Source of the DNA: an uncultured Bacteroides sp.
GTDB taxonomy: Bacteria > Bacteroidota > Bacteroidia > Bacteroidales > Bacteroidaceae
Length of the DNA stretch: 32,445 bases
Direction of reading: 5' to 3'
NCBI GenBank assembly: GCA_944321495.1
Contig: CALULP010000026.1
Span: forward strand, 1-32,445
In this document: in pieces, positions 1 through 32,445 of the stretch
Position numbering within the stretch: the stretch's first letter is position 1
Layout of the letters: each line of letters starts with the position of its first letter
Notes under the pieces: model-generated
Told to the model about the DNA's origin: nothing
Seen by the model: the letters and a program-made list of their open reading frames with translations, nothing else
Databases searched by the model: none
Made by a program: the position numbers and the translations under genes

Positions 1-23
1 ACAAAAAATCTATAACAACAGGT

Positions 24-110
24 GGGCTAAGTGGTCAATACTATTTTGGCCAAAAGGGTCAATCATATTGTAGCCAAAGGGGACATTCCTGTTTGGCCAA
101 AAGGGTCAAA
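24..110. repeat. Four-copy ~23.5 bp repeat, candidate IS21-type element end
   Basis: Four related 16-17 bp units start near 24, 47, 70 and 94. Their core resembles TGGCCAAAAGGGTCAA. The units at 45-62 and 92-109 are identical over 18 bp, and the other two are diverged. Arrays of several related repeats at each terminus are characteristic of IS21-family insertion sequences, whose ends finish in CA. Here a CA sits at 107-108. No transposase is visible because the window begins here. The last unit overlaps the topA stop codon. The assignment to IS21 is inference; the repeat array itself is seen directly. Confidence 0.5.
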
Positions 111-2466
111 GTCGCGTGGCTTTTCCATTTTTCGACCTGCGGCCCGGTGTCTTTTTACCCGCATTCTTTTCCTCTTGCAGTTTCACCAGTTGCAGGCACG
201 ACTGCAGGCTCAGGTCGGCAGGCTCGATGTCCTTGGGGATTTTGTAGTTATTGCCCTTGTAGGCGATGTAAGGCCCGTAGCGGCCGTTCAGGATTTCCAG
301 TTCCGGTTCTTCCTCAAACTTCTTGATGTGGCGTTTGGCCTCGGCGGCCTGTTTCTCCTGCAACAGGCCGATGGCTTCGTCCAAGGTGACGGTCAGCGGG
401 TCTTGCCCCTTCAGGGATACGTAGGTGCTGCCCGTGTGGATGTAGGGGCCAAAGCGTCCGGCGCCTACGGTGACGGTCTTGCCTTCGTATTCACCCAGGG
501 TGCGGGGCAGTTTGAACAGTTCCAATGCCTCCTCTAAGGTTACGGTTTCCATTGACATGTCCTTACGCAGCTGGGCAAAGCGCGGTTTTTCCGGGTCTTC
601 GGCGGTGCCAATCTGCACCATGGGGCCGAAACGCCCGATTTTTACCGATACCTGCCGTCCGCTGGCGGGGTCGGTGCCCAGCACGCGCTCGCCTGCCCGG
701 TGGGCGCTCTTGGTGGCGATGGCCTTTTCCACCGAGGGGTGGAACTGCTTGTAGAAGGCGCTGAGCACGGCGGTCCATGACTTGTCGCCTTCGGCTATTT
801 CGTCAAACTCTTTTTCTACGGTGGCGGTAAAGTTGTAGTCCAGGATTTCCGGGAAGTATTCGGTCAGGAAGTCGTTGACCACAATGCCGGTGTCGGTGGG
901 CAGCAGCTTCGACTTCTCGGCGCCGTAGGTTTCCGTGCGCGTCTCGTCTTTCAGCTCGTTGCCTTCCAGCGTCAGGATGTTGTAGGGGCGTTCTTCCCCT
1001 TCCTTGTCGCCTTTCACCACATACTCGCGTTGCTGTATGGTGGAGATGGTAGGCGCGTAGGTCGACGGGCGGCCGATGCCCAGTTCTTCCAGCTTGCGCA
1101 CCAAGCTTGCCTCGGTGTAGCGGGGCGGATGCTGGCTGAAGCGCTCTATGGCAGTGATGTCCCGGCGTTCCAGCCGTTGCCCTATGGCAAGGGGCGGCAG
1201 CAGGCGGGTTTCGTCTTCCGGGTTCTCGGCTTCGTCGTCATACGATTCGCGGTACACGCGCAGGAAGCCGTCGAATTTCACCACCTCGCCGCTTGCCGTG
1301 AAGCTGTCTGCCGAGTTGCTGATGCTGATGTTGACCGTAGTCTTCTCTATCTCGGCGTCCGCCATCTGCGAGGCCAGGGTGCGCTTGCGTATCAGGTCGT
1401 AGAGCCGTTTCTCCTGGGCGCTGCCTTCTATCTTCGCCACTTCCATGTAGGTGGGGCGGATGGCTTCGTGGGCCTCCTGCGCGCCTTTGGTCTTGGTGGT
1501 GAAGTGGCGCGGATGCACGTAGCGTTCGCCCATCTTCTTGACAATGGTTTCCTTGCAGCCGTTGATGGCGTATTCTGAGAGGTTCACGGAGTCGGTACGC
1601 ATGTAGGTGATGTTTCCCGATTCGTAGAGCAGCTGTGCCACCCGCATGGTCTGTGCCACGGTGAAGCCCAGTTTGCGTGCGGCTTCCTGCTGTAAGGTCG
1701 ATGTGGTGAACGGCGGCGCAGGGCTTTTCTTCAGCGGCCGGGTCGTGATGTCGGATATGGTGAAAGTGGCCGTGCGGCAGTTTTCCAGCAACTGCATGGC
1801 TTCTTCCTTGGTCTTGATGCGGCGGCCTATTTCGGCTTTCAGTTCGATGGGCTTCCCGTCCTCGCCGGGCACCAGGAAGACGGCGGTGACGCGGTAGGCG
1901 GCTTCGCTGCGGAATGCCTGCACTTCGCGCTCGCGGTCCACGATGAGGCGCACGGCCACCGACTGCACGCGGCCTGCGGACAGGGCGGGCTTCACCTTGC
2001 GCCACAGCACGGGCGACAGCTCGAAGCCCACGATGCGGTCCAGCACGCGGCGTGCCTGCTGGGCGTTCACCAGGTTGAGGTCTATCTGGCGCGGGTGCTC
2101 GATGGCCTTCAGGATGGCGCCCTTGGTGATTTCGTGGAACACGATGCGTTTGGTGTGTTCGGGGTCCAGTCGCAGCACCTCGTACAGGTGCCAGGCAATG
2201 GCTTCTCCCTCGCGGTCCTCATCGGATGCCAGCCACACCGTTTCGGCTTGCCGGGCTTCTTCTTCCAGTTTGGCCACGACTTCTTTCTTGTCGGGCGGAA
2301 TGACGTAAGAGGGGTTGAAATTGTGAGCGACGTCTATGCTGAAGTCCCTTTTCTTCAGGTCGCGGATGTGCCCGTAGCTGGAAAGAACTTTGTAATCTTT
2401 TCCGAGAAACTTCTCGATGGTTTTTGCTTTTGCCGGAGACTCGACAATGACAAGGTTTTTCTGCAT
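106..2466 (-). CDS. topA: DNA topoisomerase I (type IA)
   Basis: This 786-residue type IA topoisomerase relaxes negatively supercoiled DNA through a 5'-phosphotyrosine intermediate. A Toprim domain lies at the N-terminus, with Glu9 in LVIVESPAKA and the acidic SDEDREG motif at 81-87. The active-site tyrosine is Tyr288 in NITYMRTDS. The C-terminus carries three topoisomerase C-terminal repeats with the motifs GRFGPMV, GRFGPYI and GRYGPYI, and it ends in a basic tail. No four-cysteine zinc fingers of the E. coli type are seen, as is usual in Bacteroidetes. The start is the ATG at 2466, 40 bp below a TACTTTTG box. The stop codon TGA falls inside the repeat array at the window edge, so the last residues may have been altered by an insertion. 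Confidence 0.97.
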   Translation of the reverse strand: MQKNLVIVESPAKAKTIEKFLGKDYKVLSSYGHIRDLKKRDFSIDVAHNFNPSYVIPPDKKEVVAKLEEEARQAETVWLASDEDREGEAIAWHLYEVLRLDPEHTKRIVFHEITKGAILKAIEHPRQIDLNLVNAQQARRVLDRIVGFELSPVLWRKVKPALSAGRVQSVAVRLIVDREREVQAFRSEAAYRVTAVFLVPGEDGKPIELKAEIGRRIKTKEEAMQLLENCRTATFTISDITTRPLKKSPAPPFTTSTLQQEAARKLGFTVAQTMRVAQLLYESGNITYMRTDSVNLSEYAINGCKETIVKKMGERYVHPRHFTTKTKGAQEAHEAIRPTYMEVAKIEGSAQEKRLYDLIRKRTLASQMADAEIEKTTVNISISNSADSFTASGEVVKFDGFLRVYRESYDDEAENPEDETRLLPPLAIGQRLERRDITAIERFSQHPPRYTEASLVRKLEELGIGRPSTYAPTISTIQQREYVVKGDKEGEERPYNILTLEGNELKDETRTETYGAEKSKLLPTDTGIVVNDFLTEYFPEILDYNFTATVEKEFDEIAEGDKSWTAVLSAFYKQFHPSVEKAIATKSAHRAGERVLGTDPASGRQVSVKIGRFGPMVQIGTAEDPEKPRFAQLRKDMSMETVTLEEALELFKLPRTLGEYEGKTVTVGAGRFGPYIHTGSTYVSLKGQDPLTVTLDEAIGLLQEKQAAEAKRHIKKFEEEPELEILNGRYGPYIAYKGNNYKIPKDIEPADLSLQSCLQLVKLQEEKNAGKKTPGRRSKNGKATRL

Positions 2467-2506
2467 AAATTACGGTTTAATGGTGCCCACAGCACTGAGT
2501 TTGCCG

Positions 2507-2514
2507 CAAAAGTA
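2507..2514 (-). promoter_or_regulatory. topA promoter -7 box (TACTTTTG)
   Basis: The minus strand reads TACTTTTG, a full match to the Bacteroides -7 consensus TAnnTTTG, 40 bp upstream of the topA ATG. No clear TTTG -33 element is seen at the usual spacing. Confidence 0.55.
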
Positions 2515-2600
2515 AGGAAAAAAGATACGTCCGGCCTTATATTGAAAGAGATTTTAGCAAAAAAATGTGTTAGGGCTATTTTTTACAGTTCCGGCACAGA

Positions 2601-2706
2601 CCTTCCCCTTACCTTCTCCTTACCCGCTCCTTATCTCCTCCTTTTGTCCGTTTGCCCTATGGAAAGGAAAAAGAGCGGACAAGGCAGGGTGAAGGTAAGG
2701 GTAAGG
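2601..2706. repeat. Dispersed structured repeat, copy A
   Basis: Positions 2608-2689 match 31432-31513 without gaps at about 75 of 82 bases. This copy is bounded by inverted arms at 2601-2613 (CCTTCCCCTTACC) and 2694-2706 (GGTAAGGGTAAGG), complementary at 12 of 13 positions. A second, inner stem joins TTGTCCG (2644-2650) to CGGACAA (2676-2682). It lies between topA and the beta-barrel gene. No reading frame in it is convincing. Confidence 0.75.
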
Positions 2707-2762
2707 CAGGGTGGGGAGAGAGGCTTTGTTTGTACAATTGTTTGACGGAGGGCGGGTGTATC

Positions 2763-4397
2763 TTAGAAGCGGATGCTGGCGCCGGCTGTGAAGTTGAACC
2801 CTTCGGCGGGATAGCCGGGATAGTACTGGTAGTCCTTGCCCAGCAGGTTGCCGATGCGGAGGTGTGCCGAAAGTATCTTCAGGAACTCGTAGCTGCCGCC
2901 CAGGTAGAGGTCGGTCACGGGGTCGGCTTTCACGCCGTTGTACCTGTCGCGGGTGACGGACCGGTAGCCGATGTGTACGCGCAGCGGGCTGATGGGGTGG
3001 ACGTCTATGCGGGCATCGGCCTCGAGGACAGGCTTGAATGCCAGCACGTAGAGGTCTTCGCCTTGCCCGGATGCCGACCACCGGCGGTAGGTGCCCTGCG
3101 CGGTGAAGGCGATGAGGTCGCGGTAGTCGTAGCTGATTTCCGCGCCGGCATACAGGTTGGCGGTGTCCCAGGTACCCAGCGTGAAAGTGTAATTCCCGTC
3201 GGCGGGCAGGGCTGTATAGAGGTCGTCTTCCAGGTTCTGATAGCCGCCGTACAGGTGCAGGTGGAAGCCGCCCAGGGTGCCTGTCTTGAACCCGATGGCG
3301 GCATTCAGTTGCTCGTAGGTGGCGGCAGGTTGGGCGGTGGCTTGCGCGTAGGGGTTGAAGCGTTCCAGGCGACGGAAATCGTTTTGCAGTTCGCCGCCCT
3401 TGGCTTGCAGGTAGACGGCACTCCGGGCAAAGCGGTAGGCGGCATAGATGTCGGGCGACACGCGGAACCGGTTGCCGAAGCCGAATGTCGGGTCGGCATG
3501 GACGCCCAGGTGGAATGCCCAGGCCTTGTTGTCGAAACGGTAGTAAGGGTTGAACCCGATGGAGGTGTGGTTGCTGAACGGGTTGTTGCGGTAGAAGAGG
3601 TTATCCATGCCGGCCCGTATGCCGATGGTCTGCTCGTCGGAAAGGCTTCCGGTGACGTGGGCCTTGGTGCGTGCCATGACTTCCTGTACATCGGTGAAAC
3701 TGACTTCATGCTGGCGTTGGTAGAACATCAGGTTGGTTTCGGCCTGGAATTGCAGGGGCAGGTCTTTGGCGGTAGAGGCTATGCCTATATGGAAGTCGCC
3801 CGCCGTGAACCGCTGTTTGTGGTCGGCTGCCCCGGGTAGGAAGTTGAAGTTGCTCAGGTCGAAATGCCCGGCAATGTCCATATCCACCTGGCGGAATGCG
3901 TGCCGGTAGTCCAGCTTTGCATGGGTGTGGTAGAAGTATGAATTCCACTTACTTGTGCTGCCGGGCAGGTCCAGCTTGCCGTCCATGCCGTCCATGCGGA
4001 ACGTCAGGTTGAGGCGGTCTTTCGGGGAGAGGCTGAACAGGTAGTTGGCGCGGATGTCGAGGTTGCCGTAGTTGCCGTAGCCCAGGCGCAGGTAGCCGGG
4101 GGTGGCTTTCGGGAGTGCCTGCCTGCCGGTGTAGGCAGGCATGTTTCCGGCGGGGATGTCGGCGAGCGGTTGCAGGCGGTTGTCGTATTCCACGGCTTTG
4201 GGTTGCACCACGGGGGCTTCGACGGCGGGTACGGCATTGACTTTGGCGGCGTCCCGGATGTCGGGGGTATATTCTTGCTCGACCACGACGGTGCGGTTCA
4301 GCGTGGTGTCTTGGGGCAGCGTTTGTGCCGGGCTTTTGGCCGGCAGTGCGGCAAGCATTAAGGCCGCGAGGGTGATAGTCCGTATGGTTTTCATCAT
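2763..4397 (-). CDS. TonB-dependent-receptor-like outer-membrane beta-barrel protein
   Basis: This 544-residue protein has an N-terminal signal peptide ending near SPAQ (residues 22-25). A proline- and valine-rich linker of about 60 residues follows. The rest is a long series of alternating aromatic/polar strands with short turns, ending in an aromatic residue (SIRF), which is the outer-membrane beta-barrel signature. There is no recognisable TonB plug domain and no carboxypeptidase-like N-terminal domain, so it is probably not a classical TonB receptor despite barrel similarity. Two adjacent ATG codons (4397, 4394) can serve as start. It lies 41 bp downstream of the large TPR gene on the same strand, so the two are probably co-transcribed and may act together in the envelope. 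The substrate is unknown. Confidence 0.75.
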   Translation of the reverse strand: MMKTIRTITLAALMLAALPAKSPAQTLPQDTTLNRTVVVEQEYTPDIRDAAKVNAVPAVEAPVVQPKAVEYDNRLQPLADIPAGNMPAYTGRQALPKATPGYLRLGYGNYGNLDIRANYLFSLSPKDRLNLTFRMDGMDGKLDLPGSTSKWNSYFYHTHAKLDYRHAFRQVDMDIAGHFDLSNFNFLPGAADHKQRFTAGDFHIGIASTAKDLPLQFQAETNLMFYQRQHEVSFTDVQEVMARTKAHVTGSLSDEQTIGIRAGMDNLFYRNNPFSNHTSIGFNPYYRFDNKAWAFHLGVHADPTFGFGNRFRVSPDIYAAYRFARSAVYLQAKGGELQNDFRRLERFNPYAQATAQPAATYEQLNAAIGFKTGTLGGFHLHLYGGYQNLEDDLYTALPADGNYTFTLGTWDTANLYAGAEISYDYRDLIAFTAQGTYRRWSASGQGEDLYVLAFKPVLEADARIDVHPISPLRVHIGYRSVTRDRYNGVKADPVTDLYLGGSYEFLKILSAHLRIGNLLGKDYQYYPGYPAEGFNFTAGASIRF

Positions 4398-4438
4398 GTA
4401 TGTGCTATGGTGTGTTGGATAAAGTCTGTTTCCCGGGG

Positions 4439-7400
4439 TTATTCGTTGCCGGTGGTTTCTGCATTTCCGGTTTGTCCAAGCTTGTCGAGCCGTTGCTGTA
4501 TCATGCCGGCAATGTCGTCATCGGCCTGGTAATTCTGTTGCAGGCTCAGCAGGTATTGGCGGGCGTCGAGGTTCTTGCCGGTTGCCATGTAGATGTCTGC
4601 CAGCAAGACGAAGCTGCGTGCCAGCCAGTAGGCGTGCGGGGTGCTTTGGTCGATGAAGTCCAGCACTTCTTTTTCGGCTGCGGCGTAGTCGCCTGCTTCA
4701 TACTGTTGGTTGGCGATGAGGTATTTGGCTTCGGCTCCGTAGAGGGTGCGGGTATCCTTGGCCAGCGGCTCCAGGTCGGCAAGGGCTTTGGCGCCGGCTT
4801 TCTGGCTGAGGTAGGCTTTGGCGCGGTCGTACAGGGCTTCGTCACGCCGCTCGGGCGACAGTTTGCCTTCGGCCAGCAGGGCGGTGGCGGCGTGGATGGT
4901 TTCGGCGTCATCGTGCATCAGCGTGCCGCAGCGCAAGGCGCCCAGCAGTCCCAGTTGGCGGTGTTCGGCGGTGGTGGCTTTGGCTTGCAGTTGCTTGTAG
5001 TCTGCCAAGGCCTGCGGGTATTGTTGCCGGTTGAACAGCACCTCGCCGCGCATCAGCAGCACTTCTTCGGTGTAGGGGCTGTCGGGGTATTCCAGCAGTC
5101 GGGAGGCATGTTGCAGCAGGTCGTCGTCGTTTTTCTCCTTCTTTGCAATGACGCACAGGCGGTAGTGTGCATTGAGGCGGAAGGCCCCGTCGGGATAGCT
5201 TTGTAGGTAGCGGTTGAGGCTGCTCTTTGCGGCGGCGGTTTCTCCTTTCATGTACACTCTTTCGGCGGCAGTGTAGGTCAGCGAGTCTTGTTCGGTGGGG
5301 TCGAAAGGAATGTTGCCGGGCAGTTGTGCGGCAAGGGCGGCAAACTCGTCCACGCGGTTGGCGTCGACGTAAATGGATTTAAGGTCGCGCATGGCGAGCC
5401 GTGCTTCTTCGCTGCCCGGGTAGCGGGTGATGACTTGCTTGTAGGCATCGATGGCCTGGTCGTAGTTGCCTGCCTGGTAGTAGAGCAATCCGATTTCGGC
5501 GGCTGCCTTCCGGCTGACGGGGCTTTGCGGGTATTTGTCCAGCAGCTGGCGGAAGGTGGCGATGGCGCGTGTGCTGTTGTCGCTTTGCACGTAGGAGCGC
5601 CCTTTCTCGTACAGCGCATTGACGTTGTAGGGCGATTGCGGATAGCGTGCCGCCAGGCGGTCGAGCAGGGCAATCTTGCCGTCGTAATCCTTTTGCAGTC
5701 CTGCCACCAGCGCCAGCTGGTAGAGCGAGTAGTCGCCCGAGGACGTGCCGAGGCGTTCCGCCCGTGTGTAGTATTGGTCGGCTTCGTTGAAGAGGCGGCT
5801 TTGCAGGTAGCAGTCGCCTATGCGGTTGCAGGCATCGGCTTGGAGGGTGGCATCTTCTTCCCGTCCTGCTTGCAGGAAGCGGAGGAATTGTGTCCTTGCG
5901 GCGTTGTAATCTTTCCGGTGGAAAGCGATGTAGCCCAGGTTGTAGTGGGCAAGGGCGACTGTTTTCCCGTTTTTGTCGGGGGTGGCGGACAGGTAGTCGT
6001 TGAAGCAGCGTTCGGCTTGCGGCATCTGTCCCAGGCGGTAGAGCGATTCGCCTTCCCAATAGATGGCGTTGCAGAGGATGTCGCGGGCGGCATTGCCCAG
6101 GGCAGAGGCGGTGGAGCGTGCTTCACGGAAGCGCGTGAGGGCTTGCGTGAAGTCGGTGTTGGCAAAACTCTGCGCGCCCAGTTGGAACAGTATGCGCGCT
6201 TGGGCTTTCCGTATCTGGGGGGTGGGGGCTTTGATGCGCTCGATGGAGGCAAGGGCGGCATCGTAGCTGCGGGTGCTCATGTACACGTCTACCAGGTAAC
6301 TGCTTACGCGGTCGGCATAGGCGGAGCCGGGGAAGTCGTTCAGGAATTTCTCGAATGCAGTGACCGATTCGCCGAAGGCGGAATAAGAGGTGTCATGGAT
6401 GCAAAGGATGTAGTTGTAGGCAGCCTGCTCCTGCACTTGCGGGTCGGCATTGTAGGCGGCAGCCTGCTCGAATGCCATGCGTGCCTGGGCCTTGTCGCCC
6501 ATTTGCAGGTGGGCAAGCCCCATGTGCAGGTAGGCGTTTTGGGCAAGGGTATCGTTGCCTATTGCCACTTCGCCGAGCAGTCCGGGCACCTGCGAGAAGG
6601 CGCCGCACCGGTAGCATGCCATGCCGTACATGTAGAGGGCGTCGCGGCGGGGCGTGCCTCCGGTGTTGTCTTGCAGGTATTGCGCGAAGCTGTTCATGGC
6701 TTCGCGGTACTTGCCGTAGTGGTAGCAGGCACTGCCTTCGATGCGGTGCATCTCGGCGGCGCGGGCTTCTCCGGGCCAGGCGGAAAGGTAGTTCTGGGCC
6801 ACGATTTCCGCTTTGTCGTAGTTGTTCCTTTGCAGGTAGATTTCGGCGATGTAATAAGGCACAAGCTTTTCGTAGGTTTCATCGGCCTGGAGGGAGAGGA
6901 AGCCTGCCAGCGCTTCGTCGTAGCGCCCTTGGGTGTAGCGGATGTAGGCAAGGTAGTACGTGCAGTCGGCTTCGTAGCGTGTGGCGGTGCTTCGCAGGGT
7001 TTCCAGCCAGATGGCGGCTTCTTGCAGGTTGCCCGTCTTCAGGTAGCTGACGGCCAGGCGGAAGGTCATGTCATCGCGTTCGGCGGCGGGCAGCAGCCCG
7101 AGGTCGGCCAGGCGGAAGGCCTGTACGGCCTCTGCATAGTCGCCTTGGGCAAAGTACACGGATGCCAGCAGAGCATGGATGCGGTTGGCGTGCGGCGTGT
7201 CGGGGTATTGGGAGAGGAAGGCCTGCAGGTTCTCCATGCATTGGTCGTCCTGAAGTTCGTAGGAGGTGCAGGCGAGCATGTAGGCCGCCTCTTGCCGCCG
7301 GGAGGCAGAGGGTAACGGCGCGTTTTCGGCATCGGTTTGCCGCAGGTAAGCCTGCAAGGGGGCGATGGCGGCGGTGTAGGCTTTCTGGCGGAACAGGGCG

Positions 7401-7516
7401 TGCCCTTCCTGGTAGAGCTGTTCGGGCGACGTGCTTTTGCCGCAGGTTTGTGCCGCGGCTTGCAAGGGGATGATGCAAAGTGCGGCGCAAAGCATTCGTA
7501 ACAGGTTGTATTTCAT
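4439..7516 (-). CDS. Large periplasmic tetratricopeptide-repeat protein
   Basis: This 1025-residue protein begins with a signal peptide (MKYNLLRMLCAALCIIPL, then AAAQ at about 20-23). Almost all the remainder is tetratricopeptide-type helical repeats, recognisable as pairs such as LYQEGHALFRQKAYTAAIAP, LYYQAGNYDQAIDAYKQVI and KYPQSPVSRKAAAEIG. Spacing of the units suggests about twenty repeats, with YfgC/BamD-like 'YPxSxxA' ends. TPR solenoids are protein-interaction scaffolds, and the signal peptide places this one in the periplasm or at the outer membrane. The gene is immediately upstream of a beta-barrel gene, which suggests a two-component envelope assembly. No enzymatic domain is seen. 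A TATCTTTG box lies 47 bp upstream of the ATG. Confidence 0.88.
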   Translation of the reverse strand: MKYNLLRMLCAALCIIPLQAAAQTCGKSTSPEQLYQEGHALFRQKAYTAAIAPLQAYLRQTDAENAPLPSASRRQEAAYMLACTSYELQDDQCMENLQAFLSQYPDTPHANRIHALLASVYFAQGDYAEAVQAFRLADLGLLPAAERDDMTFRLAVSYLKTGNLQEAAIWLETLRSTATRYEADCTYYLAYIRYTQGRYDEALAGFLSLQADETYEKLVPYYIAEIYLQRNNYDKAEIVAQNYLSAWPGEARAAEMHRIEGSACYHYGKYREAMNSFAQYLQDNTGGTPRRDALYMYGMACYRCGAFSQVPGLLGEVAIGNDTLAQNAYLHMGLAHLQMGDKAQARMAFEQAAAYNADPQVQEQAAYNYILCIHDTSYSAFGESVTAFEKFLNDFPGSAYADRVSSYLVDVYMSTRSYDAALASIERIKAPTPQIRKAQARILFQLGAQSFANTDFTQALTRFREARSTASALGNAARDILCNAIYWEGESLYRLGQMPQAERCFNDYLSATPDKNGKTVALAHYNLGYIAFHRKDYNAARTQFLRFLQAGREEDATLQADACNRIGDCYLQSRLFNEADQYYTRAERLGTSSGDYSLYQLALVAGLQKDYDGKIALLDRLAARYPQSPYNVNALYEKGRSYVQSDNSTRAIATFRQLLDKYPQSPVSRKAAAEIGLLYYQAGNYDQAIDAYKQVITRYPGSEEARLAMRDLKSIYVDANRVDEFAALAAQLPGNIPFDPTEQDSLTYTAAERVYMKGETAAAKSSLNRYLQSYPDGAFRLNAHYRLCVIAKKEKNDDDLLQHASRLLEYPDSPYTEEVLLMRGEVLFNRQQYPQALADYKQLQAKATTAEHRQLGLLGALRCGTLMHDDAETIHAATALLAEGKLSPERRDEALYDRAKAYLSQKAGAKALADLEPLAKDTRTLYGAEAKYLIANQQYEAGDYAAAEKEVLDFIDQSTPHAYWLARSFVLLADIYMATGKNLDARQYLLSLQQNYQADDDIAGMIQQRLDKLGQTGNAETTGNE

Positions 7517-7563
7517 GACAGGTAGTCTGTTGTGTGGGTTAGGTATGCGTAATGGTTGTCCGG

Positions 7564-7571
7564 CAAAGATA
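7564..7571 (-). promoter_or_regulatory. Promoter -7 box (TATCTTTG) of the TPR/beta-barrel operon
   Basis: The minus strand reads TATCTTTG, matching TAnnTTTG, 47 bp upstream of the TPR protein start. No good -33 TTTG is seen. Confidence 0.5.
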
Positions 7572-7610
7572 CGCTTTAAGGACGCAGCTTGTTGCGCCGG
7601 TTGTGTTTTT

Positions 7611-8135
7611 TTAGGAAATGGTGGCCAGCCAGCGTTGCAGTCCTTTGCGGATGGAGCCTAACCCGAAATCCTCGGGGCGGATGTCGGCAAAAGGCAGGAA
7701 GAAGGCATCGGCAACATCGTCCATGGCATGGAAGTGCGTGGTGCCGGCCACGGTACAGCGGAAGAACAGGTCGAGCGTGTGCACCTGGAAGCCGGAGTAC
7801 AGGTAGAGGTTGGGCAGGGAAAAGAGGTATTCGGCCTTCAGCACTTCCAGCCCTGTCTCTTCGCGCACTTCGCGTGCCACGCCTTCCTCGCCCGTTTCAA
7901 ATAGGTCGATGAAGCCGCCGGGCAGGTCGAGCGTCCCTTTGGCGGGGTCTTTGGCGCGGCGGCACACCAGCAGTTCGTCCCGCTCGTTGGTGATGAGGGC
8001 GACGGTGGAGGCGGACGAGTTGAAGTAGTACGTGAAGCCGCAGTCGGCGCATTGTTTGGACTTGAAGTTGTGTATCTCGAAGCGGGGCGAGCCGCACTTG
8101 GGGCAGTAGTGGAAAAGTGAAAGCGGATGTTCCAT
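7611..8135 (-). CDS. NUDIX hydrolase with N-terminal zinc ribbon
   Basis: This 174-residue enzyme is predicted to hydrolyse nucleoside-diphosphate-X substrates. The Nudix box is complete: a Gly at the start of GGFIDLFE, then seven residues, then REVREETGL, which fits GX5EX7REUXEEXGU. The N-terminus has two CxxC pairs (CPKCGS and CADCGF), a zinc ribbon like that of NudC-type NADH pyrophosphatases and related short Nudix proteins. The ATG at 8135 (MEHPLSLFHYCPKCG) is preferred over a start at 8222, because the extra upstream residues overlap the promoter and look non-coding. The exact substrate cannot be told from sequence alone. Confidence 0.9.
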   Translation of the reverse strand: MEHPLSLFHYCPKCGSPRFEIHNFKSKQCADCGFTYYFNSSASTVALITNERDELLVCRRAKDPAKGTLDLPGGFIDLFETGEEGVAREVREETGLEVLKAEYLFSLPNLYLYSGFQVHTLDLFFRCTVAGTTHFHAMDDVADAFFLPFADIRPEDFGLGSIRKGLQRWLATIS

Positions 8136-8189
8136 TGTCGGAGGATGTTTTTTTAGCGGTTTTTCGGTTGAGCCAACCCTATCGGCAGG

Positions 8190-8223
8190 CAAAGTTAGGA
8201 TGTTTGGGCGAATAACGCACAAA
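8190..8223 (-). promoter_or_regulatory. Promoter of the NUDIX gene
   Basis: On the minus strand a TTTG (8223-8220) is followed after 22 bp by TAACTTTG (8197-8190), a full match to TAnnTTTG. The spacer is slightly longer than the usual 19-21 bp. The predicted transcript begins about 50 nt before the ATG at 8135, which supports that start. Confidence 0.6.
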
Positions 8224-8290
8224 GGCGGGGCATTTATTTGCCGGGGCGGCGATTTTCCCTACCTTTGGAGGGTTTTAAGGAGGGGGTTGG

Positions 8291-8350
8291 TAGCGTAGTA
8301 TCGCCACCGACCAAGCGTAGTATCGCTACCGACCGGGCGTAGTATCGCCA
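8291..8350. repeat. Three 22-bp tandem repeats (GCGTAGTATCGC core)
   Basis: The 12-bp core GCGTAGTATCGC occurs perfectly at 8293, 8315 and 8337, a 22-bp period. The first two copies continue with YACCGACC. It lies in the 303-bp gap between the divergent NUDIX and comF genes, which otherwise holds only the NUDIX promoter and no gene. Confidence 0.85.
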
Positions 8351-8438
8351 GGAAAGCGGGAGTACAGTGCTATCGGGACGGTGGGAACGTGCCGTTTTCT
8401 TTGCCCGGGCACCCTTTGTAAATAGCTGTAAAACAGAT

Positions 8439-9149
8439 ATGGATAAATTTTGTGCGAAGATGGCGGACTGGATGTCTGCCCTGGCAAGGCTGTTTTTCCC
8501 GCGGCACTGCGTGGTGTGTGGCAGCAGCCTGTTGGCGGGGGAAGACGTGTTGTGCCTGGCGTGCAACATGGGTATGCCCCGCACGGGTTTCCACTTGCAC
8601 CGGGACAATCCGGTGGAGCGCATGTTTTGGGGGAAGTTCCCGCTGGAGCGCGCCACTGCCTATTTCCATTATGCCAAGGGAAGCGGCTACCGGAGCATCC
8701 TGCACCGGCTGAAGTATGGCGGCAGGCGCGACGTGGGCGAGGTGATGGGGCGTTTCATGGCTGCGGAACTGCTGCCGTCGGGCTTTTTCGAGGGGATAGA
8801 CGTGGTGGTGCCTGTGCCCCTGCACCGCCGTAAGCAAAGGATGCGCGGTTATAACCAAAGCGAATACATTGCCCGGGGAATTTCTGCCGTGACGGGCATC
8901 CCGGTGGAAACGGGTGCGGTGGCGCGGGTGAAGGATACGGATACCCAGACCCGCAAGTCGGTCTACGAACGGTGGGAGAATGTGAGGGATATTTTCCGGG
9001 TGTCTGCCCCCGGGCTTTTCGCCGGGAAGCACCTGTTGCTGGTGGATGACGTGCTGACCACCGGCGCTACCCTGACGGCGTGTGCCGATGCCTTTTCGGG
9101 CGTGGAGGGCGTGCGCATCAGCATCCTGGCGCTGGCGGTGGCCGAATAG
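8439..9149 (+). CDS. comF: ComF-family phosphoribosyltransferase-like protein
   Basis: This 236-residue protein has the ComF architecture. A four-cysteine zinc motif sits at the N-terminus (CVVCG and CLACN). A type I phosphoribosyltransferase fold follows, with the PRPP loop LLVDDVLTTGATLTAC near the C-terminus. ComF homologues are linked to DNA uptake and single-stranded DNA handling in competent bacteria, but many non-competent species carry them and the role here is unknown. I chose the ATG at 8439. An ATG at 8460 is also possible, and the in-frame start at 8367 would add residues without family resemblance. The gene ends just before a terminator hairpin that belongs to the opposing tRNA genes. 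Confidence 0.9.
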   Translation: MDKFCAKMADWMSALARLFFPRHCVVCGSSLLAGEDVLCLACNMGMPRTGFHLHRDNPVERMFWGKFPLERATAYFHYAKGSGYRSILHRLKYGGRRDVGEVMGRFMAAELLPSGFFEGIDVVVPVPLHRRKQRMRGYNQSEYIARGISAVTGIPVETGAVARVKDTDTQTRKSVYERWENVRDIFRVSAPGLFAGKHLLLVDDVLTTGATLTACADAFSGVEGVRISILALAVAE

Positions 9150-9164
9150 GGCGGCGTAAAAGAA

Positions 9165-9195
9165 AACCGGTCCGCTTCAGGGAAGCGAACCGGTT
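9165..9195 (-). terminator. Intrinsic terminator of the tRNA-Asn genes
   Basis: Two 14-nt arms (9182-9195 and 9165-9178) pair with one G-U wobble around a 3-nt loop. On the minus strand the stem is followed by TTCTTTT. It begins 2 nt past the 3' end of the second tRNA. Confidence 0.85.
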
Positions 9196-9196
9196 G

Positions 9197-9270
9197 CTCT
9201 TCGTCTTGGACTTGAACCAAGGACCCTCTGATTAACAGTCAGATGCTCTAACCGACTGAGCTAACGAAGA
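9197..9270 (-). tRNA. tRNA-Asn (GTT)
   Basis: This 74-nt cloverleaf has acceptor stem TCTTCGT/ACGAAGA with discriminator G. The D arm contains TAGCTCAGTCGGTTAGAGCA. The anticodon stem is TCTGA/TCAGA with loop CTGTTAA, giving anticodon GTT. The T arm has the TTCAAGT loop. The 3' CCA is not encoded (CAA follows the discriminator). It is identical to the neighbouring copy at 9293-9366. Confidence 0.96.
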
Positions 9271-9292
9271 ATTTAGAGATGTTTGACGGTTG

Positions 9293-9366
9293 CTCTTCGT
9301 CTTGGACTTGAACCAAGGACCCTCTGATTAACAGTCAGATGCTCTAACCGACTGAGCTAACGAAGA
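9293..9366 (-). tRNA. tRNA-Asn (GTT), duplicate copy
   Basis: The sequence is identical to the tRNA at 9197-9270. The duplicated unit is 80 bp (9191-9270 and 9287-9366), which includes six bases beyond the 3' end, and copies are separated by 16 bp. This copy is promoter-proximal. The two are probably processed from one transcript that ends at the hairpin 9165-9195. Confidence 0.96.
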
Positions 9367-9391
9367 GTGTTGTTTTTTCTCAAATGCGGTG

Positions 9392-9399
9392 CAAAATTA
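9392..9399 (-). promoter_or_regulatory. tRNA-Asn promoter -7 box (TAATTTTG)
   Basis: The minus strand reads TAATTTTG, matching TAnnTTTG, 25 bp upstream of the first tRNA. A TTGC at 9422-9419 lies 19 bp further up and could be a weak -33 element. That element is next to the divergent -7 box of the protease gene. Confidence 0.6.
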
Positions 9400-9422
9400 A
9401 TAGGATATTTTGAAATATGCAA

Positions 9423-9430
9423 TATCTTTG
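9423..9430 (+). promoter_or_regulatory. S41 protease promoter -7 box (TATCTTTG)
   Basis: The plus strand reads TATCTTTG, matching TAnnTTTG, about 100 bp before the protease ATG. It overlaps or abuts the -33 region of the divergent tRNA promoter. No proper -33 TTTG is seen at standard spacing. Confidence 0.5.
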
Positions 9431-9531
9431 CACAAAAAATGTAAGAATTTGCCGTTTTTACCGGGTTAGTGATACTTCGCTTCCCCGGTGAAGTACAGCG
9501 GCGATGAATATATATACATATTTATAATAGG

Positions 9532-11244
9532 ATGAACAGAATGAAACGTTTGCATAAGATGCACGGGATAGCCGCCTTGCTGGCGGTGGCGGCAGTGGCA
9601 GTCGTTTGCCTGGGGTTCAAAAGCGGGGACGACCGCAGTTTCCGGGTGGCGAAGAACATGGATATCTTCAACTCCATAGTCAAGGAACTGGACATGTTTT
9701 ATGTCGATACCATCGATCCCGACAAGACCATCCGCGCCGGCATCGACGCCATGCTTTACTCGCTGGACCCTTATACCGAGTATTACCCGGAAGAGGACCA
9801 GAGCGAGCTGGAGCAGATGCTGAAGAACTCGTATGGCGGCATCGGGTCGGTCATCACGTGGAACGACAAGCTGAAACGCTCCGTCATCTCCGAGCCTTAC
9901 GAAGGCATGCCTGCCGCCGAGGCGGGGCTGAAGGTGGGCGATGTGCTGATGGCGATAGACGGGCAGGACTTGGCGGGCAAGGACAACGCGGAGGTCAGCC
10001 AGATGCTGCGCGGGCAGGTAGGCACCCGCTTCAAGCTGACGGTGCAGCGGCCCGGCACGAAGAAGCCGCTGACGTTCGACATCGTGCGCCGCTCCATCGA
10101 GTTGCCCATCATACCTTATTATACCGTGCTGGACGGCGGCATCGGCTACATCAACCTGAGCACTTTCTCCGGCGAGCCTGCCAAGGAGTTCAAGCAGGCG
10201 TTCCTCGACTTGAAGAAGCGGGGCATCACCTCCCTGGTCATCGACCTGCGCAACAACGGGGGCGGACTGCTGGACGAGGCGGTGGAGATTGCCAACTTCT
10301 TCCTGCCCCGCGGCAAGACGCTGGTCACCACCAAGGGGAAGATAAAGCAGGCAAGCAACACGTACAAAACTTTGCGTGAGCCGCTCGACCCGGACATCCC
10401 CCTGGCTGTGCTGGTCAACAACGTGACGGCTTCGTCGTCCGAAATCCTGGCCGGCTCCCTGCAAGACCTCGACCGCGCCGTGATTGTGGGCACGCGCACC
10501 TACGGCAAGGGTCTGGTGCAGACCACCCGCCCGTTGCCCTACGGCGCCACCATGAAGCTGACCACCTCCAAGTATTACATCCCCAGCGGGCGTTGCGTGC
10601 AGGCCATCGACTATGCCCACCGCAATGCCGACGGCAGCGTGGGCCGCATACCGGACAGCCTGACCACGGTGTTCCATACGGCTGCCGGGCGCGAGGTGCG
10701 TGACGGCGGCGGGGTGACGCCCGACATACAGGTGGAGCCGGAAAAGCTGCCCAACATCCTGTACTACCTGGTGACGGACAATCTGATATTTGATTACGCC
10801 ACGGATTATTGCCTGGAGCATGCCACCATCCCGGCGCCCGAACAGTTTGCCGTGACCGATGCCGACTATGCCGCTTTCAAGGAAAAGGTGAAGAAGGCCG
10901 ACTTCAAGTACGACCAGCAGTCGGAGAAGCTGCTGAAAAACCTGAAGGAGATGGCCGAGTTTGAAGGCTACCTGGACGATGCCTCGCAGGAGTTCGCCTC
11001 GCTCGAGAAGAAACTCACCCACAACCTGGACCGCGACCTCGACCATTTTGCCAAGGATATCAAGGAGATGATAGCCGTGGAAATCATCAAACGCTACTAT
11101 TACCAGCGCGGCAGCATCATCCAGCAGCTGAAGGACGATGCCGACCTGAAAGAAGCCCTCCAAGTGTTGGGCGACAGCGCGCGCTACAAAGGAATATTGA
11201 GCGTGGCCGCCACGCCCGAAGCCGGCAACCAGCAGCCGGATTGA
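9532..11244 (+). CDS. S41-family C-terminal processing peptidase
   Basis: This 570-residue serine protease has one N-terminal membrane or signal segment (about residues 12-28). A PDZ domain follows at about 90-175 (GGIGSVI, then GLKVGDVLMAIDG). The S41 catalytic core spans about 195-350. The Ser/Lys dyad is in TASSSEILAG (Ser301 by spacing) and GTRTYGKG (Lys326). The C-terminal 200 residues are a charged, helical extension ending in a proline-poor tail. Tail-specific proteases of this family cleave periplasmic or envelope proteins at their C-termini. The ATG at 9532 gives a normal signal anchor. It stands alone, divergent from the tRNA genes and convergent with ispG. Confidence 0.95.
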   Translation: MNRMKRLHKMHGIAALLAVAAVAVVCLGFKSGDDRSFRVAKNMDIFNSIVKELDMFYVDTIDPDKTIRAGIDAMLYSLDPYTEYYPEEDQSELEQMLKNSYGGIGSVITWNDKLKRSVISEPYEGMPAAEAGLKVGDVLMAIDGQDLAGKDNAEVSQMLRGQVGTRFKLTVQRPGTKKPLTFDIVRRSIELPIIPYYTVLDGGIGYINLSTFSGEPAKEFKQAFLDLKKRGITSLVIDLRNNGGGLLDEAVEIANFFLPRGKTLVTTKGKIKQASNTYKTLREPLDPDIPLAVLVNNVTASSSEILAGSLQDLDRAVIVGTRTYGKGLVQTTRPLPYGATMKLTTSKYYIPSGRCVQAIDYAHRNADGSVGRIPDSLTTVFHTAAGREVRDGGGVTPDIQVEPEKLPNILYYLVTDNLIFDYATDYCLEHATIPAPEQFAVTDADYAAFKEKVKKADFKYDQQSEKLLKNLKEMAEFEGYLDDASQEFASLEKKLTHNLDRDLDHFAKDIKEMIAVEIIKRYYYQRGSIIQQLKDDADLKEALQVLGDSARYKGILSVAATPEAGNQQPD

Positions 11245-11245
11245 C

Positions 11246-11289
11246 AAAAAAAGCGCAGGGGTGCGCATGCCTAACTGCGCACCCCCGCG
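11246..11289 (-). terminator. Intrinsic terminator of the ispG transcript
   Basis: Arms 11276-11289 and 11254-11267 pair over about 13 positions, with one A-C mismatch, around an 8-nt loop. On the minus strand the stem is followed closely by seven Ts (11252-11246). It closes the minus-strand cluster coming from rpoN/gcvH/purE/ispG, and the T-tract begins just past the stop of the opposing protease. Confidence 0.85.
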
Positions 11290-11430
11290 TTAGCCTAACA
11301 ACGCGTACCCTCGTTAGCCTAACAACGCGTACCTTCGTTACCTTGTTACCTTGTCAACTCGTTGCCTCGTTAACTCATCAACTCATTAACTCATCAACTC
11401 ATCAACTCATTACCTTGTTCCCTCGTCAAC
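11288..11430. repeat. Short-period intergenic repeats between the protease and ispG
   Basis: A 22-bp unit (beginning CGTTAGCCTAACAACGCG) occurs at 11288-11309 and 11312-11333, a 24-bp period. It then degenerates into a run of 8-10 bp units such as AACTCATC and TTACCTTG up to 11430. It is non-coding and lies inside the ispG 3' untranslated region. Confidence 0.8.
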
Positions 11431-11437
11431 TTATTTC

Positions 11438-13273
<1,836 letters not shown>

Positions 13274-13297
13274 TTGATAATTAACAATTGTCAATTC
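13274..13297. repeat. AT-rich repeat segment covering the ispG start region
   Basis: The 15-mer TTGATAATTAACAAT at 13274-13288 is identical to 25654-25668 in the inverted repeat between pepP and the kinase-like gene, and the following CAATTGTCAATT continues the same family. Here it fills the whole purE-ispG gap, so ispG translation must start from within or right beside it. Confidence 0.7.
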
Positions 13298-13299
13298 TT

Positions 13300-13809
13300 T
13301 TAGTTGGTTTTGTACTCGTATTTCACAGCTTTGAGGTCTTCGTTGGCCTTGGTGATTTTCTGCTTCAGCCCTTCCTTGTAGGCGGCAAACTTCTCAGCCA
13401 GCGTGGCATCGCCCAGTGCCAATATCTGTACGGCCAGTATGGCGGCATTCATGGCGCCGTTGATGGCCACGGTGGCTACCGGTATGCCGGGAGGCATCTG
13501 GATGATGGAGTAAAGGGCGTCCACTCCGTCGAGTACCGAGCCTTTTACCGGCACGCCGATGACGGGCAGGGTGGTGTTGGCAGCGATGACGCCGGGCAGC
13601 GCGGCGGCCATGCCTGCGGCGGCAATGATGACTTTGATGCCGCGTCCGGCGGCTTCCTTGGCAAATTGTTCTACGGCTTCGGGGGTGCGGTGGGCGGACA
13701 GTGCGTTCATCTCAAAGGGGACGTGCATGTCGTTGAGCAGTTGGGCGGCTTTCTCCATGACCGGCAGGTCGGACGTGCTGCCCATGATGATACTTACTAT
13801 GGGAGTCAT
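13300..13809 (-). CDS. purE: N5-carboxyaminoimidazole ribonucleotide mutase (PurE, class I)
   Basis: This 169-residue enzyme moves the carboxyl group of N5-CAIR to give CAIR in purine synthesis. The class I signature is clear: IMGSTSDLPVMEKAAQ at the N-terminus, the SAHRTPE motif with the catalytic His, and AAAGMAAALPGVIAANT. The length is normal for the family. It lies between gcvH and ispG on the same strand. The gap to gcvH is occupied by a tandem repeat, and the gap to ispG is only 26 bp. Confidence 0.97.
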   Translation of the reverse strand: MTPIVSIIMGSTSDLPVMEKAAQLLNDMHVPFEMNALSAHRTPEAVEQFAKEAAGRGIKVIIAAAGMAAALPGVIAANTTLPVIGVPVKGSVLDGVDALYSIIQMPPGIPVATVAINGAMNAAILAVQILALGDATLAEKFAAYKEGLKQKITKANEDLKAVKYEYKTN

Positions 13810-13815
13810 GATGTT

Positions 13816-13937
13816 AGTGATTAAGTATTAGTGATGAGCGATTAGTGATTAGTGATTAGTGATTAGTGATTAGTGATTAGTGATTAGTGATTAGTGCCGA
13901 TGCGTATTATTAATCACTAATCACTAATCATTAATTA
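13816..13937. repeat. Tandem 7-bp repeat (ATTAGTG x8) with inverted copies
   Basis: Eight perfect copies of ATTAGTG run from 13841 to 13896, preceded by diverged copies from about 13813. Inverted copies (CACTAAT) follow at 13915-13921 and 13922-13928. The transcript could therefore fold into alternative hairpins. The array occupies the 125-bp gap between gcvH and purE and reaches the gcvH stop codon. Confidence 0.92.
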
Positions 13938-14315
13938 ACTATTGATAAGTTCCTTGTAGGCTCCTGCGCCAAGCAGGCTGTCGAAATCGGCGTCATCGGC
14001 GGGCTTTATTTTGATGAGCCAGCCTTCGCCATACGGGTCTTGGTTCACCAGTTCGGGCTGGTCGGCAAGGGCATCGTTCTGTTCCAACACTTCGCCGGAC
14101 ACGGGGAGGAACAGGTCGGACACGGTTTTTACTACTTCGATGGTGCCGAATGTCTCGCCGGCTGCCAGTGTCTCGCCCACGGTGGGGATGTCTACGAATA
14201 CAATGTCGCCCAGTTGCTGCTGTGCGTAGTCAGTAATGCCCACATAAGCCACGTCGCCTTCCTGGCGTATCCATTCATGCTCCGGGGTGTACTTTACATT
14301 TGTAGGACAGTTCAT
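13935..14315 (-). CDS. gcvH: Glycine cleavage system H protein
   Basis: This 126-residue lipoyl carrier shuttles the aminomethyl group of glycine between the P, T and L proteins. It has the family start motif YTPEHEWIR, the GITDYAQQQLGDIVFVD segment, and the lipoylation lysine Lys63 in IEVVKTVSD. The conserved C-terminal segment NQDPYGEGWLIKIKP is also present. Genes for the other cleavage-system subunits are not in this window. The stop codon is embedded in the last inverted repeat unit upstream of purE. Confidence 0.97.
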   Translation of the reverse strand: MNCPTNVKYTPEHEWIRQEGDVAYVGITDYAQQQLGDIVFVDIPTVGETLAAGETFGTIEVVKTVSDLFLPVSGEVLEQNDALADQPELVNQDPYGEGWLIKIKPADDADFDSLLGAGAYKELINS

Positions 14316-14352
14316 AATTGTTGGTTTTAAAGGGTTATCAGCCCCTCTCCGT

Positions 14353-14463
14353 CCCTCCCCGTGAGGGGAGGGGGGGCAGTGACTGTTTAATTTAATCTAT
14401 TTATTATCTCTTCTATCTTCTTTTCTTTCTCTATTATCTCTTTCACCTCCCCCACGGGGGAGG
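14353..14463. repeat. Two GC-rich hairpins between the PAP2 gene and gcvH
   Basis: CCCTCCCC/GGGGAGGG with a GTGA loop lies at 14353-14372. CCTCCCC/GGGGAGG with a CACG loop lies at 14446-14463. A pyrimidine-rich AT stretch separates them. Both have the look of palindromic dispersed elements. Neither is followed by a good T-tract on the minus strand, so plain termination is doubtful. They fill the 172-bp gap upstream of gcvH. Confidence 0.7.
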
Positions 14464-14487
14464 CAGGAGGGGGCTTCCTTGTGGGGG

Positions 14488-15165
14488 TTAGAACAGCAAA
14501 TAACTGAAAACATAAATCAGCAGTTTGCTGCCCGGGTGCAATACCATCAGTGCGCATAGCAGTCCTACGGCAAAGCCACCCAGCACCTCGCCTTGTGTGT
14601 GGTGCTTCAATATGATGCGCGAGCTTCCCAACATGCCGGCTGTCAGTATGAAAATGCACAGCCAGCCCACGGGGTTGTACCCGAACAGTTCGCTGAATGC
14701 CACCAGCCCGCCTACAATGCCTCCGGCACCTGCCATGTGCTCACTGAGTTTCCACTTCAAGTTGAGCATCACGCAGATAATCGAAATCAGCAGGGCTGCT
14801 AAGATAATGCCGTTCATGTACCAAGGCAGGTTAAGCCCGCGCATGGTCAGCAGGCAGAACGCGTAGGAGATGATGGTCAGCAGGAACGGCATGAAACGAT
14901 GCTTCCGCACCCTAAGGTCATCTGTCGTGAACCCGTTTATCTTGCGGAACAGGAAGATGGTGAGCGTGGGCATCAGGATGGTAAACCCATACACGATGCC
15001 CAGCACCAGTACCTTGAATACCGGTGGCGTGATGCGGAGGTAGGAAAACAGGAACAGCACCAGGAATGCCGCAAAGGGTATGGCAAACGGCGTGAATACC
15101 GCCGACACCACCTTGGCGGTCCGGATTAAGGTCTTGTCTTCTTGTATATGGGGTTGTCCTTCCAT
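14488..15165 (-). CDS. PAP2-superfamily membrane protein (phosphatidic acid phosphatase-like)
   Basis: This 225-residue integral membrane protein has about six hydrophobic segments. The last part keeps PAP2-type motifs in order: RKHRF at about 82, SEHMAGAGG (in place of PSGH) and SSRIILKHHTQGEVLGG (in place of SRxxxxxHxxxDVxxG). Such proteins remove phosphate from lipid substrates such as phosphatidate, phosphatidylglycerophosphate or undecaprenyl pyrophosphate. The substrate cannot be assigned here. The third-motif Asp is Glu, a variation seen in divergent members. The gene starts 31 bp after rpoN on the same strand and is probably co-transcribed with it. Confidence 0.8.
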   Translation of the reverse strand: MEGQPHIQEDKTLIRTAKVVSAVFTPFAIPFAAFLVLFLFSYLRITPPVFKVLVLGIVYGFTILMPTLTIFLFRKINGFTTDDLRVRKHRFMPFLLTIISYAFCLLTMRGLNLPWYMNGIILAALLISIICVMLNLKWKLSEHMAGAGGIVGGLVAFSELFGYNPVGWLCIFILTAGMLGSSRIILKHHTQGEVLGGFAVGLLCALMVLHPGSKLLIYVFSYLLF

Positions 15166-15196
15166 CTTTTGTCGGTTTTGCTGCCTTGCGGCAGAT

Positions 15197-16696
15197 TTAT
15201 TTTCTCAGCCGTGCCACCGGTATGTTCATTTGCTGGCGGTATTTCGCTATGGTGCGCCGGGCAATGGGATAACCTTTCTGCTTCAGGATTTCGGTCAGTT
15301 CATCGTCGGTGTACGGTTTCTTCTTGTCTTCGTTGTCAATGCACTCCTTCAGTATGCGGCGTATTTCGCGCACCGACATTTCCTCGCCGCTCTCCGTGGT
15401 GTAGCCGTCGTTGAAGAAGAACTTCAGCGGATAGATGCCGTAGTTGGTCTGCACGTACTTGCTGTTGCTCACCCGCGAGATGGTGGATATGTCCAGCCCT
15501 GTGCGTTCCGCCACGTCTTTCAGAATCATGGGGCGCAACAACGACTCGTCGCCCTCCTGGAAGAAAGGCCGTTGCAGGTCGATGATGGCCTGCATGGTGG
15601 TGAGCAGGGTGTTTTGCCGTTGCTTGATGGCGTCGATGAATCCCTGCGCCGCATCGATTTTCTGTTTGAGGAACATCATCGCCTCCCTTGATTCCTTCGA
15701 TTGGTTGGCGCGGTTCTTGGTATGTTCTTCCAGCATCTCGGTAAAGTCGCGGTTCATACGCAGTTCGGGCACGTTGCGGTTGTTCAGGGTCAGGCTGATG
15801 GTGCCGTCGTCGTAGGTATCTACGAGGAAGTCGGGCACTATCTGCTGCATGTTTTTGCCGATGGTTTCCCCCATCGAGGCGCCCGGGCGCGGGTTCAGCC
15901 GGCAGACCTCGCGGATGGCCTGTTCGCACAAGTCTTCGCCGATGCCGAGCTTTTGCTGTATCTTGTCCCAATGTTTGCGGGTGAATTCTTCGTAGCAGTC
16001 CGCCACGATGGCCTCTTCTGCCTTCAGCAACGACAGGTCGGCGCCTTTCGGCTGTTGCTCCATCTTGCGGCGGATTTGTATCAGGAGGCACTCTTGCAGG
16101 CTTTGCGCGCCCAGTCCGGGCGGGTCGAAGCTTTGGATGACGTGCAGGGCCTCTTCCAGTTCCTGCGGGGTGGTTTCGATGCCGGCATAGATGGCCAGCT
16201 CGTCGCTGATGCTGTCCAGCGACTTGCGCAGCAGCCCGTCGTCGTCCAGCGAACCGATTAAGTATTCTGCCAGCGTGCGTTGGTGCTCGCTCAGGTCGTG
16301 TTCGCCCAGCTGCTCTTTCAAGGTTTCGTAAAACGAGGTGCTGTCCGAGAACGGGATTTCCTCCGGGCGCTCGTCGCGGCTCCAGTTGTTCTCCTGCAGT
16401 TTGTAGTCGGGGATGTCGTCCTCCGTCAGGTAGTCGCCCAGCGAGTCGTAGCCGGTATCTCCTCCGTCTTCCGGGCTTTCGGTTTCCGTGTCCGGGGTGT
16501 CGTCGGCATAGTCATTATCGGCGGTGGCTTCTTTGCCTTCCTCCAAGGCGGGATTTTCCAGCAGTTCGGCACGCACTCGGTCTTCCAGTTCCACGGCAGG
16601 CAGCTCCAGCAATTTCACCGCCAAAATCTGTTGCGGCGACAATGTCTGGATTTGCTGTTGCGTCTGCGTCTGTATCTGTCGGGAAGCCTGTGCCAT
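15197..16696 (-). CDS. rpoN: RNA polymerase sigma-54 factor
   Basis: This 499-residue alternative sigma factor directs RNA polymerase to -24/-12 promoters and needs an AAA+ enhancer-binding activator. Region I is glutamine-rich (QTQTQQQIQTLSPQQ at about 9-23) and is followed by the LLELPAVELEDRV segment. An acidic region II lies at about 50-110. The core-binding domain and helix-turn-helix follow, and the RpoN box ARRTIAKYR lies close to the C-terminus. No enhancer-binding protein is in the window. The start ATG at 16696 is 18 bp below a TACTTTTG box, implying a very short leader. Confidence 0.97.
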   Translation of the reverse strand: MAQASRQIQTQTQQQIQTLSPQQILAVKLLELPAVELEDRVRAELLENPALEEGKEATADNDYADDTPDTETESPEDGGDTGYDSLGDYLTEDDIPDYKLQENNWSRDERPEEIPFSDSTSFYETLKEQLGEHDLSEHQRTLAEYLIGSLDDDGLLRKSLDSISDELAIYAGIETTPQELEEALHVIQSFDPPGLGAQSLQECLLIQIRRKMEQQPKGADLSLLKAEEAIVADCYEEFTRKHWDKIQQKLGIGEDLCEQAIREVCRLNPRPGASMGETIGKNMQQIVPDFLVDTYDDGTISLTLNNRNVPELRMNRDFTEMLEEHTKNRANQSKESREAMMFLKQKIDAAQGFIDAIKQRQNTLLTTMQAIIDLQRPFFQEGDESLLRPMILKDVAERTGLDISTISRVSNSKYVQTNYGIYPLKFFFNDGYTTESGEEMSVREIRRILKECIDNEDKKKPYTDDELTEILKQKGYPIARRTIAKYRQQMNIPVARLRK

Positions 16697-16714
16697 AATC
16701 TTTGCTTTGCGCTA

Positions 16715-16722
16715 CAAAAGTA
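16715..16722 (-). promoter_or_regulatory. rpoN promoter -7 box (TACTTTTG)
   Basis: The minus strand reads TACTTTTG, matching TAnnTTTG, 18 bp upstream of the rpoN ATG. No -33 TTTG is seen at the usual spacing. The nearest candidate is only 12 bp away. Confidence 0.5.
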
Positions 16723-16832
16723 ATGAATCGTTTGCAAACGCGCGCCATTCGTGGGGAGATTTTTAGTTGAAGGGGAAAAGTGTGCCGGGAATCAATGGTG
16801 TTGTTATGGCTTTTCCTGTAAACCGTGTCCGG

Positions 16833-17858
16833 TTAAAATGTGATACGTACAATGTCCGTCCCCCCTTCTTCGTTGTTGGCAATGGCATAAAGACAGTTCC
16901 CGTCAGGCGTTAGGGCAATCTGGCTTAAATCGCGGTCGGTCTGTATGGATTTTAAAAGATTGCCTTCCCAGTCAAATTGCAGAATCTTGGAACATGTGCC
17001 TTGAGTATTTGCCGGGTAACCGTTGTAGAGGATATAAAGGCATTCTTGATTCCCTGTAAGTGAAAGGACATATTTATTCGCTTGGGGGAAATCCAGAAAC
17101 TGAGGGTCTGCTTCAGGCCATATCCTTTCCGTGCCTATTACAACTTCTTTCAACAGCTCACCTTGCAAGTCAAAGAAAAACAGACTGTTCAAGTTGTTCA
17201 TGGTGCGGCAGATTCCTCGTTCCGGGTGGAGCAGCAGATTCCCGGTGAACAGAAAGGGAATATGCGTGTCCGGGTATTTGCTTTTCAGCTGTTTTTCATC
17301 CCAATAGCGGATGTCCTTGACTTTTTGTTTGTTTTTGTCATAGATAAAGAACAGGTATTCGGGTGAATCGATGTTCGTGCCGTAAATGCATAAGTCTGTT
17401 TCCGCATAGTCTTGCATCATCGGTACGATGGGAAGCCTGGTGGTGTTCAGGTGGATTCTTGTTGACCGGGTCGGATTTATTTCTCTGAGGCTCCAGGCAT
17501 TGACATCTGTCATTTTTATGTTTCCTCCCTTTTGAACAATCTCACGTGTGAAGAAGGGTAGGATGAGGTCATCCGGTCCTTGCCCCTTGGTCGCATATCG
17601 GGCCATAACGGGAAAGCTTGTTTGCGGATATGCCTTTAAGATGGTGTCATTGTAAAAATCCAGGCAATAGAGGAAAGAGTCATCGGCGCAAATATTATAG
17701 AACATATTCAGCCCGCTGCCTTCCCGTATGAACGGTTCCGTTTGAATACTGTCTATGGCAGGGTTTGTAACGAAGCATGCCTCATGATTCGTTTTAGAGG
17801 AGCAGGCGGATAGAAATAAAGATATGCAGAGTAAAAAAAATGGGCTGTTCCGTTTCAT
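16833..17858 (-). CDS. Six-bladed beta-propeller (BF3164-like) lipoprotein
   Basis: This 341-residue protein has a lipoprotein signal with lipobox LSAC (Cys19), so it is predicted to be lipidated. The mature part has repeated beta-rich units with features of the BF3164-like / 6-bladed propeller family: an N-terminal 'FIREGSGLNMFYNICADDSF' blade, YATKGQGPDD, and a C-terminal blade with LTPDGNCLYAIANNEEGG. In Bacteroides such genes are often next to NVEALA peptide genes, as here. The role is unknown. Propellers of this fold bind ligands or peptides. The ATG at 17858 begins a proper signal peptide. The upstream start at 17927 would add an atypical extension. It is separated from the NVEALA gene by 138 bp containing a hairpin. 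Confidence 0.8.
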   Translation of the reverse strand: MKRNSPFFLLCISLFLSACSSKTNHEACFVTNPAIDSIQTEPFIREGSGLNMFYNICADDSFLYCLDFYNDTILKAYPQTSFPVMARYATKGQGPDDLILPFFTREIVQKGGNIKMTDVNAWSLREINPTRSTRIHLNTTRLPIVPMMQDYAETDLCIYGTNIDSPEYLFFIYDKNKQKVKDIRYWDEKQLKSKYPDTHIPFLFTGNLLLHPERGICRTMNNLNSLFFFDLQGELLKEVVIGTERIWPEADPQFLDFPQANKYVLSLTGNQECLYILYNGYPANTQGTCSKILQFDWEGNLLKSIQTDRDLSQIALTPDGNCLYAIANNEEGGTDIVRITF

Positions 17859-17893
17859 TATATGGCTGTTTGTATGGCATAATGTGATGAAAA

Positions 17894-17955
17894 GGCATAA
17901 ACTTTTAGACACACGTTTTTTATACAAAAAATGAGTGTTTTTTTAAGTTTATGCC
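17894..17955 (-). terminator. Attenuator-like hairpin between the NVEALA gene and the propeller gene
   Basis: A perfect 11-bp inverted repeat, GGCATAAACTT (17894-17904) and AAGTTTATGCC (17945-17955), encloses 40 nt that themselves contain ACAC/GTGT complementarity. On the minus strand the stem is followed by TTTTC. It lies downstream of the NVEALA stop (17997) and upstream of the propeller ATG (17858). It may terminate part of the transcripts or stabilise the 3' end of the peptide mRNA. Confidence 0.55.
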
Positions 17956-17996
17956 AGTTGCTTGCTTTTACTTAATTTTCCGTTGAGAAAATATTA

Positions 17997-18290
17997 TTAT
18001 CCATTTCTACAAGTACCATCTTGTGTCGCATTTCTTAAAAGAGTCATATGACACGTTCCATCAGAATATCTATAACGCAACAATGTTCCTCCACTACCAG
18101 TTGTTCCTTTATATGCTTGGTAGGTAGAAGGAGGATTTGTTTCCGATTGTCCAAGTGCTTCTATGTTTTCTAACGTTAATTCATCAATAGTAGAAACAGA
18201 TGCGTTTTGAGCTACAAACATAACATACCCTACGATTGCGGCGAATGCTATAACAAAGGATACTTTAAAAAATTTTTTCTTCATAATCAT
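17997..18290 (-). CDS. NVEALA-type secreted peptide precursor
   Basis: This 97-residue protein (95 from the second ATG at 18284) has a lysine-rich N-terminus and one hydrophobic segment (about 9-28). The hallmark segment LTLENIEALGQ follows, equivalent to the 'LANVEALA' motif that names the family. The C-terminal half is small, polar and glycine-rich, with two cysteines in GTCHM and DGTCRNG. Such precursors are found in Bacteroidales next to propeller lipoproteins, and their biological role is unknown to me. It begins 13 bp after the thioredoxin-like gene, so co-transcription is likely. Codon use is AT-rich compared with the flanking housekeeping genes. Confidence 0.82.
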   Translation of the reverse strand: MIMKKKFFKVSFVIAFAAIVGYVMFVAQNASVSTIDELTLENIEALGQSETNPPSTYQAYKGTTGSGGTLLRYRYSDGTCHMTLLRNATQDGTCRNG

Positions 18291-18303
18291 AAATTTTAAG
18301 TTG

Positions 18304-18852
18304 TTATTGGATGAGTTTCAAGTATAGCTCTTTTATTTTTATGTTATAAATAGGATTCCCAATGCCTATTACTTTATTATGTTTGTCTAACAAGAATGTG
18401 TGATATTGTTCTTCCTTAGGAACTTGATTGAGCTTATCAAATTCATTTTGTTCATCTATACAAATGGGGTGAGTAAAACTTTTGAAAAAAAGTAAATTCT
18501 CAACTTCTTTCCGATTTTTTGGATGTATGTATAATAAAAGTAGAACATTAGGTTTTGCTGGGTCTTGAATAATTTCTTGCATTAGACCTTCCCAACGGGC
18601 AAATTCTAATTTACAACTTAAGCATCCAACGGAATCTACATATGAAACAATTTTATAGTCTGTTATGGGAAAACTGTAATCTATAGAGTCTTTGCCTTCT
18701 ATTGTAAAAATAGAATTGGTAGGGAAAAGTATTTCTTTGCTTTTCCATTTACTGACTATATGGTTCCCTGTAGCGGTAGTCTGGTTGCATGAGGTTAAAG
18801 CTAAAGAAATACCAAATACTATTGTAAGATAAATTATGGGATGTTGTTTCAT
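18304..18852 (-). CDS. Thioredoxin-fold lipoprotein with GCLSC motif
   Basis: This 182-residue protein begins with a lipoprotein signal (lipobox LTSC, Cys22). A CxxC pair, Cys77 and Cys80 in SVGCLSCKLE, sits after a predicted beta-strand (YKIVSYVDS). A strand-helix pattern follows (NVLLLLYIHP), and the C-terminal HTFLLDKHNKVIGIGNPI resembles the final beta-strands of AhpC/TlpA-like thioredoxins. The usual cis-Pro position is not clear. It is the first gene of the AT-rich cluster with the NVEALA peptide and the propeller lipoprotein. A redox or disulfide role for the two-cysteine peptide is attractive but is inference. Confidence 0.65.
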   Translation of the reverse strand: MKQHPIIYLTIVFGISLALTSCNQTTATGNHIVSKWKSKEILFPTNSIFTIEGKDSIDYSFPITDYKIVSYVDSVGCLSCKLEFARWEGLMQEIIQDPAKPNVLLLLYIHPKNRKEVENLLFFKSFTHPICIDEQNEFDKLNQVPKEEQYHTFLLDKHNKVIGIGNPIYNIKIKELYLKLIQ

Positions 18853-18869
18853 GTTTTTGTATTTAGATA

Positions 18870-18899
18870 CAAAAATAAATAATATTTTTAGAATAGAAA
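18870..18899 (-). promoter_or_regulatory. Promoter of the thioredoxin-like/NVEALA cluster
   Basis: On the minus strand a TTTC (18899-18896) is followed after 18 bp by TATTTTTG (18877-18870), a full match to TAnnTTTG. The box ends 17 bp upstream of the ATG at 18852. Confidence 0.5.
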
Positions 18900-19000
18900 A
18901 GTTCTTAGTCTGTTTTTCCGAGATTTTCTATAAATAGTGTGTTTACTATCGATATGTTATGATTGCGACAGTAGAAATAGAGTTGTGTAGGAAAAATGAA

Positions 19001-19038
19001 AGAGAGTGCCAGCTCTTTTCGATGAACTGCCACTCTCT
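19001..19038 (-). terminator. Hairpin terminator after susD
   Basis: Twelve-base arms at 19027-19038 and 19001-19012 pair with one mismatch. On the minus strand the stem is followed by a T-rich stretch (TTCATTTTTCC). It lies 37 bp past the susD stop and ends the susCD transcript. Confidence 0.7.
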
Positions 19039-19075
19039 CTTGGTCGTATAGTTTAAATACCTATTGAGTTATCTA

Positions 19076-20698
19076 TCAATAGTCGTTCTGGTTGATAGCA
19101 CCCTGTGAAGCTTCGATTTCGCTTTGCGGGATGGGCAGATATTTCTTGTTTTCCGTCCATGCCGGGCGTTGCGGAATAGCGGTACCCGGTTCGCTATATG
19201 TCATCGTTGCTTTATCTTCCAAGATTACACCGCCACCAGCAGTCAATACCTGTGCAGCCATACCGCTACGTACCAAGTCGAAGTAACGTTTGCCTTCGCC
19301 GACAAATTCAAGGCGACGCTCATTGATGATGTTCTCTTTGTTCAGAGGCAGTGGTTGCAAGCCTGCGCGCTCACGTACGCGGTCAAAATAGCGCTGTGCC
19401 TCGGCATCGCCCAGTGCCAGGCCCAGCTCGGCGGCATTCAGCAGCGTTTCGGCAAAGCGGTAGATGTGCAGGTTATTATCCCAACCCAGGTCGGTGGAAG
19501 CGGTAGCCCCCTCGTTGCCGCCGGGACGGCCCAAGTATTTGCGCAGGAAGTAGCCGGTGTTCTGGAAACGGCCTGCATAAGTGACCTTGATGCCCCGGGC
19601 GGCCATGTCTTCAATGTATTTGTAGATGTTCAGGATGGCTACGTCGCGGCGCAAGTCGCCTTCTTCAAAGGCATCGTAGGCTTCCTTGGATACAGTTCCG
19701 AAGCCGTAGCCGCCTATCGAGAATTCGGCATAGGGGCCGTCTATTGTGCCAATGTTGGTACCGTTGTAGTTCAGCCCTGCAACGCCGATCATGGTGGGGA
19801 ATACGGTACCGCCGGGGGCGTTGGCGCTTCCCCAGTCGCGGCTGCTGCCCTTGGAGGCATAATTGATGTCCAAGATGATTTCCTTCGTCCATTCCGTGGT
19901 GTAAGAGAACAGCTGGTCGTAGTCGGCGCCGTCTACCAGGTCATACTGCGTGGAGTTGATGATTTCCTTCATGTAGTTCAACGCTTTCTGGTAGCGGATC
20001 TGGTCTTTCTGGTACATGACGAGTTCCGCGTACATCATGTAGACGGCGGCCTGTGTCATGCGGCCTGCCCATTCGTCGGGTTGCTTCATGGGCAGGATGT
20101 TCATGTCGATGACGCCTTCCAGGTCGGTAACGATGGCCTCGTACACTTCATCTGCCGATTTCTGTTCGGCAATGTACGGGAAGGTAAGGTTTTCCATGTA
20201 GAACGGAATGTTTCCCCACGTCTTCCACAGGCAGAGGTAGTACCAGGCGCGCAACGCCCTGCCTTCTGCAATGTACAGGTTCTTGTCTGCCTCGGGCAGG
20301 TCGGACGCGGTGGCGTTGTCAATTAAGCGGATGGAGCGGTTGATGCCTGAATAATTGGCCGACCAGAATCCGCCAATGGTGTTGTTCGGGTCGGAATCGT
20401 AGCGGGAAATCAGGTACAGGTATCCCTGGTCATCTTTATTACTTCCGCCGGCATACATGTCATCGGCCTGGATGTCCCACATCAGGTTTATCGGGCACCA
20501 GCCACTGAAGTAGTCATACCAGTGCATGGGGTCGTAAGCGGCTACGGCAGATTCCATGATGCGGGCATCCGTCGTATAATATCCATCGATGGAAACACTG
20601 CTTGCCGGTTCTTCCGTCAGGAAACCTTCACCGCAAGAGGACAATCCCAGGGTAAGGGTTGCGGCAGCAGCTAAGCTGTATAATTTGTATTTTTTCAT
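19076..20698 (-). CDS. SusD/RagB-family outer-membrane lipoprotein
   Basis: This 540-residue protein is a surface glycan- or nutrient-binding partner of a SusC transporter. A lipoprotein signal ends in LSSC (Cys22) and is followed by the EGFLTEEPASS segment typical of SusD N-termini. The helical TPR-like core is present (AEGRALRAWYYLCLWKTWGNIPF). The C-terminal signature INERRLEFVGEGKRYFDLVRSG and the LPIPQSEI ending are intact. The gene is complete, in contrast to the broken susC 21 bp upstream. No glycoside hydrolase, sulfatase or peptidase is adjacent, so the substrate cannot be guessed. Confidence 0.95.
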   Translation of the reverse strand: MKKYKLYSLAAAATLTLGLSSCGEGFLTEEPASSVSIDGYYTTDARIMESAVAAYDPMHWYDYFSGWCPINLMWDIQADDMYAGGSNKDDQGYLYLISRYDSDPNNTIGGFWSANYSGINRSIRLIDNATASDLPEADKNLYIAEGRALRAWYYLCLWKTWGNIPFYMENLTFPYIAEQKSADEVYEAIVTDLEGVIDMNILPMKQPDEWAGRMTQAAVYMMYAELVMYQKDQIRYQKALNYMKEIINSTQYDLVDGADYDQLFSYTTEWTKEIILDINYASKGSSRDWGSANAPGGTVFPTMIGVAGLNYNGTNIGTIDGPYAEFSIGGYGFGTVSKEAYDAFEEGDLRRDVAILNIYKYIEDMAARGIKVTYAGRFQNTGYFLRKYLGRPGGNEGATASTDLGWDNNLHIYRFAETLLNAAELGLALGDAEAQRYFDRVRERAGLQPLPLNKENIINERRLEFVGEGKRYFDLVRSGMAAQVLTAGGGVILEDKATMTYSEPGTAIPQRPAWTENKKYLPIPQSEIEASQGAINQNDY

Positions 20699-20719
20699 AT
20701 CTGTATTGTCTTTAGTGTA

Positions 20720-23700
20720 TTAGAAACCAAGATTAAATCCTACCATGAAGGTACGTGCCTGCGGATAGTAACCGCGGTCGATGCCGTTGGAGCTTTCATC
20801 GCCGCCCAGTTCGGGATCCAAACCGTCATACGGAGTGATGGTCAGCAGGTTTTCAGCAGCTACGTAGACGCGCAGGCGGTCTACGAAGAACTTGTTGGTC
20901 CAGGCCTTCGGCAAAGTGTAACCAATCTGCAGGTTCTTGATGCGGGCAAAGTTGCCGTTCTTCACGTAGAGGTCGGAGATACGCCAGTTCTGGTTGCTGT
21001 CGTCGGAGTTCCATACAAAACGGGGCATCGTGTTGCTGGTGCCTTCGCCGTGCCAGCGTTTCATGAATTCGGCGGGCAGGTTTACGTACCGCAGGTCTGT
21101 GCGGCGGGTAACGTCCAAGATATCCTGGCCGATGGAGCCGGAAATCAGCATGCTGATGTCGAAGTTCTTGTAGCTGCCGTTCAGGTTGATACCGAATGTC
21201 CAGTCGGGCGTGCCTTTGCCAATCATGGTCTTGTCGGCGTCGTCGATGGCACCGCTATGGTCGCGGTCTACGAAAATCACGTCACCCGGTTTTGCATTGG
21301 GTTGCAACATTACACCGTCCTTATTCACATAGTTGTTGATTTGTTCCTGGTTCTAGAAGATACCGTTCGTCAGGTAACCGTAGAAGTACGGGTAAGGATA
21401 GCCGTTTTCGGCGCGCGACACGTTACCGATGATGTGCACGTTATCTCTCATTTCAAAGCCGTCGGCATTGCCCAGGTCAATCAGTTCGTTCTTCAGGTAG
21501 CTGAAGTTGGCCGATGCGCCGAACGACCAGTCGGGCTTCACGATGCGGTAGCCCAGCTCCATTTCAACGCCCGAGTTCTTCATCGAACCGATGTTGCCCC
21601 ACGGCTTCGATTCGCCCAAGTAAGAGGGGATGGCCATTTCCTTCAACATGCCGTTAGTCTTCTTTACGTAGTAGTCGATAGAGAAGGTCAGCGCGTTGTT
21701 CAGGAAACCGAAGTCGATATCAGCGTTGTACTGTTCGGATTCCTCCCAGCGCAGGTCGGCATTGGGCGTGATGGACGGCTTGGAACCGAAGATGATTTTC
21801 TGGCTTTCACCGTGGCCGAATACGTAGTTGTTGTTGGTGGCCACGTTGGCAGTATAGCGGAAGTTACCGATGTTCTCGTTACCGTTCTTACCCCAAGAGA
21901 AGCGTACCTTGGTGTTGGTCCACCATTCCGGGCGTTTCTGCATGAACGGTTCGTTGGTCAGGTTCCAACCTACCGATACGGAGGGGAAAGTACCCCACTT
22001 GTTGTTGGCGCCGAAGCGCGAAGAACCGTCGCGGCGTACCGTCACCTGCAACATGTAGCGTTCTGCAAAGTTGTAGCTCAGTCGGCCGAAGTAAGAAGCC
22101 AGCGAGTTGGGGTCGCCTGCGCCGCCATATACGCTTTGGCGGCCATCGGATGCCAGGCCCGTACAGAAGTTGATGTTTGCCTTGTCGGCGATGTAGTCGA
22201 TGAGGTCGTAGCGGTTACCGCCTACCTGACGGCTGGTGTAGCGTTCGGCCGATTGTCCCAACACTACGGAGAACGAGTGGTCGCCAAAGGTCTTGTCGTA
22301 GGTCAACACGTTTTCAATCTGCCACGTGTAACCGCGGTTCATCTGTGACCACACTTCCGATTGGTCGTTATGCGTCTGGGCGTTCAGGTAGTAAGGGTGG
22401 CTCCAGCCGTCATTGCCCCAGAAAGCCAAGTCGGAACCCCAGGAGAACTTGTACTTCAAGTTGTCCCAAATGCCCAATTCGGCTGTGAAGTTGGCGATGA
22501 TTTTATCGGAGTTGTTTTTCGTACCTGGTTGGGCTACCATACGTGCCAGCGGGTTCACCAGTTCGTTGAAATCGGGACTCGGCATGGAGAACAGCTTGCC
22601 GGTCTTAGGGTCTCTGATGGGTTCGCCATATACATCGTGATCCCACGATTGCAACTGGTCTTCGCTTTCAACATAGACGGGCATTGTCGGGTCCATCAGC
22701 AGGGCGTCGCCCAGCGGGGAACCGGTCAAGCTACCTGCCGTCACGCCGATGCTGTTGATGCGCGAGTAAGACACGTTCAATCCGAAAGTCAGCTTGCGTA
22801 GCCAGTTGCGGTTCTTCGTCTCGTCAAACAGGGTGTACATCGTGTTGCTGCGGAACGAAAGGCGCTCGTAGTTAGATTTGTCGTAGTTACCGCCGATGAT
22901 ACCCTCCTGGTTGTAGTAGCCGGCGGAGAAATAGTAGTTCACTTTTTCCGTAGCGCCGCTCACGCTCAACTGGTGGTTCTGTACCGGAGCACCGTCGTTG
23001 AACAGGGCATCCTGCCAGTTGGTACCGGCGCCGAGGTTCGTGTTGGCAAACATCGGGTCTTGACCGGCATAGTCAGCAGCTTCGTTCATCAAGGTGGCAT
23101 ACTGCGAAGCGTTCAGCATCTTGCGCTGACGCCACGGGCTTTGCCAGCCGTAAGAGAAGTCGTAGGTTACCCTTGCCTTGCCGATGGGTACCCTTCTTTG
23201 TCGTTACCAATACTACGCCGTTGGCAGCACGGGCACCATACACGGCAGCCGAAGCGGCATCCTTCAATACTTCGATGGATGCGATGTCGGCAGGGTTGAT
23301 GTTGTCAATGCCGCCGCCGATGGGCATGCCGTCCACAATGTAGAGCGGGTCGCTGTTGTTGATGGTACCCGTACCACGGATACGAATCTTGGCGGCCGAA
23401 CCCGGCTGGCCGTTCTGCGTGCTGACCTGCACGCCGGCAGCCAAACCCTTCAAGGCGTTGTCCACGCGCACGGGCGAGGTAAATTCCAGGTCTTCAGAAG
23501 ATACCGAGGCAATGGAGGCCGTCACCACGCTCTTCTTCTGCACACCGTAACCAATCACAACCACTTCATCCAAGGTCTCGTTGTCTTCCTTCAGGACCAC
23601 CTTCAGCAACGACTGGCCGTTTACGGGCACATCCTGCGTCACAAAACCAATGTAAGAAACGGTAAGTACTGCGTCGGAAGGAACGGACAGGCTGAACACA

Positions 23701-23876
23701 CCGTCAATGTCGGTGATGGTTCCCGTACCTGTGTTGCCTTTCAACACCACATTCACACCGGGCAAGGGCTCGTTGTCCGTGCCGCTTACCACCGTACCTT
23801 TTACCTGTATGTTCTGTGCCCATACAGTAGCAAAGGTAAAGCTCAACATAAATAAAACCGATAATAGCTTTTTCAT
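20720..23876 (-). pseudogene. SusC/RagA TonB-linked outer-membrane protein, broken by a frameshift and an amber codon
   Basis: Conceptual repair gives about 1051 residues, a normal SusC length. The N-terminus has a signal peptide (ending TVWAQ), a carboxypeptidase-regulatory-like domain (VKGTVVSGTDNEPLPGVNVV), the TonB-box-like DEVVVIGYG and the plug (DPLYIVDGMPI, VLKDAASAAVYGARAANGV). After VTTKKGT (about codon 230) an extra base at 23185-23187 shifts the frame. Reading in the next frame then continues the protein (QRKMLNASQYATLMN). A second lesion, TAG at 21353-21355, replaces what looks like CAG between NGIF and NQEQINNY. The remaining barrel runs to GFNLGF at 20720. A TATCTTTG box lies 56 bp upstream. 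The frameshift could be a sequencing error; the amber is less likely to be. Confidence 0.88.
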
Positions 23877-23932
23877 GTGTTTAACTTAATTAAGATTAAC
23901 TATTCACGTGTTGTTCTCGCATTAGAACGTGG

Positions 23933-23940
23933 CAAAGATA
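23933..23940 (-). promoter_or_regulatory. susC promoter -7 box (TATCTTTG)
   Basis: The minus strand reads TATCTTTG, a full TAnnTTTG match, 56 bp upstream of the susC ATG. Very AT-rich DNA precedes it and no TTTG is seen at -33, as would suit a promoter that needs an activator or alternative sigma. Confidence 0.5.
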
Positions 23941-24251
23941 TATTAGAATATAATAAAAAAATATTGAAATATTTTTTATTATTAATTGATAGTCAGAAGC
24001 AAATATTAGGGGATAAGTGGATGTCGCAGGCTGCTTTTTAGTCCTTTTAAACTGGAATGCGGATGAAAGCCCCCTCTCTCCCGGTATAATCCGGATGAAG
24101 GCCGAGGGGGAAAAATGCAATCGGTTGATTCGCTTTACAGTTTTTTTCCGTATGTTTGTTTGGCGTTACGGCAAGCGGGCAATCCATTGGCTCCCCGTTT
24201 GTCTTTCCGTCAGCCGATTTATCTGTCTTAACTACATAAAACCAGACTGTT
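23941..24251. other. Intergenic region between susC and pepP
   Basis: The 375-bp gap 23877-24251 has no convincing gene. The part nearest susC is very AT-rich. CCCCCTC (24070-24076) and GAGGGGG (24104-24110) form an outer stem around a CCGG/CCGG stem with a TATAAT loop (24081-24094). It is followed by AAAAA rather than T, so it is not an obvious terminator. A TATGTTTG box (24151-24158, plus strand) is a possible pepP promoter about 94 bp before its ATG. Confidence 0.5.
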
Positions 24252-25625
24252 ATGTTTGCAAAAGAAACGTATGTGCAGCGCAGGGCCGCGCTGAAGAAAC
24301 AAATAGGCTCAGGCATCCTGCTGTTCCTGGGAAATGACGAACAGGGACTGAATTACGAGGACAACACGTTCCGTTACCGCCAGGATTCCACATTTTTGTA
24401 TTATTTCGGGCTCTCCTTTGCCGGGCTGGCTGCCCTTATCGACATCGACGAGGACCGGGAGATTATCTTCGGCGACGAGCTGAGCATCGACTACATCGTG
24501 TGGATGGGCACCCAGCCTACCCTGCATGAGAAAAGCGAGCGGGTAGGCATCCGTGAGACCCGCCCCTATGCCGGCGTCATGGACTATCTGCACCGTGCCG
24601 TCCAGAAAGGGCAAACCATCCACTACCTGCCGCCCTACCGTCCCGAACACAAACTGAAACTCATGGACTGGCTGGGAATCCCGCCTGCCCACCAGGAAGG
24701 TTCCATACCCTTCATCCGTGCCGTGGTGGCGCAGCGCAACCACAAGTCGGCCGAGGAAATCGTGGAGATAGAAAAAGCCTGCAACGTCACCGCCGACATG
24801 CACATCGCCGCCACTAAGTTTATCCGTCCCGGCATGTACGAATACGAAGTGGTGGCGGAAATGAACCATGTGGCGGAGTCCAACAATTGCGAACTATCCT
24901 TCGCCACCATCGCCACCATCAACGGGCAGACGTTGCACAACCACTACCACGGCAACAAGATACAGTCCGGCCAGCTGTTCCTCATCGATGCAGGGGCAGA
25001 AGTAGAGTCGGGTTATGCGGGCGACATGTCATCCACCATCCCCGTCGACAGGACGTTTACTCCCCGCCAGCGTGCCGTGTATGAGGTGCAGAATGCCATG
25101 CACCTCGAGTCGGTCAAGGCGCTCCGGCCGGGCATTCCCTATATGGACGTGTACGAACTTTCTGCCCGCGTCATGGTGGAAGGGCTGAAAGAGCTGGGGC
25201 TGATGAAAGGCAATGCCGAAGATGCCGTGCGCGAGGGTGCCCACGCCTTGTTCTACCCCCACGGGTTGGGACACATGATGGGGCTGGATGTGCACGACAT
25301 GGAGAACCTGGGCGAAATCTGGGTAGGCTACGACGGCAAGCCCAAGAGCACGCAGTTCGGCCGCAAGAGCCAGCGCCTTGCCATTCCGCTGGAGCCGGGC
25401 TTTGTGCACACCGTGGAGCCGGGCATCTATTTCATTCCCGAGCTGATAGACCTGTGGCGCGGGCAGCAGAAGTTTACCGACTTCATCAATTACGATAAGG
25501 TGGAAGAATACCGCCACTTCGGCGGCATCCGCAACGAAGAAGATTACCTGATTACCGAAACCGGTGCCCGCCGTCTGGGCAAGAAAATCCCCTTGACCCC
25601 CGACGAGGTAGAGGCGATGAGATAA
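24252..25625 (+). CDS. pepP: Xaa-Pro aminopeptidase (M24B family)
   Basis: This 457-residue metallopeptidase removes N-terminal residues preceding proline. An aminopeptidase P N-terminal domain (about 1-135, with GNDEQGLNYEDNTFRYRQDS and FLYYFGL) precedes the pita-bread catalytic domain. The metal ligands are visible in order: Asp in LIDAGAEVESG and GYAGDMSST, His in HGLGHMMGLDVHD, Glu in TVEPGIYFIP, and Glu in GGIRNEEDYLIT. The protein is full length and soluble, with no signal peptide. The ATG at 24252 is preceded by TGTT and has no strong ribosome-binding site. It converges on the kinase-like gene across an inverted repeat. Confidence 0.96.
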   Translation: MFAKETYVQRRAALKKQIGSGILLFLGNDEQGLNYEDNTFRYRQDSTFLYYFGLSFAGLAALIDIDEDREIIFGDELSIDYIVWMGTQPTLHEKSERVGIRETRPYAGVMDYLHRAVQKGQTIHYLPPYRPEHKLKLMDWLGIPPAHQEGSIPFIRAVVAQRNHKSAEEIVEIEKACNVTADMHIAATKFIRPGMYEYEVVAEMNHVAESNNCELSFATIATINGQTLHNHYHGNKIQSGQLFLIDAGAEVESGYAGDMSSTIPVDRTFTPRQRAVYEVQNAMHLESVKALRPGIPYMDVYELSARVMVEGLKELGLMKGNAEDAVREGAHALFYPHGLGHMMGLDVHDMENLGEIWVGYDGKPKSTQFGRKSQRLAIPLEPGFVHTVEPGIYFIPELIDLWRGQQKFTDFINYDKVEEYRHFGGIRNEEDYLITETGARRLGKKIPLTPDEVEAMR

Positions 25626-25775
25626 TTGACAATTAACAATTGACAATGGACAATTGATAATTAACAATGGACAATTAACAATTGGGAAAGAGGAGGAGAG
25701 GAGCGACCCGTAATCGAAGTAACTCTCCATTGTCAATTCCCAATTGTCAATTGTCCATTCTCAATTGTCCATTGT
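25626..25775. repeat. Long nested inverted repeat between convergent genes
   Basis: Two stems are nested. ACAATGGACAATTGA (25643-25657) pairs perfectly with 25761-25775. Positions 25671-25688 pair with 25737-25754 at 17 of 18 positions. The arms are built from units such as ACAATTGACAATT and TTGATAATTAACAAT, and they enclose a purine-rich stretch of about 48 bp. It fills the whole gap between pepP (plus) and the kinase-like gene (minus) and could end both transcripts. A 15-mer is shared with the purE-ispG gap. Confidence 0.88.
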
Positions 25776-27284
25776 TTAAGCGTGCAGCTCCAGCACAAAC
25801 CTTGCGCCCTTGTGGTACGTGCTGTCCAGTGTGAGGCTTCCGTTCATTTTGGTGGCTTCCAGCGCGCAGATGGGCAGTCCCAGCCCGTCGCCTTGGGTCA
25901 GGTCCTGCACTCCGGTGAAGGGTTTGAACAAGTCCGCCTGCCGTTCTTCGGCAATGCCGCACCCCGTGTCGGTGACGATGAACTGCATGGTGTGCGCCCC
26001 CCGTTTCTTGAAGTCCAGCCAGATTTTCCCCCCAGCCGGCGTATGTTCCGCGGCATTTTGCAGCAGGTGGGCGATGATTTTTTCCACATGCTCCCGGTTG
26101 ATTTTCACGGACAGCTTAGGCGCGTTGACGGTTACGGCAACCTCCTCTTTCACGTTCTTCTTGATTCCCTCCGCCAGGCTTTCACAGAAAGTCAGGGCAT
26201 TGGTGTCTTCCAGTTCATAGGGCGCGGCGAGGGTGTCTTCCAGCACCGACAACTCTTCGATGTGTGCCGAAAAGGCTTTCAGTGCCTGCACGGCAGGCAA
26301 CGCCGTGTCGAGGGTATCAAGGGTCGGGGCCATTTGTGCGGAGATGTTCCGTATGAACTTTGTCTTCAGGGCATTGTGCTCGTTTGCCGTCTGAATCATT
26401 TTCCGTTGCTTGCGGTTTTGTGCCACGAAACGCAGCAGGATGACGCCTCCCAGCACCAGCGCGGCGGCAAGGATGGCGGCAAGGATGCACAGCCCCACGA
26501 TGACGTATTGGCGTGCGGCCAGCGAGCCGTCTTTCTCCTCGATGGTTTGCAGGCTGTCCTTATAGCGCGCGTCCAGTTCGTTGTATTTCTCCTGGGCGGC
26601 AAGTGCCTGTACCGAGTCGTTCCACGCCATGTATTGGTCGTAGGCGCGTGCCACCATCGCCGTGTTGCCTGCCCGGCGTCCTTTCCCTATCATTTCCCGG
26701 TAGCAGGCTTCGGCTTTGGCATAGTCCTTTTGCCCGGTGTAGCGGTTTATCAAGGCGTTGAGTGCCGCGTCGCCCTGGCTGTTCATGCCGAATGTGTAGT
26801 AGTAAAGCGCCTGCGTATAGAGCAGGTCGGTGTCCAGCGAGTCGTTCTGTGCCGCTTTCGCCCAGTTTTCCAGGCGTGCCAGCTGGTCTTTCGCCCGGCT
26901 GGTGCTGCGTTGCTTGAGGTATATCTGCAGGCGTTCCCGCGTGATGGGGTAGCGCAGGGCAGGCAGGGATTTCCCGCTCTTCTGCTCGCCGGTTATGACG
27001 GTCTGCTCCACGGAGCCGAGCAGCTCGAAGGCTTCCTGGTTGTAGTTCTCCCGGTGGTACAGGGCGCTTGCCTGTACGCCGCATGCCACAGCCTTGTCGT
27101 ACTGTGTACCTGTGGAATATGCATAGTAGGCTTGCAGGAACAAGTAGCGCGCTTTGGTGTAGTCTTTTTGTCCTAAGCATTCCTGTGCTTGCTTCATGAG
27201 GTCGCTTCCGCGGTCTTGCGCCCCCGCGGGCAGGCTGCAATAGCATAATGCCATGCAAAGTAGCAATCTGATAACTTTTTTCAT
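25776..27284 (-). CDS. TPR/histidine-kinase-like ATPase lacking the phosphoacceptor His
   Basis: This 502-residue protein has a signal peptide (ending AGAQ, about residue 23). TPR-type helices follow at about 28-250 (KDYTKARYLFLQAYYAY, KDYAKAEACYREMI), in the periplasm. One membrane segment lies at 260-287. A coiled-coil leads to a HisKA-like helix at 300-325, and a GHKL ATPase spans about 395-502. ATPase motifs are intact: N-box HLLQNAAEHT, G1 DTGCGI and G2 GDGLGLPIC. In the H-box, where NxSHExRTPL is expected, it reads NISAQMAPTL, so Ala316 replaces His. No response regulator is adjacent. The ATG at 27284 gives a clean signal peptide. A 7-of-8 match to the -7 box (TAACTTTA, 27315-27308) lies just upstream. 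Confidence 0.85.
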   Translation of the reverse strand: MKKVIRLLLCMALCYCSLPAGAQDRGSDLMKQAQECLGQKDYTKARYLFLQAYYAYSTGTQYDKAVACGVQASALYHRENYNQEAFELLGSVEQTVITGEQKSGKSLPALRYPITRERLQIYLKQRSTSRAKDQLARLENWAKAAQNDSLDTDLLYTQALYYYTFGMNSQGDAALNALINRYTGQKDYAKAEACYREMIGKGRRAGNTAMVARAYDQYMAWNDSVQALAAQEKYNELDARYKDSLQTIEEKDGSLAARQYVIVGLCILAAILAAALVLGGVILLRFVAQNRKQRKMIQTANEHNALKTKFIRNISAQMAPTLDTLDTALPAVQALKAFSAHIEELSVLEDTLAAPYELEDTNALTFCESLAEGIKKNVKEEVAVTVNAPKLSVKINREHVEKIIAHLLQNAAEHTPAGGKIWLDFKKRGAHTMQFIVTDTGCGIAEERQADLFKPFTGVQDLTQGDGLGLPICALEATKMNGSLTLDSTYHKGARFVLELHA

Positions 27285-27394
27285 TTCGTTTGGCGTTTTG
27301 TCCGCCGTAAAGTTACGGCATTCTTCCGTACGATGTCCTTTTCCGGCCTGTTTTTTTGCGTGCGGTGCTGTTTGTCCCCTCATCCCCTCAAAAC

Positions 27395-27490
27395 CTTGAA
27401 TACTCATCTTCTCAAAAACTCAAGACCTTAAAACCTTAAAAAACTCAAGACCTCAAGAATTCAGAAACTCAAAAACTCAAGACCTCACCC
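27395..27490. repeat. Short-unit repeats (AAAAACTCAAGACCT) between the two kinase genes
   Basis: The 15-mer AAAAACTCAAGACCT occurs exactly at 27414-27428, 27439-27453 and 27471-27485, with diverged ACCTTAAAA and ACTCA units between. It is non-coding and lies downstream of the nucleoside kinase and upstream of the kinase-like gene, both on the minus strand. Confidence 0.85.
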
Positions 27491-27500
27491 CCTCTTCCTG

Positions 27501-29195
27501 TCAGTACTTGAAGCTGCTACCTCCCAAGAACTCCCTCAGCAGCGATGTCGGCGGAATCTCTTTGTCCTGCACCGGCGTGAAATACTGGATGAACTTCAGC
27601 AGCCGGTAGGCCTCGGCATACTCCGGGCAGTTGCGGGGCACGCTGTTCAGGATGGGCTCCACGTGGTAGCGCAGCACGGCAAACTCGAACAGCAGCGCCG
27701 AGTTGAACATCACGTCCGCATTCTCCTGGTAGGGGAATATCCACTTGTCTTCGCCCGCCCGCACGCTGGGCCAGCGCGCTATGGTTTCGCGGGCAGAGTT
27801 CCCCCGGTAGTTGTAGTCGCGTATGATGCGGCGCACCAGCCGGTTGTCGGTCGTGGGAATCCAGTTGTGGTCGTCCAGCGAGATGGTGGTCAGTGCCGAC
27901 ACATAGATTTTGTATTTGTTCTCGTCGGGAATCTGGGGCGTCAGCTCGGGATTCAGGGCATGGATGCCTTCCAGGATGAGGATGGTGTTGTCTTCTATGC
28001 GCAGTTTCTCTCCCCTGAACTCCTTGCGCCCGGCGGTGAAGTTGTAGTGGGGCAGCTCCACCTCTTCCCCGCGCAGCAGGGCTTGCAGCTGTTGGTTGAA
28101 CAGCTGCAGGTCGAGCGCGTAAAGCGACTCGTAGTCATAGTCGCCGTTGGCGTCGCGCGGTGTCTGTTCGCGGTCCACAAAGTAGTCGTCCAGCGAGATG
28201 GGGTAAGGCTTCAGCCCGTTGGTCATCAGCTGTATGGATAGCCGTTTGCTGAAGGTGGTCTTTCCCGAAGAAGACGGCCCCGAGATGAGCACCAGTTTGA
28301 CGCGGCGGTCGCCGTCGCCCCGGTGGAAAATGTCGTCGGCTATCTGGGCAATCTTTTTCTCCTGCAACGCCTCCGCCACCTTGATGAGGTCGGTGGCATG
28401 CCCTTCCTCGCACGCCTGGTTGAAGTCGCCCACGTTGCTCAGGCCCATGATGTGGTTCCAGCGCAAGTGCTCTTTGAACACGTCCAGCATCTTCTCCTGC
28501 TTCACCACGTCTTCCAGCACATTGGGGTTCTCCTTGCTGGGGATGCGCAGCAGCAGGCCGTCGTAATACTTCACGATGTCGAACAGCTTGATGAATCCCG
28601 TGCTGGGCAGCAGGTTGCCATAGTAATAGTCCACCGTGTCACCCAGCTTATAGTAATAGGTGTAAAGCTCGCCCGATGTTTCCAACAGCTTCACCTTGTC
28701 GTTCATGCCCCGTTCGCTGAAGATGCGTGCCGCCTCCGCCACGTGGCACTCTATGCGGTGGAAGGGGATGTCCTCCGCAATGATTTCCTGCATCCGCTGC
28801 TTGATGGCCTGCACGTCTTCCAGCTCGATGGGACGCCCGATGCGCAGGTTGCAGAAGTAGCCCTTCGACACCGGGTGCTCCACATACAGCTTGCCCTGGG
28901 GGAACAGCTCGCTCACCGCCTTGTAGAGCACGAAGCACAGCGAGCGCACGTAGGTGCGCATGCCCGACGGGTTGCGCACGTCCAGAAACTCCACATCCTT
29001 GTTGTTGTACACCCGGAAATTCAGTCCTTCGGAGCGATTGTTGACCCGCGCGCTCACCACTTGGTAGGGAAAATCGAGGTTTAATGCCGAATAAATCTCC
29101 AAAAGACTGCTTCCGACCGGGAATTCTTTACAGAGATTATTATTTTTGCCGCAAAGATTATTATTTTTGCAACAAATTTGTAACATGTGTTTCAT
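27501..29195 (-). CDS. Nucleoside (uridine-type) kinase with TGS-like N-terminal domain
   Basis: This 564-residue protein has two parts. Residues about 20-290 resemble the TGS and second additional domains of threonyl-tRNA synthetase (EFPVGSSLLEIY, HPVSKGYFCNL, RIECHVAEAARIF, GELYTYYYKLGD). Residues about 298-564 are a P-loop nucleoside kinase of the uridine kinase/phosphoribulokinase superfamily, with Walker A GPSSSGKT at 306-313 and LDDYFVDREQTPRD. NITS-type tails are absent. It probably phosphorylates uridine or a related nucleoside. The start is ATG 29195 or 29186. The N-terminus contains a duplicated 7-residue unit (KNNNLC-x) that I do not remember in relatives. It diverges from the phosphate transporter gene. 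Confidence 0.92.
   Translation of the reverse strand: MKHMLQICCKNNNLCGKNNNLCKEFPVGSSLLEIYSALNLDFPYQVVSARVNNRSEGLNFRVYNNKDVEFLDVRNPSGMRTYVRSLCFVLYKAVSELFPQGKLYVEHPVSKGYFCNLRIGRPIELEDVQAIKQRMQEIIAEDIPFHRIECHVAEAARIFSERGMNDKVKLLETSGELYTYYYKLGDTVDYYYGNLLPSTGFIKLFDIVKYYDGLLLRIPSKENPNVLEDVVKQEKMLDVFKEHLRWNHIMGLSNVGDFNQACEEGHATDLIKVAEALQEKKIAQIADDIFHRGDGDRRVKLVLISGPSSSGKTTFSKRLSIQLMTNGLKPYPISLDDYFVDREQTPRDANGDYDYESLYALDLQLFNQQLQALLRGEEVELPHYNFTAGRKEFRGEKLRIEDNTILILEGIHALNPELTPQIPDENKYKIYVSALTTISLDDHNWIPTTDNRLVRRIIRDYNYRGNSARETIARWPSVRAGEDKWIFPYQENADVMFNSALLFEFAVLRYHVEPILNSVPRNCPEYAEAYRLLKFIQYFTPVQDKEIPPTSLLREFLGGSSFKY
29134..29170. repeat. 21-bp tandem duplication in the nucleoside kinase N-terminus
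   Basis: AGATTATTATTTTTGC occurs at 29134-29149 and 29155-29170, a 21-bp period that keeps the reading frame and duplicates seven residues. Each copy carries TATTTTTG on the plus strand (29141-29148 and 29162-29169), a full TAnnTTTG match facing the phosphate transporter gene. Confidence 0.85.
29162..29169 (+). promoter_or_regulatory. Candidate -7 box (TATTTTTG) of the phosphate transporter gene
   Basis: The plus strand reads TATTTTTG, matching TAnnTTTG, 107 bp before the transporter ATG at 29277 and inside the start of the divergent kinase gene. A duplicate box lies at 29141-29148. No good -33 element is seen for either. Confidence 0.35.
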
Positions 29196-29223
29196 CGTTT
29201 CTCTTCCGCTTTAGATTCGACCT

Positions 29224-29254
29224 TAAAGATAGGAGTAATAAAACACGTTGCAAA
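29224..29254 (-). promoter_or_regulatory. Promoter of the nucleoside kinase gene
   Basis: On the minus strand TTTG (29254-29251) is followed after exactly 19 bp by TATCTTTA (29231-29224), which matches TAnnTTTG at all but the last base. Transcription would start about 20 bp before the kinase ATG at 29195. Confidence 0.65.
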
Positions 29255-29276
29255 AGAACCCGCTAAATTATTAGGG

Positions 29277-30977
29277 ATGGAATATTCTTTTTATGATTTG
29301 TTAAAGCTGCTCGGCTCATTGGCCTTATTCCTCTACGGCATGAAAATCATGAGCGAGGGGCTGCAAAAGTTCGCAGGCGACCGCTTGCGCAAGATTCTCA
29401 CCGTAATGACCACCAACCGCGTCACCGGCGTGTTGACGGGCATGTTGATAACAGCCCTGGTCCAGTCTTCTTCCGCCACCACAGTCATGGTGGTCAGTTT
29501 CGTCAACGCAGGCTTGCTTACCTTGTCGCAGTCCATCAGCGTCATCATGGGTGCCAACATCGGTACCACGGTCACGGCGTGGGTTATTTCCGCCTTGGGC
29601 TTCCAGGTAGACATCTCCGCCTTCGCTTTGCCTCTCTTGGCCTTCGGCGTCCCCCTGCTGTTCTCCCAGCGCAGTTCGCGCAAGTCGGTGGGCGAGTTCA
29701 TCTTCGGTTTCTCTTTCCTGTTTATGGGGTTATCCATGCTCCAGGCCAATGCCCCCGACCTGGAGAAGAACCCTGAAATGCTGGCCTTTGTGCAGAACTA
29801 TACCGACATGGGCTTCGGCTCTGTCCTGCTGTTCGTGCTCATCGGCACGGTGCTCACCATGATTGTGCAGGCCTCCTCCGCCACCATGGCCATCACCCTC
29901 ATCATGTGCGCCAACGGCTGGATTAGTTTCGAGTTGGGTGCCGCCCTGGTGCTGGGCGAGAACATCGGCACCACCATCACCGCCAACCTGGCTGCCCTGA
30001 CGGGTAACACGCAGGCACGCCGAGCCGCCCTGGCGCACTTGGTGTTCAACGTGTTCGGTGTCATCTGGGTGCTGTGCCTGTTCCCCTTCTTCACCGGCGG
30101 CGTGTCGTGGTTTGTGGAGAACGTGATGGGCGTCACCGAGATGTCCGTAGCCGTGCCCTTCAAGCTCTCGGCTTTCCATACCGCCTTCAATGTGTGCAAC
30201 GTGCTGGTGCTGATATGGTTTGTGAAGTTCATCGAGCGCACCGTGTGCGTCCTTATCCCCCAGCGCGAGCAGGACGAGGAGTACCGCCTGCGCTTCATCA
30301 CGGGCGGCATGCTCTCCACCTCCGAGCTTTCCATCCTGCAGGCCAGCAAAGAGATTCACCTCTATGCCGAGCGCACGCACCGCATGTTCGGCATGGTGCG
30401 CGACCTGCTCCACACCGAAAAGGACGATGACTTCAACAAACTCTTCAGCCGCGTGGAGAAGTACGAGAACATCAGCGACAGCATGGAGCTTGAGATTGCC
30501 AACTACCTGAACAAGGTGTCCGAAGGCCGCCTCAGTTCCGAGAGCAAGCTCCAGATACGCGCCATGCTGCGCGAGGTGACGGAGATTGAGAGCATAGGCG
30601 ACAGCTGCTACAACCTGGCGCGCACCATCAACCGCAAGCGGCAGAGCGACGAGGACTTCACCCCTGCCCAGTACGAGCACATCCACACCATGATGAAGCT
30701 GGTGGACGATGCCCTGGCGCAGATGATTACCCTTGTGGAGCACTCCGAGCACCCGCAGGGCATAGACGTGAACAAGTCGTTCAACCTGGAAAACGAAATC
30801 AACAACTACCGCAACCAGCTGAAGAACCAGAACATCATCAGCGTCAACAACAAGGAGTACAGCTACCAGATGGGCGTCTACTACATGGACATCATCGCCG
30901 AGTGCGAGAAGCTGGGCGACTACGTGGTCAACGTGGTAGAGGCAGGCAGCGACACCAAGGAGAAGAAAGCCTCCTGA
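29277..30977 (+). CDS. Na+/phosphate cotransporter family protein with PhoU-like domain
   Basis: This 566-residue inner-membrane protein belongs to the NptA/PNaS family. The two inverted-repeat signature motifs are clear: ALVQSSSATTVMVVS with GANIGTTVTAWV (about 55-100) and IVQASSATMAITLI with GENIGTTITANL (about 195-240). About eight hydrophobic segments precede residue 345. The C-terminal 200 residues are a soluble, charged helical region like PhoU (KYENISDSMELEIANYLNKV and IESIGDSCYNLARTI). It probably imports phosphate with sodium. The ATG at 29277 (MEYSFYDLLKLLGSLALF) places the first membrane helix properly. The start at 29187 would add an atypical tail. Confidence 0.93.
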   Translation: MEYSFYDLLKLLGSLALFLYGMKIMSEGLQKFAGDRLRKILTVMTTNRVTGVLTGMLITALVQSSSATTVMVVSFVNAGLLTLSQSISVIMGANIGTTVTAWVISALGFQVDISAFALPLLAFGVPLLFSQRSSRKSVGEFIFGFSFLFMGLSMLQANAPDLEKNPEMLAFVQNYTDMGFGSVLLFVLIGTVLTMIVQASSATMAITLIMCANGWISFELGAALVLGENIGTTITANLAALTGNTQARRAALAHLVFNVFGVIWVLCLFPFFTGGVSWFVENVMGVTEMSVAVPFKLSAFHTAFNVCNVLVLIWFVKFIERTVCVLIPQREQDEEYRLRFITGGMLSTSELSILQASKEIHLYAERTHRMFGMVRDLLHTEKDDDFNKLFSRVEKYENISDSMELEIANYLNKVSEGRLSSESKLQIRAMLREVTEIESIGDSCYNLARTINRKRQSDEDFTPAQYEHIHTMMKLVDDALAQMITLVEHSEHPQGIDVNKSFNLENEINNYRNQLKNQNIISVNNKEYSYQMGVYYMDIIAECEKLGDYVVNVVEAGSDTKEKKAS

Positions 30978-31003
30978 GGAAAGATTCGTGCCTTGACGAT
31001 AAA

Positions 31004-31080
31004 AGGCGCGGATTACGCGGACCCCGCGGAGCAGTCAAACCTGACCTCCGTGCCTGTCCGCGCAATCCGCGCCTGTTTTA
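31004..31080. terminator. Bidirectional hairpin terminator between the phosphate transporter and rubredoxin
   Basis: Arms AGGCGCGGATTACGCGGA (31004-31021) and 31057-31074 pair over 18 positions with one mismatch. On the plus strand the stem is followed by GTTTTA and on the minus strand by TTTTAT, so it can end both convergent genes. The loop is 35 nt. Confidence 0.8.
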
Positions 31081-31100
31081 TGGCCTAAAAATGCTTGTCG

Positions 31101-31262
31101 TTAGGCCTCTTTCTCAAACTCGTCCTTGCCTACGCCGCACAGCGGGCATACCCAATCCTCGGGCAGGTCTTCAAACGCTGTTCCCGGCGCGATGCCGTTT
31201 TCAGGGTCACCCAGTTCGGGGTCGTAAACGTAGCCGCAAACTACGCAAATGTACTTGTCCAT
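31101..31262 (-). CDS. Rubredoxin
   Basis: This 53-residue one-iron electron carrier has the full signature. Two CxxCG loops hold the iron ([10 protein letters not shown] at 6-15 and [12 protein letters not shown] near the C-terminus). The family core [20 protein letters not shown] separates them. Rubredoxins pass electrons to oxygen- or peroxide-reducing enzymes in anaerobes. The partner is not in this window. The ATG at 31262 gives the canonical [11 protein letters not shown] start. An upstream start at 31304 would add residues that overlap the promoter. Confidence 0.98.
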
Positions 31263-31290
31263 ATCCGTTTCATTTAAAAGTTTGTCTTGA

Positions 31291-31298
31291 CAAAGGTA
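31291..31298 (-). promoter_or_regulatory. Rubredoxin promoter -7 box (TACCTTTG)
   Basis: The minus strand reads TACCTTTG, matching TAnnTTTG, 28 bp upstream of the rubredoxin ATG at 31262. No clear -33 TTTG is seen. Confidence 0.55.
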
Positions 31299-31356
31299 GC
31301 ACATTCGGGGATAGTTCCGCCTGCCGGGAAGTTAAAAAAACTTTTTGCCCGCTTCG

Positions 31357-31381
31357 CCGGGCGGCATGCCGTCCGGTTTTT
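31357..31381 (+). terminator. Hairpin with T-tract, candidate terminator
   Basis: CCGGGCGG (31357-31364) pairs with CCGTCCGG (31369-31376), one G-U wobble, around a CATG loop, followed by TTTTT. It is on the plus strand upstream of the rubredoxin promoter. No plus-strand gene obviously needs it, unless transcripts read past 31080. Confidence 0.5.
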
Positions 31382-31410
31382 CGTCCGTCTCTTTGCAAAT
31401 CAATTTTTAC

Positions 31411-31520
31411 AAACCGCCTACCTACCCGCTCCTTACCTTCTCCTTACCCGGTCCTTATCTGCTCCTTTTGTCGGCTTTCGCTATGGAAAGGAAAAAGAGC
31501 GGACAAGGTAGGGGCGGTTT
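31411..31520. repeat. Dispersed structured repeat, copy B
   Basis: Positions 31432-31513 match copy A (2608-2689) at about 75 of 82 bases. The copy is flanked by its own, different inverted arms: AAACCGCCTACC (31411-31422) and GGTAGGGGCGGTTT (31507-31520), complementary apart from a two-base bulge. The inner stem of copy A is weakened here by one mismatch. It is non-coding in all frames as far as I can tell. Confidence 0.75.
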
Positions 31521-31590
31521 CTCGGGAATTTATGCTACCTGAATTTTTTCCTGTGTTCGCTTTCCTGGGCTGCTTCGATCATTCTTCGGT

Positions 31591-31667
31591 TGGAAAAACG
31601 GCAAAATTTGCGGATTTTTTCTTGGAAAAACGGCGGAATTGCATTCCCTTTGCAATGGAAAAATGGC
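31591..31667. repeat. Three 12-bp repeats spaced 32-33 bp
   Basis: TGGAAAAACGGC occurs at 31591-31602 and 31623-31634, and TGGAAAAATGGC at 31656-31667. The spacings of 32 and 33 bp are close to three helical turns, so the sites would face the same side of the DNA. Function unknown. Confidence 0.7.
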
Positions 31668-32004
31668 AACCGCATGATTGCTACACCGTTACAAGGTGGA
31701 TATTTCAGGATTATAATTCACATCTAAAGATAATGAATGGTCAGTTCTTTTTTTGTGTTGACGCGTCCTTTTGTATATCCTCATTCCGCTCTACGGAAGA
31801 AGGTGTGTAGGTGTTGGGGCGGTTGTTCGCATCATTTGGTACGGGAGGTACGAAAAAAAGGAGTAAATACTTGATTTTCAATGACTTTTATCGCTGAATA
31901 TCAGCCACATGAGAAAATAACGGTACAACTATTAGTTAAGGAAAAGTGGGAGTGAAAAAATTGCTTTGAGGGAATGAAAAGTTTAGAAAAGACTTGAGTT
32001 TGAG

Positions 32005-32030
32005 CTGTAATATTTAACTAAATATTAACA
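32005..32030. repeat. AT-rich inverted repeat upstream of the ECF sigma gene
   Basis: AATATTTA (32009-32016) and TAAATATT (32019-32026) are perfect inverted arms around AC. Flanking CTGT and ACAG extend the symmetry with one extra base. It could be an operator about 145 bp upstream of the sigma promoter -33 element. Confidence 0.55.
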
Positions 32031-32046
32031 GTTGATAAGTGTTTTT

Positions 32047-32142
32047 TTGTAGGTGGTGGACGCCTTGAGGTAAAAATGTCGGCTAATACGAATTTAGGTG
32101 ACTAACAATCCACCAAGTGAATAGAGAACGAGGAACCTACAA
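32047..32142. repeat. Two-part inverted repeat (TTGTAGGT...ACCTACAA)
   Basis: TTGTAGGT (32047-32054) pairs with ACCTACAA (32135-32142), and directly inside it GGTGGA (32055-32060) pairs with TCCACC (32109-32114). Both pairs are perfect. No reading frame or T-tract suggests a gene end. It lies about 30 bp upstream of the sigma-gene promoter. Confidence 0.55.
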
Positions 32143-32174
32143 GCACAATAGCTTCAAATATCATTCATGGAGAG

Positions 32175-32204
32175 TTTGTATTCACCTGATTATTACTACT
32201 TTTG
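32175..32204 (+). promoter_or_regulatory. Promoter of the ECF sigma gene
   Basis: TTTG (32175-32178) is followed after 18 bp by TACTTTTG (32197-32204). Both elements match the Bacteroides -33/-7 consensus exactly, with a spacer one base short of the usual range. Transcription should begin near 32211, which excludes the in-frame ATG at 32167 as the sigma start. Confidence 0.75.
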
Positions 32205-32242
32205 CAGAGAGAAACAAAAAATACCTAAAATAAATCGCGTTT

Positions 32243-32305
32243 ATGAAACTTTCGGGGCTAAATCTGCATCTAACGAGGCAAAACAAACGAAGTATGAAAG
32301 TATGA
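32243..32305 (+). CDS. 20-codon leader ORF overlapping the ECF sigma start
   Basis: The frame reads MKLSGLNLHLTRQNKRSMKV and stops at TGA 32303-32305, overlapping the sigma ATG at 32302 as ATGA. It lies wholly inside the predicted leader of about 90 nt. It is basic and has no known homologue that I recognise. If translated, it would couple initiation of the sigma gene to its own translation. Confidence 0.35.
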   Translation: MKLSGLNLHLTRQNKRSMKV

Positions 32306-32445
32306 CAGACCCATCAAATAACGAAAGGGATTTTGCCTCGCTCATAAAGCAGCACTCCCGAATTATCAACAAGGTCAGCTATTTCTATGCTACCGACAAA
32401 TTGCCGTTTGATGACCTTCGGCAAGAAATCTATGTCAACATCTGG
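32302..32445 (+). CDS. ECF-type RNA polymerase sigma factor, 5' part
   Basis: The first 48 codons are present; the gene runs off the window. The residues FASLIKQHSRIINKVSYFYA followed by FDDLRQEIYVNIW match sigma-70 region 2 of extracytoplasmic-function sigma factors, including the region 2.2 'D(L/V)xQE(I/V)(Y/F)xxxW' core-binding motif. The frame is open back to ATG 32167, but that codon lies upstream of the promoter, so ATG 32302 is preferred. In Bacteroidales such sigma factors often pair with an anti-sigma gene downstream. That cannot be checked here. Confidence 0.88.
   Translation, partial: MTDPSNNERDFASLIKQHSRIINKVSYFYATDKLPFDDLRQEIYVNIW

What the first reader, a model, noticed from the sequence alone, without database searches (positions are those of the whole stretch)
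16833..18899. AT-rich three-gene cluster: thioredoxin-fold lipoprotein, NVEALA-type two-cysteine peptide and propeller lipoprotein
Three consecutive minus-strand genes encode two predicted lipoproteins and a small secreted precursor. The precursor has a hydrophobic leader, the LTLENIEALGQ motif and a C-terminal tail with exactly two cysteines. One lipoprotein has a CxxC thioredoxin-like centre and the other is a beta-propeller. The first two genes are only 13 bp apart and are visibly more AT-rich than the housekeeping genes around them, suggesting transfer. Known: NVEALA-type genes sit beside propeller lipoproteins in Bacteroidales, with no function I know of. Inferred: the peptide could be exported, oxidised or held by the CxxC protein, and bound or displayed by the propeller.
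Basis: partly seen in the sequence, partly recalled or inferred. Interest (0 to 1): 0.75.

Follow-up and report, generated by a model that had tools for sequence, protein, structure and literature searches.

The report
Secreted disulfide peptides with propeller partners
This three-gene cassette belongs to a widespread, apparently undescribed system of gut Bacteroidales in which a small peptide is predicted to be exported, probably gets its disulfide bond from the enzyme-like protein encoded beside it, and is likely bound by its own matching propeller protein, perhaps as a weapon with built-in self-protection.

Summary
The minus strand holds TRX (182-aa CxxC lipoprotein, thioredoxin fold), NV (97-aa NVEALA precursor, two cysteines in its tail, 13 bp downstream) and PROP (341-aa propeller lipoprotein), in the most AT-rich block of the window. 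The neighbourhood is not chance: in a scan anchored on TRX relatives, 65 of 67 new loci have an NVEALA gene and 67 of 67 a propeller within 4 kb. The cassette is part of a larger system. NVEALA precursors share a leader, and their tails ('cores') are hypervariable with mostly even cysteine numbers (112 of 137, then 123 of 138). When cores match between genomes, the propeller next door matches too (0 of 2000 permutations); the leader does not follow. A conserved-core class sits beside a membrane transcription factor (26 of 30, against 16 of 108 other peptides). A signal peptidase, a transglutaminase-like lipoprotein and an O-antigen-ligase-like protein recur nearby; this genome has the first two on contigs C10 and C33, the third on C33. 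Best reading: exported disulfide peptides, oxidised by TRX, each with a cognate propeller, most likely toxin plus immunity; signal plus receptor is the close rival. No function is tested; no paper on NVEALA was found in the library searched.

The parts
18304..18852 (-). TRX: thioredoxin-fold lipoprotein, 182 aa, CxxC; window copy lacks the C-terminal DUF1573 domain that many relatives carry
   Evidence: ORF; CxxC cysteines invariant in the 41 aligned sequences; AlphaFold pLDDT 89.9; best PDB matches ResA and StoA; StoA also by profile, E 3.4e-4
18613..18624 (-). CxxC centre of TRX (residues 77-80, Cys-Leu-Ser-Cys)
   Evidence: sequence
17997..18290 (-). NV: NVEALA-family precursor peptide, 97 aa
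   Evidence: PF14055 43.6 bits, cut-off 27
18150..18290 (-). leader of NV: positively charged start, hydrophobic stretch, LTLENIEALG motif (predicted cleavage after EALG)
   Evidence: sequence; motif positions across 137 peptides; hydrophobic stretch found in 129 of 137, ending a median of 20 residues before the motif end
18000..18149 (-). core of NV: 50 aa, two cysteines, net charge +2
   Evidence: core conserved in the ortholog P0014 (35 of 42 residues from STY on, against 14 of 32 in the first part of the leader; counted by eye)
16833..17858 (-). PROP: propeller lipoprotein, 341 aa, lipobox Cys19, about 25 strands
   Evidence: TolB_like PF15869 26.0 bits, below its cut-off 29.2; the 98% identical P0001 is listed with PF15869; AlphaFold pLDDT 90.8; PDB matches are propellers
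17894..17955 (.). inverted repeat (28-nt arms, 75% complementary) between NV and PROP; possible attenuator or terminator
   Evidence: role not tested

Best explanation
The window holds one cassette of a modular peptide system: the NVEALA leader is predicted to take the precursor through the inner membrane and to be cut after EAL(A/G), the neighbouring CxxC lipoprotein would make or reshuffle the disulfide bond of the released core, and the propeller lipoprotein is likely the core's own binding partner, most likely serving as immunity to a bacteriocin-like peptide. Shown by sequence: a shared leader on hypervariable cores; an excess of even cysteine numbers; co-inheritance of core and propeller but not of leader and propeller; the near-constant neighbourhood of TRX, NV and PROP; a conserved-core peptide class beside a membrane winged-helix regulator; recurrent S26 signal peptidase, transglutaminase-like and O-antigen-ligase-like genes, present in this genome on contigs C10 (first two) and C33 (all three). 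Inferred: that the dedicated signal peptidase cuts the leader, that TRX acts on these peptides, that core and propeller touch, that the propeller faces the periplasm, that the conserved-core peptide is the inducer read by the regulator, and that the purpose is competition. My estimate: exported disulfide peptide with cognate propeller about 0.75; competition as the purpose about 0.4; signalling about 0.3.
For: TRX-NV association: against (10 of 11; NV 65 of 67, PROP 67 of 67), control (0 of 8). NV is the next classified gene after TRX in 42 of 67 loci, the window's order. Even cysteines: 112 of 137 (77 of 93 after removing similar cores, p 5e-11 against one half); 123 of 138 in the second set. 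Core-propeller coupling: without the conserved class, 34 inter-genome pairs with core similarity of at least 0.3 have mean propeller similarity 0.406 against 0.082 permuted, 0 of 2000; best-match rank 31 of 34 tests against 4.7 expected; with unlike leaders 20 of 22 against 3.4. Second set: 72 pairs, 0.509 against 0.158, 0 of 1000; with unlike leaders 27 of 36 against 9.7. Leader-propeller rank correlation is -0.014 between genomes. Conserved class with REG as nearest upstream gene: 16 of 17 against 7 of 107 (contig edges left out), second set 26 of 30 against 16 of 108. REG has at least two membrane helices in 20 of 20. S26 peptidase, ligase and transglutaminase. Propellers without an NVEALA gene just upstream are common (51 of 155 and 76 of 198 away from contig edges); variable peptides without a propeller as next gene are rarer (18 of 110), which suits immunity. 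Precedent: bacteroidetocin loci hold a disulfide peptide and a thiol oxidoreductase; the paper reasons that the oxidoreductase makes the bonds because Bacteroides lack the general machinery (PMC6671954, passages).
Against: Cores average a net charge of -1.8, unlike cationic antimicrobial peptides. Over all inter-genome pairs core and propeller similarity correlate only weakly (0.087); the coupling rests on the minority of pairs whose cores match, and core and propeller are adjacent genes, so linkage alone can give part of it. Regulator-propeller groups without a peptide close by (L118, L119, L121) suit receptors as well as immunity. The stretch from hydrophobic segment to motif (median 20 residues) is long for an ordinary signal-peptidase site, so the leader may stay as an anchor. 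Eight TRX-like loci (L122-L127, L129, L131) have no NV gene, though L126 and L127 keep SPase and TGL; 2 of 67 loci (L194, L213) have none within 4 kb. Eight genomes of other families of the order had no Pfam NVEALA hit, though TRX-anchored loci with NV do occur in Parabacteroides, Tannerella, Petrimonas and Proteiniphilum.
Confidence: 0.45

Rival explanations
1. Peptide signalling: the cores are pheromones, each propeller is the periplasmic receptor for its own core, and the membrane winged-helix regulator passes the signal on.
For: Conserved-core peptide beside a sensor-type membrane regulator; regulators beside propellers even without peptides close by (L118, L119, L121); acidic average charge of cores; conserved core in the window's ortholog.
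Against: Only 7 of 107 variable peptides have the regulator as nearest upstream gene, and the window's locus has none; long arrays of different pairs in one genome look more like an arsenal than a signal.
Confidence: 0.3
2. Membrane-tethered adaptor: the leader is not cut and anchors the disulfide core in the inner membrane, where it holds or positions its propeller; no peptide is released.
For: Long spacer between hydrophobic stretch and motif; core and propeller co-inherited.
Against: Recurrent S26 signal peptidase beside these genes and small residues at -3 and -1 of EAL(A/S/G) (my search pattern allowed only small residues there, so this is partly built in).
Confidence: 0.12
3. Chance or ordinary cluster: a lipoprotein, a redox protein and a small secreted protein that happen to lie together on acquired AT-rich DNA.
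For: The block is AT-rich.
Against: 65 of 67 and 67 of 67 neighbourhoods; core-propeller coupling.
Confidence: 0.02

Closest known systems
NVEALA family, Pfam PF14055
   Same: The window peptide scores 43.6 bits, cut-off 27.
   Different: The Pfam line shown gives the family no function; the paired propeller, the regulator-linked class and the processing genes are not part of the family definition.
Bacteroidetocins (bacteriocins of Bacteroidetes, proposed class IIf, PMC6671954)
   Same: Small peptide, at least two cysteines, thiol oxidoreductase in the same locus.
   Different: Bacteroidetocins have a short 15-16 aa leader ending in GG and an ABC transporter/peptidase; the window's precursor has a hydrophobic 47-aa leader without GG, and its kind has a recurrent S26 signal peptidase and a propeller partner.
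Pheromone-regulated bacteriocin loci of Gram-positives (plantaricin, blp; recalled)
   Same: An inducer-like peptide and variable peptides share one leader, beside a membrane regulator.
   Different: Leader, sensor and partner proteins are of other families; induction is not tested.
ToxR/CadC membrane transcription factors
   Same: OmpR/CadC/ToxR-type winged helix in a membrane protein.
   Different: Order reversed (ToxR/CadC order recalled): membrane helix, outer domain of roughly 160-175 residues, second helix, then C-terminal winged helix.
ResA/StoA thiol-disulfide oxidoreductases
   Same: Fold and CxxC.
   Different: Own family with a YVDS-x-GCxxCK-like centre, often fused to DUF1573, tied to NVEALA loci.

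Membership tests
NVEALA (PF14055) | profile score above gathering cut-off | tested here: met
   43.6 bits against 27
TolB-like propeller (PF15869) | profile score above gathering cut-off | tested here: not met
   26.0 against 29.2 bits for the window protein; the 98% identical P0001 is listed with PF15869
beta-propeller fold | all-strand propeller fold | tested here: met
   model pLDDT 90.8, about 25 strands; PDB propellers at E down to 4.5e-10
thioredoxin-like thiol-disulfide oxidoreductase | thioredoxin fold with CxxC at the start of a helix | tested here: met
thioredoxin-like thiol-disulfide oxidoreductase | redox activity on a substrate | not testable with these tools
   needs protein chemistry
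bacteroidetocin | 15-16 aa leader cut after GG | tested here: not met
   window leader is 47 aa, hydrophobic, ends EALG with no GG; definition from PMC6671954 passages
bacteroidetocin | ABC transporter/peptidase gene in the locus | tested here: inconclusive
   none recognised among the recurrent neighbour clusters listed; rarer neighbours were not annotated one by one
bacteroidetocin | thiol oxidoreductase gene in the locus | tested here: met
   TRX, by fold and CxxC
bacteroidetocin | kills Bacteroidales | not testable with these tools
   needs assay
toxin-immunity pair | two adjacent genes co-inherited as a matched pair | tested here: met
   (adjacency and coupling only, not protection)
toxin-immunity pair | peptide toxic, partner protects | not testable with these tools
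   needs assay

The most novel reading that the evidence does not exclude
Bacteroidales carry an undescribed peptide system in which a conserved inducer peptide, read by a two-pass membrane transcription factor, switches on arrays of hypervariable disulfide peptides that share one leader, one dedicated signal peptidase and one redox lipoprotein, each peptide carrying its own propeller lipoprotein as private receptor or immunity.
Probability: 0.4. Interest if true: 0.92.

Novelty: new variant of a known kind. Interest (0 to 1): 0.76.

Why it matters
NVEALA genes occur in common gut genera (Bacteroides, Phocaeicola, Parabacteroides) and in Tannerella forsythia, with 17 to 20 matches in three genomes, and no function was found in the papers searched. 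The pairing of hypervariable disulfide peptides with cognate propellers gives a direct, testable hypothesis of how gut Bacteroidales compete or talk, and would give a role to several families of unknown-function lipoproteins at once. It also offers substrates for dedicated disulfide-forming proteins in bacteria said to lack the general machinery (PMC6671954).

Tried and rejected
Chance clustering was rejected. The membership claim for bacteroidetocins was rejected (no GG leader). Surface display by the propeller is not supported: 8 of 123 propellers with a lipobox (of 166) have two or more acidic residues at +2 to +6; the rule is recalled and I ran no positive control, so this is weak. A reading of the cores as cationic antimicrobials is not supported (mean charge -1.8). 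A genome-contig scan with the window TRX alone gave 0 loci; an alignment of 28 was too diverse; nine close sequences gave 78 loci. The profile of TRX over 151 genomes hits 150 of 151, most of the listed weaker hits through the DUF1573 part alone, so its tally is not used. The REG and TGL profiles were built from loci chosen for having NVEALA, so they are partly circular; of 23 full-length REG hits that I read off, 17 lie within 3 kb of an NVEALA hit and 6 do not. A sigma-70-type scan found fewer promoter-like sites than shuffles (4 against 7.4), and a recalled Bacteroides promoter pattern had no match near the cassette. The pattern used to place the leader end allows only small residues at -3 and -1, so that part is built in.

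My walk lists 11 of 119 variable peptides without any propeller downstream and 9 at contig edges; at least three of the 11 (in L072, L090, L109) have a propeller overlapping the frame, so the true number is lower. The conserved-core class was defined after seeing the first set; the second set is its test, with a slightly widened pattern, and its 'variable' group still holds Parabacteroides peptides of the same kind without the proline, which also enter that call's coupling test.
Full report
What is in the window. On the minus strand, between a RagB/SusD-like gene (19076-20698) and rpoN (15197-16696), lie TRX (18304-18852), NV (17997-18290) and PROP (16833-17858). Gaps are 13 bp (TRX-NV) and 138 bp (NV-PROP). 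TRX is a lipoprotein with C77-L-S-C80; the cysteines are invariant in the 41 aligned sequences. Its AlphaFold model (pLDDT 89.9) matches ResA and StoA, and a profile of the family finds StoA by sequence (E 3.4e-4). NV matches Pfam NVEALA at 43.6 bits; it has a 47-aa leader ending LTLENIEALG and a 50-aa core with two cysteines. PROP is below the TolB_like cut-off itself (26 of 29.2 bits) but models as a propeller of about 25 strands (pLDDT 90.8). The block is AT-rich: 0.378 GC against 0.550 for the window. In this genome the NVEALA-associated genes are generally AT-rich (NV mean 0.388, n=10; TRX 0.360, n=5; PROP 0.410, n=16; other called ORFs of at least 150 aa in the same stretches 0.557, n=55), while one SPase and one TGL on contig C10 have ordinary GC (0.59, 0.57).

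The genome has more. The host assembly (2.74 Mb, 45 contigs) has 10 NVEALA matches, 9 of them over the cut-off and one with a stop inside. Two same-genus relatives have contigs of the same lengths as records of Bacteroides acidifaciens and Bacteroides sp. GM023, so the genus is Bacteroides by inference. The window TRX finds five copies here. Four, the window's included, lie near NVEALA genes; the fifth, on contig C33, stands in a run PROP-TRX-S26 signal peptidase-O-antigen ligase-transglutaminase-like protein with no NVEALA gene. Of the S26 peptidases in this genome, those on C10 and C33 belong to this system; a pair on C8 and a weak hit elsewhere on C10 do not lie with it.

Neighbourhoods. 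I fetched 67 stretches around NVEALA or TRX hits in this genome and its relatives; with the window that makes 68, holding 145 NVEALA frames, some of them pieces of broken genes. Clustering the called genes gave seven recurrent neighbours: two propeller clusters, TRX, TGL, S26 peptidase (SPase), membrane regulator (REG) and ligase (OLIG). Those stretches were chosen mostly for having NVEALA, so the counts there are descriptive. Two tests are less biased. First, the window TRX alone as query in 21 genomes: 11 hits, 10 within 3 kb of an NVEALA hit. Second, a scan of genome contigs with nine TRX sequences: 78 loci, 67 after removing those already seen; NV within 4 kb in 65 of 67, a propeller in 67 of 67, REG in 40, TGL in 33, SPase in 25, OLIG in 13. 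The nine query sequences come from NVEALA loci, and the listing kept the best 80 of 109 candidates, so very different TRX relatives would be missed. As a control, 0 of 8 AhpC-TSA genes of this genome lie near an NVEALA gene. Against the rule: among 20 further stretches fetched for TRX, REG or TGL hits, mostly without a Pfam NVEALA hit close by, 8 contain an NVEALA-like frame by my profile and 12 do not.

Leader and core. In the larger arrays leaders are nearly identical and cores mostly unrelated: within genomes the mean normalised similarity is leader 0.641, core 0.131. Cores have a median of 39 aa. Cysteine numbers are even in 112 of 137, in 77 of 93 after removing similar cores, and in 123 of 138 in the second set, tested against one half. 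That is what disulfide-bonded peptides in an oxidising compartment would show. The window peptide and its one distinct relative (P0014, 67% identity; P0013 is the window's own) differ most in the first part of the leader (14 of 32 residues equal) and least in the motif (13 of 13) and core (35 of 42 from STY on), counted by eye.

Core and propeller go together. In 99 peptide-propeller pairs from 27 genomes, strong inter-genome core matches predict propeller similarity, although over all pairs the rank correlation is weak (0.087). Leaving out the conserved-core class (90 pairs left), 34 comparisons with core similarity of at least 0.3 have mean propeller similarity 0.406, permuted 0.082, 0 of 2000; the adjacent propeller is the best match in 31 of 34 tests against 4.7 expected; with leader similarity below 0.5 it is 20 of 22 against 3.4. 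In the second set (96 pairs, 44 organisms) 72 comparisons give 0.509 against 0.158, 0 of 1000. Leaders do not predict propellers (Spearman -0.014 between genomes). Linkage can add to this, but the leader is in the same gene as the core and does not follow.

Two peptide classes. A conserved core of the kind C-x-G-x-G-S-x-D-C-P....K-V sits beside REG: 16 of 17 assessable against 7 of 107 (Fisher p 7e-14), replicated 26 of 30 against 16 of 108. REG has a membrane helix near the start and another near residues 185-256 in 20 of 20; one of them shows a third. It ends in a winged helix of OmpR/CadC type. The window's peptide is of the variable class, with no REG beside it.

Mechanism. Leader: predicted Sec-type export and cleavage after EAL(A/G), perhaps by the S26 peptidase encoded elsewhere in the genome (inferred). 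TRX: thiol-disulfide oxidoreductase for the core (inferred; [quoted passage not shown] PROP: cognate binding partner (supported by co-inheritance, binding not shown). Purpose: I lean to competition with the propeller as immunity, because propellers without a peptide just upstream are common (51 of 163, with 8 of the 163 not assessable at contig edges; 76 of 204, with 6 not assessable), variable peptides without a propeller as next gene are rarer (18 of 110 away from edges, 11 of them with none further on), pairs are hypervariable and in long arrays, and an array lies on a record labelled plasmid of Phocaeicola massiliensis (OY726023.1). Signalling is close behind, because of REG, the acidic cores and the regulator-propeller groups without peptides.

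Literature. 'NVEALA' occurs in 0 papers of the library; PF14055 in 5, by their titles on Plasmodium or enzyme models (listing only). Searches for propeller, DUF1573 and combinations listed nothing that I recognised as this system. PMC10434189 (passages) lists BT0662, an O-antigen ligase family protein, and BT0664, a 6-bladed beta-propeller, among iron-dependent genes of B. thetaiotaomicron, possibly the same system. PMC10352776 (passages) surveys RiPP clusters of Bacteroidales; in the passages shown, most of its precursors have GG-type leaders, and signal peptidase, propeller, thioredoxin and transglutaminase are not mentioned in its main text. The library lacks most subscription papers and holds no bioRxiv preprints, so absence there is not proof.

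Noticed in passing
L058 (G000:C33:1-9000), 224-6360: Run PROP-TRX-S26 signal peptidase-O-antigen ligase-transglutaminase-like, without an NVEALA gene; GC 0.35-0.41 in a GC-rich genome. Candidate processing genes for the window's peptide.
   Followed up: partly
L118, L119, L121: Regulator genes beside propellers in other genomes, with no peptide gene close by (L121 has an NVEALA-like frame further off): possible receptor or immunity arrays.
   Followed up: no
window 17894-17955: Inverted repeat with 28-nt arms between NV and PROP; could uncouple expression of peptide and propeller.
   Followed up: no
L139 (OY726023.1, Phocaeicola massiliensis, plasmid record): REG, TRX, five NVEALA genes and propellers in one array on a record labelled plasmid.
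   Followed up: partly
L095, L096, L097: A three-gene set (124, 114 and 593 aa) that looks like an IS66-type element (recalled, not searched) lies inside the NVEALA arrays of one genome.
   Followed up: no
L013 (G000:C6), about 7560-7700: NVEALA match with an in-frame stop, without its own propeller downstream: a likely remnant.
   Followed up: no
Parabacteroides loci: Some peptides there have a GSVDC-like core without the proline, so the conserved class is probably wider than my pattern.
   Followed up: no
L167, L181: Records titled Lachnospiraceae and Clostridia carry the system; most likely mis-binned contigs.
   Followed up: no
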